From NCBI RefSeq assembly GCF_034009455.1, contig NZ_CP125380.1, positions 6,801,001 through 6,865,000 on the forward strand: DNA of 64,000 nucleotides. Reading direction: 5' to 3'. Both the position numbers and the translations under genes were made by a program. Under the pieces are notes generated by a model. The model was not told the DNA's origin. It did no database searches and saw only the letters and a list, made by a program, of their open reading frames with translations. Shown piece by piece: positions 1 to 64,000 of the stretch. The DNA is from Pseudomonas sp. P5_109. GTDB lineage: Bacteria > Pseudomonadota > Gammaproteobacteria > Pseudomonadales > Pseudomonadaceae. Numbering within the stretch: the first letter of the stretch is position 1; the number at the start of each line of letters is the position of its first letter.

Positions 1-1328
1 TGCAGTACTACATCGTGCACGACGGCATCAGCACACGCATGTTGATCGAGGAACTGCTCAAGGCCGCCGATCGGGGCGTGCGGGTGCGGGTTCTGCTCGA
101 CGATACCACCAGCGATGGCCTGGACCGGGTCATCGCCACCCTCGCCGCGCACCCGCAGATCCAGATTCGCGTGTTCAACCCGCTGAACCTTGGCCGCAGC
201 ACCGGCGTGACGCGCACCATGGGCCGGCTGTTCAATCTGTCGCAACAACATCGGCGCATGCACAACAAGCTTTGGCTGGCGGACAACAGCATGGCCATCG
301 TCGGCGGGCGCAATCTGGGGGACGAGTATTACGATGCCGAGCCCAACATGAACTTCACTGACATCGACCTGCTCGGTGTCGGCCCGGTTGCCGAGCAACT
401 CGGGCACAGTTTCGACCAGTACTGGAACAGTGCCCTGAGCAAGCCGATCGACGAGTTCCTGTCGAGTAAACCCACGCCCCAGGACTTGGAAGACACCCGG
501 GTCCGACTGGAAGAGTCCCTGGCGCAAACGCGCAAACAGAATCACGCGCTCTACAAGCACCTGATGACCTTCACCACGCATCCGCGCCTGGACATCTGGC
601 GCCGCGAGCTGATCTGGGCCTGGAACCAGGCATTGTGGGATGCGCCGAGCAAGGTATTGGCCAAGGGCGAGCCCGATCCGCAACTGCTGCTGACTACCCA
701 ACTGGCACCTGAACTCGACGGCGTCCGCAAAGAGCTGATCATGATTTCGGCTTATTTCGTGCCCGGCCAACCGGGGCTGGTGTACCTGACCGGGCGCGCC
801 GACGCTGGCGTCTCGGTAAGTTTGCTGACCAACTCATTGGAAGCCACGGACGTGCCGGCGGTACACGGTGGTTACGCGCCCTATCGCAGGGCGCTGCTGG
901 AGCACGGCGTGAAGCTCTACGAACTGCGTCGCCAACCCGGCGAGGGAGGCGGCAGCGGTAGCGGGCCGCACCTGTTTTCCAGCAGCTCCTATCACGGCTC
1001 TGACTCCAGCCTGCACAGCAAGGCGATGATCTTCGACCAGCAGAAATCCTTTATTGGCTCATTCAATTTCGACCCGCGCTCGGTACTGTGGAACACCGAA
1101 GTCGGCGTGCTGGTGGACAGCCCGGAGTTGGCCGCACGGGTCCGCGAACTGGCGCTGCAGGGTATGGCGCCAGCCCTGAGCTATCAGGTGGAGCTGGAAA
1201 ACGATCAGATCGTCTGGACCACTGAAGACGACGGAAAAATGCACACCCTGACCAAGGAGCCAGGGAGTTGGTGGCGGCGCTTCAATGCCTGGCTGAGCAA
1301 CACGGTTGGGCTGGAGAAGATGTTGTAA
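1..1328 (+). CDS. Phospholipase D family protein (5' end missing)
   Basis: The reading frame is open from base 3, so the start lies left of the window; 441 residues are visible. Two HKD motifs (HxKx4D) define the phospholipase D superfamily: HNKLWLAD near base 261 and HSKAMIFD near base 1014. Each is followed by the usual glycine/asparagine stretch (GGRNLGDEYYD; GSFNFDPRS). In this superfamily the two HKD halves form one active site that transfers phosphatidyl or phosphodiester groups. A Gly/Ser-rich linker lies just before the second motif. The spacing resembles cardiolipin synthase-like or secreted PLD proteins, but the missing N-terminus prevents deciding whether it is membrane bound or exported. 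The family is certain; the substrate is unknown. Confidence 0.9.
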   Translation, partial: QYYIVHDGISTRMLIEELLKAADRGVRVRVLLDDTTSDGLDRVIATLAAHPQIQIRVFNPLNLGRSTGVTRTMGRLFNLSQQHRRMHNKLWLADNSMAIVGGRNLGDEYYDAEPNMNFTDIDLLGVGPVAEQLGHSFDQYWNSALSKPIDEFLSSKPTPQDLEDTRVRLEESLAQTRKQNHALYKHLMTFTTHPRLDIWRRELIWAWNQALWDAPSKVLAKGEPDPQLLLTTQLAPELDGVRKELIMISAYFVPGQPGLVYLTGRADAGVSVSLLTNSLEATDVPAVHGGYAPYRRALLEHGVKLYELRRQPGEGGGSGSGPHLFSSSSYHGSDSSLHSKAMIFDQQKSFIGSFNFDPRSVLWNTEVGVLVDSPELAARVRELALQGMAPALSYQVELENDQIVWTTEDDGKMHTLTKEPGSWWRRFNAWLSNTVGLEKML

Positions 1329-1348
1329 TCCCGGGTCAGCAGGGCTTT

Positions 1349-1481
1349 TGTGGCGAGGGGGCTTGCCCCCGTTGCGCTGCGCAGCAGTGCCAAACCCTGC
1401 AATCGCATTTGCCTGACTTACAGGGTTGTTTGCTTTTACGACTGCTTCGCAGCCGAAAGGGGGGCAAGCCCCCTCGCCACA
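1349..1481. repeat. REP doublet (GGCGAGGGGGCTTGCCCCC family)
   Basis: An outward-to-inward pair of inverted copies, TGTGGCGAGGGGGCTTGCCC at 1349 and its reverse complement ending at 1481, encloses about 90 bases. It lies between the 3' ends of two convergent genes. This is the typical arrangement of a Pseudomonas REPIN, which can fold into a long hairpin. Related copies are at 12754 and, as a single unit, at 42861. Confidence 0.85.
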
Positions 1482-1497
1482 GACTCCGCGCTCGTCG

Positions 1498-2640
1498 CTA
1501 AGCCGGCTGAGCCGTGCCAAATGCCCCTTGCCGCGACACCACGATCAACACGCCCAAGGCCCCCACCGCCATCAGCAACGGCAACGCATGGCCGCTGATC
1601 CACTGGCTGCCGGCGCCCGCAAGCAGCGGCCCGACCAGGCAACCAATCCCCCACAGCTGTGCAATATGCGCGTTGGCGCGCACCAGTGCGTCGTCGCGAT
1701 AACGCTCGCCAATCAGGATCAGTGACAGGGTGAACAACCCGCCAGCACTGGCGCCGAACAACACCCACAGAGGCCAGATCAGAAGCGTGTCGATCAGCAT
1801 TGGAATCGCCAGGCTCGACAGCAGCAAGACAGCCGCGCAGCCCGTAAACAACGCCCGGCGTGACAAGCGATCGGCCAACGCACCAATTGGCAATTGCAGC
1901 ACCGCATCGCCAACCACCACCGTACTGACCATCGCCAGGGCGATTTCCGTGGTGAAGCCCTGGCGCAGGCAATAGACCGGCAACAGCGTCAGGATCATGG
2001 CCTCGAACGCAGCGAACAGCGACACCGCCCAGGCAATCGCGGGCAGGCCACGACAGAATTCAAGCAAATCACGCAGGGTCACACTGCTGGCCTCGCTGCT
2101 CGGCGCACCACTGCGGCCCAGCAACAAAAACGGAGCAGCCATCAGCAAACCGACGCCAACCCAAAAACCATAATCGTGCCCGGTGCCAAGGAAGCCCAGC
2201 AACACCGGCCCGGCCAGCTGACTCAGCGCGTAGCTGCTGCCATACAGCGCCACCAGCCGCCCGCGCCACTCCTCGACCACCAGTTGATTGATCCAGCTTT
2301 CACCGATGATGAATACAAGGGTAAGGATCACCCCGATCATCAGCCGCAAGACCAACCAGATCGGATAGCTCGGCAACAGCGCCAGCAAACCGATCGAAAC
2401 CGCCCCGGCCCACAGACACAGGCGCATCAGATTGGCCGTGCCGAATCGCGCCGCCAGATGACTGGAAATCTTCGCCCCCAACAGGACGCCGATGGCCGGC
2501 ATCGCCGCCATCACACCAATGGCAAACGAGCCGTAGCCCCAGCTTTCCAGGCGAAACGACACCAGCGGCATGCTGACACCCAGGGCCAGGCCAACACTCA
2601 AGACAGAGGCCAAAACGGCGAAATAAGTCGCCCAACGCAT
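1498..2640 (-). CDS. MFS transporter
   Basis: The 380-residue protein is almost entirely hydrophobic, with about 12 predicted membrane segments. It shows a major-facilitator pattern: a loop-2 region AKISSHLAARFG after the second helix and a repeated equivalent (GALADRLSRRALF) in the second half. The N-terminus MRWATYFAVLASVLSVGLAL is a first membrane helix. The set of features (short loops, LPVYCLRQGF, GERYRDDALVRANAHIAQ) fits the YcaD-like exporters. The substrate cannot be told from sequence. It is convergent with the PLD gene and lies just downstream of the aldehyde dehydrogenase on the same strand, separated by a strong hairpin, so it is probably a separate transcription unit. Confidence 0.85.
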   Translation of the reverse strand: MRWATYFAVLASVLSVGLALGVSMPLVSFRLESWGYGSFAIGVMAAMPAIGVLLGAKISSHLAARFGTANLMRLCLWAGAVSIGLLALLPSYPIWLVLRLMIGVILTLVFIIGESWINQLVVEEWRGRLVALYGSSYALSQLAGPVLLGFLGTGHDYGFWVGVGLLMAAPFLLLGRSGAPSSEASSVTLRDLLEFCRGLPAIAWAVSLFAAFEAMILTLLPVYCLRQGFTTEIALAMVSTVVVGDAVLQLPIGALADRLSRRALFTGCAAVLLLSSLAIPMLIDTLLIWPLWVLFGASAGGLFTLSLILIGERYRDDALVRANAHIAQLWGIGCLVGPLLAGAGSQWISGHALPLLMAVGALGVLIVVSRQGAFGTAQPA

Positions 2641-2688
2641 GTTCCACGCTCCTGTGGATAATTATTGTTTTACAGACGCCACAAAACA

Positions 2689-2730
2689 TTGTGGGAGCGG
2701 GCCCTGTGGTGAGGGGGCCCGCTCCCACAA
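2689..2730. terminator. Perfect 16-bp inverted repeat, terminator-like / REP-derived
   Basis: TTGTGGGAGCGGGCCC at 2689-2704 pairs perfectly with its complement at 2715-2730 around a 10-base loop. The core is the REP motif GTGGGAGCGGGC folded back on itself at short range. It lies downstream of the dehydrogenase and upstream of the MFS gene (both minus strand). There is no long T-tract, so it may act as an mRNA 3'-stabiliser rather than a classical terminator. Confidence 0.6.
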
Positions 2731-2782
2731 GGGATCTGTGTCGTTCGGGAGGCCTGCTATTCGGCAGGCCTCCTTCGCGAGC

Positions 2783-4276
2783 TTACAACTTGATCCAGGT
2801 CGCCTTCAGCTCGGTGTACTTGTCGAACGCGTGCAGCGACTTGTCGCGACCGTTGCCGGATTGTTTGAAGCCACCGAACGGAGCGGTCATGTCGCCGCCA
2901 TCGTACTGGTTGACCCACACGCTACCGGCACGCAGTGCGCGGGCGGTGAGGTGAGCCTTGGAAATGTCGGCAGTCCACACAGCCGCGGCCAAGCCGTACG
3001 GCGTGTCGTTGGCGATCGCGATGGCTTCTTCGGCACTATCGAATGCGATGACCGACAGTACCGGGCCGAAGATTTCTTCCTGGGCGATTTTCATCGCGTT
3101 GCTCACACCGTCGAAAATCGTCGGTTCAACATAAGTGCCGCCAGTTTCCTGGAGCGTACGCTTGCCACCGGCCACCAGCTTGGCGCCATCGGCATGACCG
3201 GACTCGATGTAGGACAGCACGGTGTTCATCTGCTGGGTGTCGACCAGCGCGCCAACATTGGTCGCCGGGTCCAGCGGGTTGCCCGGCTTCCAGGTTTTCA
3301 GCGCCTCGATCACCAGCGGCAGGAATTTATCCTTGATCGAACGCTCCACCAACAGGCGCGAACCGGCGGTGCAGACTTCGCCCTGGTTGAAGGCGATGGC
3401 ACCGGCAGCCGCTTCGGCAGCGTCCTGCAGGTTCGGCGCATCGGCGAACACGATGTTCGGGCTCTTGCCGCCGGCTTCGAGCCAGACACGCTTCATGTTC
3501 GACTCGCCGGAGTAGATCAGCAGCTGCTTGGCGATTTTGGTCGAACCGGTGAACACCAGGGTGTCGACGTCGTTGTGCAGGGCCAGGGCCTTGCCGACGG
3601 TGTGACCGTAACCTGGCAGCACGTTCAGCACACCTTTCGGAATGCCGGCTTCGACAGCCAGTTCAGCGATGCGGATGGCGGTCAGCGGCGATTTTTCCGA
3701 CGGCTTGAGGATTACCGAGTTACCGGTGGACAGCGCAGGACCGAGTTTCCAGCACGCCATCATCAGCGGGAAGTTCCACGGCACGATGGCGCCGACCACA
3801 CCAACCGGCTCACGGGTCACCAGGCCCAACTGATCGTGCGGGGTTGCAGCGACTTCGTCGTAGATCTTGTCGATGGCTTCGCCGCTCCAGCTCAAGGCTT
3901 GCGCCGCGCCGGGAACGTCGATGTACAGGGAGTCGCTGATCGGCTTGCCCATGTCCAGGGTTTCAAGCAGGGCCAGCTCTTCGGCGTGCTGTTTCAGCAG
4001 GCCGGCGAAACGGATCATGGTGGATTTGCGCTTGGTCGGCGCCAGGCGCGACCAGACACCGGAATTGAAAGTGGCGCGGGCGTTTTCCACGGCGCGCTGG
4101 GCGTCGGCGGCGTCACAGCTGGCAATCTTGCCCAGCAGACGGCCATCAACCGGGCTGATGCACTCGAAGGTCTCGCCGGAGACGGCGTCGGTGTATTCGC
4201 CATTGATATAGGCGCGGCCTTCGATTTTCAGGTCGCGGGCACGTTGTTCCCAGTCGGCACGGGTCAGGGTGGTCAT
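2783..4276 (-). CDS. kauB: NAD(P)-dependent aminoaldehyde dehydrogenase (guanidino/gamma-aminobutyraldehyde type)
   Basis: This is a 497-residue aldehyde dehydrogenase of normal family length. The cofactor-binding region has PWNFP (167-171), KPSEKSP (191-197) and FTGST (242-246). The catalytic glutamate is E267 in LEAGGKS and the nucleophilic cysteine is C302 in NQGEVCTAG. Sequence and position (next to the rpmGB region) match the Pseudomonas enzyme called KauB or PauC, which oxidises 4-guanidinobutyraldehyde and gamma-glutamyl-aminobutyraldehyde in arginine and polyamine catabolism. A strong ribosome site (AGGAGGA) precedes the ATG. The aminotransferase gene gabT2 that I remember beside it in P. 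aeruginosa is absent here. The class is certain; the exact substrate is inferred. Confidence 0.9.
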   Translation of the reverse strand: MTTLTRADWEQRARDLKIEGRAYINGEYTDAVSGETFECISPVDGRLLGKIASCDAADAQRAVENARATFNSGVWSRLAPTKRKSTMIRFAGLLKQHAEELALLETLDMGKPISDSLYIDVPGAAQALSWSGEAIDKIYDEVAATPHDQLGLVTREPVGVVGAIVPWNFPLMMACWKLGPALSTGNSVILKPSEKSPLTAIRIAELAVEAGIPKGVLNVLPGYGHTVGKALALHNDVDTLVFTGSTKIAKQLLIYSGESNMKRVWLEAGGKSPNIVFADAPNLQDAAEAAAGAIAFNQGEVCTAGSRLLVERSIKDKFLPLVIEALKTWKPGNPLDPATNVGALVDTQQMNTVLSYIESGHADGAKLVAGGKRTLQETGGTYVEPTIFDGVSNAMKIAQEEIFGPVLSVIAFDSAEEAIAIANDTPYGLAAAVWTADISKAHLTARALRAGSVWVNQYDGGDMTAPFGGFKQSGNGRDKSLHAFDKYTELKATWIKL

Positions 4277-4505
4277 GCGAGTGTCCTCCTCTTATTGAAT
4301 ACGACACCCGCGTTCTTCGCGGGCGCTGTCAGGAATTCTGCCCGGCCAGCCTGCTTTTCGGCCCAAGGCAACCGTCACCCTAAACCAGCCACCCCTAATG
4401 TTTCAATATATTTGACATAACGCCGGCAAACGGCCTTGCGATGTTCATTTTAATAAACATAGACTTTGGGGACATCCACCACTCGCGCCGCAATCACGGG
4501 GAGAT

Positions 4506-4513
4506 AACAACAA
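4506..4513 (+). promoter_or_regulatory. A-rich CA motif over the cupin start codon (possible Hfq-Crc site)
   Basis: AACAACAA matches the AAnAAnAA motif bound by Hfq with Crc in pseudomonads. It sits exactly between the GGGGAG ribosome site and the ATG, its last A being the first base of the start codon. That position is the classic one for catabolite repression of translation. It has not been tested. Confidence 0.4.
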
Positions 4514-4875
4514 TGAACATCCAGAACGTCGTCGACTTCAGCCAGGCTACCACCGCCGCCGAACGCTACCGCCCAGACCCGGCCAAAGTGCTCAAGGGTG
4601 ACCCGGAGCAAGCGGTCTACAACCACTACAACAGTCCTTGTGGCCAGTTGAACGCTGGCGTATGGGAAGGTGAAGTCGGGCAGTGGACGGTGAATTTCAC
4701 CGAGCACGAGTACTGCGAGATCCAGCAAGGGGTTTCGGTGCTGCGTGACAACGACGGCAATGCCAAGACCCTGCGCGCAGGCGACCGCTTCGTGATCCCT
4801 GCCGGGTTCAAGGGCACCTGGGAAGTGCTGGAGACATGCCGCAAGATTTACGTGGCGTTCGAACAGAAGGCCTGA
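4513..4875 (+). CDS. Small cupin-domain protein
   Basis: This is a 120-residue single-domain cupin, start chosen at 4513 because GGGGAG lies 9 bases upstream; the frame stays open further upstream without a better site. The two cupin motifs are visible as the stretch around EHEYCEIQQGVSVLRD and the second as GDRFVIPAGFKGTWEV. The motif resembles the sugar/amine cupin group (DUF861-like, EutQ-related), and the protein is probably cytoplasmic, as there is no signal peptide. It is divergent from kauB, which suggests a shared role or shared control in amine/arginine catabolism, but no reaction can be assigned. A CA-type motif overlaps its start. Confidence 0.75.
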   Translation: MNIQNVVDFSQATTAAERYRPDPAKVLKGDPEQAVYNHYNSPCGQLNAGVWEGEVGQWTVNFTEHEYCEIQQGVSVLRDNDGNAKTLRAGDRFVIPAGFKGTWEVLETCRKIYVAFEQKA

Positions 4876-4900
4876 AGAACCTTGTAGCGGCGACCGACCT

Positions 4901-4968
4901 CTTCGCGAGCGAGCCCGCTCCCACACTTGGAATGTATCCCCCTGTGGGAGCGGGCTTGCCCGCGAAGG
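4901..4968. repeat. REP doublet (GTGGGAGCGGGCTTGC family)
   Basis: CTTCGCGAGCGAGCCCGCTC at 4901 and the inverse TGTGGGAGCGGGCTTGCCCG at 4943 form a compact inverted pair downstream of the cupin gene. Confidence 0.85.
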
Positions 4969-5002
4969 CGTCCTAAGAAGCCCCGCAAAACCCACAGGCA
5001 AC

Positions 5003-5037
5003 AAAAAAGGCCCGTATCTCGCGATACGGGCCTTTTT
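5003..5037. terminator. Bidirectional intrinsic terminator
   Basis: AAAAAAGGCCCGTATC and GATACGGGCCTTTTT pair around TCGC. It has an A-tract on one side and a T-tract on the other, so it can end both the cupin transcript (+) and the rpmB-rpmG transcript (-). Confidence 0.9.
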
Positions 5038-5056
5038 CGTAAGAGGGAAAAATCAA

Positions 5057-5212
5057 TTACTTGATTTTGCCTTCTTTGTAGATCACGTGCTTGCGAACAA
5101 CCGGATCATATTTCTTGATCTCGATTTTGTCCGGAGTAGTACGCTTGTTCTTGTCGGTAGTGTAGAAGTGACCAGTACCGGCGCTCGAAATCAAACGAAT
5201 CAATTCACGCAT
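5057..5212 (-). CDS. rpmG: 50S ribosomal protein L33
   Basis: This is a 51-residue basic protein beginning [19 protein letters not shown] and ending YKEGKIK, the standard L33 of gammaproteobacteria. It has no cysteine, so it is the zinc-independent (C-minus) form. It follows rpmB by 11 bases on the same strand and ends just before the shared terminator at 5003-5037, making a two-gene rpmB-rpmG operon. L33 binds 23S rRNA near the exit site of the large subunit. Confidence 0.97.
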
Positions 5213-5223
5213 GATTAGCTCCC

Positions 5224-5457
5224 TTAAACCTTGCCATCGCGACGAAGTTCGGCCAGCACGACACTGATGCCACGCTTGTCGATGATGCGCATGCCTTTGG
5301 CAGATACGCGCAGACGCACAAAACGTTTCTCTTCTTCAACCCAGAAGCGGTGATGCTGCAGGTTCGGCAGGAAACGACGACGGGTTTTGTTGTTTGCGTG
5401 GGAAATGTTATTCCCAGTCACCGGACCCTTACCGGTAACTTGACAGACTCTAGACAT
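5224..5457 (-). CDS. rpmB: 50S ribosomal protein L28
   Basis: The 77-residue protein [20 protein letters not shown]... with [19 protein letters not shown] is a clear L28. The start ATG is preceded by GAGGGCTGAGGC on the minus strand. It is the first gene of the rpmB-rpmG operon. The leader upstream holds a small GC-rich hairpin (5483-5501) that might be a regulatory target, since ribosomal protein operons are often autoregulated; that is inference only. Confidence 0.97.
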
Positions 5458-5902
5458 GCCTCAGCCCTCTAAAACCACATGCCCAACCCGGCATGGGTTG
5501 GCCGCTTAATCTCTCAGTCATTTGGCGCCAGGCGCCGCGTTTCTTTAAGGGTCTTACCGGCTACACCTACAGTGAAGGAACCGGGCCCCTAGAAAAGAGC
5601 GCTGCTTTATACCAGAAAGACTGGAGAGCAACAACATTCGGTGTGCGTTGAATTCACAAAAACCCCGTTTTCCGGGCTCCGAGCGCCTTGGACAAAGGCT
5701 ATCGTCGATGCCGACCGCTCGTCGCAGAGAATCGGTCATCGAGTCAATCCGGGGTTTTGCACAACCGCCGCACAGCAAAATCAGGCGCCTATAGTCACCT
5801 CAAAATGAAAAAGGGGATAGTCATTTGCAAAAGAGCCCACTAGGGTAAGACTTTTCCAGACTGCACTTGCAGATGGGCCTTCGATCTGTAAAGGAACCGA
5901 CC
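5458..5902. other. Gene-free divergent region between rpmB and the peptide-binding protein gene
   Basis: About 445 bases hold no credible gene. The right part must carry the promoter of the binding-protein gene and the left part that of rpmB. AAAACCCCG at 5659-5667 is perfectly complementary to CGGGGTTTT at 5750-5758, enclosing about 80 bases that contain a further GACCG/CGGTC pair. This might be a small structured RNA, but no promoter was identified for it. Confidence 0.4.
5483..5501 (-). promoter_or_regulatory. Hairpin in the rpmB leader
   Basis: CCAACCC at 5483-5489 and GGGTTGG at 5495-5501 form a perfect 7-bp stem with a 5-base loop, ending 26 bases before the rpmB start codon. Its function is unknown; it could be part of a ribosomal-protein feedback site. 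Confidence 0.4.
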
Positions 5903-7489
5903 ATGCGCCTCGCTGCCCTACCGCTGTTGCTCGCCCCGCTCCTGCTGAGCCCACAGGCCTTTGCTGCCGCCTTGAGCGTCTGCACCGAGGCAAGCCCTGA
6001 AGGGTTCGACGTGGTGCAGTACAACTCGCTGACCACCACCAACGCTTCGGCCGATGTGCTGATGAACCGCCTGGTGGACTTCGACACGGCCAGCGGCAAG
6101 GTGGTCGCCAGCCTCGCCGACAGCTGGGAAGTCAGCCCCGACGGCCTGACTTATGTCTTCAAGTTGCACCCGCAGGTGAAATTCCATCGCACCGAGTACT
6201 TCACCCCAGCGCGGGACCTGAGCGCCGAAGACGTGATTTTCAGCTTCGACCGCATGCTCGACCCGGCCAATGCGTGGCACAAAGTCGCCCAGAGTGGCTT
6301 CCCCCATGCGCAATCGATGCAGTTGCCTGCACTGATCAAGAAGATCGACGCTCTTGACCCGCAGACCGTGCGCTTCACCCTCGACCACCCGGACTCGACC
6401 TTCCTGGCGACCCTGAGCATGGGTTTTGCCTCGATCTATTCGGCCGAATACGCCGACAAACTGATGAAGGCCGGCACGCCGGAAAAACTCAACAGCCAAC
6501 CGATCGGCACGGGGCCGTTCGTGTTCACCCGCTTCCAGAAGGACGCCTCGGTTCGCTACAAAGCCAACCCCGACTACTTCGGCGGCAAACCCTCCGTAGA
6601 TCCGTTGATCTTTGCCATCACGCCGGACGCCAACGTACGTTTGCAGAAGTTGCGTCGCAATGAATGCCAGATCGCCCTGTCACCCAAGCCCCTGGACGTA
6701 CAGGAAGCGCTGAAAGAGCCGACCCTGAAAGTCGAAAAGACTGACGCGTTCATGACCGCATTCGTCGGCATCAACAGCCAGCATCCGCCGCTGGACAAGC
6801 CAGAAGTGCGTCAGGCCATCAATCTCGCCTTCGACAAGGCCAATTACGTCAAAGCGGTGTTCGAAGACACCGCAGAAGCGGCCAACGGTCCGTATCCGCC
6901 GAACACCTGGAGCTACGCGAAAAGCCTCCCGGGTTATCCGCATGACATCGCCAAGGCCAAGGCGCTGATGGCCAAGGCCGGGCTCAAGGACGGCTTCCAG
7001 ACCACCATCTGGACCCGCCCTTCCGGCAGCCTGCTCAATCCCAACCCAAGCCTCGGCGCTCAACTGCTGCAGTCCGACCTCGCGGAAATCGGCATTCAGG
7101 CCGAAATCCGCGTGATCGAATGGGGCGAGCTGATCCGCCGCGCCAAGGCTGGTGAACACGACTTGCTGTTCATGGGCTGGGCCGGCGACAACGGTGACCC
7201 GGACAACTTCCTCACGCCGCAGTTTTCCTGCGCCGCGGTCAAGTCCGGGACCAATTTCGCCCGTTACTGCAACCAGGACCTGGACAAGCTGATCAGCGCT
7301 GGCAAGACCACCGGCGAGCAAGGTGTGCGCAGCAAGCTCTACGAGCAGGCCCAGGCGCAGATCCAGCAGCAGGCGCTGTGGCTACCGCTGGCCCACCCGA
7401 CGGCCTTCGCCCTGACGCGCAAGGATGTCGAGGGGTACTCGGTCAGCCCGTTTGGCCGGCAGGATTACTCGAAGGTGAACTTCAAGTAA
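5903..7489 (+). CDS. Periplasmic dipeptide/oligopeptide-binding protein of an ABC transporter
   Basis: The 528-residue protein starts with a signal peptide (MRLAALPLLLAPLLLSPQAFA, cleavage after AFA). The start at 5903 was chosen because AAGGAA lies 6 bases upstream and a signal peptide begins directly there. The body has the SBP family 5 pattern (LADSWEVSPDGLTYVFKLHP, VIFSFDRMLDP, SQPIGTGPFVFTRF, FMGWAGDNGDPDNFLTPQFS), that is, a DppA/OppA-type solute receptor. No permease or ATPase genes are next to it, so it presumably serves a transporter encoded elsewhere. It corresponds in position to the DppA-like receptor that follows rpmB in P. aeruginosa. Confidence 0.92.
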   Translation: MRLAALPLLLAPLLLSPQAFAAALSVCTEASPEGFDVVQYNSLTTTNASADVLMNRLVDFDTASGKVVASLADSWEVSPDGLTYVFKLHPQVKFHRTEYFTPARDLSAEDVIFSFDRMLDPANAWHKVAQSGFPHAQSMQLPALIKKIDALDPQTVRFTLDHPDSTFLATLSMGFASIYSAEYADKLMKAGTPEKLNSQPIGTGPFVFTRFQKDASVRYKANPDYFGGKPSVDPLIFAITPDANVRLQKLRRNECQIALSPKPLDVQEALKEPTLKVEKTDAFMTAFVGINSQHPPLDKPEVRQAINLAFDKANYVKAVFEDTAEAANGPYPPNTWSYAKSLPGYPHDIAKAKALMAKAGLKDGFQTTIWTRPSGSLLNPNPSLGAQLLQSDLAEIGIQAEIRVIEWGELIRRAKAGEHDLLFMGWAGDNGDPDNFLTPQFSCAAVKSGTNFARYCNQDLDKLISAGKTTGEQGVRSKLYEQAQAQIQQQALWLPLAHPTAFALTRKDVEGYSVSPFGRQDYSKVNFK

Positions 7490-7509
7490 TCCACCTCAAC
7501 ACAAAACCC

Positions 7510-7610
7510 TGTAGGAGCGAGCTTGCTCGCGATGGTCGTGAACGATAACGCGGGAAGCCAGACACCCCGCAGCGCTCTCGGGCTTATCTCGAGCAAGCTC
7601 GCTCCTACAG
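7510..7610. repeat. REP doublet (GTAGGAGCGAGCTTGCTCGC family)
   Basis: TGTAGGAGCGAGCTTGCTCG at 7510 and its inverse ending at 7610 flank a roughly 55-base spacer. It sits between the convergent 3' ends of the binding-protein gene and radC, 10 bases from the radC stop. Confidence 0.85.
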
Positions 7611-7620
7611 GGGCCATGCG

Positions 7621-8295
7621 CTACATCCACCCATACTCAGCCATCGACAACGGGTCGCCGTCACCGATGATGAAATGGTCGAGGATCCGCACGTCAATCA
7701 ACTCCAGAGCCTTTTGCAGGCGCTTGGTCAACACCCGGTCGGACTGACTGGGGTCGGTGCTGCCCGATGGATGGTTGTGACAGAGGATCAATGCCGCTGC
7801 GTTGTTGGCCAAGGCGCGCTTGACCACCTCTCGCGGATGTACGCTGGTGTTGTCGATAGAGCCGCGAAACAGCGTCTCAAACGCCAGTACTTGGTGCCTG
7901 GAGTCGAGAAACAGGCAACCGAACACCTCGTGTGGCTCGTGGCGCAGCATCGACTTCAGGTACTCGCGAACCGCGTGAGGATTCTCCAGGGCCGATTTTT
8001 GGCGCGCACGCTCGGCCAGATGACGCCTGCTCATTTCTTGCGCAGCCTGCAAATGTGCAAATTTCGCCGGCCCAAGCCCCAACTGCTTGCTGAACGTTTC
8101 CTGATCGGCCTCAAGCAGCAAACGCAGGCTGCCAAACTGATTCAACAGGTGTCGCGCCAAATCCACAGCGCTTTTACCTACCACGCCTGTACGTAAAAAG
8201 ATCGCCAGCAATTCGGCGTCCGAAAGACTTCCCGCGCCCTGTTCAAGCAACCTCTCCCGCGGCCGCTCCGCCGCCGGCCAATCGCGAATACTCAT
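7621..8295 (-). CDS. radC: RadC/MPN-domain protein
   Basis: The 224-residue protein has the usual RadC layout: an N-terminal helix-hairpin-helix part ([28 protein letters not shown]) and a C-terminal JAB/MPN domain with the metal motif [14 protein letters not shown] (HxHx7Sx2D). The DNA-repair role first claimed for RadC is doubtful; the JAMM motif suggests a metallo-hydrolase, and the biological role remains unclear. It is divergent from coaBC with about 135 bases between starts. Confidence 0.93.
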
Positions 8296-8430
8296 AGCAC
8301 CTCCCTGTCTGTGGGCGCCGCTGTTCCGTAGCGGTCGCTGTGATATCGTAGCCCATCTTTTTTGCGGGCGAATTCATCCTGGGGAGGGGGTTTCGCCACG
8401 TATGTCACCAACGAATTGAAAGGCAGGCCT

Positions 8431-9639
8431 ATGCAGCGGCTGTATCGGAAACGCATTGTTCTGGGCGTCGGCGGCGGTATCGCTGCCTACAAGAGCGCCG
8501 ACCTGGTTCGCCGCCTGATCGATCAGGGCGCCGAAGTGCGCGTGGTCATGACCCGGGGCGGTGCAGAGTTCATCACCCCGCTGACCATGCAGGCCCTGTC
8601 CGGGCACCCAGTCCACCTGGACCTGCTGGACCCGGCGGCCGAAGCGGCCATGGGCCACATCGAACTGGCCAAATGGGCCGATCTGGTGCTGATCGCCCCC
8701 GCCACGGCGGACCTGATCGCCCGTCTGGCCCAAGGTATCGCCAACGACCTGCTGACAACCCTGGTGCTGGCCACTGACGCCGTAGTCGCCGTTGCCCCGG
8801 CCATGAACCAGGCCATGTGGCGCGACCCGGCGACCCAGGCCAACCTGCAACTCCTTGAAAGTCGCGGCCTGAAGAGCTTCGGCCCGGCCTCCGGCAGCCA
8901 GGCCTGTGGCGACGTCGGCATGGGCCGCATGCTCGAAGCCACTGACCTCGCCCAATGCGCCGCCGACTGCTTCCAGCGTCAAGCATTGACCGGCAAACAC
9001 GTGCTGATCACCGCCGGCCCGACCCAGGAAAACATCGACCCGGTGCGCTACATCACCAACCACAGCTCCGGGAAAATGGGCTTTGCCCTGGCCGAAGCCG
9101 CCGTGGAAGCCGGTGCCCGCGTGACCCTGATCACCGGCCCCGTGCACCTGCCGACCCCGGATCGCGTTACCCGCATCGACGTGGTCAGCGCCCGCGACAT
9201 GCTGGCCGCCTGCGAAGCGGCGATCCCTTGCGACCTGTTCATCGCCTCGGCAGCCGTCGCGGATTACCGCCCGGAAGTCGTCGCCCCACAGAAACTCAAG
9301 AAAGATCCTACGAACGGCGACGGCTTGTTGCTGCAGATGGTGCGTAACCCGGACATCCTGGCCACCATCGCCACCCGTCCCGACCGTCCGTTCAGTGTCG
9401 GTTTCGCCGCCGAGACCGAAAACCTGCTCGATTACGCTGCGCGCAAGTTGAAAGACAAGAACCTCGATTTGATCGTCGCCAACGACGTCGCCAACCCGAG
9501 CATTGGCTTCAACAGCGAAGAAAATGCCTGCAGCGTCATCGACCGTGAGCTTCACGCCACACTTTTCGCCCAGACCAGCAAGAGCAAGATTGCTCGCCAG
9601 CTGATCACTTTTATCGCCGAACGTCTGAACCAGGTTTAA
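8431..9639 (+). CDS. coaBC: Bifunctional phosphopantothenoylcysteine decarboxylase / phosphopantothenate-cysteine ligase
   Basis: The 402-residue fusion catalyses two steps of coenzyme A synthesis. The N-terminal CoaC flavoprotein half has [38 protein letters not shown] and the loop [14 protein letters not shown] with the catalytic cysteine. The C-terminal CoaB ligase half starts near [20 protein letters not shown]. The start was set at 8431 ([16 protein letters not shown]) because the known proteins begin there and AAGGCAGG lies just upstream; the frame is open farther upstream. It is followed by dut after 5 bases, so the two are probably co-transcribed. Confidence 0.96.
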
Positions 9640-9644
9640 TTTAC

Positions 9645-10100
9645 ATGCACGCTTTGCAAGCCAAGATCCTCGACCCCCGCATCGGTACCGAATTCCCGCT
9701 GCCGCAATACGCCACACCAGGCTCCGCCGGCCTCGACCTGCGCGCCATGCTGGAACAGGACACCGTGATCAAGCCGGGTGAAACCGTGCTGATCCCCACC
9801 GGCCTGTCGGTCTATATCGGTGATCCGAACCTGGCGGCGCTGATTCTGCCGCGCTCCGGCATGGGCCATAAGCACGGCATCGTGCTGGGCAACCTGGTGG
9901 GGTTGATCGACTCCGACTACCAGGGCCCATTGATGGTCTCCTGCTGGAACCGCGGCCAGACCGAATTCACCATGCCGGTCGGTGAGCGCCTGGCGCAACT
10001 GGTGCTGGTGCCGGTGGTGCAGGCTCACTTCGAGATGGTTGAAGAGTTTGTTGAAACCGAGCGTGGCACTGGTGGCTTCGGCCATACCGGTACTCGTTGA
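9645..10100 (+). CDS. dut: dUTP diphosphatase (dUTPase)
   Basis: The 151-residue trimeric dUTPase has all five motifs: [40 protein letters not shown] and the C-terminal [11 protein letters not shown] arm. It hydrolyses dUTP to dUMP, keeping uracil out of DNA and feeding dTMP synthesis. It lies 5 bases after coaBC, the common coaBC-dut pairing in gammaproteobacteria. A GC-rich hairpin follows the stop. Confidence 0.97.
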
Positions 10101-10115
10101 TTCGAGAGCGATGCA

Positions 10116-10148
10116 TTGTGGTGAGCGGGGCCTGCTCTCTCACCACAA
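10116..10148 (+). terminator. Hairpin after dut
   Basis: TTGTGGTGAG and CTCACCACAA form a perfect 10-bp stem around a 13-base GC-rich loop, starting 15 bases after the dut stop. No T-tract follows, so it is a weak terminator or an mRNA-end hairpin, perhaps a REP remnant. Confidence 0.5.
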
Positions 10149-10226
10149 AATTCAAATTGTCATCTGCAAGGTTTAGCTCCGGAAATCAAGGCATTGCCCG
10201 GCCAAACCCTTGCCGCCGGGGGCGTC

Positions 10227-10349
10227 ATGGCCCTTTCACACCACGAACTCTCTGTGGAAAACGCCGTCATACCCTTCAGTTTGAACCTGTTGCCGAATGA
10301 ATCGGCGGCCTGTCCAGCCACTTTCGAGATGGAGCATTTCCACAGATGA
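10227..10349 (+). CDS. Possible 40-codon leader ORF overlapping the algC start
   Basis: An ATG at 10227, preceded by GGGGG, opens a frame of 40 codons beginning MALSHHELSVENAVIPFSLN. Its TGA (10347-10349) overlaps the algC ATG (10346-10348) in an ATGA arrangement, the hallmark of translational coupling. The codon use is mixed and the peptide is not recognised. It may be a real leader peptide that tunes algC translation, or chance. Confidence 0.25.
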   Translation: MALSHHELSVENAVIPFSLNLLPNESAACPATFEMEHFHR

Positions 10350-11743
10350 ACACCCCGGCCAAAATCGCACCCAAGTTCCCTGACAGTATCTTCCGCGCCT
10401 ACGACATCCGCGGCACCGTCCCGGAATTCCTGAACGCTGAAACTGCTTACTGGATTGGCCGCGCTGTCGGTTCCCAAAGCCTGGCCCAGGGCGAACCGAA
10501 CGTTTGCGTCGGTCGCGACGGCCGCTTGTCCGGCCCGGAACTGGTCGCGCAACTGATCAAAGGCATCGCCGACAGCGGCTGTCACGTCAGTGATGTCGGC
10601 CTGGTCCCGACGCCGGCGCTCTACTACGCCGCCAACGTACTCGCCGGCAAATCCGGCGTGATGCTCACTGGCAGCCACAACCCGTCGAACTACAACGGGT
10701 TCAAGATCGTCATTGCTGGCGACACCCTGGCCAACGAACAGATCCAGGCCCTGCACGACCGCCTCAAGACCAACGACCTGAGCAGCGGCCAGGGCAGCAT
10801 CACCCAGGTCGAGATCCTCGAGCGCTACAACAACGAAATCGTCCAGGACATCAAACTGGCCCGCCGCCTGAAAGTGGTCGTCGACTGCGGCAACGGCGCG
10901 GCCGGCGTGATCGCCCCGCAATTGATCGAAGCGCTGAACTGCGAAGTCATCCCGCTGTTCTGCGAAGTGGATGGCAACTTCCCGAACCACCACCCGGACC
11001 CGGGCAAGCCTGAAAACCTCGTGGACCTGATCGCCAAGGTCAAGGAAACCAACGCAGACATCGGCCTGGCCTTCGACGGCGATGGCGACCGCGTCGGCGT
11101 GGTGACCAACACCGGCAGCATCGTTTACCCGGACCGCCTGCTGATGCTGTTCGCCCGTGACGTGGTGGCGCGCAACCCCGGCGCCGAGATCATCTTCGAC
11201 GTCAAATGCACCCGCCGCCTGATTCCGCTGATCAAGGAGTACGGCGGCCGGTCGTTGATGTGGAAGACCGGTCACTCGTTGATCAAAAAGAAAATGAAAC
11301 AATCCGGCGCCCTGCTGGCCGGCGAAATGAGCGGGCACATCTTCTTCAAGGAGCGCTGGTTCGGTTTCGACGATGGTATTTACAGCGCCGCGCGGTTGCT
11401 GGAAATCCTCAGCAAGGAAAAATCTTCGGCCGAAGAGCTGTTTGCGACCTTCCCGAACGATATTTCTACGCCGGAAATCAATATCCATGTGACCGAAGAG
11501 AGCAAATTCAGCATCATTGATGCATTGCACGATGCGCAGTGGGGCGCAGGCGCCGACCTGACCACCATTGACGGCGTGCGAGTCGACTACGCCAAAGGCT
11601 GGGGCCTGGTACGCGCATCCAACACCACACCGGTGCTGGTGCTGCGTTTCGAGGCCGATGACGAGGCTGAATTGCAGCGCATCAAGGACGTATTCAAAGT
11701 CCAGTTGAAGCGTGTTGCACCTGATCTCCAACTACCGTTCTGA
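10346..11743 (+). CDS. algC: Phosphomannomutase / phosphoglucomutase AlgC
   Basis: The 465-residue alpha-D-phosphohexomutase interconverts Man-6-P/Man-1-P and Glc-6-P/Glc-1-P, supplying precursors for alginate, LPS and other polysaccharides. The phosphoserine is S110 in TGSHNPSNYNGFK; the metal loop is DGDGDRVGVV; the sugar-binding loop is GEMSGHIFF; the phosphate-binding C-terminal loop is RASNTTPVL. The length matches the soluble form; the short space to dut leaves no room for an N-terminal extension. argB follows after 17 bases, so an algC-argB transcript is likely. Confidence 0.97.
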   Translation: MNTPAKIAPKFPDSIFRAYDIRGTVPEFLNAETAYWIGRAVGSQSLAQGEPNVCVGRDGRLSGPELVAQLIKGIADSGCHVSDVGLVPTPALYYAANVLAGKSGVMLTGSHNPSNYNGFKIVIAGDTLANEQIQALHDRLKTNDLSSGQGSITQVEILERYNNEIVQDIKLARRLKVVVDCGNGAAGVIAPQLIEALNCEVIPLFCEVDGNFPNHHPDPGKPENLVDLIAKVKETNADIGLAFDGDGDRVGVVTNTGSIVYPDRLLMLFARDVVARNPGAEIIFDVKCTRRLIPLIKEYGGRSLMWKTGHSLIKKKMKQSGALLAGEMSGHIFFKERWFGFDDGIYSAARLLEILSKEKSSAEELFATFPNDISTPEINIHVTEESKFSIIDALHDAQWGAGADLTTIDGVRVDYAKGWGLVRASNTTPVLVLRFEADDEAELQRIKDVFKVQLKRVAPDLQLPF

Positions 11744-11760
11744 TTCACCCGGAGCCCTGA

Positions 11761-12666
<906 letters not shown>

Positions 12667-12680
12667 GCGCTAGCGCATAC

Positions 12681-12722
12681 AAAAAAGACCCCGCTCGGCC
12701 TGGCTGAGCGGGGTCTTTTTTT
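12681..12722 (+). terminator. Intrinsic terminator after argB
   Basis: AAAAAAGACCCCGCTC pairs with GAGCGGGGTCTTTTTTT; the long GC stem with flanking A and T tracts could work in both directions. Confidence 0.93.
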
Positions 12723-12753
12723 GCGCCGTATTCTCTATGGAAAGCTGTTTTTT

Positions 12754-12848
12754 TGTGGCGAGGGAGCTTGCTCCCGCTTGAGTGCGCAGTGCTCACAACA
12801 TTCTTGGGTCTGCTGCGCAGCCCAGCGGGAGCAAGCTCCCTCGCCACA
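12754..12848. repeat. REP doublet (GTGGCGAGGGAGCTTGCTCCC family)
   Basis: TGTGGCGAGGGAGCTTGCTC at 12754 and its inverse ending at 12848 sit between the convergent ends of argB and pyrE. Confidence 0.85.
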
Positions 12849-12872
12849 CAAGCGCCCCACAGGGAATAGCGA

Positions 12873-13517
12873 TTAAACGCCGAACTGGGCGCGGTACGCT
12901 TCCACGGCAGGCAGATGCTGCTTGAGCTGCGGATCGTCAGCGAGGAATTCCAGCACCTGGTTCAGCGAAACAATGCTGATGACCGGGATGCCGAAGTCAC
13001 GCTCGACTTCCTGGATGGCCGACAGCTCACCGTTACCACGCTCCTGACGGTTCAGGGCGATCAGTACACCGGCGGCCTTGGCGCCGTCCTGGGAGGCGAT
13101 GATCTGCATCACTTCACGAATCGCGGTGCCGGCGGTGATCACGTCGTCGATGATCAACACGTCGCCGGTCAGTGGTGCGCCGACCAGGCTGCCGCCTTCG
13201 CCATGGGCCTTGGCTTCCTTGCGATTGAAGCACCATGGCAGGTCACGGTTGTGATGCTCGGCCAGGGCCACGGCGGTGGTCGCCGCCAAAGGGATGCCCT
13301 TGTAGGCCGGGCCAAATAGCACGTCGAAAGGAATACCGCTCTCGGCAATGGCGGCGGCGTAGAAACGACCCAGCTGCGCCAGGGCCGAACCCGAGTTGAA
13401 CAGGCCGGCATTGAAGAAGTAAGGACTGGTGCGCCCGGACTTCAGGGTGAACTCACCGAAGCGCAAAACGCCGCGATCGATGGCAAAACGGATGAAATCG
13501 CGCTGATACGCTTGCAT
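12873..13517 (-). CDS. pyrE: Orotate phosphoribosyltransferase
   Basis: The 214-residue type I phosphoribosyltransferase makes OMP from orotate and PRPP in pyrimidine synthesis. The PRPP loop is [14 protein letters not shown]; the N-terminal [16 protein letters not shown] and [11 protein letters not shown] are typical PyrE segments. It is divergent from crc with 81 bases between start codons, a region holding two palindromes. Confidence 0.97.
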
Positions 13518-13543
13518 GAAAAAACCCCAAATACCACGGATTT

Positions 13544-13576
13544 AGCTAATTAGCTTGACGCCGTGTATCATACACG
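13544..13576. promoter_or_regulatory. Two palindromes in the pyrE-crc divergent promoter region
   Basis: AGCTAATTAGCT (13544-13555) is a perfect 12-base palindrome and CGTGTATCATACACG (13562-13576) a perfect 15-base one with a single central base. They lie 7 bases apart, about midway between the two start codons. They look like operator sites for a dimeric regulator; no specific protein is suggested. Confidence 0.45.
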
Positions 13577-13598
13577 CACGCGATTTTTGGGGCCATTT

Positions 13599-14378
13599 AT
13601 GCGGATCATCAGTGTGAACGTCAATGGTATTCAGGCTGCAGTCGAGCGTGGTTTGCTCAGTTGGCTGCAGGCACAGAATGCCGACGTCATCTGCCTGCAG
13701 GACACCCGCGCCTCCGCCTTTGAACTGGACGATCCAGCCTTCCAACTGGATGGATACTTCCTTTATGCCTGCGATGCCGAAGTCCCCGCCCAAGGTGGCG
13801 TGGCTTTGTATTCGCGGCTGCAACCGAAGGCTGTCATCAGCGGTCTCGGTTTCGAGACGGCCGACCGCTACGGGCGCTACCTGCAAGCCGATTTCGACAA
13901 GGTCAGCATCGCGACCTTGCTGCTCCCTTCGGGGCAGAACGGCGATGAAGACTTGAACCAGAAGTTCAAGCTAATGGACGACTTCGCCCGTTATCTGGAT
14001 AAACAGCGACGCAAGCGTCGCGAGTACATTTATTGTGGCTCGCTGTACGTGGCGCAACAGAAGCTGGATATCAAGAACTGGCGCGACAGCCAGCAATCCC
14101 CGGGCTTCCTGGCACCTGAACGTGCCTGGATGGACGAGATTGTCGGCAACATGGGTTATGTCGACGCCCTGCGGGAAGTCAGCCGTGAAGGCGACCAGTA
14201 CAGCTGGTGGCCGGACAACGAACAGGCGGAGATGCTCAACCTCGGTTGGCGCTTCGACTATCAACTGCTGACCCCGGGCCTGCGCCGCTTCGTACGCAGC
14301 GCACGCCTGCCACGCCAGCCGCGGTTCTCGCAACACGCGCCGCTGATCGTGGACTACGACTGGACGCTGACCATTTAA
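13599..14378 (+). CDS. crc: Catabolite repression control protein Crc
   Basis: The 259-residue protein has the exonuclease III (EEP) fold, as seen in MRIISVNVNGIQAAVERGLL and VICLQDTRAS. Active-site positions are changed: DTRAS where the nuclease has an essential Glu, CGSLYVAQ where GDxN is expected, and no SDH motif near the end (SQHAPLIVDYDW). That fits the known state of Crc, which has no nuclease activity and instead stabilises Hfq on A-rich sites of target mRNAs to repress translation when preferred carbon is present. The start at 13599 gives the canonical length. Confidence 0.97.
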   Translation: MRIISVNVNGIQAAVERGLLSWLQAQNADVICLQDTRASAFELDDPAFQLDGYFLYACDAEVPAQGGVALYSRLQPKAVISGLGFETADRYGRYLQADFDKVSIATLLLPSGQNGDEDLNQKFKLMDDFARYLDKQRRKRREYIYCGSLYVAQQKLDIKNWRDSQQSPGFLAPERAWMDEIVGNMGYVDALREVSREGDQYSWWPDNEQAEMLNLGWRFDYQLLTPGLRRFVRSARLPRQPRFSQHAPLIVDYDWTLTI

Positions 14379-14396
14379 GCGTCGTTTCGCAGACAC

Positions 14397-14426
14397 AAAA
14401 AAGCCGACAGCAATGTCGGCTTTTTT
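14397..14426 (+). terminator. Intrinsic terminator after crc
   Basis: AAAAAAGCCGACA and TGTCGGCTTTTTT form a strong stem around a short loop, 18 bases after the crc stop. A decayed relative of this sequence is seen at 31277. Confidence 0.93.
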
Positions 14427-14444
14427 GTGGGCGATTTGCTTTCC

Positions 14445-14527
14445 TGTAGGAGCGAGCTTGCTCGCGATGGTGTGTCAGTCGACATCAATGTATCTGACCG
14501 ACCATCGCGAGCAAGCTCGCTCCTACA
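14445..14527. repeat. REP doublet (GTAGGAGCGAGCTTGCTCGC family)
   Basis: TGTAGGAGCGAGCTTGCTCG at 14445 and its inverse ending at 14527 lie between convergent crc and the DUF4870 gene. Confidence 0.85.
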
Positions 14528-14542
14528 AGGGAACTTCGCTGT

Positions 14543-14911
14543 TTATTTGATCAATCGCCAGGTGAACGGATACCGATAAGGCTGCCCTTCATTGGCCTTC
14601 ACCCCGGCAATGATCGTCAGCACCAGCGCACCGATTGCGATCAGGCCAAACAGGAAGAACCCGATAATCAACAGCATCAACAGGAAGCAGATAGCCGAGG
14701 CGATCGCGACGGTGATCTGAAAATTCAGCGCCTCCTTGCCCTGGGCATCGATGAACGGGTCCATCTCGCGCTTCATTTGCCAGAGAATCAGCGGGCCAAT
14801 GATCGTGCCAAACGGAATCCAGATCCCCAGCAGGGCGGACAGGTGACAGAACATCGCCCACTGACGCACCTCTTGGCTCGGCGTGGGCAGCGGCAGTTGT
14901 TCGTCACTCAT
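14543..14911 (-). CDS. DUF4870 (Tic20-like) small membrane protein
   Basis: The 122-residue protein has a polar N-terminus followed by three or four hydrophobic segments (CHLSALLGIWIPFGTIIGPL, ITVAIASAICFLLMLLIIGF, GLIAIGALVLTIIAGV). The sequence WQMKREMDPFIDAQGKEALNFQ, ending NEGQPYRYPFTWRLIK, is the recognisable DUF4870 pattern. It is an inner-membrane protein of unknown function. It lies just downstream of rph on the same strand (28 bases) and may be co-transcribed with it. Confidence 0.85.
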   Translation of the reverse strand: MSDEQLPLPTPSQEVRQWAMFCHLSALLGIWIPFGTIIGPLILWQMKREMDPFIDAQGKEALNFQITVAIASAICFLLMLLIIGFFLFGLIAIGALVLTIIAGVKANEGQPYRYPFTWRLIK

Positions 14912-14939
14912 GGTGTCCTCCTTGCCTGGAGCAGTCCGG

Positions 14940-15662
14940 TCAGTCGGCCAATGCGGCCTTTTGCAGTTCGAAGATCTCGTTCATGCCTTTCTTCGCCAGC
15001 TCAAGCATGGCGTTCAGTTCTTCAGGCTGGAACGGCGCGCCTTCGGCAGTGCCCTGGACTTCGATGAAGCCACCAGCGCTGGTCATCACCACGTTCAGGT
15101 CGGTCTCGGCGGCCGAGTCTTCCAGGTAGTCGAGGTCGAGCACAGGCTCCCCCTTGTACATGCCCACGGAAACCGCAGCGATCATCTGCTTGATCGGGTC
15201 GCCGCCCTTCAGGCCGCCACGCTTCTTGATGACTTTCAAGGCATCGATCAGCGCAACCATGGAGCCGGTGATCGACGCCGTGCGGGTGCCACCGTCAGCC
15301 TGGATCACGTCGCAGTCGACGTACAGGGTAACGTCGCCCAGCTTGGACATGTCCAGCGCAGCGCGCAGGGAGCGACCGATCAGGCGCTGGATTTCCAGGG
15401 TGCGGCCGCCTTGCTTGCCACGACTGGCTTCACGCTGGTTACGCTCGCCGGTAGCGCGCGGCAGCATGCCGTACTCGGCCGTCAACCAACCCTGGCCCTG
15501 GCCCTTCAGGAAACGCGGTACGCCCGGTTCAACGCTGACGGTGCAGATGACCTTGGTATCACCAAACTCGACCAGCACAGAACCCTCGGCGTGTTTGGTG
15601 TAGTTGCGGGTGATGCGGATCGAGCGGAGCTGATCGGCAGCGCGACCACTTGGACGTATCAT
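14940..15662 (-). CDS. rph: Ribonuclease PH
   Basis: The 240-residue phosphorolytic 3'-5' exoribonuclease trims tRNA 3' ends. Signature stretches are [49 protein letters not shown] and [18 protein letters not shown]. The start was set at [13 protein letters not shown] (15662) because family members begin there; the frame continues upstream for 20 codons without a family match. It is divergent from yicC, as in other pseudomonads. Confidence 0.96.
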
Positions 15663-15930
15663 AGGGAGTACCTGTACTGGGGACGGAAAACTGCGGAGCA
15701 TTATAGAGCCGACGGCCGTCACTGGGCACTTCTAAAAAATTCCGCCGACGACCGAAGGCTCTGCACCGCACGCCAGCGCGGGCTTGCCGCTCTTTGTCAC
15801 ACCGTGTGTTTGGGCGCACCCGCGCCACTGCGCTACAATCCTGCGCCTTTGCTGCCAGTCGGCTTTAATTCATTGATATCGGATTCCCGGAACCACGGTT
15901 CTGTGCCGATCTGCCTTGCGAGGTACCGCC

Positions 15931-16794
15931 ATGGTGCACAGCATGACCGCCTTCGCCCGCGTCGAAAACGCCGGCGTCCAGGGCACCCTGAGCTGGGAAC
16001 TGCGCTCGGTCAACAGCCGCTACCTGGAACCCCACTTGCGCCTGCCGGAGTCCTTTCGCGACCTCGAGGGGGCTGTTCGTGAAGCCCTGCGCCAGGGCGT
16101 ATCGCGGGGCAAGCTCGAATGCACCCTGCGTTTCACCGAAGAAAACACCGGCAAGGCGCTGCAAATCGATCAGGAGCGCGCCGCGCAACTGGTCGCCGCC
16201 GCCGAGACCATCGCCAGCCTGATCAAAAGCCCGGCAGCGCTGAACCCTCTGGAAGTCCTGGCCTGGCCCGGCGTACTGGTAGGCGACGCCAGCGACCCGC
16301 AAGCCTTGAACGCCGAAGCGCTGGCACTGTTCAATCAAGGCCTCAAAGAGCTGAAGGCCGGCCGCGAGCGCGAAGGCGCAGAGCTGGCGCGGCTGATCAA
16401 CGAGCGCCTGAGCTCCATCGAAGAGGACGTGGTGACCCTGCGCGAACTGGTCCCGCAGATGCTCGCCACCCAGCGCCAGAAAGTCCTCGACCGTTTCGCC
16501 GACATGAAGGCCGAGATGGACCCGCAGCGCCTGGAGCAGGAAATGGTCATGCTCGCGCAAAAAAGCGACGTCGCCGAAGAACTGGATCGCCTGAGCACTC
16601 ACATCATCGAAGTTCGCCGGGTGCTCAAATCCGGCGGCGCTGCCGGTCGGCGTCTGGACTTCCTGATGCAGGAACTCAACCGCGAAGCCAATACACTGGG
16701 CTCCAAAGCCTTCGACCCGCGCAGCACCCAGGCTGCGGTCAACCTCAAGGTGTTGATCGAGCAGATGCGCGAACAAGTGCAGAATATTGAGTAA
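15931..16794 (+). CDS. yicC: YicC-family endoribonuclease
   Basis: The 287-residue protein starts MVHSMTAFARVE, the invariant YicC N-terminus, with GAGGT 8 bases upstream. It ends with the DUF1732 part (GRRLDFLMQELNREANTLGS, VNLKVLIEQMREQVQNIE). Members of this family are metal-dependent endoribonucleases implicated in small-RNA decay. It precedes gmk by 12 bases, so yicC-gmk form an operon that leads into rpoZ-spoT. Confidence 0.94.
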   Translation: MVHSMTAFARVENAGVQGTLSWELRSVNSRYLEPHLRLPESFRDLEGAVREALRQGVSRGKLECTLRFTEENTGKALQIDQERAAQLVAAAETIASLIKSPAALNPLEVLAWPGVLVGDASDPQALNAEALALFNQGLKELKAGREREGAELARLINERLSSIEEDVVTLRELVPQMLATQRQKVLDRFADMKAEMDPQRLEQEMVMLAQKSDVAEELDRLSTHIIEVRRVLKSGGAAGRRLDFLMQELNREANTLGSKAFDPRSTQAAVNLKVLIEQMREQVQNIE

Positions 16795-17427
<633 letters not shown>

Positions 17428-17445
17428 TCAGCTCTTCCCAAAACA

Positions 17446-17532
17446 GCTGCAAGGGCTTTACATTGGCACTTGCAGCGCGTTGAAGGGCTTGGTCAAAAAA
17501 TCAGCGCTTCCCTAATCGCTGGTGATTTTTTA
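17446..17532 (+). terminator. Two hairpins after gmk, the second terminator-like
   Basis: GCTGCAAG (17446) pairs with CTTGCAGC (17469), and AAAAAATCAGCG (17495) pairs, with a small bulge, with CGCTGGTGATTTTTT (17517). The second ends in a T-run, so it probably stops or attenuates transcription before rpoZ, whose promoter would then lie in the 60 bases before its start. Confidence 0.6.
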
Positions 17533-17594
17533 AACTGTTGAGTCCGCTCGCCCATCCGGGCAGCGCGCATATTGCATTTGCTACGAGGAAGACC

Positions 17595-17858
17595 ATGGCC
17601 CGCGTAACCGTTGAAGACTGCCTAGAACACGTGGATAACCGCTTTGAGCTGGTCATGCTCTCTACCAAGCGTGCCCGTCAACTGGCCACCGGCGGCAAAG
17701 AGCCGAAAGTAGCATGGGAAAACGACAAGCCTACCGTTGTCGCCCTGCGCGAAATCGCTGAAGGCCTGATCGACTACGCAGCTATCGCCGAAGCCGAAAT
17801 CGTTGAAGATGAACCGCTTTTTGCTGCTTTCGAGGACGAGTCCAACGAGGCCGTCTAA
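17595..17858 (+). CDS. rpoZ: RNA polymerase omega subunit
   Basis: The 87-residue protein [31 protein letters not shown] is a clear omega subunit, which helps fold beta-prime and forms part of a ppGpp site on RNA polymerase. The start at 17595 has GAGGAAG 4 to 10 bases upstream and matches the invariant family start; the frame is open somewhat farther upstream. spoT follows after 57 bases. Confidence 0.97.
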
Positions 17859-17915
17859 GCCTATGCCTGGTCGACGTAGCACGGCGCGGGATAAAAGCTT
17901 ACGGCAGGAGACATC

Positions 17916-20021
17916 ATGCCGAGCATAGACGCCCTCGCCGATCGCTTATCGACCTACCTCGGCAATGACCAGGTCAACCTGGTCCGCCGAGCGTATTTCT
18001 ACGCCGAACAAGCGCACGACGGCCAACGCCGCCGTAGCGGTGAGGCGTACGTCACGCATCCTCTTGCCGTGGCCAATATTCTTGCCGACATGCATATGGA
18101 CCATCAGAGCCTGATGGCGGCCATGCTGCATGACGTGATCGAAGACACCGGGATTGCCAAGGAAGCGCTGCAAGCGCAGTTCGGCGAAACCGTGGCCGAA
18201 CTGGTCGACGGGGTCAGCAAACTGACCCAGATGAACTTCGAGACCAAGGCCGAAGCCCAGGCCGAAAACTTCCAGAAAATGGCCATGGCCATGGCCCGCG
18301 ACATTCGCGTGATCCTGGTCAAGCTGGCCGACCGCCTGCACAACATGCGCACGCTGGAAGTGCTGTCCGGCGAAAAACGCCGCCGCATCGCCAAAGAAAC
18401 CCTGGAAATCTATGCGCCCATCGCCAACCGGCTGGGCATGCACGCCATCCGCATAGAGTTCGAAGACCTCGGCTTCAAGGCCATGCACCCGATGCGTTCC
18501 GCGCGGATCTACCAGGCGGTCAAACGCGCCCGGGGCAACCGCAAGGAAATCGTCAACAAGATCGAAGAGTCCTTGAGCCACTGCCTGGCCATCGACGGCA
18601 TCCAGGGCGAGGTCAGCGGTCGCCAGAAACACCTCTACGGCATCTACAAGAAAATGCGCGGCAAGCGCCGGGCCTTCAACGAAATCATGGACGTCTATGC
18701 GTTCCGGATCATCGTCGACAAGGTCGATACCTGCTACCGCGTACTCGGTGCTGTACATAACTTATATAAACCACTGCCAGGGCGCTTCAAGGATTACATC
18801 GCGATCCCCAAGGCCAACGGCTATCAGTCGCTGCACACCACGCTGTTCGGCATGCATGGCGTTCCGATCGAAATCCAGATCCGCACCCGTGAAATGGAAG
18901 AGATGGCCAACAACGGCATCGCCGCCCATTGGCTGTACAAATCCAGCGGCGACGAGCAGCCGAAAGGCACTCACGCCCGCGCCCGCCAGTGGGTCAAGGG
19001 CGTGCTGGAAATGCAGCAACGCGCCGGCAACTCGCTGGAATTCATCGAGAGCGTGAAGATCGACCTGTTCCCGGACGAGGTCTATGTGTTCACGCCAAAA
19101 GGCCGGATCATGGAGCTGCCCAAGGGCTCCACGGCGGTCGATTTCGCCTACGCGGTGCACACCGACGTCGGCAACAGCTGCATCGCCTGCCGGATCAATC
19201 GTCGTCTCGCACCGCTGTCCGAACCGCTGCAGAGCGGCTCCACGGTCGAGATCGTCAGCGCCCCCGGCGCGCGGCCGAACCCGGCCTGGCTCAACTTCGT
19301 GGTCACCGGCAAGGCACGTACGCACATCCGCCATGCGCTGAAACTGCAACGCCGCTCCGAGTCCATCAACCTCGGCGAACGCCTGCTGAACAAGGTTCTC
19401 AACGGTTTCGACAGCGCGCTGGAGAAAATCCCGGCCGAGCGCGTCAAGGCGATGCTCGTCGAGTACCGCCTCGAACTGATCGAAGATTTGCTCGAAGACA
19501 TCGGCCTGGGCAATCGCATGGCCTACGTGGTGGCTCGCCGACTGCTCGGCGAAGGCGAACAACTGCCGAGCCCGGAAGGCCCGCTGGCGATTCGCGGTAC
19601 CGAAGGCCTGGTGCTCAGCTATGCCAAGTGCTGCACGCCGATCCCGGGCGACCCGATTGTCGGCCACTTGTCCGCGGGCAAAGGCATGGTCGTGCACCTG
19701 GACAACTGCCGCAACATCAGCGAAATCCGTCACAACCCGGAAAAATGCATCCAGCTCTCGTGGGCCAAGGATGTCACCGGCGAATTCAACGTCGAGCTGC
19801 GCGTCGAGCTGGAACACCAGCGCGGCCTGATCGCCCTGCTGGCCAGCAGCGTCAACGCCGCCGACGGCAACATCGAGAAAATCAGCATGGACGAACGCGA
19901 TGGTCGCATCAGCGTGGTCCAGTTGGTGGTCAGCGTGCACGATCGCGTGCACCTGGCCCGCGTGATCAAGAAACTGCGCGCCCTGACCGGGGTGACTCGC
20001 ATCACCCGCATGCGCGCCTAA
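17916..20021 (+). CDS. spoT: Bifunctional (p)ppGpp synthetase/hydrolase SpoT
   Basis: The 701-residue protein has the full long-RSH order: HD hydrolase (THPLAVANIL, H72-D73 in HDVIEDT), synthetase (YGIYKKMRGKRR, DYIAIPKANGYQSLHTTLFG), TGS (about 390-450), zinc-finger/helical region with CCTPIPGDPIVGH, and C-terminal ACT (about 625-700). The synthetase carries RFKD near residue 290, the RxKD form of bifunctional enzymes rather than the ExDD of RelA. An intact HD motif means hydrolysis is retained. It is followed by ridA after 24 bases. Confidence 0.97.
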   Translation: MPSIDALADRLSTYLGNDQVNLVRRAYFYAEQAHDGQRRRSGEAYVTHPLAVANILADMHMDHQSLMAAMLHDVIEDTGIAKEALQAQFGETVAELVDGVSKLTQMNFETKAEAQAENFQKMAMAMARDIRVILVKLADRLHNMRTLEVLSGEKRRRIAKETLEIYAPIANRLGMHAIRIEFEDLGFKAMHPMRSARIYQAVKRARGNRKEIVNKIEESLSHCLAIDGIQGEVSGRQKHLYGIYKKMRGKRRAFNEIMDVYAFRIIVDKVDTCYRVLGAVHNLYKPLPGRFKDYIAIPKANGYQSLHTTLFGMHGVPIEIQIRTREMEEMANNGIAAHWLYKSSGDEQPKGTHARARQWVKGVLEMQQRAGNSLEFIESVKIDLFPDEVYVFTPKGRIMELPKGSTAVDFAYAVHTDVGNSCIACRINRRLAPLSEPLQSGSTVEIVSAPGARPNPAWLNFVVTGKARTHIRHALKLQRRSESINLGERLLNKVLNGFDSALEKIPAERVKAMLVEYRLELIEDLLEDIGLGNRMAYVVARRLLGEGEQLPSPEGPLAIRGTEGLVLSYAKCCTPIPGDPIVGHLSAGKGMVVHLDNCRNISEIRHNPEKCIQLSWAKDVTGEFNVELRVELEHQRGLIALLASSVNAADGNIEKISMDERDGRISVVQLVVSVHDRVHLARVIKKLRALTGVTRITRMRA

Positions 20022-20045
20022 TCCCGACCTTACAAGGAGTCCTAC

Positions 20046-20426
20046 ATGACCAAGACTGTTATCACCAGCGACAAGGCCCCGGCCGCCATCGGTACTTACT
20101 CCCAGGCGATCAAGGCTGGCAACACCGTTTACATGTCGGGTCAGATTCCCCTGGACCCAAAAACCATGGAACTGGTTGAAGGCTTCGAAGCCCAGACCGT
20201 CCAGGTGTTCGAGAACCTCAAGGCCGTGGCTGAAGCCGCCGGCGGTTCGTTCAAGGACATCGTCAAGCTGAACATCTTCCTCACCGACCTGAGCCACTTC
20301 GCCAAGGTCAACGAGATCATGGGCAAGTACTTCGACCAGCCTTACCCTGCCCGCGCCGCCATCGGCGTAGCAGCCCTGCCTAAGGGTTCGCAGGTTGAAA
20401 TGGATGCCATCCTGGTCATCGAGTAA
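20046..20426 (+). CDS. ridA: RidA family reactive enamine/imine deaminase
   Basis: The 126-residue YjgF/YER057c/UK114 protein includes [20 protein letters not shown] and [12 protein letters not shown]. The key residues R103 and E118 (in [21 protein letters not shown]) are present as in active RidA. It hydrolyses 2-aminoacrylate and similar imines made by PLP enzymes, protecting them from damage. It is preceded by AAGGAG and is probably co-transcribed with spoT. Confidence 0.95.
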
Positions 20427-20492
20427 TGCGTACGGCGCAGCCCGGGGCTGCGCCGACTGCTCTGCTGTAAAGAAGCTTGAAAGGATTCCACC

Positions 20493-21233
20493 ATGCGCAA
20501 CGCGCTTGCTCTCTCGCTGCTCGCCCTGCTCCTGGGCGGATGTGCCAGCAACCCTGCGGACCGTGATATCAGCGGCACCTGGATCAACCAGGTGGCGATC
20601 GATGCTGCCGCCAAGGGCGTCCCCCTGCGCGAAGCGCTCCAGGCCTATGGCCCGAACCTGGAATGGGACATCAACACCAAGGCCGGTCAGGCCCGCTACA
20701 CCAACGGGTTTGAAAACGTCGACGGCAAGCTTTCGGGTGAAGAATCCGGCGCCTGGAAAGTCGACTTTTATGGCAGCTCGGCCAGCGAGCTCAAGCGTGA
20801 CGGCAAGCAATTGAGCCAGGCCGCCAGCGACAACGAGCCCGAACAGGTCTTCGACCGCACTCAGATCCCGGCGCCCGAGGGCGCTCCGATCGGTGCCAGT
20901 TTCGAACGCGCACTGTATTCAGCCTACCTGGGCGGCGGCTGGACTATCGCCAGCGGCCCCGGCGAAGGCAGCACGGTTCAATTCCAGGCCGACGGCCAGG
21001 TGACCGGCTTGCCGGGTAGCGATCGCTATGCGCTGTGCCTGGCAGGCGATTGCGCATCCATGAGTGGCGGCAATGACAACATGTGGCTGCAACTCAATGG
21101 CCAGGGCAACGCCTGGATCTTTGCGCGCAAGGGCAAGGAGCTGGAGATTTTCCAGGCCGTGAACACGGCACAGGCAGACGAGATGCCCTCGTTCATCCCG
21201 GGTGAGCGCAAGTGGTTGCTTGAGAAGCAGTAA
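20493..21233 (+). CDS. Putative outer-membrane lipoprotein, unknown function
   Basis: The 246-residue protein has a lipoprotein signal peptide, MRNALALSLLALLLGGC, with lipobox LGGC (Cys17). S follows at +3 after Ala at +2 (CAS), so outer-membrane sorting is expected. The body has ISGTWINQVAI and a lipocalin/META-like beta-rich character with repeated glycine turns (GSTVQFQADGQVTGLPGSDRYALCLAGDCASM). I recall a conserved pseudomonad hypothetical at this place after ridA. No function can be assigned. Confidence 0.85.
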   Translation: MRNALALSLLALLLGGCASNPADRDISGTWINQVAIDAAAKGVPLREALQAYGPNLEWDINTKAGQARYTNGFENVDGKLSGEESGAWKVDFYGSSASELKRDGKQLSQAASDNEPEQVFDRTQIPAPEGAPIGASFERALYSAYLGGGWTIASGPGEGSTVQFQADGQVTGLPGSDRYALCLAGDCASMSGGNDNMWLQLNGQGNAWIFARKGKELEIFQAVNTAQADEMPSFIPGERKWLLEKQ

Positions 21234-21249
21234 GCAACGCACAACCTCC

Positions 21250-21340
21250 TGTGGGAGCGGGCTTGCTCGCGAAAGCGGTGTAACAGCCAACAGAGATGTT
21301 GAATGTTGCGCCCCCTTCGCGAGCAAGCCCGCTCCCACAG
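21250..21340. repeat. REP doublet (GTGGGAGCGGGCTTGCTCGC family)
   Basis: TGTGGGAGCGGGCTTGCTCG at 21250 and its inverse ending at 21340 lie between convergent genes. The spacer resembles those at 24564, 55471 and 61100. Confidence 0.88.
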
Positions 21341-21361
21341 TTGCTTCCGAGTGCCTGAACG

Positions 21362-22219
21362 TCAGCAGCGCCCCTCAAGAATCGCCGCATACCCCTCGCG
21401 AAAACTCGGGTACTTCGGCGTCCAGCCCAAGGCCTTCGCCCGCGCATTGCTGCAACGCTTGCTACCCGTACGACGCACAGTGGCTTCGTCGTCCCATTCG
21501 GTCACACCCAGATACCCGCGCAACCAGCCCACCACATCCGCCAGCGCTGCCGGCTCGTCATCGACGCCGATGTAGACATCATCCATCGCCACGCCACGTC
21601 GATCCGCCTCAAGCAGGCAAGCCATCAACCCTGCGGCATCGTCCGCATGAATCCGGTTGGCATACAACGGTGGCTCGACCGCTACGCGATAACCCCGGCG
21701 CACCTGGGTCAGGAGCCATTCGCGGCCGGGGCCGTAAATGCCGGTCAAACGCACAACACTGGCCGGGATACCGCTCTTGAGCGCGAGTTGCTCGGCTTCG
21801 AGCATCACACGTCCGGAATAACCCCCCGCCACCGCCGGCGAAGCTTCGTCGACCCATTCGCCTTCCTGCTGCCCATAAACACTGCTGCTGGACACGAATA
21901 GCAGGCGATTGGGCACCTGCCCGTAGTCGTTCAGCCACTCCAGCACATGCTCCAGTCCCTGGACATAGGCAGCCTGGTAACCGGCCTCGTCGTGATCGGT
22001 GGCCGCCGCGCAATACACCAGGTAATCCACGGCGCCGATCGGCCAGGTGGCCGGGCAGTCCTTGTTGAACAAATCACCGGCAACGCCGATGACGCCCTCG
22101 GGCAGGCGTGAAACATCGCGTCGCAGACCATGAACCTCCCACCCTGCCGCCAGCAGTTGTGTGGCCAGGCGGCTGCCGACATCACCGCAGCCGGCGATCA
22201 AAACAGTAGGCGCAGACAT
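21362..22219 (-). CDS. NAD-dependent epimerase/dehydratase family (YeeZ-like SDR)
   Basis: The 285-residue protein has an N-terminal Rossmann motif, VLIAGCGDVGSRLATQLLAAG (GxGxxG). The extended-SDR segments LLFVSSSSVYG and YSGRVMLEAEQLAL follow; the second contains no clear YxxxK. It resembles the YeeZ group of short atypical SDRs, whose reaction is unknown; the incomplete catalytic motif suggests a nucleotide-binding sensor or an altered activity. It is divergent from exbB with about 190 bases between. Confidence 0.82.
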   Translation of the reverse strand: MSAPTVLIAGCGDVGSRLATQLLAAGWEVHGLRRDVSRLPEGVIGVAGDLFNKDCPATWPIGAVDYLVYCAAATDHDEAGYQAAYVQGLEHVLEWLNDYGQVPNRLLFVSSSSVYGQQEGEWVDEASPAVAGGYSGRVMLEAEQLALKSGIPASVVRLTGIYGPGREWLLTQVRRGYRVAVEPPLYANRIHADDAAGLMACLLEADRRGVAMDDVYIGVDDEPAALADVVGWLRGYLGVTEWDDEATVRRTGSKRCSNARAKALGWTPKYPSFREGYAAILEGRC

Positions 22220-22407
22220 CAGAAAACTCCCATCGCAAAGGCAGAGACTAGCGCCGGCAATAGACAGGCGGCTAGCAATGCAGGAAAAAAAGAGACTCTA
22301 TTACTTCTGTTAACAAGAATTACTTGCAATAATACGCGCCACTTTTGTTCTCGGCCCTTCGAGGCCTGGAAGAACATCACCCGTTTATTCTCTCAGGTCC
22401 GGCCAGC

Positions 22408-23379
22408 ATGACACGCAATCATTTCCCCGCTTCGCCAACCAAACGACCTCGCGCCTGGAGCGCAGTGGCCGCCCTGCTCCTCAGCCTGATGCTCGCGCCA
22501 GTCGCCGCTTTCGCCGACGCCCAGGCGCCAGCGACTCCAGCCGCCGCAGCACCTGCCCCGGCCGACCACGCCGCCCCGGCCGTTGCTCCGGCCGCGACCG
22601 ACCCTGCCCAGGCAGCACCGGCAGAAACCCTGGGTGAAGACGTTCCTGAAGTCCTCGAAGCCGACAACACCCTGGGCATGGCCCATGACCTGTCGCCGTG
22701 GGGCATGTACCAGAATGCCGATATCATCGTGAAAATCGTGATGATCGGCCTGGCCATCGCCTCAATCATCACCTGGACCATCTGGATCGCCAAGGGCCTT
22801 GAGCTGATGGGCGCCAAGCGTCGCCTGCGTGGTGAAATCGCCCAACTGAAAAAATCCGCTTCCCTTAAGGAAGCCAGCGCCACGGCGGCGAAGGAAGGCA
22901 CCCTCGCCAACCTGCTGGTACACGACGCTCTCGAAGAGATGCGCCTGTCGGTTAACAGCCGCGAGAAAGAAGGCATCAAGGAACGCGTCAGCTTCCGTCT
23001 GGAGCGCTTGGTCGCCGCTTGTGGCCGCAACATGAGCAGTGGCACCGGCGTGCTGGCTACCATCGGTTCCACCGCGCCGTTCGTCGGCCTGTTCGGCACC
23101 GTGTGGGGCATCATGAACAGCTTCATCGGCATCGCCAAAACCCAGACCACCAACCTCGCCGTCGTCGCTCCCGGCATCGCCGAAGCCCTGCTGGCCACCG
23201 CTCTGGGCCTGGTTGCCGCGATTCCTGCGGTCGTGATCTACAACGTCTTCGCCCGCTCCATCGCCGGTTACAAAGCCCAGGTGTCCGACGCGTCGGCACA
23301 GGTCCTGCTGCTGGTCAGCCGCGACCTCGACCACCAGCCTGAGCGCAGCTCGCAACCGCACATGGTGAAAGTGGGGTAA
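22408..23379 (+). CDS. exbB: TonB-system energiser ExbB
   Basis: The 323-residue protein has a signal-like N-terminal hydrophobic segment and a long Ala/Pro-rich periplasmic extension (about residues 30-90), as in Pseudomonas ExbB. It then carries the MotA/TolQ/ExbB proton-channel domain (IASIITWTIWIAKGLELMGA; GVLATIGSTAPFVGLFGTVW; ALLATALGLVAAIPAVVIYN). With ExbD it forms the proton motor that powers TonB-dependent uptake of iron chelates and B12. The start at 22408 was chosen for the signal-type sequence after it; the frame is open 21 codons upstream. exbD follows after 6 bases. Confidence 0.95.
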   Translation: MTRNHFPASPTKRPRAWSAVAALLLSLMLAPVAAFADAQAPATPAAAAPAPADHAAPAVAPAATDPAQAAPAETLGEDVPEVLEADNTLGMAHDLSPWGMYQNADIIVKIVMIGLAIASIITWTIWIAKGLELMGAKRRLRGEIAQLKKSASLKEASATAAKEGTLANLLVHDALEEMRLSVNSREKEGIKERVSFRLERLVAACGRNMSSGTGVLATIGSTAPFVGLFGTVWGIMNSFIGIAKTQTTNLAVVAPGIAEALLATALGLVAAIPAVVIYNVFARSIAGYKAQVSDASAQVLLLVSRDLDHQPERSSQPHMVKVG

Positions 23380-23385
23380 TCGGCC

Positions 23386-23814
23386 ATGGGCCTGCATTTG
23401 AAAGAAGGCGCAGACGACGATCTGGCCGAGAACCACGAAATCAACGTCACGCCGTTCATCGACGTGATGCTGGTGCTGTTGATCATCTTCATGGTGGCCG
23501 CTCCGCTGGCCACCGTGGACATCAAGGTCGACCTGCCTGCCTCGACCGCCAAACCGGCGCCGCGGCCAGAGAAACCGGTGTTCCTCAGCGTCAAGGCTGA
23601 CCAGCGCCTGTTCCTCGGCGAAGACGAAGTGAAGGCTGAAGCACTTGGCGCCACGCTCGACGCCAGGACCCAGGGCAAGAAAGACACGACGATCTTCTTC
23701 CAGGCCGACAAAGGTGTGGATTACGGTGACCTGATGAGCGTGATGGATAACCTGCGCTCTGCCGGCTACCTGAAAGTGGGTCTGGTCGGTCTCGAGTCGG
23801 CAGTCAAGAAATGA
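23386..23814 (+). CDS. exbD: TonB-system energiser ExbD
   Basis: The 142-residue protein has one N-terminal membrane helix carrying the proton-path aspartate (NVTPFIDVMLVLLIIFMV) and a periplasmic C-terminal domain (VFLSVKADQRLFLGEDEV). It lies in an exbB-exbD-tonB operon, and its last 4 bases overlap the tonB start (ATGA), indicating translational coupling. Confidence 0.96.
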   Translation: MGLHLKEGADDDLAENHEINVTPFIDVMLVLLIIFMVAAPLATVDIKVDLPASTAKPAPRPEKPVFLSVKADQRLFLGEDEVKAEALGATLDARTQGKKDTTIFFQADKGVDYGDLMSVMDNLRSAGYLKVGLVGLESAVKK

Positions 23815-24560
23815 TCACGACGCGCCATAAGCTGACGCGTTACAGCGGTAGCCTGGCCGTGGTGCTGGGCGTTCACGCGCTGGCCATTGCGCTGGCGCTG
23901 AACTGGTCCGCCCGTCCACCCATCGAATTGCCTCCCCAGGCAATGCTGGTCGAACTGGCACCGGTTCCAGCCCCGCCACCGCCTGCTCCGCCGAAGGTCG
24001 TCACCCCGCCGCAGCCACCGGCCCCGGTTGAAGAACTGCCGATACCCAAGCTCGCTGAAGCGCCGAAAGCTGAAATTGCCGTGCCAAAGCCGGTCAAACC
24101 CAAGCCGAAGCCGCAGCCGCCCAAACCGGTAGAGAAGAAACCTGATCCGCCGAAGGAAAAACCGGCCGAAGAGAAACCTGCCGAAACGCAGCAGACTCAG
24201 GCGCCAACGCAGAAATCCGCCCAGCCTGCGCCCGGCCCTTCGCCAGCTCAACTGGCGGCCAAGGCCAGCTGGCAAGGCACGTTGCTGGCGCACCTGCAGA
24301 AGTACAAAAAGTACCCGGCCAGTGCACAGGCGCGGGGCAAGGAAGGCATGAACCGTCTGCGTTTCGTCGTGGACGCCGAAGGCAATGTGCTGTCGTTTGA
24401 GCTGGTAGGCGCCTCGGGTACTGCCGATCTGGACCGGGCCACCCTGGAAATGATCCGCCGCGCCCAACCGCTGCCCAAGCCACCGGCCGACATGCTGACC
24501 AATGGCTCCATCGAAATCGTTGCACCGTTTGTGTATTCGCTGGAAAAGCGCAGACGCTAA
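23811..24560 (+). CDS. tonB: TonB energy transducer
   Basis: The 249-residue protein has an N-terminal membrane anchor (SLAVVLGVHALAIALAL), a long Pro/Lys/Glu-rich spacer (residues about 45-145) that spans the periplasm, and a C-terminal TonB domain with LLAHLQKYKKYPASAQARGKEG and VLSFELVGASGTADLD. It contacts the TonB box of outer-membrane receptors. It is the last gene of the exb-ton operon; a REP doublet and a terminator follow. Confidence 0.95.
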   Translation: MITTRHKLTRYSGSLAVVLGVHALAIALALNWSARPPIELPPQAMLVELAPVPAPPPPAPPKVVTPPQPPAPVEELPIPKLAEAPKAEIAVPKPVKPKPKPQPPKPVEKKPDPPKEKPAEEKPAETQQTQAPTQKSAQPAPGPSPAQLAAKASWQGTLLAHLQKYKKYPASAQARGKEGMNRLRFVVDAEGNVLSFELVGASGTADLDRATLEMIRRAQPLPKPPADMLTNGSIEIVAPFVYSLEKRRR

Positions 24561-24563
24561 AAA

Positions 24564-24654
24564 TGTGGGAGCGGGCTTGCTCGCGAAGACGGTAAATCAT
24601 TCGACATTGATGTTGCCTGAAGCACCGCTTTCGCGAGCAAGCCCGCTCCCACAG
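24564..24654. repeat. REP doublet (GTGGGAGCGGGCTTGCTCGC family)
   Basis: The first REP begins 4 bases after the tonB stop; the inverse copy ends at 24654. Confidence 0.88.
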
Positions 24655-24670
24655 GGTTGTGCGCCAAGCC

Positions 24671-24696
24671 AAAAAGGCACCGAAAGGTGCCTTTTG
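24671..24696 (+). terminator. Intrinsic terminator after tonB
   Basis: AAAAAGGCACC GAAA GGTGCCTTTTG: a compact stem with a GAAA tetraloop. Confidence 0.9.
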
Positions 24697-24813
24697 CTTA
24701 TCTACCAGCGGCAAACCGGCATTGCCCGGTGTCACTCGACGTACCCAGTCTGATAACGTGCGTCTATCGATTGCAGCCGGTATGCTTGGCCCGCAACTTC
24801 ATGGACGCTTGCT

Positions 24814-25743
24814 ATGACCCTCACAGAATTACGCTACATCGTTACCCTCGCCCAAGAGCAGCACTTCGGCCATGCGGCCGAGCGTTGCCACGTCAGTCAG
24901 CCGACCCTGTCGGTGGGCGTGAAAAAGCTTGAAGACGAACTCGGTGTGCTGATTTTCGAGCGCAGCAAAAGCGCCGTGCGCCTGACTCCGGTCGGCGAAG
25001 GCATCGTCGCCCAGGCGCAAAAGGTATTGGAACAAGCCCAGGGCATCCGCGAACTGGCCCAGGCCGGCAAGAACCAGCTGACCGCCCCGCTGAAAGTCGG
25101 CGCAATCTACACCGTCGGACCCTACCTGTTCCCGCACCTGATCCCACAACTGCACCGGGTCGCCCCGCAGATGCCGTTGTACATCGAAGAAAACTTCACC
25201 CACGTGCTGCGCGACAAACTGCGCAACGGCGAACTCGACGCGATCATCATCGCCCTGCCGTTCAATGAAGCCGACGTGCTGACCCTGCAACTCTACGACG
25301 AGCCGTTCTACGTGCTGATGCCGGCCCAGCACCCGTGGACACAAAAAGAGTCCATCGACGCCAGCCTGCTCAACGACAAGAGCCTGCTGCTGCTCGGCGA
25401 AGGCCACTGCTTTCGCGACCAGGTACTGGAGGCCTGCCCGACCCTGACCAAAGGCAACGATGGTGCCAAGCACACCACGGTGGAATCCAGCTCCCTGGAA
25501 ACCATCCGCCACATGGTCGCCTCTGGTCTGGGTATTTCTATCCTGCCGTTGTCGGCGGTCGACAGCCATCACTACGCTCCCGGCGTAATCGAAGTGCGCC
25601 CACTCTCGGCTCCGGTGCCTTTCCGCACCGTGGCCATTGCCTGGCGCGCCAGCTTCCCGCGCCCGAAAGCGATTGAAATCCTCGCTGACTCCATTCGTCT
25701 TTGCTCGGTGGCCAAGCCAGCGGCGCAAGTCGCTGCGGGCTAA
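24814..25743 (+). CDS. oxyR: Hydrogen-peroxide sensor/regulator OxyR
   Basis: The 309-residue LysR-type protein has an N-terminal helix-turn-helix (QHFGHAAERCHVSQPTLSVG) and a sensing domain carrying the redox pair C199 and C208 in GEGHCFRDQVLEACP, exactly the E. coli positions. Oxidation to the disulfide switches on catalase and peroxidase genes. Residues around the pair (LLLLGEGHC) are intact, so it should be a functional peroxide sensor. recG follows after 9 bases; oxyR-recG is the usual Pseudomonas pairing. Confidence 0.97.
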   Translation: MTLTELRYIVTLAQEQHFGHAAERCHVSQPTLSVGVKKLEDELGVLIFERSKSAVRLTPVGEGIVAQAQKVLEQAQGIRELAQAGKNQLTAPLKVGAIYTVGPYLFPHLIPQLHRVAPQMPLYIEENFTHVLRDKLRNGELDAIIIALPFNEADVLTLQLYDEPFYVLMPAQHPWTQKESIDASLLNDKSLLLLGEGHCFRDQVLEACPTLTKGNDGAKHTTVESSSLETIRHMVASGLGISILPLSAVDSHHYAPGVIEVRPLSAPVPFRTVAIAWRASFPRPKAIEILADSIRLCSVAKPAAQVAAG

Positions 25744-25752
25744 GCAACAGTC

Positions 25753-27828
25753 ATGAGCGAGTTGTCGCAAGTGTCGGTGACGGCACTCAAGGGTGTCGGT
25801 GAAGCCATGGCCGAGAAACTGGCCAAGGTCGGCCTGGAGAACCTCCAGGACGTGTTGTTTCACCTGCCGCTGCGTTACCAGGACCGCACCCGTGTTGTCC
25901 CGATTGGCGCATTGCGACCCGGTCAGGATGCGGTCATCGAAGGCACCGTCAGCGGTGCCGATGTGGTCATGGGTCGTCGGCGCAGCCTCGTGGTGCGTTT
26001 GCAGGACGGTACCGGCGGGCTCAGCTTGCGCTTCTACCATTTCAGCAACGCGCAGAAAGAAGGCCTCAAGCGCGGCACGCGGATTCGCTGCTACGGCGAG
26101 GCACGGCCTGGTGCTTCGGGGCTTGAGATCTACCACCCGGAATACCGCGCAATCACTGGCGACGAACCGCCGCCGGTGGATGAAACCCTGACCCCGGTCT
26201 ACCCGCTCACCGAAGGCCTGACCCAACAGCGCTTGCGCCAGTTGTGCATGCAGACCCTCACCCTCCTCGGTCCCAGCAGCCTGCCCGATTGGCTGCCGAA
26301 CGAACTGGCCCGGGACTACCAACTGGCGCCGCTGGCCGATGCGATCCGCTATTTGCACAACCCGCCCGCCGATGCCGACGTCGATGAACTGGCCCTCGGT
26401 CACCATTGGGCGCAGCACCGTCTGGCCTTCGAAGAACTGCTGACCCATCAACTGTCACAACAGCGCCTGCGCGAAAGCATGCGCTCTCTGCGCGCGCCAG
26501 CGATGCCCAAGGCCACGCAACTGCCAGCCAAGTACCTGGCCAATCTCGGCTTCAACCCGACCGGTGCCCAGCAACGGGTCGGCAATGAAATCGCTTATGA
26601 CCTCAGCCAGCACGAGCCGATGCTGCGACTGATCCAGGGTGACGTTGGCGCCGGTAAAACCGTGGTCGCCGCGCTCGCTGCACTGCAAGCGTTGGAAGCC
26701 GGTTATCAGGTGGCCCTGATGGCGCCCACCGAGATTCTCGCCGAGCAGCACTTCATCACCTTCAAGCGCTGGCTCGAACCACTGGGCATTGAAGTCGCGT
26801 GGCTGGCCGGCAAGCTCAAGGGCAAGAACCGCGTCGCCGCTCTGGAGCAAATCGCCAGCGGCACGCCGATGGTCGTCGGCACCCACGCGCTGTTCCAGGA
26901 GGAAGTGCAATTCAAGAACCTGGCGCTGGTGATCATCGACGAGCAACACCGTTTCGGCGTGCAGCAGCGCCTGGCTTTGCGGCAGAAGGGTGTCGGCGGG
27001 CGCATGTGTCCGCACCAGTTGATCATGACCGCCACGCCGATTCCGCGCACGCTGGCCATGAGCGCCTACGCCGACCTCGACACCTCGATCCTCGACGAAC
27101 TGCCCCCCGGCCGAACTCCGGTCAACACCGTGCTGATCACCGACACCCGACGGGTTGAAGTCATCGAGCGGGTGCGCAGCGCCTGCGCCGAAGGGCGCCA
27201 GGCCTATTGGGTGTGCACGCTGATCGAAGAGTCGGAGGAGCTGACCTGCCAGGCCGCCGAAACCACCTACGAAGACCTCACCGCCGCCCTCGGCGAGTTG
27301 AAGGTCGGACTGATCCACGGCCGCATGAAACCTGCGGAAAAAGCCGCGGTGATGGCCGAATTCAAGGCCGGCAACCTGCAACTGCTGGTCGCGACCACGG
27401 TGATCGAAGTCGGCGTGGACGTGCCCAACGCCAGCCTGATGATCATCGAGAACCCCGAACGCCTGGGTCTGGCGCAACTGCACCAGTTGCGCGGCCGCGT
27501 CGGCCGGGGCAGCGCCGTCAGCCATTGCGTGCTGCTCTACCATCCGCCGCTGTCGCAGATCGGCCGCCAGCGCCTGGGCATCATGCGTGAAACCAACGAT
27601 GGTTTCGTCATCGCCGAAAAAGACCTGGAATTGCGCGGTCCCGGCGAAATGCTTGGTACCCGGCAAACCGGTCTGCTTCAGTTCAAGGTCGCCGACCTGA
27701 TGCGCGATGCCGATCTGCTGCCCGCCGTACGGGATGCCGCCCAGGCATTGCTCGAGCGCTGGCCGACTCATGTCAGCCCGCTACTCGACCGCTGGCTGCG
27801 TCATGGCCAACAATACGGTCAAGTGTGA
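25753..27828 (+). CDS. recG: ATP-dependent DNA helicase RecG
   Basis: The 691-residue superfamily 2 helicase remodels stalled forks and branched DNA. The N-terminal wedge domain with an OB fold (about 60-150) precedes the helicase core: Walker A GDVGAGKT near 297, DEQH box IIDEQHRFG near 395, TATPIPRT, and motif VI LHQLRGRVGRG. Full family length. It has a short gap to oxyR and is probably co-transcribed. Confidence 0.97.
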   Translation: MSELSQVSVTALKGVGEAMAEKLAKVGLENLQDVLFHLPLRYQDRTRVVPIGALRPGQDAVIEGTVSGADVVMGRRRSLVVRLQDGTGGLSLRFYHFSNAQKEGLKRGTRIRCYGEARPGASGLEIYHPEYRAITGDEPPPVDETLTPVYPLTEGLTQQRLRQLCMQTLTLLGPSSLPDWLPNELARDYQLAPLADAIRYLHNPPADADVDELALGHHWAQHRLAFEELLTHQLSQQRLRESMRSLRAPAMPKATQLPAKYLANLGFNPTGAQQRVGNEIAYDLSQHEPMLRLIQGDVGAGKTVVAALAALQALEAGYQVALMAPTEILAEQHFITFKRWLEPLGIEVAWLAGKLKGKNRVAALEQIASGTPMVVGTHALFQEEVQFKNLALVIIDEQHRFGVQQRLALRQKGVGGRMCPHQLIMTATPIPRTLAMSAYADLDTSILDELPPGRTPVNTVLITDTRRVEVIERVRSACAEGRQAYWVCTLIEESEELTCQAAETTYEDLTAALGELKVGLIHGRMKPAEKAAVMAEFKAGNLQLLVATTVIEVGVDVPNASLMIIENPERLGLAQLHQLRGRVGRGSAVSHCVLLYHPPLSQIGRQRLGIMRETNDGFVIAEKDLELRGPGEMLGTRQTGLLQFKVADLMRDADLLPAVRDAAQALLERWPTHVSPLLDRWLRHGQQYGQV

Positions 27829-27906
27829 CAACCGTCACAGTTTCTGAGGCGTGGCCCCAAGCAAGCTGGTTATACTCCTGCAATTGTTTAAGTACGGATA
27901 CAGACC

Positions 27907-29310
27907 ATGACCGAAGTTGCCTTCGCACCCGACACCCCGCACGCTCCGTCGGTTATTCGGCTGATGCTGGGCAAGTTGGGCATCGCCTACGAAGAAGTGC
28001 TGGACCATCACGGCCTCAATGCCGCGCGCAAAGTGCAGGCCGTTCTACTCGATGACAGCGTAGGCGCACTGATGGTGCTGTTCCCGCAGAGCCAATTGCT
28101 GGACCTCAATCGTCTCACTGAACTCACCGGTCGCCGCCTCACCGCCGTACCGACCGAACGCCTGACGAAAATGCTCGGCAAGCACAATCTCAGCTTGCTG
28201 CCAGGCCTGCCCGCGCTGACCAGTTCACCGTGCCTGTACGACGAAAGCCTGCTGCGCGAGCCGAAGTTGCTGATCAACTCCGGTGAGCCGGGCGTGCTGC
28301 TGGAAATCTCCAGCGAAGACTTCAAGACGACCATGCTGACCAAGGCCAGTGCCGCCAATTTTGGCGAAAACCTGAGCAGCATTCGCCCGAACCTTGATCG
28401 CCCCGATGATGACCGCCAGGAAATCACCCAGGCCGTTCAAGCATTCACCGCACGACGCATCCAGCAACGACTGGAAGCGACCATCGAAATTCCGCCGCTG
28501 GCTGAAACCGCACAGAAAATCATCAAGCTGCGTGTCGACCCCAACGCCACCATCGACGACATCACCGGCGTGGTCGAAACCGACCCGGCGCTGGCTGCAC
28601 AAGTGGTGAGCTGGGCGGCATCTCCGTACTACGCCTCGCCGGGCAAGATCCGCTCAGTGGAAGACGCCATCGTCCGCGTGCTGGGCTTCGACCTGGTGAT
28701 CAACCTGGCGCTGGGCCTGGCCCTGGGTAAAACCCTGAGCCTGCCCAAGGACCACCCGCAACACTCCACGCCGTACTGGCAGCAATCGATCTATACCGCA
28801 GCTGTCATCGAAGGCCTGACCCGCGCCATGCCTCGCGCCCAGCGACCGGAAGCCGGCCTGACCTATCTGGCCGGCCTGCTGCACAACTTCGGCTACCTGC
28901 TGCTGGCCCACGTGTTCCCGCCGCACTTCTCGCTGATCTGCCGCCACTTGGAGGTCAACCCGCACCTGTGCCACAGCTTTGTGGAACAACACCTGCTGGG
29001 CATCAGCCGGGAACAGATCGGCTCGTGGCTGATGCGTTACTGGGACATGCCCGAAGAACTGGCCACCGCCCTGCGCTTCCAGCACGATCCACACTACGAC
29101 GGCGACTTCGCTGAGTACCCGAACCTGGTGTGCCTGTCGGTACGCCTGCTGCGCAGCCGCGGCATCGGCTCCGGCCCGGACGAAGACATCCCGGACGTAC
29201 TGTTGGAACGCCTCGGCCTGAGCCGTGAAAAAGCCAACGACGTGGTCAGCAAGGTTCTGGAAGCCGAAGTGCTGCTGCGCGAACTGGCCTCGCAATTCAC
29301 TCAAGGCTGA
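27907..29310 (+). CDS. HDOD-domain protein with N-terminal YbaK-like domain
   Basis: The 467-residue protein starts with a YbaK/aminoacyl-tRNA-deacylase-like region (VIRLMLGKLGIAYEEV, LLINSGEPGVLLEISSEDF, to about residue 150). An HDOD domain follows from about 190 (IPPLAETAQKIIKLRVDPNA, ETDPALAAQVVSWAASPYYA, SVEDAIVRVLGFD, AGLLHNFGYLLLAHVFP). HDOD proteins lack the HD phosphohydrolase metal set and act as signalling or scaffold proteins in motility, biofilm and virulence control. A -10-like TATACT lies about 35 bases upstream of the start. The exact role is unknown. Confidence 0.85.
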   Translation: MTEVAFAPDTPHAPSVIRLMLGKLGIAYEEVLDHHGLNAARKVQAVLLDDSVGALMVLFPQSQLLDLNRLTELTGRRLTAVPTERLTKMLGKHNLSLLPGLPALTSSPCLYDESLLREPKLLINSGEPGVLLEISSEDFKTTMLTKASAANFGENLSSIRPNLDRPDDDRQEITQAVQAFTARRIQQRLEATIEIPPLAETAQKIIKLRVDPNATIDDITGVVETDPALAAQVVSWAASPYYASPGKIRSVEDAIVRVLGFDLVINLALGLALGKTLSLPKDHPQHSTPYWQQSIYTAAVIEGLTRAMPRAQRPEAGLTYLAGLLHNFGYLLLAHVFPPHFSLICRHLEVNPHLCHSFVEQHLLGISREQIGSWLMRYWDMPEELATALRFQHDPHYDGDFAEYPNLVCLSVRLLRSRGIGSGPDEDIPDVLLERLGLSREKANDVVSKVLEAEVLLRELASQFTQG

Positions 29311-29318
29311 AAAGCACC

Positions 29319-29456
29319 GCGGGCAAGACACGCTCCTACAGGGATCACATGAATGCTGTAGGAGCGGGCTTGCCCGCGAAGGTCGTCAACAATGACGCGT
29401 GCATCCTGGATAAACGCGGGGTACTTGAGTTTCTCGCGAGCAAGCTCGCTCCTACG
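29319..29456. repeat. Cluster of three REP units
   Basis: Units at 29319-29340 (GCTCCTACA end), 29357-29378 (TGTAGGAGCGGGCTTGCCCG) and 29432-29455 (inverse, GAGCAAGCTCGCTCCTAC). The last unit carries the TAG stop codon of the following minus-strand gene. Confidence 0.8.
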
Positions 29457-29823
29457 CCTTCTTCGGCTTCAAATACTTGGTCAGCCCCTGGAACCAGATC
29501 ACCAGCGCCGGGTTGCCCTTGATCTGGATCGACTTATCCTGAATCCCCGTCATGAATGCCAATTGCTTGTTCTTCGCCTGCATCGTGGCAAAGCCATAAG
29601 CCGCGTCTTTGAAGGCAATCGCAAACGCAGGCTCGGCATGCACACCCGAGTGACTGGTGATGCGCTGGTCCTTCACGCCGAAATGCCGAGCCACCTTCCC
29701 GTCCAGGGTTTGCAGCTGAAACACCAGGTCCTTGTCGCCCAACTGCTGCTGAAACGCCGGATTGGTCCGGCTGGCCTTACCCATCAACAAACCCAGCATC
29801 CACAGCAGAAAACGAAATTTCAT
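29452..29823 (-). CDS. Small SCP2-like / lipid-binding domain protein
   Basis: This is a 123-residue basic protein. Start at 29823 (MKFRFLLWMLGLLMGKASR); the frame continues upstream, but the hydrophobic start and the conserved look favour this ATG. The body (DLVFQLQTLDGKVARHFGV, AFAIAFKDAAYGFATM, IKGNPALVIWFQGLTKYL) has the pattern of the SCP2 sterol-carrier superfamily, which binds lipids or acts in small-ligand sensing. Its stop codon is provided by a REP sequence. The family assignment is by pattern only. Confidence 0.65.
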   Translation of the reverse strand: MKFRFLLWMLGLLMGKASRTNPAFQQQLGDKDLVFQLQTLDGKVARHFGVKDQRITSHSGVHAEPAFAIAFKDAAYGFATMQAKNKQLAFMTGIQDKSIQIKGNPALVIWFQGLTKYLKPKKA

Positions 29824-30171
29824 GCGCACAGCCTCGAAAGAAAAATAAACGGCGAGGGCAGTGTAACGGCTAAAACATAGAACGCCACCATCTGCTTTAT
29901 TTCGGAGAAGATGCTGCAATTTTTGACGCTGATGACTACCAAGTCATTGACGAAGCTTCTGCACGCGAGACTTCCGAAGGCTGTGTTTTTCCAGGCGCTT
30001 ACACATTATCAGGAGCGTCGACCCCATCAAGAACCCGACAAATTCACTCACCATGACACTCTCCGACGCCCCTGCCAGGTTAAAGATCCGTGCGCGGAAG
30101 GCTCTGTCGCGTTCCTGCGCACGGCTTATGTCAGGTCACTTCATTCGCATAGCCAGAAGGCCGGTTGGCCG
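29824..30171. other. Island left edge; possible gene remnant at 29874-30056
   Basis: No complete gene. On the plus strand a 60-codon frame without ATG runs from 29874 to a TGA at 30056. Its protein-like text includes YFGEDAAIFDADDYQVIDEA and GCVFPGAYTLSGAS. It may be the 3' remnant of a lost gene at the boundary between core chromosome and island. The remainder shows nothing recognisable. Confidence 0.35.
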
Positions 30172-31122
30172 TTACGCGGTCACCATGTAGCGATAACTCA
30201 CATTGGTCAGCCGCCCATGAATAGCCAGCATCACCTCGGACGCGCCAAGAGTGTTGGTCGGCAAATGCACATAGCGCCGGTTTTCATCCAGATACGCACC
30301 TGGACTACCCACGATATCGACACCGCCCTGCTGATACAGGACGTCACCCGGCGTCTGGGCCTGCACAAATATTTCCGGCAGCCTGATGGGCAGCAAACTG
30401 TTTTGCGCCACATTGCCCAACTCAAAAGTGCCCAAGGCTTGATTGCGGACATTGAGGGTGGTGGTCGAAGGCATGGCATTCAAGACGGTCAGGTCTTCAA
30501 ACCCGTTGCTCTGAACCAACAGGTCTTTGAGGGAGGTCAACCTGGCAAAGGAATCCGGCAGTTTGCCGCACAGGTTATTGTTATTGCCCACGTCGAAGCG
30601 TTCCAGTTTTGTCAGGTTACCGATCGACTCTGGAATACCACCTCTCATAATGCCCAGCGGCGATTGAGAACTCAGGTTCAGGTTGATCAGGCTTGTGAGA
30701 TTTCCGACCCAGTCTGGAATTGATTTGAGTGCGCTGTTGACGAAGTACGCTGACGTCAACTTTGCCAATGTCCCGAAGTCTTCAGGCAGACGAGTGACAA
30801 ATTGTTTTTCTATCATCACGTCCTGCAAGTTGCGCAGATGCCCAATACCTCGCAGGCTGGTGATTTTTATCGGGTCCCCGCTCATCACTCGCAACACCGT
30901 CACTTTATCCAACATGTCCTGCGTTACCGTGTCCTCGATCGTCACCGGCGTGCCCGTGGCCGCTGAAATATGCACGGCCGCCACACGCGCAAATGAAATG
31001 TCGTCAAAGAGAGTTTTGATTGGCGCCGGGATTGTCAGAGGGATCAAAGCCTTTGCAGTTGCAGCGTTCGAGATCATTTCGGTCACCTTGCCAATGTTTA
31101 AAGAGACTCTTTTATAAAACAT
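30172..31122 (-). CDS. Leucine-rich-repeat protein, unknown function
   Basis: This is a 316-residue protein. The start at 31122 has AAAAGGGG on the minus strand 8 bases before the ATG; an upstream in-frame ATG at 31146 lacks one. The centre holds five or six leucine-rich repeats of about 23 residues (LRNLQDVMIEKQFVTRLPED; FGTLAKLTSAYFVNSALKSI; VGNLTSLINLNLSSQSPLGI; IGNLTKLERFDVGNNNNLCG; FARLTSLKDLLVQSNGFEDL), of the plant-like LxxLxxLxxLxLxxN.LxGxIP type. No signal peptide and no catalytic domain are visible. The C-terminal 90 residues are unlike anything I recognise. It is lower in GC than the flanks. It may be an effector or an adaptor; that is inference. Confidence 0.75.
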   Translation of the reverse strand: MFYKRVSLNIGKVTEMISNAATAKALIPLTIPAPIKTLFDDISFARVAAVHISAATGTPVTIEDTVTQDMLDKVTVLRVMSGDPIKITSLRGIGHLRNLQDVMIEKQFVTRLPEDFGTLAKLTSAYFVNSALKSIPDWVGNLTSLINLNLSSQSPLGIMRGGIPESIGNLTKLERFDVGNNNNLCGKLPDSFARLTSLKDLLVQSNGFEDLTVLNAMPSTTTLNVRNQALGTFELGNVAQNSLLPIRLPEIFVQAQTPGDVLYQQGGVDIVGSPGAYLDENRRYVHLPTNTLGASEVMLAIHGRLTNVSYRYMVTA

Positions 31123-31256
31123 CGGCCGACCCCTTTTAACTGTCATAACTGTCAGTTGGTAAGACCCATTTAGAATAATCCGGAGTCGGGCGGCAAAGTG
31201 AACGGCATGCGGTGTCCACTAAAATACAAGCGCCGCTGGCTGGCTCAGTACCGAAC

Positions 31257-31298
31257 AAAAACAAACCTGAACACTGCCAGCAATGTCGGATTTTTCAT
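31257..31298 (+). terminator. Decayed terminator-like sequence
   Basis: AAAAACAAACCTG...CCAGCAATGTCGGATTTTT repeats, with changes, the terminator after the DUF3077 gene (32168). The stem is no longer complementary, so it is probably a relic of an earlier gene copy. Confidence 0.45.
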
Positions 31299-31400
31299 CG
31301 GGCAATCTGCTAATAAGTAACGCTCATCAATCCCAAGATGCGCCTGTGCTCATGCGTGGGAATGCATCCCGTGGCGCTCCTACACCTGTAGAAACACATT

Positions 31401-31440
31401 CCTGTAGGAGCTGCCGAAGGCTGCGATCTTTTGATCTTGC
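31401..31440. repeat. Single REP-like unit (TGTAGGAGCTGCCGAAGGCTGCGATC family)
   Basis: TGTAGGAGCTGCCGAAGGCT followed by GCGATCTTTTGATC, a repetitive sequence I know from P. fluorescens-group genomes. It differs from the main REP families in this window. Confidence 0.6.
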
Positions 31441-31530
31441 ACCTCGCAGACTTCTCGGACATTTCCTTCGCAACGCCGGGGCATGCGTGAACTAGGCGAT
31501 TTTGAACGGTACCGATAACCTCTTTAAGTC

Positions 31531-31695
31531 ACCGCAAAATCGGTGATTCGGACGTGCAAGTCCGATTCAGGTGCACATCGTTGATGGCAATTCACCGAGC
31601 GTTTTCCTATGCTCGCGGATCGTCATGGCGGCTGTGCGTCGGAGACCTTCGGGTCTGCCGGGCACCTGGACCGGTCTTGCACACCAACGCACAGC
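31531..31695 (+). promoter_or_regulatory. Structured leader upstream of the DUF3077 gene
   Basis: Three nested or serial hairpins occur: CGGAC/GTCCG (31549-31564); a 9-bp closing stem GCTGTGCGT (31631-31639) with ACGCACAGC (31687-31695); and inside it AGACC-UUCG-GGUCU (31643-31656), a C(UUCG)G tetraloop, plus GCCGG/CCGGT (31657-31675). The start codon is 65 bases downstream. This looks like a conserved cis-acting RNA, possibly ligand- or protein-binding. The gene-free stretch 31123-31530 otherwise holds only the decayed terminator and the REP unit. Confidence 0.6.
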
Positions 31696-31759
31696 TGCCA
31701 CCTCTTTCGAAGTGCAAAGCGAAACGGTGCCAGCCTCTTAATTCCAGGAAGCGACATCC

Positions 31760-32155
31760 ATGTTCAAACCAACACCCAACCCCCCTGACAACGAAGCCAC
31801 ATCCCCCTGCGAATCTCCCAATTCCAAAGTGACCAATGAAGCGGTCGAATGCACCTTCAACCACCACACCCCCCAAGCCAAACAGAAACAACCGAAACGC
31901 AACGGCCAACTCTTCAGCGTCTGTCCTCACATCAACACTGAAGCACTTCTGGCCAACGCCTCAGAAGATCTGCTCTCCATCAGCGTCATCGCCGCTGACC
32001 TGGCCGATGATGTAGACGGCTCATGCCGTTCGGTTGCCCTGGCGATCAGTCGCATGGCTGACGGCGCGCATTTACTGGTAGAGCAAGCACTGGATCATCT
32101 GGACGAACCGGAAATGGCGGCGATTCTCACCCAGCAAAAAAGCAGAATCATCTGA
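31760..32155 (+). CDS. DUF3077/DUF6124-type small protein
   Basis: The 131-residue protein starts MFKPTPNPPDNEATSPCESP, the very characteristic opening of a multi-copy Pseudomonas family. A variable linker and a C-terminal helical domain follow (FSVCPHINTEALLANASEDL, SVIAADLADDVDG, SRMADGAHLLVEQALDHLD). AGGAAG stands 9 bases before the ATG. The family's function is unknown; members often occur as paralogues near toxin or secretion genes. Here it has a structured leader and its own terminator. Confidence 0.8.
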   Translation: MFKPTPNPPDNEATSPCESPNSKVTNEAVECTFNHHTPQAKQKQPKRNGQLFSVCPHINTEALLANASEDLLSISVIAADLADDVDGSCRSVALAISRMADGAHLLVEQALDHLDEPEMAAILTQQKSRII

Positions 32156-32167
32156 CTCGCAAAGCAG

Positions 32168-32209
32168 AAAAACAAACCCGTTTGATGTCACCAGCAATCG
32201 GGGTTTTCT
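32168..32209 (+). terminator. Terminator after the DUF3077 gene
   Basis: AAAAACAAACCCG (32168) and CGGGGTTTTCT (32199) can pair across a 20-base loop, with a short T-run at the end. The remaining 32210-32447 stretch shows no gene apart from the ribosome site (AGGGAG) of the next gene. Confidence 0.55.
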
Positions 32210-32447
32210 TTGACTGCGCATCACATTGATCGACATCAAATCCCACGTGCCACGACTCTGGGAAAACACCCAAGTGCCAGCTTGGCTCCCTCTTTTGGAC
32301 ATGCAACATTCTGAAATGCAGGAAGTTTCTGACCGTTGCAGGAGAGTCTTCCTACATCACCCCCTCCAATTTCTTGTTAGCGTATTTCGGTCATGGACAC
32401 CGGAGTTACTGGTCCACTAACGGGCGAATTGTCAGGGAGACAATCGA

Positions 32448-33797
32448 ATGCTTTTATGGCGCTTCGTGCCCACGTGGCACGACATTGAAAACCGTATAAC
32501 CCATGAAATGGGTTACCAAGGAGGAGCCAGCTTTCGCACGCATTTCAACGAGCCCGCCCCCTCCCTCTCTCTCAACATCCGCCGAATCAAAAGCGTCAGG
32601 ACTGCGTTCATCCACGCCGAGTGGGAAGCAGGTCGCTTGTTGAGGCAACGCTTCTCTGACATCGACATCTCCAGCATCCTCAACGAGCTGATCGATGTCG
32701 TTACACAAATGGCAATGATCGTCGCCGGCAGTGTGCTGACCGGAGGAGCAATTGGTGCGGGAGTAGGCGCATTCCTCGGAGGGGCAGGTGCCATTCCCAT
32801 GGGTGCCGCTGGCGCCGCAATGGGATTGCAAGTCAGCACCTGGATATTAGGGATACTTGGTCTGACGTCCGTCGCTGAGTTTTTCGTCGAGGGTTTGCCG
32901 CGCATTGGCGAGTATTACCTGACGGGCATCAACATCGCGTGGAAAGGCCCACGTGGCGAGGAAGGGTTGAACCCGTTCAGCCAGGACGATCCTTTTGCCG
33001 AAGGCAGGGCTGCCCATCACATCGCCCTGGGTCATGTGGAAGTTGTCGTCCTGCTGCTGGGCGCCATCGTTGCTTACATCACCCGCGGTCGAGGCAATGC
33101 AAACGTCCTTGCCCAGGAAATGCGAGCAAGCCCCAAAGGGGCACGGCTGGGCGAATGGATGCTCAAACATGAAGATGCACTGAAAAAACGACCAGACCTG
33201 CAAACCGCAGGGCCGCGCAGAGGTGCACTCAGCCCGCAGGAGCCTGCGCCGCCAGCACATCGTCCATCTGGAAAAGACAAAGATGCGCCTCGTGACAAAC
33301 CGAACGCCATGCCGCTTCATAAAGTCGAATGTTTTAAAGCGGACAAGATGCCGGCGTCTAAAATCGGAGAGTTCGAGCGGCAGTTGAAGGGGCAAGAGGA
33401 CGGGCTGAATCGGCTGACGGTGGATGAGTATCTGGAGAATATTGCCAATCCGGTGAAGCGTAGCCGAGCGGCTGCCAAGCAGGCTCGCAACACTTTACAA
33501 ACCAACCTGCAAAGACGGTTCAACGAAGAATTTTTGCAAACGATGGGTGCCAAAGCGGCGAAAGCAGAGAGTATAAAAAAAGTCAAGGAAACAATGTCAA
33601 ACCTTGCGGGGCTGCATAATCCTGATTTGAGTGCCGGCGGCAAAGATATCATTGCGGACTTCGGTGATCGACAAGTCAACTCCAGTATTGGCCCTCAGTG
33701 GAGACCAAAAGTTGCAAGTTTAAAAAATGCTGCGGAAGCAGTACCAACGCCTTTACGTGGGCAAACATATCTCAATGTCAATCTTCATAAATGTTAA
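32448..33797 (+). CDS. Putative T6SS DNase effector, Tde/Ntox15 type, with glycine-zipper N-terminus
   Basis: This is a 449-residue protein. Residues 1-80 begin MLLWRFVPTWHDIENRITHE, an N-terminal domain I associate with Pseudomonas polymorphic toxins (DUF6861-like). Residues 92-128 are a glycine zipper (GAIGAGVGAFLGGAGAIP, GAAGAAMG), as in Agrobacterium Tde1, where it carries the toxin across the target membrane. A further hydrophobic stretch is at 195-212, and a Pro/Lys-rich linker at 255-290. The C-terminal toxin (about 293-449) has NRLTVDEYLENIANPVKR, the HxxD motif H390-N-P-D393 in LHNPDLSAGGKD, then FGDRQVNSSIGPQW, typical of Ntox15 DNases. An AGGGAG ribosome site and adjacent Tdi-like immunity genes support the call. 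No VgrG or PAAR is nearby. Confidence 0.8.
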   Translation: MLLWRFVPTWHDIENRITHEMGYQGGASFRTHFNEPAPSLSLNIRRIKSVRTAFIHAEWEAGRLLRQRFSDIDISSILNELIDVVTQMAMIVAGSVLTGGAIGAGVGAFLGGAGAIPMGAAGAAMGLQVSTWILGILGLTSVAEFFVEGLPRIGEYYLTGINIAWKGPRGEEGLNPFSQDDPFAEGRAAHHIALGHVEVVVLLLGAIVAYITRGRGNANVLAQEMRASPKGARLGEWMLKHEDALKKRPDLQTAGPRRGALSPQEPAPPAHRPSGKDKDAPRDKPNAMPLHKVECFKADKMPASKIGEFERQLKGQEDGLNRLTVDEYLENIANPVKRSRAAAKQARNTLQTNLQRRFNEEFLQTMGAKAAKAESIKKVKETMSNLAGLHNPDLSAGGKDIIADFGDRQVNSSIGPQWRPKVASLKNAAEAVPTPLRGQTYLNVNLHKC

Positions 33798-33808
33798 GGA
33801 GAAAAAGA

Positions 33809-34426
33809 ATGGATGAGACATTTTCCGTTTTTTTGGAGACGCTTGGCAGGCCCATTGATCGTCAAGAAGTACCGGTTTCAAGTATCGAACGCTACAGGGG
33901 CAAGCTGCCCAATCAATTGCTGGAGTACTGGGCCGAGCACGGCTGGTGTGGTTACGGCAATGGGATTTTTTGGATAGTGAATCCTCAGGAATACGAAGGG
34001 GTCGTAGCGTCCTGGCTTGAGGGGACGAAGTTTGAAGCCATTGATACCTACCACCTGATTGCTCGCAGCGCCTTTGGCGATTTGTACCTCTGGGGTGAAA
34101 AAACGGGAGCCTCCCTCGATATAACAAGCCACCTTTCTCGTTACGCCACACACACGTCTATATACACAGGAGAGCAAATGGGTAAGGGGCTTCAGGCCTT
34201 CCTGTTGTCGATCGAAGTGGACTCCAACGATTATGGCGATCTGTTCAAACCCGCGAAGAAAAAGCTCGGCACCCTGCGTCACGACGAAATGTACGGTTTT
34301 GTTCCAGCGCTGATGTTCGGCGGCCCGGATACTCTCGATCATCTGGAGAAGGTGAAGGCGGTGGAGCATCTGATCCTGCTGTCTCAGATCACCGAGCTTC
34401 AGCCCTATAGTTTCTCAGACCTTTAA
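33809..34426 (+). CDS. Tdi-like immunity protein (GAD-like + DUF1851), first copy
   Basis: This is a 205-residue protein. The start at 33809 follows TAAGGAG, which overlaps the toxin stop, so toxin and immunity gene are translationally linked. The N-terminal GAD-like part (RQEVPVSSIERYRGKLPNQL, LLEYWAEHGWCGYGNGIFWI) and the C-terminal DUF1851 part (KKLGTLRHDEMYGFVPALMF, GGPDTLDHLEKVKAVEHL) are the domains of Tdi proteins that block Tde DNases in the cytoplasm. It should protect the producer and its kin from the upstream effector. Its GC content is lower than that of core genes. Confidence 0.85.
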   Translation: MDETFSVFLETLGRPIDRQEVPVSSIERYRGKLPNQLLEYWAEHGWCGYGNGIFWIVNPQEYEGVVASWLEGTKFEAIDTYHLIARSAFGDLYLWGEKTGASLDITSHLSRYATHTSIYTGEQMGKGLQAFLLSIEVDSNDYGDLFKPAKKKLGTLRHDEMYGFVPALMFGGPDTLDHLEKVKAVEHLILLSQITELQPYSFSDL

Positions 34427-34499
34427 GGCTGGTATCAGGAAGCAGATCTCAATGAAATTACCGATCAGTGAGCTGATGCTTAAAAAGAGAAGGTTTCGC

Positions 34500-35117
34500 G
34501 TGGACAAAATATTTGCCCGGTTTTTAGAGAAATTTGGCGGACCTGTTGATCGACAGGAAGTCCCAGCGTCAAGTATCGAGCGCTATAGAGGCAAGCTACC
34601 CAATCAGTTATTGGAATACTGGGCCGAACACGGCTGGTGCGGTTACGGTGACGGCATTTTTTGGATAGTGAACCCCCAGGAATACGATGGGGTAGTTGCG
34701 TCTTGGCTTGTAGGCACGAAATATGAAGAGCGTGATGCTTACCACTTGATTGCTCGTAGCGCATTTGGCGACTTGTACCTCTGGGGTGAAAAAACGGGAG
34801 CCTCTCTTAAAATAACTAGCGTGCTTTCTCGATGTGTTTTTAGTAATTTCGAAATTACGAGTGAAGAGATGGACAGAGAACTACAAGGTTTTCTGCTTTC
34901 CAGGAATGTCGACTCCAACGACTATGGCGACCTGTTCAAACCCGCAAAGAAAAAGCTTGGCACCCTACGCCACGACGAAATGTACGGCTTTGTTCCAGCG
35001 CTGATGTTCGGCGGCCCGGACACCCTCGATCATCTAGAGAAGGTGAAGGCGGTGGAGCATCTGCTCCTGCTGTCTCAAATTACCGAACTTAAGCCCTACA
35101 GTTTTTCAGACCTTTAA
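34500..35117 (+). CDS. Tdi-like immunity protein, tandem paralogue
   Basis: The GTG at 34500, preceded by GAGAAGG, gives 205 residues, exactly the length of the first copy and aligned without gaps. The ATG at 34452 would add 16 unmatched residues. Identity to the first copy is about 82% by my count (36 differences). Half of them lie in residues 104-137, while the last 60 residues differ at only two positions. This suggests duplication with partial gene conversion and selection on one contact patch, perhaps giving immunity to a different Tde variant. A strong terminator follows. Confidence 0.82.
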   Translation: MDKIFARFLEKFGGPVDRQEVPASSIERYRGKLPNQLLEYWAEHGWCGYGDGIFWIVNPQEYDGVVASWLVGTKYEERDAYHLIARSAFGDLYLWGEKTGASLKITSVLSRCVFSNFEITSEEMDRELQGFLLSRNVDSNDYGDLFKPAKKKLGTLRHDEMYGFVPALMFGGPDTLDHLEKVKAVEHLLLLSQITELKPYSFSDL

Positions 35118-35163
35118 GCCAGATTTCAGGGAGGCGGATTTCAACGAATTCTGTTAACCCCAC

Positions 35164-35204
35164 AAAAAATGGGCACCCAACCCTGGTTGGCGTGCCCATT
35201 TTTT
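35164..35204. terminator. Bidirectional terminator at the island's right edge
   Basis: AAAAAATGGGCACCCAACC and GGTTGGCGTGCCCATTTTTT form a long stem (one mismatch/bulge) that can end both the immunity transcript (+) and the HU transcript (-). Confidence 0.92.
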
Positions 35205-35240
35205 ATTCCACTCCCCCGCTACGCGGGAGGTGAATACGTA

Positions 35241-35516
35241 TTACGGATTAACGCTGTCTTTCAACGATTTGCCTGGCTTGAACGCAACGGTGTTGCTGGC
35301 CTTGATTTTGACGGGCTCGCCGGTTTGCGGGTTTTTGCCGGTGCGGGCACCGCGATGGCGTTGCAGGAAGGTGCCGAAGCCTACCAGCGTCACGCTGTCT
35401 TTGCGGTGCAGGGCACCGGTGATTTCTTCAAGTACGGCGTTGAGAACGCGGTTGGCTTGTTCTTTGGTGAGGTCTGCTTTTTCAGCAATGGCTGCAGCGA
35501 GGTCTGGTTTACGCAT
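35241..35516 (-). CDS. HU-family DNA-binding protein
   Basis: The 91-residue protein MRKPDLAAAIAEKADLTKEQ...VTLVGFGTFLQRHRGARTGKNPQTGEPVKIKA is a clear HU/IHF-fold nucleoid protein with the flexible DNA-binding arm RTGKNPQTGE. The start at 35516 is the family start; the frame is open upstream. It is one of several HU paralogues expected in Pseudomonas and stands at the same place as in P. aeruginosa, before the rubredoxin reductase. Confidence 0.93.
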   Translation of the reverse strand: MRKPDLAAAIAEKADLTKEQANRVLNAVLEEITGALHRKDSVTLVGFGTFLQRHRGARTGKNPQTGEPVKIKASNTVAFKPGKSLKDSVNP

Positions 35517-35710
35517 ATGAGTGAAGCCCCTTTGACGGTTTGTTGTTGTTATGTCCGTGCTGCTCTCTGCGGAGCAGCGCCAAAAGCGCCGCAGGTGCTC
35601 TACTCTGCGGCAGACGGGAGTGAGGATGGCACGCAGTGACGAGCCGCGCCAGTATCGGCGCGGCCTTTGTTGGGGCAAAAGAGGGGTGATTCCGACAGAA
35701 CGACCGGTAT

Positions 35711-36859
35711 TTATGCCAGCAGGGCCGGAAGCTCTTTGTTCAGGGCCAGTTTTTCCATTACGGCGGCACCCGTGAGTGCGTAACCGAGCAGCTTGCCCGC
35801 GGCATCACGGCATAGAACCTTGATGTCGGCGCCCTGCCCTTCGACGGTCCAGATGCCCTCTGCGCCTCGTGGCGGCGGGGACACCACCAACGGGCAGACC
35901 GGGGTTTTGACGGTGATCGGCATCGGGCCATAGGTGACGGCGGTCGGGTTGCCAGCCAGGGTTTGCGCCAGCGCTCGCGCACAGCTCATCAGGGGCATGA
36001 CATACAACAGATTCAGCCCGTCGACCTCGGCACAGTCGCCAAGGGCGTAGATGTTGGCGTGGGAGGTTTTCAGGTGCCGGTCGACCACGATGCCGCGGTT
36101 GATCTGCAGACCGGCCGCAGCCGCGAGGTCAACGCGTGGACGCAGGCCAATGGCCGAGACCACCACGTCGCAAGGGATCACCTGGCCATCGGATAGGTGC
36201 GCTTCGAGGCCGTCCGCCACGCGCTGCAGGCGATTGAGCACCGGCCCGAGGTGGAAGCGCGCACCAAGGCTTTCCAGGCCAGCCTGCACCGCCGCCGCTG
36301 CCGCCGGGTGCAACAGGGTCGGCATGACTTGTTCGCACGGTGCAACCAGTTGCACTTCGTAGCCGCCCAGGGTCAGGTCGTTGGCGAACTCGCAGCCGAT
36401 CAGGCCGGCGCCGAGCAACAACACGCGACGCTTGCCGGCGGCGGCTGCGCGAAAGCGTGCGTAGTCTTCCAAGTCGTTGATCGGGAAGACGCAGTCTGCC
36501 GCGTCACCTTCAATGGGCACGCGCACGGTTTCGGCGCCCCAGGCCAGGATCAGGTCGCGATAGGCCACCGCTTCTTCGCCGATCCACAGGCGTTTGTGAC
36601 CCGGATCGATGCCGCTGATGCGCGTGTGGGTGCGTATTTCCGCCTTGAGTTGTTCGGCCATGGCGCCGGGTTCGGCCATGCTCAGGCCGTCGGCATCCTT
36701 GTTTTTACCGAAACCGGTGGAGAGCATCGGCTTGGAGTAGGAGCGCCCGTCATCGGCGGTAATCAGCAGCAGCGGGGTTTCGCTGTCCAGCTTGCGAAAC
36801 TCACGGGCGACGTTGTAGCCGGCCAGCCCGGTCCCCACGATGACCACAGGTGCGTTCAT
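35711..36859 (-). CDS. NAD(P)H-rubredoxin reductase (FAD)
   Basis: The 382-residue pyridine-nucleotide-disulfide-type flavoprotein has the FAD motif [16 protein letters not shown] at the N-terminus, the NAD motif [20 protein letters not shown] in the middle and the FAD-ribityl motif [10 protein letters not shown] near the end. It reduces the rubredoxin encoded 22 bases upstream on the same strand, feeding electrons to hydroxylases or to oxidative-stress defence. In P. aeruginosa this reductase (RubB) serves alkane oxidation. Confidence 0.93.
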
Positions 36860-36881
36860 TCCTTACTCCTCTTGTTCTGGA

Positions 36882-37049
36882 TTAGTTGATTTCGATCATT
36901 TCGAAATCCATTTTGCCCACACCACAGTCCGGGCACAGCCAGTCTGCCGGGACATCTTCCCAGCGAGTTCCCGGCGCAATGCCGTCATCCGGCCAACCGT
37001 CGGCTTCGTTGTAGATCAGGCCGCAGACGATACATTGCCACTTTTTCAT
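36882..37049 (-). CDS. rubA: Rubredoxin
   Basis: The 55-residue iron protein has two CxxCG knuckles, CIVCG and CPDCG, which bind a single iron with four cysteines. [20 protein letters not shown] and the central [13 protein letters not shown] are typical. It is the first gene of a rubA-reductase pair. Only one rubredoxin is present, whereas I recall two in P. aeruginosa at this position. Confidence 0.96.
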
Positions 37050-37250
37050 TCAGGTACTTCCTCAGGGTTCAGGCGTTTTGCCGGCGCGAACGGTCGATGG
37101 TTGCAGCGCTGCCGTCCGGCTCAGGGCGTTTTGTACTGATGGGGCCGGGCAGATGCAAGTCTGTTCGGCGCAACGGCGGGCCATTTCAATCAAAATCAGC
37201 GGCTGACATGTTAAGCTCGCCGCCTCCTTTGCTGCCAATAATGACTCATT

Positions 37251-37814
37251 GTGCAACACACAGAATCCCCCTCCATGCCCCCGCTCTGGCTCCCTCAAAG
37301 CCAGCTGACGCCCCTCCCCGACACGTCTATCCTCGACTGGCTGTTCGATAATGGCTCGCTGACCAGGCGCCTTATTCACCTGACGAATGATGCCTTCAGC
37401 GTCACGCCGTTGTTCGAAGGCTGGCAGCCGTTGCGCGCCGACGAATGTGCAGCGCTGGACCTGGCCGAAGGCAGCGAGGGCTGGGTCCGCGAGGTATATT
37501 TGCGCGGTCATGGTGAAGCCTTGGTGTTTGCCCGCAGCGTTGCGGCACGCAGTGCATTGCAGGGTGATGGCTTGCACATGGACGAATTGGGTAGCCGCTC
37601 GTTGGGAGAACTGCTGTTTTGCGATCAGGCCTTTCAGCGCCGGGCCATCGAGGTGTGTCATTACCCTCAAGCGTGGCTGCCGGGCGAGGTGCAGGCGCCG
37701 GAGTTATGGGGTCGCCGTTCACGCTTTGACCGTGGCGCACTGAGCGTGCTGGTGGCCGAAATTTTCCTGCCGACCCTGTGGAACGCTGTCCGCGCCCAAT
37801 CGGAGAACCGTTGA
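37251..37814 (+). CDS. ubiC: Chorismate pyruvate-lyase
   Basis: The protein of up to 187 residues converts chorismate to 4-hydroxybenzoate and pyruvate, the first committed step of ubiquinone synthesis. [45 protein letters not shown] and LGELLF are typical UbiC segments. The start is uncertain: GTG 37251 and ATG 37275 are both possible and neither has a good ribosome site. The stop overlaps the ubiA start by one base. Confidence 0.92.
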
Positions 37815-38704
37815 TGTACCAAAGCCTGCTCAAGTCTTTGAACCGCTTGAACCCTCGGGCCTGGGACTTCATTCAGTTGACCCGCATGGACAAGCCGATC
37901 GGCATTTACTTGCTGCTGTGGCCGACGCTGTGGGCGCTGTGGATTGCCGGGAAGGGTTCACCGTCCCTGGCCAATATCGTGATTTTCGTCCTCGGCGTGG
38001 TGCTGACCCGCGCTGGCGGTTGCGTGATCAATGACTGGGCGGACCGCAAGGTCGATGGCCACGTCAAACGCACTGCGCAACGGCCCTTGGCCGCCGGTAA
38101 AATCAGCTCGAAAGAGGCGTTGGTGTTCTTCGCGCTGCTGATGGGCGTGAGCTTCCTGTTGGTGCTGTGCACCAACGCCGCGACCATTTGGCTGTCATTC
38201 GGCGGCTTGGCGCTGGCGTTTACGTATCCGTTCATGAAGCGCTACACCTATTACCCGCAAGTGGTTCTGGGCATGGCGTTTTCGTGGGGCATGCCGATGG
38301 CGTTCACCGCAGAAACCGGTGAACTGCCAGCAGTCGCGTGGCTGCTGTGGATCGCCAACCTGATGTGGACCGTGGGTTACGACACGTATTACGCGATGAC
38401 TGACCGCGATGACGACCTGAAGATCGGGGTGAAATCCACGGCAATTCTGTTTGGCGATGCAGACCGGGTGATCATCCTGACTCTGCAAGGGCTGGCGCTG
38501 GGTTGCCTGTTGCTGGCGGGTTCGAAGTTCGACCTGGGTGGCTGGTTCCACCTCGGATTACTAGTGGCGGCGGGCTGCTTTGCGTGGGAGTTCTGGTACA
38601 CCCGCGGCAAGGACCGCATGCGCTGCTTCAAGGCGTTTTTGCACAATCACTGGGCGGGTTTGGCGATTTTCGTCGGGATTGTGCTGGATTACGCGTTGCG
38701 TTGA
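37814..38704 (+). CDS. ubiA: 4-hydroxybenzoate octaprenyltransferase
   Basis: The 296-residue integral membrane prenyltransferase attaches the polyprenyl chain to 4-hydroxybenzoate. The two Asp-rich motifs that bind Mg-diphosphate are NDWADRKVD and [13 protein letters not shown]. About eight membrane helices. It starts at 37814 within the ubiC stop (TGATG), so translation is coupled with ubiC. Confidence 0.96.
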
Positions 38705-38782
38705 AGCATCAAAAAGTTCGCCGCCTTCAGCAGCTCCTGCAGAGCAACGAAGGCAGCGATCTGGTGCGGCAGGCTACAACCG

Positions 38783-39166
38783 TTACATATGCTCGTGAAC
38801 GACGTGCCAGACGTCTTTTTTCTTGTCACCCGTCATGTCTCCGGGTTTTTTGTCGTCCTCGTAGTAGTACAGCGGCTTGCCGCCATAGGCCCATTGCATC
38901 GAGCCATCGTCACGCTTGACGACTGTCCATTTACCTTCGGCCTTGGCACCCGCCGGCGCCATCATTGGCGGCCAGTACTTGGCGCAGTCGCCGTTGCACA
39001 TCGACTTGCCGCCCGCGTCCTTGTCGAAGGTGTACAGGGTCATCCCTTTGTGGTCGGTCATCATGCCGTCTTTCATCATGCCCGGTTCGGCGGCGAAGGC
39101 CATCGAAGGCAATGCCAGGGCAGCGGCCAACAGCAGAGCCTTGAAGGATTGCGAGTGTAGAGTCAT
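38783..39166 (-). CDS. Secreted-repeat (COG4315-type) periplasmic protein
   Basis: The 127-residue protein has a signal peptide (SFKALLLAAALALPSMAFA, cleavage before AEPGMMKD) and two copies of the short secreted repeat: GMTLYTFDKDAGGKSMCNGD with CAKYWPP, and GSMQWAYGGKPLYYYEDDKK followed by GD. It is rich in Met and His, with one Cys pair (MCNGDCAKYW). The function is unknown; such proteins are predicted lipoprotein-like envelope proteins. It lies tail to tail with ubiA and divergent from phoB. Confidence 0.85.
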   Translation of the reverse strand: MTLHSQSFKALLLAAALALPSMAFAAEPGMMKDGMMTDHKGMTLYTFDKDAGGKSMCNGDCAKYWPPMMAPAGAKAEGKWTVVKRDDGSMQWAYGGKPLYYYEDDKKPGDMTGDKKKDVWHVVHEHM

Positions 39167-39248
39167 TTGAAACCTTCCTTTTGTGGTTGTCAGGATTCGG
39201 ACTTAGAGCTTAGCCCAGGATCCAGTCAATCGCCGGCCGACTAAAATA

Positions 39249-39266
39249 CTGTCACACGACTGCAAT
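39249..39266 (+). promoter_or_regulatory. Pho box upstream of phoBR
   Basis: CTGTCAC ACGA CTGCAAT: two 7-base repeats on an 11-base period, matching CTGTCAT-N4-CTGTCAT at 12 of 14 positions. It ends 54 bases before the phoB start, suitable for PhoB autoactivation. Confidence 0.75.
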
Positions 39267-39320
39267 AATTCCGTTATCTAATGCGGCGCAAGACAGTTAA
39301 ATGACAAGAGGATTAAAGGC

Positions 39321-40010
39321 ATGGTTGGCAGGAGCATTCTGATCGTCGACGACGAAGCGCCTATTCGCGAAATGATCGCCGTAGCATTGGAAATGGCCGG
39401 CTATGACTGCCTGGAGGCTGAAAACTCCCAGCAGGCCCATGCCATTATCGTCGACCGCAAACCGGACCTGATCCTGCTCGACTGGATGCTGCCCGGCACG
39501 TCCGGCATCGAACTGGCCCGTCGTCTCAAGCGCGATGAACTGACCGGGGACATCCCGATCATCATGCTCACCGCCAAAGGTGAAGAGGACAACAAGATCC
39601 AGGGCCTGGAAGTCGGCGCCGACGACTACATCACCAAACCGTTTTCCCCACGTGAGCTGGTAGCGCGCCTGAAAGCCGTGCTGCGCCGCGCCGGTCCGAC
39701 CGATGGCGAAGCGCCAATCGAAGTCGGCGGCCTGTTGCTGGACCCGATCAGCCACCGCGTGACCATCGACGGCCGACCTGCCGAGATGGGCCCGACCGAA
39801 TACCGCTTGCTGCAATTCTTCATGACCCACCAGGAACGCGCCTACACCCGTGGGCAGTTGCTGGATCAGGTCTGGGGCGGCAACGTCTACGTCGAAGAGC
39901 GCACCGTTGACGTACACATTCGACGCCTGCGCAAAGCCCTCGGCGATGCATACGAAAATCTGGTACAAACCGTGCGCGGCACCGGCTACCGGTTCTCAAC
40001 CAAGGCCTGA
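39321..40010 (+). CDS. phoB: Phosphate regulon response regulator PhoB
   Basis: The 229-residue OmpR-class regulator has a receiver domain with D11/D12 acid pocket, phosphorylated D54 in [10 protein letters not shown] and K in ITKPF, then a winged-helix domain ([32 protein letters not shown]). Under phosphate limitation it binds Pho boxes and activates pst, pho and other genes; three such boxes are found in this window. phoR follows after 39 bases. Confidence 0.97.
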
Positions 40011-40049
40011 TGATCGCAGTGGTTCCACTCTCAAGGACGTATTTTTTTC

Positions 40050-41372
40050 GTGAACCAAAACTGGCATGGCACCCTGATTCGCCACATGCTGCTGCTGGTC
40101 ACCGCCTGCCTGGTGATCGGCCTGATCACCGGCTACTACGGCTGGAGCCTCGCCGCAGGCCTGGGTCTCTACCTGGCCTGGACCCTCAAGCAATTGCTGC
40201 GTCTGCACGAGTGGCTGCGCCTGCACAAACCCGATGAAGCGCCACCCGACGGCTACGGCCTGTGGGGCGAGGTCTTCGACAGCATCTACCACCTGCAACG
40301 CCGCGACCAACGGGTACGCGGGCGCCTGCAAGCGGTGATCGACCGGGTTCAGGAATCCACCGCCGCGCTGAAAGACGCAGTGATCATGCTCGACAGCGAC
40401 GGCAACCTGGAATGGTGGAACCGTGCCGCCGAAACCCTGCTGGGCCTCAAGACGCCACAGGACAGCGGCCAACCGGTGACCAATCTGGTGCGCCATCCGC
40501 GCTTCAAGGAATACTTCGAGCAAGACAGTTACGCCGAGCCGCTGGAAATCCCCTCGCCGACCAACGACCGCGTGCGCATCCAGCTGTACATCACCCGTTA
40601 TGGCAACAACGAACACTTGATGCTGGTGCGCGATGTGACGCGCATCCATCAGCTGGAACAAATGCGCAAAGACTTCATCGCCAACGTCTCCCATGAACTG
40701 CGCACTCCGCTGACGGTGATCTGCGGCTACCTGGAAACCCTGCTCGATAACGTCGACGAGGTGAACCCGCGCTGGATCCGGGCCTTGCAGCAGATGCAGC
40801 AACAAGGTGGGCGCATGCAAACCTTGCTCAACGACCTGTTGCTGCTGGCCAAGCTGGAAGCCACCGATTATCCGTCGGACAACCAGCCGGTACCGATCGA
40901 CGGCTTGCTGCAATCGATCAGGAGCGACGCGCAGCAGTTGTCCGGCCAGAAAAACCAGAAAATCACCCTGGAAGCCGACCCGACGATTCTGCTCAAGGGC
41001 AGCGAGGCGGAGTTGCGCAGCGCGTTTTCCAACCTGGTGTTCAACGCGGTGAAATACACCCCGGCCGAAGGCAACATCCGCATTCGCTGGTGGGGCGATG
41101 ACCAGGGAGCGCACCTGAGCGTGCAGGATTCCGGGATCGGCATCGATAACAAACACCTGCCCCGCCTGACCGAACGCTTCTACCGCGTCGACTCCAGCCG
41201 CAACTCCAACACCGGCGGCACCGGCCTGGGGCTGGCGATCGTCAAACACGTTTTGTTACGACATCGGGCACGGATGGAAATCAGCAGCGTACCGGGCCAC
41301 GGCAGTACCTTTACCTGCCACTTTGCCCCGGCTCAGGTCACCAAATCCCGGGTTATCAGCACCACTGATTGA
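40050..41372 (+). CDS. phoR: Phosphate regulon sensor kinase PhoR
   Basis: The 440-residue histidine kinase starts at a GTG. It has two adjacent membrane helices at 12-45, a PAS region (about 95-190, KDAVIMLDSDGNLEWWNRAA), the HisKA site VSHELRTPLTVICGYLET with the phosphorylated His, and an ATPase with DSGIGIDNKHLPRLTERFYR and GGTGLGLAIVKH. It has no large periplasmic domain, in line with sensing through PhoU and the Pst transporter rather than phosphate itself. Confidence 0.96.
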   Translation: MNQNWHGTLIRHMLLLVTACLVIGLITGYYGWSLAAGLGLYLAWTLKQLLRLHEWLRLHKPDEAPPDGYGLWGEVFDSIYHLQRRDQRVRGRLQAVIDRVQESTAALKDAVIMLDSDGNLEWWNRAAETLLGLKTPQDSGQPVTNLVRHPRFKEYFEQDSYAEPLEIPSPTNDRVRIQLYITRYGNNEHLMLVRDVTRIHQLEQMRKDFIANVSHELRTPLTVICGYLETLLDNVDEVNPRWIRALQQMQQQGGRMQTLLNDLLLLAKLEATDYPSDNQPVPIDGLLQSIRSDAQQLSGQKNQKITLEADPTILLKGSEAELRSAFSNLVFNAVKYTPAEGNIRIRWWGDDQGAHLSVQDSGIGIDNKHLPRLTERFYRVDSSRNSNTGGTGLGLAIVKHVLLRHRARMEISSVPGHGSTFTCHFAPAQVTKSRVISTTD

Positions 41373-41496
41373 TACCGGCCAGCATGCGCCACTAGGCAAT
41401 CACTCAGTCAGCCGCTACATTGGCTGACTTGTGCCTGCCTTTTCAGGCGCGGTTACTACTTCCCTTTCGAATACACGGAACCCGCAAAACTCCATC

Positions 41497-42837
41497 ATGG
41501 ACCCTTCCCCTGGCTTGACCCTCGCTACAATTTTCGCCGACTTCGGCATGATTCTTTTTGCTCTGATCCTGGTTTTGCTCAACGGATTTTTCGTTGCGGC
41601 GGAATTTGCCATGGTCAAACTGCGCTCGACCCGGGTCGAGGCCATCGCTGACAAAAACGGCTGGCGCGGACACATCCTGCGCACCGTGCACAGTCAGCTC
41701 GATGCGTACCTGTCGGCCTGCCAACTGGGTATCACCCTCGCCTCCCTGGGCCTGGGCTGGGTCGGTGAACCCGCGTTTGCCCATATTCTTGAGCCGCTGT
41801 TGAGCGCGGTCGGCGTCGAGTCGGCCGAAGTGGTCAAGGGCATCTCGTTTTTCACCGCGTTCTTCATCATTTCGTACCTGCACATCGTGGTCGGCGAACT
41901 GGCCCCGAAATCCTGGGCGATCCGCAAACCCGAATTGCTGTCGCTGTGGACCGCCGTGCCGCTGTACCTGTTCTACTGGGCCATGTACCCGGCCATCTAC
42001 CTGCTCAACGCCAGCGCCAACACCATCCTGCGCATTGCCGGCCAAGGTGAACCTGGCCCGCACCACGAGCATCACTACAGCCGTGAAGAGCTGAAACTGA
42101 TCCTGCACTCCAGCCGTGGCCAGGACCCGAGCGACCAAGGCATGCGTGTATTGGCCTCGGCGGTGGAAATGGGTGAGCTGGAAGTGGTCGACTGGGCCAA
42201 TTCCCGCGAAGACCTGGTAACCCTGGAGTTCAACGCACCGCTCAAGCAGATCCTGGCGATGTTCCGTCGCCACAAGTTCAGCCGCTATCCGGTATACGAC
42301 AGCGAGCGCCAGGAGTTCGTCGGCCTGCTGCACATCAAGGACCTGCTGCTGGAGCTGGCGGCGCTGGACCACATTCCCGAGTCGTTCAACCTGGCCGAAC
42401 TGACCCGCCCGCTGGAGCGCGTATCCCGGCACATGCCGCTGTCGCAATTGCTGGAGCAGTTCCGCAAGGGCGGCTCGCACTTCGCCGTGGTCGAAGAGGC
42501 CGACGGCAACATCATCGGCTACCTGACCATGGAAGACGTGCTGGAAGTGCTGGTAGGCGACATCCAGGACGAACACCGCAAGGCCGAACGCGGGATCCTC
42601 GCGTATCAGCCGGGCAAGCTGCTGGTGCGGGGCGATACGCCGCTGTTCAAGGTTGAGCGACTGCTGGGCATCGACCTCGACCATGTCGAAGCCGAAACCC
42701 TGGCCGGACTGGTCTACGAGAGCCTCAAGCGCGTACCCGAAGAGGAAGAAGTGCTGGAAGTCGAAGGCCTGCGAATCATCATCAAGAAGATGAAAGGGCC
42801 GAAGATTGTCCTGGCCAAGGTGTTGATGCTCGATTGA
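41497..42837 (+). CDS. CNNM/CorC-HlyC family membrane protein with CBS pair
   Basis: The 446-residue protein has an N-terminal DUF21/CNNM membrane domain (ILVLLNGFFVAAEFAMVKLR; SYLHIVVGELAPKSWAIRKP), two CBS domains (FNAPLKQILAMFRRHKFSRY, FAVVEEADGNIIGYLTMEDV) and a CorC_HlyC domain (about 365-446). Relatives are magnesium or cobalt efflux proteins, often called hemolysin family although haemolysis is not their job. The start at 41497 gives MDPSPGLTLATIFADFG; the frame is open upstream. It follows phoR on the same strand, 124 bases on. Confidence 0.9.
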   Translation: MDPSPGLTLATIFADFGMILFALILVLLNGFFVAAEFAMVKLRSTRVEAIADKNGWRGHILRTVHSQLDAYLSACQLGITLASLGLGWVGEPAFAHILEPLLSAVGVESAEVVKGISFFTAFFIISYLHIVVGELAPKSWAIRKPELLSLWTAVPLYLFYWAMYPAIYLLNASANTILRIAGQGEPGPHHEHHYSREELKLILHSSRGQDPSDQGMRVLASAVEMGELEVVDWANSREDLVTLEFNAPLKQILAMFRRHKFSRYPVYDSERQEFVGLLHIKDLLLELAALDHIPESFNLAELTRPLERVSRHMPLSQLLEQFRKGGSHFAVVEEADGNIIGYLTMEDVLEVLVGDIQDEHRKAERGILAYQPGKLLVRGDTPLFKVERLLGIDLDHVEAETLAGLVYESLKRVPEEEEVLEVEGLRIIIKKMKGPKIVLAKVLMLD

Positions 42838-42860
42838 TTGCGGTTGTGGTGGCGAGCTCT

Positions 42861-42984
42861 TGTGGCGAGGGGGCTTGCCCCCGCTCGGCTGCGCAGCAGT
42901 CGTAAGCTGGTATGTGTGAATAAACGGGGTTGCGGTAACTCTGTGATACCGCGTTATCGTTCATCGCCAGCAAGCCGGCTCCTA
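42861..42984. repeat. Chimeric REP pair reaching into the M23 peptidase gene
   Basis: The left unit (TGTGGCGAGGGGGCTTGCCC, 42861) is of the GGCGAGGGGG family; the right unit (ATCGCCAGCAAGCCGGCTCC, 42963) is of the GTAGGAGCCGGCTTGCTGGCG family. The two are unlike, so this is not a normal doublet, and the right unit overlaps coding sequence. Confidence 0.75.
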
Positions 42985-43877
42985 CTGCCCAACGCAAAGT
43001 TGGGCAGTGCGCTGACTGGCTGGTTGAACTGGTACGGAATCGACACCAGCCCCAGCCCGGTATTGCGCTGCACCACGAAGTGCAAATGCGGCCCGGTGCT
43101 GTTGCCGGTGTTACCGGACAACGCCAACGCACTGCCCACCGTTACCCGCTGACCTTCCCGAACGCAGACCGAGCCTTTCTTCAGGTGCAGATAAACACCC
43201 ATGGTCCCGTCATCGTGCAGCACCCGCACGAAATTGCCGGATGCATCGGTGCCGCGCCCGCTCTGGCGATTTTCCGTTTTCACCACCACACCGCCTCGCG
43301 CGGCAATGATCGGTGTGCCCTCAGGCATCGCAATGTCGATGGCGTAACGGCTCTTGGGCCCAAAGTGGCTGTAAGGCCCGTTGGCGCCCTGACTGATCCG
43401 GAACGGCCCGCCACGCCAGGGCAAGGGGTAGCGATAGCCCACGGCGACCCCTGAGGGGTCACCCAGGGAGTAATTGAACTTCGGAACGTAGGCGAGTGGC
43501 GTTCCGGCGTTTTTCGCCGTGAGCTGCGCCAGGCGAACGCTGGTGCGTTGCGGTATCACGCGCCGAATCGTACGCCCCGGCACCCCGCTGGCGTTCTTCA
43601 CCCCGGCGAAACTCAGTTCGACCTCGACCGGCGCATACAGGTCATTGCGCACGTACACGCTGTCCACGCCGTTCTTCTTCATGATGACCAGGCGCACCTG
43701 GCGCTCAAGGTGCTCGACCATGCCATCGCGAAAAATAAACAGCTTGGAGTTTTTGCTGGTGGGGAAGTCGCTGTAGGAGACCACGCCATTGGCATCGGTG
43801 GACTTGTAGATCGTCATGGCCGTCGCCGAAGCGGCGGCCATGCACAGACCACAAAAAAGTAGCATTCGCGTGAACAT
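42954..43877 (-). CDS. Peptidoglycan metalloendopeptidase, M23 family
   Basis: The 307-residue exported protein has a signal peptide (MLLFCGLCMAAASATA). A DUF4124-like N-terminal part (MTIYKSTDANGVVSYSDFPT) is followed by a beta-rich region and the M23/LytM domain with HFGPKSRYAIDIAMPEGTPI (zinc His/Asp) and GPHLHFVVQ (active-site His). It is expected to cut peptide bridges in the periplasm. The last nine or so codons (SRLAGDER) and stop are formed by a REP sequence, so the C-terminus has been replaced or extended by the repeat. Confidence 0.9.
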   Translation of the reverse strand: MFTRMLLFCGLCMAAASATAMTIYKSTDANGVVSYSDFPTSKNSKLFIFRDGMVEHLERQVRLVIMKKNGVDSVYVRNDLYAPVEVELSFAGVKNASGVPGRTIRRVIPQRTSVRLAQLTAKNAGTPLAYVPKFNYSLGDPSGVAVGYRYPLPWRGGPFRISQGANGPYSHFGPKSRYAIDIAMPEGTPIIAARGGVVVKTENRQSGRGTDASGNFVRVLHDDGTMGVYLHLKKGSVCVREGQRVTVGSALALSGNTGNSTGPHLHFVVQRNTGLGLVSIPYQFNQPVSALPNFALGSRSRLAGDER

Positions 43878-43993
43878 GGGGATGAATTCTGTCGAGTGAA
43901 ACTTGAGATGGAGCCTAGCAGCTGCAATGGACCCGGGTAGTCGACAGATGTTTCAGAAAAGGTGTTCAGCAGATGTGCGGTCACAAGGAGGGC

Positions 43994-44064
43994 CCTTTCG
44001 CGAGCAAGCCCGCTCCCACATTGGAATGCATTTCAAATGTGGGAGCGGGCTTGCTCGCGAAGGC
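43994..44064. repeat. REP doublet (GTGGGAGCGGGCTTGCTCGC family)
   Basis: The two inverted units face with TGTGGGAG ends towards a short centre, so the hairpin is compact. It lies between the M23 gene start and the end of the response regulator gene (22 bases from its stop). Confidence 0.88.
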
Positions 44065-44085
44065 GAACTCGCAGACGACGCTGGA

Positions 44086-44988
44086 TTACGCGCCAGGAAT
44101 AAAGTGCTTCTGCGCCGTCCCCCGCGCAATCAGGCGCGAGATGTAATCGAGCTTCTGTGCATCCTGGTCGACAAAGCGGAAGGTCAATTGCAGCCAGTCG
44201 CTGTCGGGCTTCGGCTCGTGGGCCACGACGGCGTGCAGGTAACCATTGAGACGGGCGATTTCGGCATTGTCGCCCTGCTCCAGGTCCAGCACGGCGCTGT
44301 CGAGGATCTGCGGCAGGGTCTCGGTACGCTTGACCACCAACAGGGCTTCCTTGAGGCTCAAGGCCTTGATCACGCATTGCTGGATGCCGTTCGGCAAACG
44401 CAGTTGACCCTGACCACGGCCGCTGGCGGGATTCGAAGAGGCTGCAGGCGCCTTGACCGGAGGGCTGTTGAGCAAGCCCTTGGACGGTGCGGGTGCGGCC
44501 GTTGGCGTGGCAACGGGCGCCTTGCCAGCGGTCAAGGCGGCGAGGGAGTCGTTGGCGAATGCAGGGGGGGTCTTGGTCGCGGCTACGCTGATCAAGGCGT
44601 CGAGTTTGCCGACCTTGTGCAGCGCCTGCTTGACCTTGGTGATCAGTTGCTCGTTGGTGAACGGCTTGCTGACATAGCCGGATACTCCGGCCTGTATCGC
44701 CTGGACGACGTTCTCCTTGTCGCCACGGCTGGTCACCATCACAAAAGGCATGGCCTTGAGGTTGTCTTGCTCACGACACCAGGTCAGCAGTTCCAGGCCG
44801 GACATTTCCGGCATTTCCCAGTCGCACAGGACCAGGTCGAAGGCTTCCTTGGCCAGCATGGCCTGAGCCTTTTTGCCGTTTATCGCATCTTCGATCCGCA
44901 TGCCCGGGAAATAATTGCGCAGGCACTTTTTCACCAAGTCACGGATGAACGACGCGTCGTCCACGACCAACACACTGACCTTACTCAT
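44086..44988 (-). CDS. Response regulator with C-terminal PilZ-like domain
   Basis: The 300-residue protein has a CheY-like receiver (MSKVSVLVVDDASFIRDLVK; phosphorylation Asp in FDLVLCDWEMPEMSG; VSKPFTNEQL), an Ala/Pro/Lys linker (about 135-190) and a C-terminal domain. That domain (GRGQGQLRLPNGIQQCVIKA, LKEALLVVKR, IARLNGYLHAVVAHEPKPDS) resembles a degenerate PilZ fold without a clear RxxxR. The start at 44988 follows AAGGGGTGGTGG. It is located before phoU as in P. aeruginosa. Output and partner are unknown. Confidence 0.8.
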   Translation of the reverse strand: MSKVSVLVVDDASFIRDLVKKCLRNYFPGMRIEDAINGKKAQAMLAKEAFDLVLCDWEMPEMSGLELLTWCREQDNLKAMPFVMVTSRGDKENVVQAIQAGVSGYVSKPFTNEQLITKVKQALHKVGKLDALISVAATKTPPAFANDSLAALTAGKAPVATPTAAPAPSKGLLNSPPVKAPAASSNPASGRGQGQLRLPNGIQQCVIKALSLKEALLVVKRTETLPQILDSAVLDLEQGDNAEIARLNGYLHAVVAHEPKPDSDWLQLTFRFVDQDAQKLDYISRLIARGTAQKHFIPGA

Positions 44989-45112
44989 CCACCACCCCTT
45001 TAAAAAATCCCGGCCAGCATACCGCCTTGCTGATGGCACATTGCCAAAAACCTTCAGTCACGCCGGACTTTTCGTTCACGGGTGCTGCTTTTCGAATTCG
45101 TCTGCCGCAAAC

Positions 45113-45147
45113 AAAAACGCCCGGCCAATAGGCCGGGCGCTTTACTT
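45113..45147 (-). terminator. Terminator after phoU
   Basis: On the minus strand GCGCCCGGCC TATT GGCCGGGCG is followed by TTTTTG. It closes the pst-phoU operon. Confidence 0.9.
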
Positions 45148-45155
45148 GGGCAACC

Positions 45156-45917
45156 TTACTTATCGTCAGTTTTGCCCGGAACATTAGCGGTTTCGCCACT
45201 GGTTCCTTCAACTTCTTCCTTCATGCGCTTGAGACCCAGGTGCCGCACGTCCGTGCCGCGTACCAGATAAATCACCAGCTCCGAAATGTTGCGAGCGTGG
45301 TCGCCGATACGCTCCAGCGAACGCAGTACCCAGATAATGCTCAGAACCCGCGAAATGGAACGCGGATCTTCCATCATGTAGGTGGCCAGCTCACGCAGGG
45401 CGGTCTTGTATTCGCGGTCGATGATCTTGTCGTACTGCGCCACCGACAACGCCAGCTCGGCGTCGAAACGGGCAAAGGCGTCCAGTGCATCGCGGACCAT
45501 GTTGCGCACCTGGTCACCGATATGGCGCACTTCGACGTAACCACGCGGCGCTTCGCCTTCCTCGCACAGCTGGATGGCGCGACGGGCGATCTTGGTCGCT
45601 TCGTCGCCGATGCGCTCCAGATCGATCACCGATTTGGAAATGCTGATGATCAGCCGCAGGTCGGATGCTGCCGGCTGACGACGGGCCAGAATGCGCAGGC
45701 ATTCTTCGTCGATGTTGCGTTCCATCTGGTTGATCTGGTCGTCGATCTCGCGTACCTGCTGGGCCAGGCCGGAGTCGGCCTCGATCAGCGCGGTCACCGC
45801 GTCGTTGACCTGCTTCTCGACCAACCCGCCCATGGCCAGGAGGTGGCTGCGCACTTCCTCGAGCTCAGCGTTGAACTGCGCGGAGATGTGGTGGGTAAGG
45901 CCTTCTTTACTAATCAT
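45156..45917 (-). CDS. phoU: Phosphate signalling protein PhoU
   Basis: The 253-residue all-helical protein has two PhoU repeats with the metal-binding E/DxxxD-type stretches (SISKSVIDLERIGDEATKIA and SIIWVLRSLERIGDHARNIS). It couples the Pst transporter to PhoR and keeps the regulon off when phosphate is plentiful. It is the last gene of pstB-phoU and terminated at 45113-45147. The C-terminal tail is slightly extended and polar (EEVEGTSGETANVPGKTDDK). Confidence 0.96.
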   Translation of the reverse strand: MISKEGLTHHISAQFNAELEEVRSHLLAMGGLVEKQVNDAVTALIEADSGLAQQVREIDDQINQMERNIDEECLRILARRQPAASDLRLIISISKSVIDLERIGDEATKIARRAIQLCEEGEAPRGYVEVRHIGDQVRNMVRDALDAFARFDAELALSVAQYDKIIDREYKTALRELATYMMEDPRSISRVLSIIWVLRSLERIGDHARNISELVIYLVRGTDVRHLGLKRMKEEVEGTSGETANVPGKTDDK

Positions 45918-45988
45918 GTTGGCGTCCTTGGAGCGTCCGGTAAGGTGCGGTGGACCGCAGCGTCAGTTGAGTGAGCAACAACAGCTTC

Positions 45989-46822
45989 CTAGCCGTAGCG
46001 ACCAGTGATGTAGTCTTCGGTCTGCTTCTTCGCCGGATTGGTGAACAGGGTATCGGTGTCGCCGAACTCCACCAGTTTGCCCATGTACATGAACGCCGTG
46101 TAGTCGGAAACCCGCGCGGCTTGTTGCATGTTGTGGGTCACGATGACGATGGTGAACTTCGATTTCAGTTCGTAGATCAACTCTTCGACTTTCAGCGTGG
46201 AGATCGGGTCGAGTGCCGAGCACGGTTCGTCGAGCAGTAGCACTTCCGGCTCGACGGCGATGGTGCGGGCGATCACCAGACGCTGCTGCTGACCACCGGA
46301 CAGGCCCAGTGCCGACTCGTGCAGACGGTCCTTGACCTCGTCCCACAGCGCCGCGCCTTTGAGTGCCCACTCGACAGCTTCGTCGAGGACGCGCTTCTTG
46401 TTGATGCCCTGGATACGCAGACCGTAGACCACGTTTTCGTAGATGGTCTTGGGGAACGGGTTCGGCTTCTGGAAAACCATGCCGACGCGACGACGCAGCT
46501 CGGCCACATCCTCGCCCTTGCGGTAGATGTTGTTGCCGTACAGGTTGATCTCGCCTTCGACACGGCAGCCATCCACCAGGTCGTTCATGCGGTTGAAGGT
46601 ACGCAGCAGCGTCGACTTGCCACAGCCGGACGGGCCGATGAAGGCCGTCACGCGCTGTTTCGGGATGTTCATGCTGACGTCGTACAGCGCTTGTTTTTCG
46701 CCGTAGAACAGGCTCAGGCCCGGCACTTCGATTGCCACGGTTTCCTGCTCGAGGTTCAGGCTCTGTTTGTCGCGACCCAGGGCGGACATGTTGATGCCGT
46801 GGGTATGTGCTTCGTGCTGCAT
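45989..46822 (-). CDS. pstB: Phosphate ABC transporter ATPase PstB
   Basis: The 277-residue ATPase has Walker [10 protein letters not shown], a Q-loop region [20 protein letters not shown], signature [13 protein letters not shown] and Walker [14 protein letters not shown]. It is typical PstB with a 20-residue N-terminal lead ([20 protein letters not shown]). It energises phosphate uptake with PstA, PstC and PstS. A REP doublet separates it from pstA and may partly uncouple expression. Confidence 0.97.
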
Positions 46823-46895
46823 GGGAGGCTCCCTGTGCTAACAAATTCGGTTCGGTTGCCACAGGCCGAGCCTGCGGGTTACACAATTCTTTCCT

Positions 46896-46982
46896 TGTAG
46901 GAGCCGGCTTGCTGGCGATGCAGGCCACTCGGTCCCGCAGGTTCACCGTGGTGATGCCTTCGCCAGCAAGCCGGCTCCTACA
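46896..46982. repeat. REP doublet (GTAGGAGCCGGCTTGCTGGCG family) between pstA and pstB
   Basis: TGTAGGAGCCGGCTTGCTGG and its inverse ending at 46982; the spacer (CACTCGGTCCCGCAGGTTCA...) is nearly the same as in the copy at 51065 between pstS and pstC. Confidence 0.88.
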
Positions 46983-46994
46983 GTTCGGTGTTGA

Positions 46995-48665
46995 TCAGCT
47001 GTCCAGCGCCTTGTACTTCTCGCGCAGGTGGTTACGGATGTACACCGCCGACAGGTTCAATGTCGCGATCACCAGCACCAGCAGCAGCGCCGTGGCGTAC
47101 ACCAGCGGCCGTGCGGCCTCGACGTTCGGGCTCTGGAAGCCGACGTCATAGATGTGGAAGCCCAGGTGCATGATCTTCTGGTCCAGGTGCAGGTACGGGT
47201 AGTTACCGTCCACCGGCAGCGACGGCGCCAGTTTCACCACACCCACCAGCATCAGCGGCGCCACTTCGCCAGCGGCGCGGGCCACGGCGAGGATCATGCC
47301 GGTCATCATCGCCGGGCTGGCCATCGGGATGACGATCTTCCACAAGGTTTCAGCCTTGGTCGCGCCGAGGGCCAACGAACCTTCACGTACGGTGCGCGGG
47401 ATACGCGCCAGGCCTTCTTCGGTAGCCACGATCACCACCGGCACCGCCAGCAGCGCCAGAGTCAGCGAGGCCCAGAGCAGACCGGGTGTACCGAAGGTCG
47501 GTGCGGGCAGCGCTTCCGGGAAGAACAAGCGGTCGACCGAACCACCCAGTACGTAGACGAAGAAGCCCAGGCCGAACACGCCGTAAACAATCGCCGGAAC
47601 GCCCGCCAGGTTGTTCACCGCGATACGGATGATCCGCGTCAGGGTGTTCTGCTTGGCGTATTCACGCAGGTACACCGCTGCCAGCACGCCGAACGGGGTG
47701 ACGATCATCGCCATGATCAGGGTCATCATCACGGTGCCGAAGATCGCCGGGAAAATCCCGCCTTCGGTGTTCGCTTCACGCGGGTCGTCCGACAGGAATT
47801 CCCAGATCTTGCTGAAGTAGAAACCGACTTTGGTGAAAGTGCTCATCGCGTTCGGCTGGTAGGCGTGAACCACTTTGCCCAGACCGATTTCAATCTCTTT
47901 GCCGTTGGCGTCGCGGGCAGTCAGCGCATCGCGATTGAACTGCGCATGCAGATCGCTCAGACGCGCTTCGACGTCCTGATAACGGGCATTGAGTTCGGCG
48001 CGCTCGGACTCCATGTCCGCTTGTGCGGTGGCGTCGAGCTTGCCTTCCAGTTCCAGTTTGCGACCGTGCAGGCGGATGCGTTCCAGACCGGCGTTGATCG
48101 CACCGATGTCAGTCTTTTCCAGCGACTTGAGCTGGGCGGCGAGCCCGCTCACACGGTTGATCCGCGCTTGTAGCTCAGGCCAGGCAGCCTCGCCCTCGGC
48201 GATGACCTTGCCGTCCTGTTTGACGTTGACCAGGTAGCCGTAGAAGTTGCCCCACTCGCGACGCTCGATGGCCATCAGCTCCGGCGGCGTGGTCTGGTTG
48301 GTCAGCCACTCGCCGACGATCCAGGTGAAGTCGTTACCGTTCAGGTCACGGTTGCCGACCTTGATCAGCTCGCGGGTCATGAACTCCGGACCCTGCTCAG
48401 GTACCGGCAAGCCGGCACTCTTCAAGCGTGCACGGGGTACTTCTTCTTTCTGTACCACTTCGCCGATGACCAGGTGATTGGCCTGGCCCGGCACGTCGTA
48501 GCTGGCGTGGATCAGATCCGCCGGCCAGAAGTGACCCAGGCCGCGCACGGCAATCACTGCCAGCAGGCCAATGGTCATGATGACCGCGATGGACACCGCG
48601 CCACCGCTGATCCAGACGCCGGGGGCGCCGCTCTTGAACCATCCTTTCAGGGAGTTCTGTTTCAC
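46995..48665 (-). CDS. pstA: Phosphate ABC transporter permease PstA (long form)
   Basis: The 556-residue permease starts at a GTG with AAAGGTAGAAG upstream. The first membrane helix (WISGGAVSIAVIMTIGLLAV) is followed by a large periplasmic insertion of about 270 residues, partly coiled-coil (VSGLAAQLKSLEKTDIGAIN, ARLSDLHAQFNRDALTARDA; DUF3333-like). The standard permease follows, with the EAA loop SLALGATKAETLWKIVIPMA. E. coli PstA lacks the insert (about 296 residues); long forms are normal in pseudomonads. pstC lies 15 bases upstream. Confidence 0.95.
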   Translation of the reverse strand: MKQNSLKGWFKSGAPGVWISGGAVSIAVIMTIGLLAVIAVRGLGHFWPADLIHASYDVPGQANHLVIGEVVQKEEVPRARLKSAGLPVPEQGPEFMTRELIKVGNRDLNGNDFTWIVGEWLTNQTTPPELMAIERREWGNFYGYLVNVKQDGKVIAEGEAAWPELQARINRVSGLAAQLKSLEKTDIGAINAGLERIRLHGRKLELEGKLDATAQADMESERAELNARYQDVEARLSDLHAQFNRDALTARDANGKEIEIGLGKVVHAYQPNAMSTFTKVGFYFSKIWEFLSDDPREANTEGGIFPAIFGTVMMTLIMAMIVTPFGVLAAVYLREYAKQNTLTRIIRIAVNNLAGVPAIVYGVFGLGFFVYVLGGSVDRLFFPEALPAPTFGTPGLLWASLTLALLAVPVVIVATEEGLARIPRTVREGSLALGATKAETLWKIVIPMASPAMMTGMILAVARAAGEVAPLMLVGVVKLAPSLPVDGNYPYLHLDQKIMHLGFHIYDVGFQSPNVEAARPLVYATALLLVLVIATLNLSAVYIRNHLREKYKALDS

Positions 48666-48680
48666 AGACTTCTACCTTTC

Positions 48681-50963
48681 TTAAAGCGACGAGTATTTCT
48701 TGCGCAGACGCTGACGAATCAGTTCCGCGAGGGTGTTCATGACGAAGGTGAACAGCAGCAGCACCAGCGCCGAGAGGAACAGCACGCGGTAGTGGCTGCC
48801 GCCGACTTCCGACTCCGGCATTTCCACCGCGACGTTGGCGGCCAAGGTGCGCAGGCCTTCGAACAGGTTCATTTCCATGACCGGGGTGTTACCGGTGGCC
48901 ATCAACACGATCATGGTTTCACCGACCGCACGGCCCATGCCGATCATCAGCGCCGAGAAGATACCCGGGCTGGCGGTGAGGATCACCACGCGGGTCATGG
49001 TCTGCCACGGCGTGGCACCGAGGGCCAGGGAGCCCAGGGTCAGGCCGCGTGGCACGCTGAACACGGCGTCTTCGGCGATGGAGTAGATGTTCGGGATGAC
49101 CGCGAAGCCCATGGCCAAACCCACTACCAATGCGTTGCGCTGGTCGTAGGTGATGCCCAGGTCGTGGGAGATCCACATGCGCATGTCGCCGCCGAAGAAC
49201 CAGTTCTCCATGAACGGACTCATGTACAGCGACAGCCAGCCCACGAACAGGATCACCGGAATCAGCAGCGCACTTTCCCAGCCATCCGGCACTCGCAGGC
49301 GGATCGATTCAGGCAGGCGACTGAAGGCGAAACCCGCCACCAGAATGCCGATCGGCAGCAGCATCAACAGGCTGAAGATGCCCGGCAAATGCCCTTCCAC
49401 ATACGGCGCAAGGAACAGACCGGCGAAGAAGCCGAGGATCACCGTTGGCATCGCTTCCATCAACTCGATCACCGGCTTGACCTTGCGGCGCATGCCCGGG
49501 GCCATGAAGTACGCGGTGTAGATCGCCGCGGCAACGGCCAGTGGAGCGGCCAGCAGCATGGCGTAGAACGCGGCTTTCAGGGTACCGAAGGTCAGCGGCG
49601 ACAGGCTCAGCTTGGGTTCGAAGTCGGTGTTGGCGGCGGTCGATTGCCAGACGTATTTAGGCTCGTCGTAGTTCTCGTACCAGACCTTGCTCCACAGCGC
49701 GCTCCACGAAACTTCCGGGTGCGGGTTGTCGAGCAGCAGCGGGTGCAGCTTGCCGCCGGCTTCCACGATCACGCGGTTGGCGCGAGGCGACAGACCGAAA
49801 ACGCCTTGGCCTTCAGCAACCGGCTCCACCAGCAAGGTGCGGTGGGCAGTGCTGTGGAACACGCCAAGCTTGCCGGAAGCGTCCAGGGCCACGAAGCCCT
49901 TGCGGCGTTCTTCGGCAGTGATTTCAACGATCGGCGTGGTGCCCATCTGGAAGGTGCGGATCTGCTTCAGGCGTTGCTCGCCATCGGGGTCGCGAGCCAT
50001 GAACCACTGGGCCAGACCACCTTTGGAGTCGCCGATGATCAGCGAGATACCGCCCACCAGTTGGGTGCTGGCGGTGACTTGCGCTTCACCGTCTTCAAGC
50101 AATTTGTAGCGACCGTTGAGGCTCTTGTCGCGCAGGCTGAACACGTCCGCCTGGGCACGCCCGTTGACCACATACAGCCACTGCTGGCGCGGGTCGACGA
50201 AGATGTTCTTCACCGGCTCGGTCATTTGCGGCAGGTCGATGCGTTTCTGCTCATTGGTGACTTCGCCGGTCATCATGTTCTCTTCGCTGGTCAGCGACAG
50301 AACATTGAGTTGCGAACCGGTGGAGCCGACCAGCATCAAGGTCGAATCGTTGGCGTTGAGGCTGACGTGCTCCAGCGCACCACCGGCTTCGTTCACCGCT
50401 ATTGGCGCTTCGCCGTACGGGTACTCGACGGCCGGGGTGATGGTTTTCTTGCCTTCCGGGTAGCTGACTTTATAGGTGTGACGGAACACCAGCGCCTGAC
50501 CGTTGGACAGGCCCACGGCCACCAGCGGGTGACCTGGCTGGTCTTCGCCGATGGAAGTGACGGTGGTGCCGGCCGGAACAGGCAAATCGACGCGCTTGAG
50601 TTCGGCGCCACTGTCGATATCGAAGAACAGGGCCTGGCCCTTGTCGGAAACCCGCATCGCCACCTGGTTTTGCTCTTCCAGGGAGATCATCAGCGGCTTG
50701 CCGGAATCCTGCATCCAGGCTGGAGTGATCGCATCTTTCGCAGTCAGGCTGGCACCCTGGAACAACGGCGCAACCACGTAGGCGAGGAAGAAAAAGATCA
50801 GTGTGATGGCTGCCAGCACCGCCAGGCCGCCGATGAGGACGTACCAGCGGGTGAAGCGATCCTTGAGCGCGCGAATGCGACGCTTGCGTTGTAGCTCAGG
50901 CGTATTGAAGTCAATTCGCTTGGGGGGATTAGTAGTCATTGTGGAATTGGCCAGATCATTCAT
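48681..50963 (-). CDS. pstC: Phosphate ABC transporter permease PstC (long form)
   Basis: This is a permease of about 760 residues. The first membrane helix (YVLIGGLAVLAAITLIFFFL) is followed by a periplasmic insertion of about 350 residues rich in beta strands with repeated DSG/GST turns, perhaps propeller-like. The permease core carries the EAA loop GSLALGATPWQTMTRVVILT. Starts at GTG 50969, ATG 50963 and ATG 50939 are in frame; 50963 has AGGG upstream, but a perfect Pho box lies only 23 bases before it, so 50939 (MTTNPPKRIDF) is a real alternative. E. coli PstC is under half this length. Confidence 0.93.
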   Translation of the reverse strand: MNDLANSTMTTNPPKRIDFNTPELQRKRRIRALKDRFTRWYVLIGGLAVLAAITLIFFFLAYVVAPLFQGASLTAKDAITPAWMQDSGKPLMISLEEQNQVAMRVSDKGQALFFDIDSGAELKRVDLPVPAGTTVTSIGEDQPGHPLVAVGLSNGQALVFRHTYKVSYPEGKKTITPAVEYPYGEAPIAVNEAGGALEHVSLNANDSTLMLVGSTGSQLNVLSLTSEENMMTGEVTNEQKRIDLPQMTEPVKNIFVDPRQQWLYVVNGRAQADVFSLRDKSLNGRYKLLEDGEAQVTASTQLVGGISLIIGDSKGGLAQWFMARDPDGEQRLKQIRTFQMGTTPIVEITAEERRKGFVALDASGKLGVFHSTAHRTLLVEPVAEGQGVFGLSPRANRVIVEAGGKLHPLLLDNPHPEVSWSALWSKVWYENYDEPKYVWQSTAANTDFEPKLSLSPLTFGTLKAAFYAMLLAAPLAVAAAIYTAYFMAPGMRRKVKPVIELMEAMPTVILGFFAGLFLAPYVEGHLPGIFSLLMLLPIGILVAGFAFSRLPESIRLRVPDGWESALLIPVILFVGWLSLYMSPFMENWFFGGDMRMWISHDLGITYDQRNALVVGLAMGFAVIPNIYSIAEDAVFSVPRGLTLGSLALGATPWQTMTRVVILTASPGIFSALMIGMGRAVGETMIVLMATGNTPVMEMNLFEGLRTLAANVAVEMPESEVGGSHYRVLFLSALVLLLFTFVMNTLAELIRQRLRKKYSSL

Positions 50964-50985
50964 TCGCACACCCTAGCGATCCTGT

Positions 50986-51003
50986 ATGACAGAAAGATGA
51001 CAG
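50986..51003 (-). promoter_or_regulatory. Perfect Pho box upstream of pstC
   Basis: On the minus strand CTGTCATCTTTCTGTCAT: two perfect CTGTCAT repeats on an 11-base period. A -10-like TAGGGT follows about 10 bases downstream. It gives pstCAB-phoU its own PhoB-dependent promoter. Confidence 0.93.
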
Positions 51004-51064
51004 TGCAGTGACGCAACAAATCCGCCGCCCGGTGGAACCGGCAGCGGAGCGAAAATTTGGGGGG

Positions 51065-51151
51065 CGTAGGAGCCGGCTTGCTGGCGATTCTGTCGACTCG
51101 GTCCGACAGGTTCACCGCGGTGATGCCATCGCCGGCAAGCCGGCTCCTACA
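51065..51151. repeat. REP doublet (GTAGGAGCCGGCTTGCTGGCG family) between pstS and pstC
   Basis: It is a near copy of the doublet at 46896, including the spacer. It lies after the pstS stop (minus strand) and before the pstC Pho box, so it may also end the pstS mRNA. Confidence 0.88.
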
Positions 51152-51180
51152 GAGTCCGGGATTAACCCGGACTCAATTTG

Positions 51181-52182
51181 TTACTTTTTTGCGACTTCAG
51201 CGCCGCCTTCCGCCAGACCCAGGTCAGCCAGTGCTTTTGCTGCAACCTTGGCTGGCAGTGGGATGTAACCGTCTTTCACTACAACTTCCTGACCCTGTTT
51301 CGACAGAACCAGCTTCACGAACTCGGCTTCCAGCGGGGCCAGAGGCTTGTTCGGGGCTTTGTTGACGTAAACGTAGAGGAAACGGGACAGCGGGTACTTG
51401 CCGTTCAGGGCGTTTTCTTCGGTGTCTTCGATGAACTCGGTGCTGCCTTTCTTCGACAGAGCAACGGTTTTCACGCTAGCGGTCTTGTAGCCGATGCCCG
51501 AGTAACCGATACCGTTCAGCGAGGAGCTGATCGACTGCACGACCGAAGCCGAACCTGGTTGTTCGTTGACGTTTGGCTTGTAGTCGCCTTTGCACAGGGC
51601 TTCTTCCTTGAAGTAGCCGTAGGTGCCGGATACCGAGTTACGACCGAACAGTTGCACCGGCTTGTTGGCCAGGTCACCGGTCACGCCCAGGTCACCCCAG
51701 GTTTTGACTTCGGTTTTAGCGCCGCACAGACGAGTGGACGAGAAGATCGCGTCGACCTGTTCCATGGTCAGGTGCTGGATCGGGTTGTCCTTGTGTACGA
51801 ATACGGCCAGGGCGTCCACGGCAACCGGGATAGCGGTTGGCTTGTATCCGTACTTCTGCTCGAAGGCAGCCAGTTCGGTGTCCTTCATCTTGCGGCTCAT
51901 CGGGCCCAGGTTGGAGGTGCCTTCAGTCAGCGCAGGTGGCGCGGTGGCGGAGCCAGCGGCCTGAATCTGGATGTTTACGTTCGGGTATTCTTTCTTGTAA
52001 TTCTCGGCCCAGAGGGTCATGAGGTTGGCCAGGGTGTCGGAACCAACGCTGGACAGGTTGCCCGACACACCAGTGGTCTTGGTGTAGCTCGGGATAGCAG
52101 GGTCAACAGCGGCAACCGCGTTGGCAGTCGCAACGCCAGCAGCGACAAAAGTCATTGCCGCCATCAAACGCTTCAGTTTCAT
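51181..52182 (-). CDS. pstS: Periplasmic phosphate-binding protein PstS
   Basis: The 333-residue protein has a signal peptide ([20 protein letters not shown], cleavage near ANA). Phosphate-site segments are [53 protein letters not shown] and [18 protein letters not shown]. Of the two large Pseudomonas groups it is of the pstS type with two cysteines. It has its own Pho box and is probably the most strongly induced gene of the operon. Confidence 0.97.
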
Positions 52183-52259
52183 GCCTTACTCCTAGCAGAT
52201 AGGGTGTGTTATTCGGGGCCAAGTATCAGCAGGCCGTGTGAACACTCTATGGCTGAAAT

Positions 52260-52277
52260 ATGACAATTGGATGAAAG
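52260..52277 (-). promoter_or_regulatory. Pho box upstream of pstS
   Basis: Minus strand CTTTCAT CCAA TTGTCAT: 12 of 14 consensus positions on the 11-base period, ending 78 bases before the pstS start. Confidence 0.8.
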
Positions 52278-52317
52278 GCCAGTATTCGCGTTCTACAAGA
52301 TGTTTCGCGGCGCGTCC

Positions 52318-52386
52318 TTCGCGAGCAAGCCCGCTCCCACACTCAAGCTGGATTGCGGTCGAATGTGGGAGCGGGCTTGCTCGCGA
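52318..52386. repeat. REP doublet (GTGGGAGCGGGCTTGCTCGC family)
   Basis: A compact inverted pair between the pstS Pho box and the MFS gene's 3' end, in the same arrangement as at 43994. Confidence 0.88.
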
Positions 52387-52416
52387 TAGCGTCAGTACGA
52401 TCGACTCAGGACTCGA

Positions 52417-53715
52417 TCAACGGCCCTTCTTCCAGAGATAAGCCCCCACCAGAATCCCGACTCCACACAGCACCGCCACATAATAGGCAGGCCCCATCGG
52501 ACTTTCCTTGAGCAACAGGCTGACGATCATCGGCGTCAGGCCGCCGAAAATCGCGTAGGCGACGTTGTAGGAGAACGACAGCCCGCTGAAACGCACCACC
52601 GGCGGGAAAGCCTTGACCATCACATAGGGCACCGCGCCGATGGTGCCGACCAGCAGACCGGTCAGGGCATACATCGGGAACAGCCAGTCAGGATGGTCAG
52701 CCAGGCTGTGATAGAAGGTCCAGGAACTGGCCAGCAACGCGGTACAGCCGATCACGAAGACGCGTCCCGCACCGAAGCGATCGGCCAGTGCGCCGGCAAT
52801 GATGCAACCAAAACTCAGGAATACAATCGCCACGCTGTTCGCCTGCAGGGCCGTGGTTGGCGAAAAGTGATAGACCGTCTGCAACACGGTCGGGGTCATC
52901 AGGATCAGCACCACGATGGCGGCCGACAGAAGCCAGGTCAGCAGCATCGAAATGGCGATGGCACCACGATGGTCACGCAGTACCGCGCGCAGCGGCACTT
53001 CTTCGGCCAGGGCCTTGCGCTGTTGCAGTTCGGCGAACACAGGGGTTTCGTGCAGCCAGCGACGCAAGTACACCGAGAACAGACCGAATACGCCACCCAG
53101 CAGGAACGGAATCCGCCAGGCGTAATCCGCTACTTCCACCGGGGTATAGAGGCTGTTGATCGCCGTGGCGACCAGAGAGCCGAGCAAGATACCCGCCGTC
53201 AGACCGCTGGTCAGGGTGCCGCAGGCGTAGCCGACATGCCGCTGCGGCACGTGTTCGGAAACAAAGACCCACGCCCCCGGCACTTCACCCCCAATGGCGG
53301 CGCCCTGGATCACCCGCATCAACAGCAACAGGATGGGGGCCCACATGCCGATCTGCGCATAAGTCGGCAGCAAGCCCATGATCAGGGTCGGCACCGCCAT
53401 CATGAAAATGCTCAGGGTGAACATTTTCTTGCGGCCCAGCAGGTCGCCGAAGTGCGCCATTACGATGCCCCCCAGCGGCCGCGCCAGGTAGCCGGCAGCG
53501 AAGATGCCGAATGTCTGCATCAGGCGTAGCCACTCGGGCATGTCCGCCGGGAAGAACAGCTTGCCCACCACCGTGGCGAAGAACACGAAGATAATGAAGT
53601 CGTAGAACTCCAGCGCGCCGCCCAGGGCAGACAGCGAAAGAGTCTTGTAGTCGTTGCGGGTCAGCGGACGTGCGGGTTGGTCTGGCTGCGCGATGCTCGA
53701 GGGCGCTGTGGTCAT
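52417..53715 (-). CDS. MFS transporter, metabolite:H+ symporter (MHS) type
   Basis: The 432-residue protein has 12 membrane helices and strong MHS features: LGGALEFYDFIIFVFFATVV in helix 1, GRKKMF in the first cytoplasmic loop, RVIQGAAIGGEVPGAWVFVS, and SEHVPQRHVGYACG. The group imports organic acids and related compounds (citrate, ketoglutarate, proline/betaine, shikimate) with protons. The start at 53715 (MTTAPSSIAQPDQPARPLTR) is chosen; the frame is open upstream. The substrate is unknown. Confidence 0.88.
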   Translation of the reverse strand: MTTAPSSIAQPDQPARPLTRNDYKTLSLSALGGALEFYDFIIFVFFATVVGKLFFPADMPEWLRLMQTFGIFAAGYLARPLGGIVMAHFGDLLGRKKMFTLSIFMMAVPTLIMGLLPTYAQIGMWAPILLLLMRVIQGAAIGGEVPGAWVFVSEHVPQRHVGYACGTLTSGLTAGILLGSLVATAINSLYTPVEVADYAWRIPFLLGGVFGLFSVYLRRWLHETPVFAELQQRKALAEEVPLRAVLRDHRGAIAISMLLTWLLSAAIVVLILMTPTVLQTVYHFSPTTALQANSVAIVFLSFGCIIAGALADRFGAGRVFVIGCTALLASSWTFYHSLADHPDWLFPMYALTGLLVGTIGAVPYVMVKAFPPVVRFSGLSFSYNVAYAIFGGLTPMIVSLLLKESPMGPAYYVAVLCGVGILVGAYLWKKGR

Positions 53716-54078
53716 GGCAAGGGCTTCTCTTATAGTCGGATCTGCAACCTCAACAACGCTGGCGGAGGTTTGGGCAGGTCCGGCACGATAGCAAATTGTT
53801 CGAAAAAGCACATAGAGGTGCGTTTTTGACGGTCAAAATGAGAACCGGACGGTCGTCGCGGAGTCTACCGACCGATATACTCAAACCTTGCTCCGGTTTT
53901 TGAGGGGTTGCTGTGCGAAAGCGCCTGTCAGGTTCATAGGCGATTTCGCAGAGTTTCCCTTTAGGCGCCTGATGGAAAACGTGACGAACGTAGTATGTTC
54001 GGTGCTGAATCGTTTTTCCCGAAGACGGCTACCACCAGCAATACCAACGAAGAGTCACGGGTCAGAGGCACCCCCGGC
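53716..54078. other. Divergent intergenic region with an operator-like palindrome
   Basis: About 360 bases without a credible gene separate the MFS and thioesterase starts. TTTTGACGGTCAAAA at 53824-53838 is a perfect 15-base palindrome (7+1+7) and lies about 110 bases from the MFS start. It also contains a TTGACG -35-like hexamer. The part 53995-54078 is open in the thioesterase frame, but family members start at 54079. Confidence 0.45.
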
Positions 54079-54483
54079 ATGATAGAGCTCGAACAAGAAG
54101 ATCCGATCCCGCAAGGCGACCTGGCCCTGCAAATCACCGCGCTCCCTCGCGAAACCAACGGCTTTGGCGATATTTTCGGCGGCTGGCTGGTGGCGCAGAT
54201 GGATTTGGCAGGCACCGCGATGGCCAGCAAGGTCGCCGGTGGGCGTGTTGCCACCGTTGCGATCGACCGCATGGCGTTTCTGGTTCCGGTGGCGGTGGGC
54301 GCTCAGCTTTCCTTTTATACCCAGGCCCTGGAAATCGGCCGCAGCTCGATCAAGATGATGGTCGAGGTCTGGAGCGACGATCCACTGTCCAGCGAGTGGC
54401 GTAAAGTAACCGAAGCGGTCTTTGTGTTCGTTGCCATCGACGGCAGTGGCCGCACCCGCTCGGTTCCGCCCCGGGCTCGATAA
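54079..54483 (+). CDS. Acyl-CoA thioesterase (YciA type)
   Basis: This is a 134-residue hot-dog-fold protein. ETNGFGDIFGGWLVAQMDLA contains the conserved asparagine/aspartate and the helix start; VATVAIDRMAFLVPVAVGAQ and LSFYTQALEIGRSSIKMMVE are typical YciA segments. It hydrolyses acyl-CoA esters in the cytoplasm. The start at 54079 is the usual family start (MIELEQEDPIPQGDLALQIT); an upstream start at 53995 would add 28 residues without family likeness. Confidence 0.9.
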   Translation: MIELEQEDPIPQGDLALQITALPRETNGFGDIFGGWLVAQMDLAGTAMASKVAGGRVATVAIDRMAFLVPVAVGAQLSFYTQALEIGRSSIKMMVEVWSDDPLSSEWRKVTEAVFVFVAIDGSGRTRSVPPRAR

Positions 54484-54551
54484 AGAGCTTTTAAACCTGG
54501 TAGCCGTTTTGTGGTCGATAGTCGTCCACGTTACTGATCGAGAGCTGTCCC

Positions 54552-55451
54552 ATGAGCACGCCCAATGTTGAAGCCGTAAAACTGGATGAACTGAACTGCT
54601 GGCGTATCCGCCACGGTCAGGCCGAATTACTGGTGGCCCAGCAAGGTGCGCACATCCTCAGCTATCAATTGGCAGGCCAGCCGCCGCTGATCTGGCTCAA
54701 CGACGAGGCTGTATTCAAGACCGGCAAGAGCATCCGTGCCGGCGTGCCGGTGTGCTGGCCGTGGTTCGGCGTGTTTGAGCGCAATCCGCAAAGCGTTCAG
54801 GCGATGCGCGTCAGCAATGAAGCGCCGTCGGCCCACGGTTTTGTGCGAGCGATGGATTGGGAACTGGGCGGCATCGAAGCCGAGGGCGAAAGCCTGAAGG
54901 TCGAATTCCTCCTGCCCTACCCCGAAGGCGGCTTTCCCGGCTGGCCGCACCAGGTGGATTTGAAGCTGAGCATTCGCCTCGACGAGCAATTGCATATCCA
55001 CCTGACCAGCCACAACCGGGGCGCTGAAGCCGTCAGCATCAGCCAGGCGCTGCACAGTTATTTTGCCGTCAGCGATGTGCGCGATGTGCACGTCGAAGGC
55101 GTGGACGGTCTCAACTACATCGAAACCCTGGACAACTGGAAAACCGTCACCCAGACCGGTGACCTGCGTTTTACCGGCGAGACCGACCGCATCTACCTCG
55201 ATGCCCCGTCGCAACTGAGCATCGTCGATCCGGCTTGGGAACGGCGCATCGTACTGACCAGCAGTGGTTCGCGTACGGCGGTTATCTGGAACCCATGGAC
55301 CGACCGCGCCGCCGCGTTCAGCGACATGGCGGACGACGGTTGGCAGCGCATGCTGTGCATCGAGACGGCGAACGTGATGGGCGATGTGGTGAACCTGAAA
55401 CCAGGTGCCAACCATACGTTGAGCGTGAGCGTCGGTAGCAAACCGCTCTAA
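54552..55451 (+). CDS. D-hexose-6-phosphate mutarotase (YeaD-like aldose 1-epimerase)
   Basis: This is a 299-residue galactose-mutarotase-fold protein. AELLVAQQGAHILSYQLAGQ near the start, VPVCWPWFG, AHGFVRAMDWEL, QALHSYFAVSD with the catalytic His, and RMLCIETANV with the catalytic Glu are present. It interconverts the anomers of glucose-6-phosphate or a related hexose phosphate. It is preceded by a GAG-rich site and follows the thioesterase after 68 bases. Confidence 0.92.
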   Translation: MSTPNVEAVKLDELNCWRIRHGQAELLVAQQGAHILSYQLAGQPPLIWLNDEAVFKTGKSIRAGVPVCWPWFGVFERNPQSVQAMRVSNEAPSAHGFVRAMDWELGGIEAEGESLKVEFLLPYPEGGFPGWPHQVDLKLSIRLDEQLHIHLTSHNRGAEAVSISQALHSYFAVSDVRDVHVEGVDGLNYIETLDNWKTVTQTGDLRFTGETDRIYLDAPSQLSIVDPAWERRIVLTSSGSRTAVIWNPWTDRAAAFSDMADDGWQRMLCIETANVMGDVVNLKPGANHTLSVSVGSKPL

Positions 55452-55470
55452 TCAATGCCACAAAACCAAT

Positions 55471-55559
55471 GTGGGAGCGGGCTTGCTCGCGAAGGGGCCA
55501 TAACATTCAACATCATCGTTGGCTGTTACACCGCCTTCGCGAGCAAGCCCGCTCCCACA
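55471..55559. repeat. REP doublet (GTGGGAGCGGGCTTGCTCGC family)
   Basis: An inverted pair between the convergent mutarotase and DUF3299 genes, with a spacer akin to the copies at 21250, 24564 and 61100. Confidence 0.88.
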
Positions 55560-55568
55560 TTTGCATCT

Positions 55569-56105
55569 CTACAAGTCTGACTCTTTCACCACCCGCACCT
55601 GCTGCGCATCCAGTGCATACGCCGCATCGGCCAGGTCGTTGCTGACCTTCTCGACTTTCAGCGTGCCGGTGACCCACAGCGGCGTGTAGATATCGTTCAG
55701 TTTCAGGCCCTTTGGATAGCGCACCAGAACCAGCTGGTTAGGCGGCGGCGGTGGCACATGGATGCAGGCACCCGGGTACGGCACCAGGAAGAACAAGGTA
55801 CTGCGGCCCTTGGCGTCGGACTCCAGCGGCACCGGGTAACCGCCAATGCGGATGTTCCTGTCGTTCATCGACGCAACGGTCTTGGTCGAATACATCACCG
55901 CCGGCAAGCCTTTGGCCTGCTTCATCCCACCTTTGTCGGTGAAAGTGCCATTGGCCTCAGGGGAGTTGTGGTCGATTTCAGGCATGGCCTCAAGGGCCTT
56001 CTGGTCCGACTTGGGCATCAATTCGAGCCAGTCGGTTTCCGGCAGTTCGCCGGCATGGGCAAAGCCTGTACCCAGTAAAACAAGAGTCAACAAAAGACGG
56101 CGCAT
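55569..56105 (-). CDS. DUF3299 periplasmic protein
   Basis: The 178-residue protein has a signal peptide (MRRLLLTLVLLGTGFAHA, cleavage before GELPETD). IRIGGYPVPLESDAKGRSTL, FFLVPYPGACIHVPPPPPNQ and VTGTLKVEKVSNDLADAAYA are the DUF3299 pattern, including one conserved Cys in PGACIH. Such proteins often accompany MacB-type or metal-handling systems, but none is present here. The function is unknown. Confidence 0.85.
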   Translation of the reverse strand: MRRLLLTLVLLGTGFAHAGELPETDWLELMPKSDQKALEAMPEIDHNSPEANGTFTDKGGMKQAKGLPAVMYSTKTVASMNDRNIRIGGYPVPLESDAKGRSTLFFLVPYPGACIHVPPPPPNQLVLVRYPKGLKLNDIYTPLWVTGTLKVEKVSNDLADAAYALDAQQVRVVKESDL

Positions 56106-56192
56106 GAAGGTGCTCGGTAAAGGGAAGAACAGGAAACGCCGAGCATTCTAGCCCTCCCCGCGCGCCGCGCAGAGAGGGTTTTGTCGCTTCAA

Positions 56193-56438
56193 TCAGTTCT
56201 TTTTGACGAGGCCGTAGATCACCAGCAGCACCACCGCGCCTACCAGCGCACCGATGAAGCCAGCACCTTGACCAGCCTGGTAGATGCCCAGGGCTTGACC
56301 GCCGTAAGTGGCCGCCAGCGAACCGCCGATACCGAGCAGGATCGTCATGATCCAGCCCATGCTGTCATCGCCCGGTTTCAGGAACCGCGCCAGCAGGCCG
56401 ACGATCAAGCCAATAAAGATGGTTCCGATAATTCCCAT
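56193..56438 (-). CDS. GlsB/YeaQ/YmgE family stress membrane protein
   Basis: The 81-residue protein has three hydrophobic segments and the transglycosylase-associated family pattern: MGIIGTIFIGLIVGLLARFL, KPGDDSMGWIMTILLGIGGS, AGFIGALVGAVVLLVIYGLV. It is a small inner-membrane protein tied to general stress in several bacteria; the mechanism is unknown. The ribosome site GAGAGGGG precedes the ATG. Confidence 0.9.
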   Translation of the reverse strand: MGIIGTIFIGLIVGLLARFLKPGDDSMGWIMTILLGIGGSLAATYGGQALGIYQAGQGAGFIGALVGAVVLLVIYGLVKKN

Positions 56439-56544
56439 GGCATTCCCCTCTCAATGAAATAGCTATTTGAAAGCCTAGTCAGACTTTCGCAACCTGCCAT
56501 GAGAGAACGGCGCAACCCGAAGGTTCCGCCGTTGCCGGATAAAA

Positions 56545-57627
56545 CTATTCGGCGATCAGTGCTTCAACCTTGAGAATCTGGGCCGCCAGGGTCTCGCGGT
56601 CTGCACAACGAAGGTTGGCGTGACCGACCTTGCGGCCGACCTTGAACGCCTTGCCATAGTGATGCAGATGGCAATCGGCGATGTTCAGGACCTTCTCGGT
56701 CTCTGGCACTTTGCCGATGAAGTTGAGCATCGCGCTTTCACCAACCTTGGCCGTCGAACCCAACGGCAGACCGGCAACCGCCCGCAGGTGGTTTTCGAAC
56801 TGGCTGCACTCGGCGCCTTCAGTGGTCCAGTGACCGGAGTTGTGCACGCGCGGGGCAATTTCGTTGGCCTTCAGGCCACCGTCGACTTCAAAGAACTCGA
56901 ACGCCATCACACCGACGTAATCCAGCTGCTTGAGCACACGGCTGGAGTAGTCTTCAGCCAGGGCTTGCAACGGGTGATCGGTGCTTGCCACCGACAGCTT
57001 GAGGATGCCGCTGTCGTGGGTGTTGTGCACCAACGGATAGAAGCGGGTTTCACCGTCGCGGGCACGCACGGCGATCAGCGAGACTTCACCGGTGAACGGC
57101 ACGAAGCCTTCCAGCAGGCAAGCCACGCTGCCCAGCTCGGCGAAGGTGCCGACTACATCTTCAGGGGTGCGCAGGACTTTCTGGCCCTTGCCGTCGTAAC
57201 CCAGGGTACGGGTCTTGAGCACTGCCGGCAGGCCGATGGAAGCCACGGCGGCGTCCAGGTCAGCCTGGGACTGGATATCCGCGAACGCCGGGGTAGGAAT
57301 CCCCAGGTCCTTGAACATGCTCTTCTCGAACCAGCGATCGCGGGCGATGCGCAGCGCTTCGGCGCTCGGGTAGACCGGAACGAATTGCGACAGGAACGCG
57401 ACGGTTTCCGCCGGAACGCTTTCGAACTCGAAGGTCACCAGATCGACTTCATCGGCCAGTTGACGCAGGTGATCCTGATCGCCGTAATCGGCGCGCAGGT
57501 GTTCGCCCAACGCGGCTGCGCAAGCATCCGGTGCCGGGTCCAGGAAAGCGAAGTTCATGCCCAGCGGAGTGCCCGCCAGCGCCAACATGCGACCCAGTTG
57601 GCCGCCACCGATTACACCGATTTTCAT
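56545..57627 (-). CDS. purK: 5-(carboxyamino)imidazole ribonucleotide synthase
   Basis: The 360-residue ATP-grasp enzyme uses ATP and bicarbonate to carboxylate AIR in purine synthesis. The N-terminal MKIGVIGGGQLGRMLALAG, ATP-grasp segments LKTRTLGYDGKGQKVL and EGFVPFTGEVSLIAVR, and ANEIAPRVHNSGHWTTEGA are clear. The start at 57627 is the family start; the frame runs on upstream into purE. It is separated from purE by 11 bases and forms the purE-purK operon. Confidence 0.97.
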   Translation of the reverse strand: MKIGVIGGGQLGRMLALAGTPLGMNFAFLDPAPDACAAALGEHLRADYGDQDHLRQLADEVDLVTFEFESVPAETVAFLSQFVPVYPSAEALRIARDRWFEKSMFKDLGIPTPAFADIQSQADLDAAVASIGLPAVLKTRTLGYDGKGQKVLRTPEDVVGTFAELGSVACLLEGFVPFTGEVSLIAVRARDGETRFYPLVHNTHDSGILKLSVASTDHPLQALAEDYSSRVLKQLDYVGVMAFEFFEVDGGLKANEIAPRVHNSGHWTTEGAECSQFENHLRAVAGLPLGSTAKVGESAMLNFIGKVPETEKVLNIADCHLHHYGKAFKVGRKVGHANLRCADRETLAAQILKVEALIAE

Positions 57628-57638
57628 CGTCAACAACC

Positions 57639-58130
57639 TCAGGCGATGCGTGGGTCTGGATTGTCCAGGACGCTGTCTGTCTGCTCGGCACGGAAGGTTT
57701 TCAGCACCTCGTGGAACTGCGGGTGCTTGGCGCCAAGGATACTTGCCGACAGCAGCGCTGCGTTGATCGCGCCGGCCTTGCCGATGGCCAGGGTGGCGAC
57801 CGGAATGCCTGCTGGCATCTGCACAATAGACAGTAGCGAGTCGACGCCCGAAAGCATTGCCGACTGTACCGGTACGCCCAGCACCGGCAGGTGGGTCTTG
57901 GCTGCACACATGCCTGGCAGGTGAGCCGCGCCACCGGCACCGGCGATGATCACCTCGATGCCTCGTGCCTCGGCCTCTTCGGCGTACTGGAACAGCAGGT
58001 CCGGGGTGCGGTGGGCAGAAACCACTTTCACCTCGTAGGGGATGCCGAGCTTTTCCAGCATATCGGCGGTGTGGCTAAGGGTGGACCAATCGGACTTGGA
58101 GCCCATGATCACGCCAACCAGTGCACTCAT
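57639..58130 (-). CDS. purE: N5-carboxyaminoimidazole ribonucleotide mutase
   Basis: The 163-residue class I PurE moves the carboxylate from N5 to C4. The active-site loops [16 protein letters not shown] and [15 protein letters not shown] are intact, with [20 protein letters not shown] between. It is the first gene of purEK. A hairpin followed by a T-rich run lies about 40 bases upstream on the same strand. Confidence 0.97.
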
Positions 58131-58171
58131 CGTCGTGCCTCTTCTCTCTGGGCGCCCGCAGGCGCATCAAA

Positions 58172-58201
58172 AAACAACAAGCCACGCAGGATGCGTGGCT
58201 T
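58172..58201 (-). terminator. Terminator/attenuator hairpin upstream of purE
   Basis: AAGCCACGCA (58179-58188) and TGCGTGGCTT (58192-58201) form a perfect 10-bp stem with a 3-base loop, followed on the minus strand by GTTGTTTTTTG. It either ends the transcript of the LysR gene to the right or attenuates purEK. Confidence 0.7.
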
Positions 58202-58354
58202 GATTGTACGAATTATGGCCAGTCGTAACCGGCCGAAGGCCGCGCAGTATACCTCAAAGAAGCAGATAAACAGCCCCTGTGGCGACCATCTGTCATACGG
58301 CGCAAAGCGCCGGTTTTATTGACCGCAAGGTCAATCAAATCCACCCAAAATCCC

Positions 58355-58442
58355 CGTAGGAGCCGGCTTGCTGGCGAACCAGGCGACGTGCCGTGTCAGG
58401 CAGACCGGCGGCGTCTGGATAGCCAGCAAGCCGGCGCCTACA
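58355..58442. repeat. REP doublet (GTAGGAGCCGGCTTGCTGGCG family)
   Basis: CGTAGGAGCCGGCTTGCTGG and its inverse ending at 58442; the right unit contains the stop codon of the LysR gene. Confidence 0.85.
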
Positions 58443-59355
58443 GTCCTGTAGGCGTTTGGGCTGCGCCCCCTTCGAGCTTGCGCCACAACAACCGCACGTT
58501 CGCCTTGCGCACCAACGCACAGCGATACAGGCGAATCTCCAGCGGCACATGCCATTGCGGGCCGCCGCAGACCACCAACTCACCACGCGCCAGTTCGGCA
58601 CGCACGCTCAATTGCGGCACCCAGGCGATGCCCAACCCCTCCAGGGCCATGCTTTTCAGGCTGTCGGCCATGGCGGTTTCGTAGATGGTGGTGAAGCGCA
58701 GTGCCCGTTGGCGCAACAGCATGTTCACCGAACGGCCGAGAAACGCGCCGGCACTGTAGGCCAGCAGCGGCACGCTGGCCTCGCCTTCCAGGTCGAACAA
58801 CGGCTTGCCGTCGGCATCGGCGGCACACACCGGAAGCATTTCGGTGTGACCCAAGTGCAGCGACGGGAAGATTTCCGGGTCCATTTGCATCGCCGCGTCC
58901 GGGTCGTAGAACGCGAGCATCAAATCACAGCCGCCTTCACGCAAGGCATGCACGGCGTCGCCAACGTTGGTCGCCACCAGTCGCGTGGCGATGTTCAAGC
59001 CTTCGTTGCGCAACTGCGCGATCCAGCGCGGAAAGAAACCCAGCGCCAGGGAGTGCGCCGCAGCGACCTGCATCACTTCGCCCTGGCCGCCTTCCAGGTG
59101 ATGCAGATGGCGTAACACTTCGCCGAGCTGCTCGACCACGGTGCGTGCGGTGACCAGAAACAATTGTCCCGCCGCCGTCAGTTCGATCGGCGTGCGCGAG
59201 CGATTGACCAGGGTCAGCCCCAGCGCCGCCTCCAGGCTGCGGATTCGCCGGCTGAACGCCGGTTGCGTCACAAAGCGTCGTTCCGCTGCCTGGGAGAAGC
59301 TGCGGGTGGCGGCCAGGGCACTGAAGTCCTCGAGCCATTTGCTTTCCAGATTCAT
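58438..59355 (-). CDS. LysR-type regulator (HypT/YjiE-like)
   Basis: The 305-residue LysR protein has an N-terminal HTH (LAATRSFSQAAERRFVTQPA) followed by FSRRIRSLEAALGLTLVNRS. The opening MNLESKWLEDFSALA resembles HypT (YjiE), a hypochlorite-responsive regulator, but the likeness may extend only to the DNA-binding part. Start at 59355; the frame is open upstream. It is divergent from aspA with about 180 bases between starts, so it is the likely regulator of aspA. Its stop lies inside a REP. Confidence 0.85.
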   Translation of the reverse strand: MNLESKWLEDFSALAATRSFSQAAERRFVTQPAFSRRIRSLEAALGLTLVNRSRTPIELTAAGQLFLVTARTVVEQLGEVLRHLHHLEGGQGEVMQVAAAHSLALGFFPRWIAQLRNEGLNIATRLVATNVGDAVHALREGGCDLMLAFYDPDAAMQMDPEIFPSLHLGHTEMLPVCAADADGKPLFDLEGEASVPLLAYSAGAFLGRSVNMLLRQRALRFTTIYETAMADSLKSMALEGLGIAWVPQLSVRAELARGELVVCGGPQWHVPLEIRLYRCALVRKANVRLLWRKLEGGAAQTPTGL

Positions 59356-59535
59356 CACGTCCTCCCGGACACGCACCAATTTAGGTCACACGCTCGCCGT
59401 CAGGCCGGCGTCACACGGGCATTATGCCGAATGTGCATAGCCTAGTGTTTAACAGCATTGGCCCAAAATTCCGCACAAGCCTAGCATTCACAACGTTCCG
59501 GCACAGACCGGGTCCATATTGAGATGATTTCTATC

Positions 59536-60960
59536 ATGTCCTCCGCTGCATCATTCCGCACAGAAAATGACCTGCTTGGCGCCCTCGAAGTACCGGCTCA
59601 AGCGTATTACGGTATCCAGACCCTGCGAGCGGTGAATAACTTCCGCCTCTCGGGCGTTCCGATTTCGCATTACCCGAAACTGGTTGTCGGCCTGGCCATG
59701 GTTAAACAGGCCGCCGCTGACGCCAACCGTGAGTTGGGTCACCTGAGCGAAGCCAAGCACGCTGCCATCAGCGAAGCCTGTGCGCGTTTGATCCGCGGCG
59801 ACTTCCACGAAGAGTTCGTGGTCGACATGATTCAAGGCGGCGCCGGTACCTCCACCAACATGAACGCCAACGAAGTGATCGCCAACGTTGCTCTGGAAGC
59901 AATGGGTCACCAGAAAGGCGAGTACCAGTACCTGCACCCGAACGACGACGTGAACATGGCGCAGTCGACCAACGACGCCTACCCGACGGCGATCCGCCTG
60001 GGTCTGTTGCTCGGTCACGACACCCTGCTGGCCAGCCTCGACAGCCTGATTCAAGCGTTCGCGGCCAAGGGCAAAGAATTCGATCACGTCCTGAAAATGG
60101 GCCGTACCCAACTTCAAGACGCCGTGCCGATGACCCTCGGCCAGGAATTTCGTGCCTTCGCCACCACCATGGGCGAAGACCTGGCTCGCCTGAAGACGCT
60201 GGCCCCGGAACTGCTGACTGAAGTGAACCTGGGTGGCACCGCGATCGGTACCGGCATCAACGCCGACCCGCGTTATCAAGCGCTGGCGGTACAGCGTCTG
60301 GCACTGATCAGCGGTCAACCGCTGGTACCGGCGGCCGACCTGATCGAAGCGACTTCCGACATGGGCGCCTTCGTGCTGTTCTCCGGCATGCTCAAGCGCA
60401 CCGCGGTCAAGCTGTCGAAGATCTGCAACGACCTGCGCCTGCTGTCCAGCGGCCCACGCACCGGCATCAACGAAATCAACCTGCCGGCGCGTCAGCCAGG
60501 CAGCTCGATCATGCCAGGCAAGGTCAACCCGGTGATCCCGGAAGCTGTTAACCAGGTTGCATTCCAGGTCATCGGTAACGACCTGGCGCTGACCATGGCA
60601 GCCGAAGGCGGCCAACTGCAGTTGAACGTGATGGAGCCGCTGATCGCTTTCAAGATCTTCGACTCGATCCGCCTGCTGCAACGCGCCATGGACATGCTGC
60701 GCGAGCACTGCATCGTCGGCATCACTGCCAACGAAGCACGCTGCCGTGAACTGGTCGAGCACTCGATCGGCCTGGTCACCGCGCTGAACCCGTACATCGG
60801 CTACAAAAACGCCACCCGCATCGCCGGCCTCGCTCTTGAAAGCGGCCGCGGTGTGCTGGAACTGGTGCGCGAAGAAGGTCTGCTCGACGAAGCCATGCTC
60901 GCCGACATCCTGCGCCCGGAAAACATGATTGCTCCGCGCCTGGTGCCTCTGAAGGCATAA
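59536..60960 (+). CDS. aspA: Aspartate ammonia-lyase
   Basis: The 474-residue fumarase/aspartase-superfamily enzyme turns aspartate into fumarate and ammonia. The signature GSSIMPGKVNPVIPE (the active-site loop serine) is present, with GGAGTSTNMNANEVIANVAL and TQLQDAVPMTLGQEF. The start at 59536 (MSSAASFRTENDLLG) matches the usual length; ATG 59524 would add four residues. Together with the asparaginase and symporter downstream it forms an Asp/Asn catabolic cluster. Confidence 0.97.
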   Translation: MSSAASFRTENDLLGALEVPAQAYYGIQTLRAVNNFRLSGVPISHYPKLVVGLAMVKQAAADANRELGHLSEAKHAAISEACARLIRGDFHEEFVVDMIQGGAGTSTNMNANEVIANVALEAMGHQKGEYQYLHPNDDVNMAQSTNDAYPTAIRLGLLLGHDTLLASLDSLIQAFAAKGKEFDHVLKMGRTQLQDAVPMTLGQEFRAFATTMGEDLARLKTLAPELLTEVNLGGTAIGTGINADPRYQALAVQRLALISGQPLVPAADLIEATSDMGAFVLFSGMLKRTAVKLSKICNDLRLLSSGPRTGINEINLPARQPGSSIMPGKVNPVIPEAVNQVAFQVIGNDLALTMAAEGGQLQLNVMEPLIAFKIFDSIRLLQRAMDMLREHCIVGITANEARCRELVEHSIGLVTALNPYIGYKNATRIAGLALESGRGVLELVREEGLLDEAMLADILRPENMIAPRLVPLKA

Positions 60961-61023
60961 CCCGACGCGTTACTTGTAGCACCGCTCACCAGGTCGAGGG
61001 ACTAGACACCTCTCACCTTTTGA

Positions 61024-61057
61024 GGGCTTGGAGATCACTCTCCAGGCCCTTTTTTTT
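61024..61057 (+). terminator. Intrinsic terminator after aspA
   Basis: GGGCTTGGAGA and TCTCCAGGCCC pair (one G-U) and are followed by TTTTTTTT. Confidence 0.93.
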
Positions 61058-61099
61058 AACTGTTTGATCCTGAGAACCGTATGTCTGGGGACTGACCAA

Positions 61100-61187
61100 T
61101 GTGGGAGCGGGCTTGCTCGCGAAGGCGGCGGCACATTCAACAATGATGTGTCTGATACACCGCTTTCGCGAGCAAGCCCGCTCCCAC
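61100..61187. repeat. REP doublet (GTGGGAGCGGGCTTGCTCGC family)
   Basis: An inverted pair after the aspA terminator. Unlike most copies here it lies between genes of the same direction. Confidence 0.88.
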
Positions 61188-61491
61188 CAAGAGCAGTTCC
61201 CACATAGCCTGACAGCAAAAATGTCAGGTGTTTCAAAGGCTTCGCTTCACCGCACGCACCACAATCGTGCAGACGGACGGTACTGTCATCGGTATAGTGC
61301 CGCCCCTCTTCGCGTGAGCGGTCGTCGGTAGCGAGACCACAACCCATGCGAAACCCGAACTAATAACAAACCCGCGATATGAAACCGGGACGAACTTCGA
61401 TCCGCCTGTTGTGCCGTGCGCCAGCGGGTGTAACTCGATGTGTCTGTCCGGCGAGCATTTGCCTACATAAAAAAACAGCGAGGAATAATCC
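61188..61491 (+). promoter_or_regulatory. Long leader of the symporter gene
   Basis: About 300 bases with no gene. CCTGACA/TGTCAGG (61208-61228) is a perfect 7-bp hairpin. A TATAGT -10-like box is at 61293-61298, but no good -35 precedes it. A perfect CA motif AATAACAA is at 61362-61369, and a clear ribosome site GAGGAATAATCC precedes the ATG. It may be a regulated leader; no known riboswitch was recognised. Confidence 0.4.
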
Positions 61492-62943
61492 ATGCTCGAA
61501 GTCATTAACGACTTCCTCTCAGGGAAAGTACTGATCGTGCTCATTGTCGGGCTCGGTAGCTACTTCACGATCCGCTCGCGTTTCGTTCAACTGCGTCACT
61601 TCTTCCACATGTTCGCGGTGTTCCGCGACAGCCTCAAAAGCAGTGCCGGGCAACTGAGCTCGTTCCAGGCCTTGATGCTCAGCCTCGCTGGCCGCGTCGG
61701 TGCAGGCAACATTGCCGGCGTTGGTATTGCCGTAACCCTCGGTGGCCCCGGTGCAGTGTTCTGGATGTGGGTGACCGCACTGGTCGGCATGTCCAGCAGC
61801 TTCTTCGAATGTTCCCTCGGCCAGCTTTACAAGCGCTGCGATTCCGACGGCACCTTCCGTGGCGGCCCGTCCTATTACATCCAGCACGGCCTGCAAAAAC
61901 GCTGGCTGGGCATGCTGATGGCGTTCCTTCTGTTGGTGACATTCGGCTTCGCCTTCAACGGCCTGCAAGCCCATGCTGTGACGCACTCGTTGAACAACGC
62001 GTTCGGCCTCGACACCACTTACACCGGCATCGGTCTGGCCGTGTTGCTGGGCCTGGTATTCATCGGCGGGATCAAGCGCATCGCCAAGGTCGCTGACCTG
62101 CTGGTGCCGGTGAAAACTCTGGTGTACATCGGCGTGACCCTCTACGTGATCGTGCTGCAGTTCGACCATGTGCCGGGCATGCTGATGACCATCGTCAAGA
62201 GTGCCTTCGGTCTGGACCAGGCCTTCGGTGGCCTGATCGGCAGCGCCATTGTCATGGGCGTGAAGCGTGGCGTGTTTGCCAACGAAGCGGGCCTGGGCAG
62301 TGCGCCGAACGTGGCAGCGGTAGCGTCGGTCGAACACCCGGTGGCGCAAGGCGTGGTCCAGGCGTTCAGCGTGTTCCTCGACACCTTCGTGATCTGCACC
62401 TGCACCGCGTTGCTGATCCTGCTCTCCGGCTTTTACACCCCTGGCTTCGAAGGCGACGGCATTGCCCTGACCCAGAACTCGCTGGCCGCCGTGGTCGGTG
62501 ACTGGGGGCGGATGTTCATCTCCGTGGCCCTGGCGTTGTTCGTGTTCACCTCGATCCTCTACAACTACTACCTGGGCGAGAGCAACCTGCGCTTTCTGAT
62601 CGGTGAAAACCGCAAGGCCCTGATGGGCTATCGCGCACTGGTACTGGTGCTGATTTTCTGGGGCGCCATCGAGAACCTCGGCACCGTGTTCGCCTTCGCC
62701 GACATCACCATGACCATGCTCGCATTCGTCAACCTGATCGCGCTGTTCCTGCTGTTCAAGGTCGGCATGCGCATCCTGCGTGACTACGATGACCAGCGTG
62801 CCGCTGGCATCACCACACCGGTATTCGATTCGAGCAAATTCCCGGATCTTGATCTGGACCTGAAAGCCTGGCCGGCGAACCCGCCAGCACCAGCCGCCAA
62901 GGCTGAAGCTGCCCCGGCAGGCGTGACCGCAGCGCAACGCTGA
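61492..62943 (+). CDS. Alanine/glycine:cation symporter (AGCS family)
   Basis: The 483-residue membrane protein has about 11 helices. FQALMLSLAGRVGAGNIAGV with GIAVTLGGPGAVFWMWVTAL is the AGCS signature, as are GGPSYYIQHGL and VFANEAGLGSAPNVAAVAS. It takes up alanine or glycine (possibly others) with sodium. The C-terminus is an Ala/Pro-rich cytoplasmic tail. It lies between aspA and an asparaginase gene, so a role in uptake of their substrates or products is likely. Confidence 0.93.
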   Translation: MLEVINDFLSGKVLIVLIVGLGSYFTIRSRFVQLRHFFHMFAVFRDSLKSSAGQLSSFQALMLSLAGRVGAGNIAGVGIAVTLGGPGAVFWMWVTALVGMSSSFFECSLGQLYKRCDSDGTFRGGPSYYIQHGLQKRWLGMLMAFLLLVTFGFAFNGLQAHAVTHSLNNAFGLDTTYTGIGLAVLLGLVFIGGIKRIAKVADLLVPVKTLVYIGVTLYVIVLQFDHVPGMLMTIVKSAFGLDQAFGGLIGSAIVMGVKRGVFANEAGLGSAPNVAAVASVEHPVAQGVVQAFSVFLDTFVICTCTALLILLSGFYTPGFEGDGIALTQNSLAAVVGDWGRMFISVALALFVFTSILYNYYLGESNLRFLIGENRKALMGYRALVLVLIFWGAIENLGTVFAFADITMTMLAFVNLIALFLLFKVGMRILRDYDDQRAAGITTPVFDSSKFPDLDLDLKAWPANPPAPAAKAEAAPAGVTAAQR

Positions 62944-62953
62944 TCGGTAAAAA

Positions 62954-62976
62954 CCGGGCGCATCCCCTGCGCCCGG
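62954..62976 (+). terminator. Hairpin between the symporter and asparaginase genes
   Basis: CCGGGCGCA and TGCGCCCGG form a perfect 9-bp stem with loop TCCCC. No T-tract follows, so read-through into the asparaginase gene is likely. Confidence 0.55.
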
Positions 62977-63043
62977 CGTGACACAACTTGCAACCGGCGT
63001 CATGCTCGGACACAAGCCGTCATAGTTTTTTGGAGAACCGCCC

Positions 63044-64000
63044 ATGAATGCCCCGACCTACCCTGCCGCCCAGCACGTCATGGTGCTCTACACCGGCGGC
63101 ACCATCGGCATGCAGGCCAGCGCCAATGGCCTGGCCCCGGCATCCGGTTTCGAAGCGCGGATGCGCGAATACCTGCACAGCCAACCCGAACTGGTGGTGC
63201 CGCAGTGGCGCTTTCGCGAGATGTCGCCGCTGATCGACAGCGCCAACATGACCCCGGCGTACTGGCAGCAGCTGCGTGAAGCCGTCGTTGATGCGATTGA
63301 AGTGCAAGGTTGCGACAGCGTGCTGATCCTGCACGGCACCGACACCCTGGCCTACAGCGCCGCGGCCATGAGTTTTCAACTGTTGGGGCTGCATGCCCGC
63401 GTGTGTTTTACCGGTTCGATGCTGCCGGCCGGCGTGACCGACAGCGATGCCTGGGAAAACCTTGGCGGCGCGCTGGTTGCCTTGGGACAAGGACTGGCGC
63501 CGGGTGTGCATTTGTACTTCCACGGCGAATTGCTCGACCCGACTCGTTGCGCGAAGGTACGCAGTTTTGGTCGGCATCCGTTCAAGCGCCTGGAGCGTCA
63601 GGGCGGTGGCGTGAAAGCGACTTCGATTCCAACGCAACTGAATTACAACCAACCTAGACAACTGGCGAATGTCGCCGTGCTGCCGCTATTTCCAGGCATC
63701 AGCGCCGGGATCCTCGATGGCCTGCTCGACAGTGGCATTCAGGGCCTGGTGTTGGAGTGTTACGGCAGCGGCACCGGCCCGAGCGACAACCCTGCGTTTC
63801 TCGCCAGCCTCGGGCGTGCGCGGGACAAGGGCGTTGTGGTGGTGGCAGTCACGCAATGCCATGAAGGCGGCGTTGAACTGGACGTTTACGAAGCTGGCAG
63901 TCGCTTGCGCCGTGAGGGCGTGTTGTCCGGTGGCGGCATGACCCGTGAAGCGGCTTTCGGCAAATTGCATGGGTTGCTGGGTGCAGGACTTGATGTCGCG
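63044..64000 (+). CDS. L-asparaginase (3' end missing)
   Basis: The frame is open to the right edge; 319 residues are visible. The start at 63044 has TGGAGAA upstream. The first catalytic threonine is in LYTGGTIGMQ and the second in LILHGTDTLAYSA, the two signature motifs of the bacterial asparaginase family; MLPAGVTDSDAWENL is also typical. There is no signal peptide (MNAPTYPAAQHVMVLYTGG), so it is probably the cytoplasmic type I form. It yields aspartate for AspA. Confidence 0.93.
   Translation, partial: MNAPTYPAAQHVMVLYTGGTIGMQASANGLAPASGFEARMREYLHSQPELVVPQWRFREMSPLIDSANMTPAYWQQLREAVVDAIEVQGCDSVLILHGTDTLAYSAAAMSFQLLGLHARVCFTGSMLPAGVTDSDAWENLGGALVALGQGLAPGVHLYFHGELLDPTRCAKVRSFGRHPFKRLERQGGGVKATSIPTQLNYNQPRQLANVAVLPLFPGISAGILDGLLDSGIQGLVLECYGSGTGPSDNPAFLASLGRARDKGVVVVAVTQCHEGGVELDVYEAGSRLRREGVLSGGGMTREAAFGKLHGLLGAGLDVA

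Follow-up and report, generated by a model that had tools for sequence, protein, structure and literature searches.

The effector–immunity locus

The window (the whole 64-kb stretch of DNA analysed) carries a gene for a predicted nuclease-type effector followed by two immunity genes, in a segment that a close relative lacks. Features of the locus are as follows.

32173..35158, no strand assigned: module found in this genome; the close relative G276 has an empty site with these edges (alignment)
32448..33797, + strand: effector DUF6861-Ntox15, 449 aa (ORF list, Pfam)
32595..33173, + strand: DUF6861 domain, residues 50–242, predicted to serve delivery/translocation (Pfam 2.4e-66, lineages, swapped toxins)
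32721..32831, + strand: glycine-zipper hydrophobic stretch, residues 92–128, with invariant G99xxxG103xxxG107
33360..33785, + strand: Ntox15 nuclease domain, residues 305–446 (Pfam)
33615..33626, + strand: predicted catalytic HxxD, H390-N-P-D393 (alignments, including PDB 8fzz)
33809..34426, + strand: immunity gene 1, Tdi type, 205 aa (ORF opens at 33791, likely start ATG 33809; 8g0k_B and 6itw matches)
34500..35117, + strand: immunity gene 2, Tdi type, 205 aa (listed ORF from 34452, probable start GTG 34500)
35164..35204, + strand: inverted repeat followed by T-rich DNA, a possible terminator (sequence inspection)

A sequence-only reading had described a 449-residue protein with two ORFs downstream, and all three were found at these positions. 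It had also placed the C-terminus in the Ntox15 class with an HxxD motif, an assignment upheld by the Pfam match (96.1 bits against a curated cut-off of 22.5, E = 2.7e-27) and by the solved Tde1 structures: H390-N-P-D393 aligns with HNPD in PDB 8fzz and with ANPA in 8fzy, and crystallisation of an H279A/D282A active-site mutant of Tde1 is described in PMC10470768. HxxD is conserved across the Ntox15 rows of the alignment of DUF6861 proteins. The C-terminal domain is predicted to be a Tde-class DNase.

The N-terminal half, for which a DUF6861-like domain had been suggested, matches Pfam DUF6861 at residues 50–242 with 223 bits (cut-off 28, E = 2.4e-66). Within the glycine-rich stretch already noticed at residues 92–128, six glycines (G99, G103, G107, G112, G122 and G126) are invariant in 36/36 aligned DUF6861 proteins from both lineages, and residues ~100–125 have pLDDT <50 in AF2 models. 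The effector gave no Pfam match to a PAAR or prePAAR motif at E ≤ 1 and no meaningful NCBIfam family, and fold comparison gave no match to a known loading or pore domain. Many database homologues of 446–449 aa carry both domains, with 98% to ~65% identity over residues 1–285; retention of both domains in so many proteins speaks for selection acting on the protein in its entirety.

Two Tdi-type immunity genes had been proposed directly 3′ of the effector, and both ORFs indeed match GAD-like (168 bits) and T6SS_Tdi1_C (81 bits) in Pfam. We take T6SS_Tdi1_C to be the former DUF1851, a name that PDB relatives of immunity gene 1 carry. The product of gene 1 matches 8g0k_B (3.5e-11) and 6itw (9.7e-9); gene 2 is its paralogue, with the greatest divergence at residues 103–136. 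The NCBIfam TaeI-family immunity model scored 176–178 bits against the immunity genes, far under its cut-off of 450. Translation probably starts at ATG 33809 and GTG 34500, downstream of the listed ORF openings, as judged from ribosome-binding sites (by eye) and from the many relatives that are 205 aa long. A promoter/terminator consensus scan found nothing above shuffled sequence, its terminator part missing the inverted repeat at 35164..35204, and PADLOC returned a single weak match, to JetC (E = 0.0048).

The locus is mobile and orphan. The relative G276 (locus L223) aligns to window positions 31774–32172 and picks up again at 35159, and genome G243 (L224) lacks 29947–35158; because a close relative is without exactly 32173–35158, we regard this segment as a mobile module. 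A tblastn search of the window with 31 T6SS proteins encoded in the two clusters of this genome (Tss proteins, Hcp, VgrG, PAAR, DUF4123, adaptors and the Rhs front part) gave no match at E ≤ 1e-3. The orphan status claimed for the module thus stands, both clusters being far off: tssC occurs at 2.75 and 2.94 Mb in the whole genome, and the module at 6.83 Mb. DUF4123 genes lie at 0.40, 0.73, 2.94 and 6.55 Mb, the last being nearest to the module. PF13296 located VgrG at 1.80 and 4.54 Mb, an incomplete census that misses the cluster VgrGs at 2.76, 2.94 and 2.96 Mb.

DUF6861 as a shuffled N-terminal domain

DUF6861 genes were detected in 44 of 398 Pseudomonas genomes, with up to six matches per genome when fragments are counted. 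In these genomes the domain lies N-terminal to Ntox15, Tse6-type, Tre1-type, WHH and Gln-deamidase domains and to seven unnamed C-terminal types; BLAST grouped the C-termini of 74 typed ORFs into 12 clusters, and seven of these 12 types are without any Pfam annotation. Among 369 genomes of the class, DUF6861 exceeded its cut-off in just 3, including the present one, in line with the near-restriction to Pseudomonas anticipated from the sequence. We found no mention of DUF6861 in open-licence PMC articles.

The exchanged toxins bring their own partners. The Tse6-type C-terminus matches 4zv4 (1.4e-54) and is adjoined by a Tsi6 relative, and the ART C-terminus matches the PAAR-protein ART of 6drh (3.3e-48), with a relative of its hydrolase alongside. 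Neighbouring immunity genes are of the Tri1 type at 4/4 ART loci, the c3 type at 8/9 cluster 1 loci and the Tsi6 type at 2/4 Ntox46 loci; cluster 2 is mixed. We saw no further class of immunity gene shared by every DUF6861 locus.

Association with a K1-like T6SS

This genome encodes two T6SSs, a K1-like system at about 2.735–2.77 Mb and another, widespread type at 2.93–2.97 Mb; the name K1-like (group 4B type) derives from gene content and published descriptions. The K1-like cluster runs from VgrG through two DUF1795-type adaptors, the first with a weak DcrB match (18.9 bits, under the cut-off of 27.2) and the second with a DcrB match of 123 bits, to a PAAR-Rhs effector built of prePAAR_I, PAAR, Rhs and Tox-SHH (Rhs effectors are the concern of PMC9020831). 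Its TssC shares 93–99% identity with 11 TssC proteins adjoining type B DUF6861 genes.

DUF6861 proteins fall into two lineages that differ in linkage within ~10 kb on each side. Type B has T6SS genes at 18/32 loci, and the best matches at all 18 are the K1-like proteins of this genome (VgrG 65–74%, Tss 80–99%); the DUF6861 gene points away from VgrG in 17 of them. Type A, to which the present effector belongs, is without a T6SS gene at 43/47 loci; among the remaining four, two adjoin the other T6SS type, one is near a lone VgrG and one is K1-like. This last, an Ntox15 module in G146 (L075), neighbours a K1-like cluster at ~6 kb from its hcp end, and the TssC of that cluster is on the same contig. 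In G371 and G131, type A is divergent to tssA of the other T6SS type, whose TssC is 92% identical to that of this genome; the recG tree groups these two genomes as sisters, so this arrangement may reflect a single event, and each has K1 as well.

Co-occurrence points to the same machine. K1-like TssC was found in 36/44 DUF6861 genomes versus 9/354 others (OR 172), in 30/36 genomes with type A versus 15/362 (OR 116), and in 12/17 genomes with type A but not B versus 33/381 (OR 25, p = 4e-9). Its absence from 5/17 type-A-only genomes means that K1 is not strictly required, or that another T6SS can serve. A Pagel test of DUF6861 against the K1-like T6SS was significant (LR 25.8, p = 3.4e-5); independent pairs agreed in direction (~4.9 same, 0.7 opposite, 6.3 no difference), with a median p of 0.22 that is not significant. 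TssC of the other type (E ≤ 1e-170) was rarer in DUF6861 genomes, at 21/44 versus 254/354 (OR 0.36), was absent from 17/36 type A genomes, and showed no bias either way for type A without B (11/17 versus 264/381, OR 0.81).

A K1 EagR-like gene (L131:5860-6456) was considered as a dedicated DUF6861 adaptor and rejected: it is present in 38/45 K1 genomes (E ≤ 1e-10), including 6/9 that have K1 but no DUF6861, and is missing in four genomes that have both (G182, G094, G379 and G288). No adaptor gene was seen travelling with type A DUF6861.

Proposed delivery and alternative explanations

We consider it probable, on this comparative evidence, that the locus is a mobile effector–immunity module whose orphan cargo effector is delivered by the K1-like T6SS via DUF6861. 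The DUF6861 region (residues 1–250) would act as a T6SS cargo domain that puts the effector on the spike of the K1-like machine, so that the apparatus at 2.74–2.77 Mb would serve an effector encoded remotely at 6.83 Mb. The invariant glycine zipper may aid passage of the toxin across the inner membrane of the prey, where the Ntox15 domain, as a Mg-dependent Tde-class DNase, would kill the competing bacterium, and the two Tdi proteins would shield the producer and its kin. For this effector, we infer secretion, a docking partner, membrane crossing and DNase activity. The suggestion that DUF6861 may be the loading part has strong indirect support, because toxins are swapped behind it, type B is linked to one T6SS type and the domain co-occurs with that type. 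With somewhat less assurance, we lean towards a broader view in which DUF6861 would be a previously undescribed domain for delivery and translocation that is specific to the K1-like (group 4B) Pseudomonas T6SS, replaces the PAAR/transmembrane front of Tse6/Tre1 toxins and frees effectors as mobile cassettes (type A).

A Tde-class effector might instead leave through the T6SS at 2.93–2.97 Mb, or through any T6SS, via Tap (DUF4123) and VgrG as in Agrobacterium Tde1, with the K1 link reflecting shared ancestry. That cluster has a DUF4123 gene, its tssA is the gene that type A neighbours in G371 and G131, and five type-A-only genomes are without K1-like TssC; but its TssC is depleted among DUF6861 genomes, is missing from nearly half of the type A genomes and is unbiased in type A genomes without B, and the sister strains may record one event and have K1 too, which makes this route unlikely. 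An exit outside the T6SS, such as a bacteriocin or another contractile injection system, would suit the mostly orphan position of type A genes, and secretion of DUF6861 proteins is itself predicted; yet more than half of the type B loci lie within K1-like T6SS regions, type B proteins use toxin–immunity pairs known from T6SS, and co-occurrence with one T6SS subtype is strong. We consider such an exit highly improbable.

Two further readings concern function. The DUF6861 half could itself be toxic, its glycine-zipper helices forming a pore, so that the protein would have two toxic activities in a colicin-like manner and no loading domain. Hydrophobic helices with invariant GxxxG fit this idea, as do the DNase-independent growth inhibition described for the Tde1 N-terminus and the similar motifs of Tse4 (PMC10240207); moreover, six genomes with K1 but no DUF6861 carry other glycine-rich hydrophobic proteins beside VgrG (four divergent, two co-oriented), and a Pfam scan of two such proteins, one of them from this genome, gave no family. 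However, a pore common to the class is difficult to reconcile with immunity genes that mostly track the C-terminal toxin and with the lack of a second immunity class across all DUF6861 loci, and we judge it improbable. Alternatively, the module could be mainly defensive, an immunity array acquired along with a toxin no longer delivered. Consistent with this, two diverged Tdi paralogues occur here and up to six in relatives (L063), and K1 regions hold immunity-type genes without a toxin, such as a c3-type gene at 2755730-2756047 in this genome and an array in L234. The effector ORF is nonetheless untruncated, its HxxD is intact and its 446–449-aa homologues keep both domains, leaving a mainly protective role distinctly improbable.

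If delivery through DUF6861 is correct, type A cassettes would leave the T6SS cluster and roam the chromosome yet continue to use the K1 machine. Finding orphan T6SS effectors is difficult, as their neighbours do not reveal the apparatus, and a domain common to VgrG-linked and orphan genes would act as a marker for them. DUF6861 would also make testable how a mid-sized toxin is loaded and crosses the inner membrane without PAAR, Tap or Hcp fusion, since Tse6-, Tre1- and Tde-type toxins exist with different front parts.

Relation to known systems

The closest known systems are Agrobacterium Tde1/Tde2–Tdi, which share the C-terminal Ntox15 with HxxD and an N-terminal glycine zipper (PMC10240207), together with related immunity proteins (6itw is Atu4351). 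Tde1 differs in being described as a 278-aa protein loaded by the Tap1 adaptor onto VgrG1 (PMC10240207), whereas the present effector has DUF6861 at its N-terminus and no linked tap (DUF4123) or vgrG in the window. The GxxxG zipper of Tde1 in that account and the one found here are alike as motifs. Bacteroidales Tde1/Tdi1 (PDB 8fzy, 8fzz, 8g0k) resemble the present pair in toxin and immunity homology, HxxD and orphan Tdi arrays, but that Tde1 is described as fused to Hcp (PMC10470768), in contrast to a DUF6861 fusion at an orphan locus.

MIX, RIX, PIX, WHIX and FIX offer a parallel at the level of organisation, each being described as a single N-terminal domain that is shuffled among toxins and defines a class (PMC12135965). 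DUF6861 forms a Pfam family of its own that is almost restricted to Pseudomonas, and its secretion is predicted. Tce1, a T6SS nuclease of Yersinia pseudotuberculosis, is tabulated with Ntox15 and with P. putida given as host in PMC9990079, and its contact-independent entry is reported in PMC7813860.

P. putida tke1 is described as lying in the K1-T6SS (group 4B) cluster and encoding a protein that lacks PAAR and MIX and whose C-terminus is Tse6-like (PMC5363822, PMC9993120). By analogy, we predict that Tke1 is a DUF6861 protein, one that sits in the K1 cluster, unlike the orphan Ntox15 member studied here. Three of the four DUF6861-Ntox46 loci (L110, L112 and L114) have no adjoining T6SS gene; the fourth, in L085, is a DUF6861-Ntox46 (Tse6-like) gene within a K1-like cluster.

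A predicted DUF6861–Ntox15 effector with two immunity genes

The module occupies 32173–35158 and contains three genes, all proposed by the sequence-only reading and all found at these positions:

32448–33797, +, effector of 449 aa, DUF6861–Ntox15
likely start 33809, +, immunity gene 1, 205 aa
likely start 34500, +, immunity gene 2, 205 aa

Pfam profiles placed Ntox15 at effector residues 305–446 (2.7e-27) and DUF6861 at residues 50–242 (2.4e-66), confirming the domains suspected at either end of the protein. The closest solved toxin by sequence is PDB 8fzz (4.6e-19), with 8fzy and 8g0k also matched, and the suspected HxxD motif, H390-N-P-D393, pairs with HNPD of 8fzz and ANPA of 8fzy. A passage of PMC10470768 describes crystallization of an H279A/D282A mutant and HxxD as the active site. 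Both downstream ORFs carry GAD-like and T6SS_Tdi1_C domains (Pfam), in agreement with the proposed Tdi-type immunity, and immunity protein 1 matches 8g0k_B (3.5e-11) and 6itw, Agrobacterium Atu4351 (9.7e-9), by sequence. Because toxin and immunity protein match solved structures and HxxD aligns with the active site, the Ntox15 DNase chemistry of the effector is well predicted. The two immunity proteins diverge most at residues 103–136 and towards the N-terminus. When copy 1 was aligned with 99 Tdi relatives taken from the fetched loci (100 rows), mean entropy peaked at 2.7 bits in the ten-residue block 111–120, and this variable stretch is the best candidate for a specificity region.

As earlier suspected, no T6SS hardware lies nearby: 31 T6SS proteins from the two clusters of this genome (2.74–2.77 and 2.93–2.97 Mb) gave no match in the 64-kb window. 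Most queries owe their Tss names to gene order and similarity; TssC, Hcp, VgrG, Rhs and the adaptors were profile-checked. T6SS effectors with Ntox15 and immunity proteins of the Tdi type have both been described before. The DUF6861 front domain appears undescribed; no mention of 'DUF6861' or 'PF21724' was found in open-licence PMC literature.

DUF6861 is joined to diverse toxins

Among the best 120 of 298 database matches to effector residues 1–285, 106 carry Ntox15, and the remaining 14 have EndoU, Gln_amidase or a ParB-like domain, or lack another named domain; all organisms named among these 120 are Pseudomonas. DUF6861 exceeded the cut-off in 44 of 398 Pseudomonas genomes and in 3 of 369 genomes of a class-level sample, namely the window genome, a distant match at 65 bits and a borderline one at 28.4 bits. 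The distant match, a 303-aa ORF (L214, G707:C4), is the only clear extra-genus relative in that sample. Within the 44 genomes, 42 of 52 Ntox15 matches lie at most 1.5 kb from a DUF6861 match; the other ten include a separate 448-aa frame (G215), several short or broken pieces and an Ntox15 domain (G031:C32:257959–258405) within a 3134-aa open frame. In this last case the delivery context differs, although G031 encodes DUF6861–Ntox15 as well.

The 80 fetched regions, window locus included, contain 90 DUF6861 ORFs (fragments counted), of which the 74 with a sufficiently long C-terminus fall into 12 C-terminal clusters (39 (Ntox15), 9, 9, 4, 4, 2, 2 and five singletons). Pfam (E ≤ 0.01) was run on 20 proteins, at least one member per cluster plus seven from the database, and assigned a toxin family to five clusters: Ntox15, ART, Ntox46, Gln_amidase and WHH. 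DUF6861 alone, and no toxin family, was detected at this threshold in the remaining seven, and EndoU was present in two of the database proteins. The Ntox46 toxin is Tse6-like (PDB 4zv4, 1.4e-54), and the gene behind it encodes a Tsi6 relative (4zv0_B, 3.7e-23). The ART toxin is matched by that of the PAAR protein in 6drh/6dre (3.3e-48), and its neighbor gene class by the hydrolase chain of that entry (2.3e-139), a pair we take to be Tre1/Tri1. Immunity-type neighbors track the toxin: the hydrolase class lies behind ART in 4/4 cases, a gene of class c3 behind cluster 1 in 8/9 and the Tsi6 class behind Ntox46 in 2/4; cluster 2 is followed by assorted small genes of no single class. The named toxin types work in the cytoplasm. 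FIX effectors are likewise said to act there in a section of PMC12135965. We place DUF6861 proteins as a class of T6SS secretion-domain effectors, with secretion predicted.

DUF6861 is associated with the K1-like T6SS

Profiles split the DUF6861 ORFs into type A (55, including the window effector) and type B (35). Searching ~10 kb on each side (less at contig ends) with own-genome T6SS proteins disclosed T6SS genes in 18/32 type B and 4/47 type A loci. In all 18 type B loci the best match was the K1-like cluster at 2.74–2.77 Mb (VgrG 65–74%, Tss 80–99%). In 17 of the 18, DUF6861 sits between tssA and a VgrG–adaptor–adaptor–Rhs operon and is oriented away from VgrG, the same layout as that of the P. 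putida K1-T6SS (group 4B) in parts of PMC5363822 and PMC9993120. The four type A loci are mixed: L033 and L034 adjoin the other T6SS type, not the K1-like one; L046 has a lone VgrG ~7 kb off; and in L075 (G146:C33:280400–300399) four Tdi genes accompany an Ntox15 effector, ~6 kb away from where a K1-like cluster has its hcp end; hcp and a TagP-like gene there are 84% and 79% identical to their own-genome K1-like counterparts.

The own-genome TssC at 2.75 Mb shares 93–99% identity with 11 TssC adjoining type B and 43% with the second own-genome TssC; in the set of 398 genomes, K1-like TssC (at least 87%, 45 genomes) stands well apart from the next group (at most 62%). K1-like TssC occurs in 36/44 DUF6861 genomes vs 9/354 others (OR 172, p 6e-35), and the other TssC type (E ≤ 1e-170) in 21/44 vs 254/354 (OR 0.36). 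The type B link is nearly built in, and type A is therefore the test that matters. Here the counts, with G037 included by hand (match at a contig end) and G379 omitted (pieces not fetched), are 30/36 vs 15/362 (OR 116), and 12/17 vs 33/381 for type A without B (OR 25, p 4e-9). In a 79-genome recG tree (52 genomes having either trait and 27 with neither; G335, lacking a recG match, left out), dependent evolution of DUF6861 and K1 fits better (LR 25.8, p 3.4e-5), with fitted DUF6861 gain rates of 1.34 with K1 and 0.17 without. Independent pairs on this tree, ~4.9 for the association and 0.7 against, were not significant; both tests rest on one gene and a carrier-enriched sample.

Fetched K1 regions of the nine genomes with K1 and without DUF6861, and of G182, contained no DUF6861, and in three of them VgrG was not within the fetched stretch. 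L225–L228 encode a hydrophobic family of 341–374 aa (57–91% mutual identity), divergent from VgrG. L229 and L234 encode another (36% identity), upstream of VgrG and co-oriented. The own K1-like cluster has a glycine-rich hydrophobic protein of 357 aa in this latter position (2756436–2757509; L131:1437–2507, +), for which no Pfam family was found; it belongs to the second family (38–46% identity to the L229/L234 relatives) and is unrelated to the first. These proteins are possible further T6SS effectors. Since other hydrophobic families occupy the VgrG-side place, the K1-like spike seems to have several cargoes, DUF6861 being one. A c3-type immunity gene also survives in the own cluster as a remnant, sharing 79% identity with one adjoining type B DUF6861. 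L234 (G026:C49:139000–158900) additionally holds a long immunity-type array (Tsi6-, Tri1-, c3- and c13-type).

Proposed mechanism

DUF6861 may dock on the K1-like spike, directly or via a common adaptor. The docking candidate is a short motif near the N-terminus, centered on P8, W10 and E14 and kept in both lineages of the alignment. The hydrophobic helices with G99xxxG103xxxG107, invariant in 36/36 aligned rows of types A and B, would then help the toxin cross the prey inner membrane; the model is Agrobacterium Tde1, whose GxxxG was shown to aid membrane crossing in a passage of PMC10240207. AF2 modeled DUF6861 as a helical domain with low confidence across the glycine stretch, and fold comparison gave no clear match to any known fold.

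The module is a mobile unit

A close relative, G276 (99% RecG identity), matches the window to 32172 and resumes at 35159, and G243 (99%) is without 29947–35158. Lying between recG/HDOD and the HU gene, the module is therefore a presence/absence unit. Other genomes carry modules akin to this one at the same recG-side site (L037, L038, L040, L041 and L045). GC content (60% in the window) falls from 57% for the half encoding DUF6861 to 48% for the toxin-encoding half and is 49–52% for the immunity genes, as expected if the toxin–immunity part is exchanged as a cassette. Immediately upstream lies a 324-aa leucine-rich-repeat protein (30172–31146, −; Pfam LRR_14, 3.4e-13) that scored far below the cut-off of NCBIfam LRR effector models. 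A DUF6124 protein (31760–32155, +; 1.7e-24) adjoins the module; members of its BLAST cluster occur in seven of the fetched DUF6861 loci, which represent more than one site on the chromosome.
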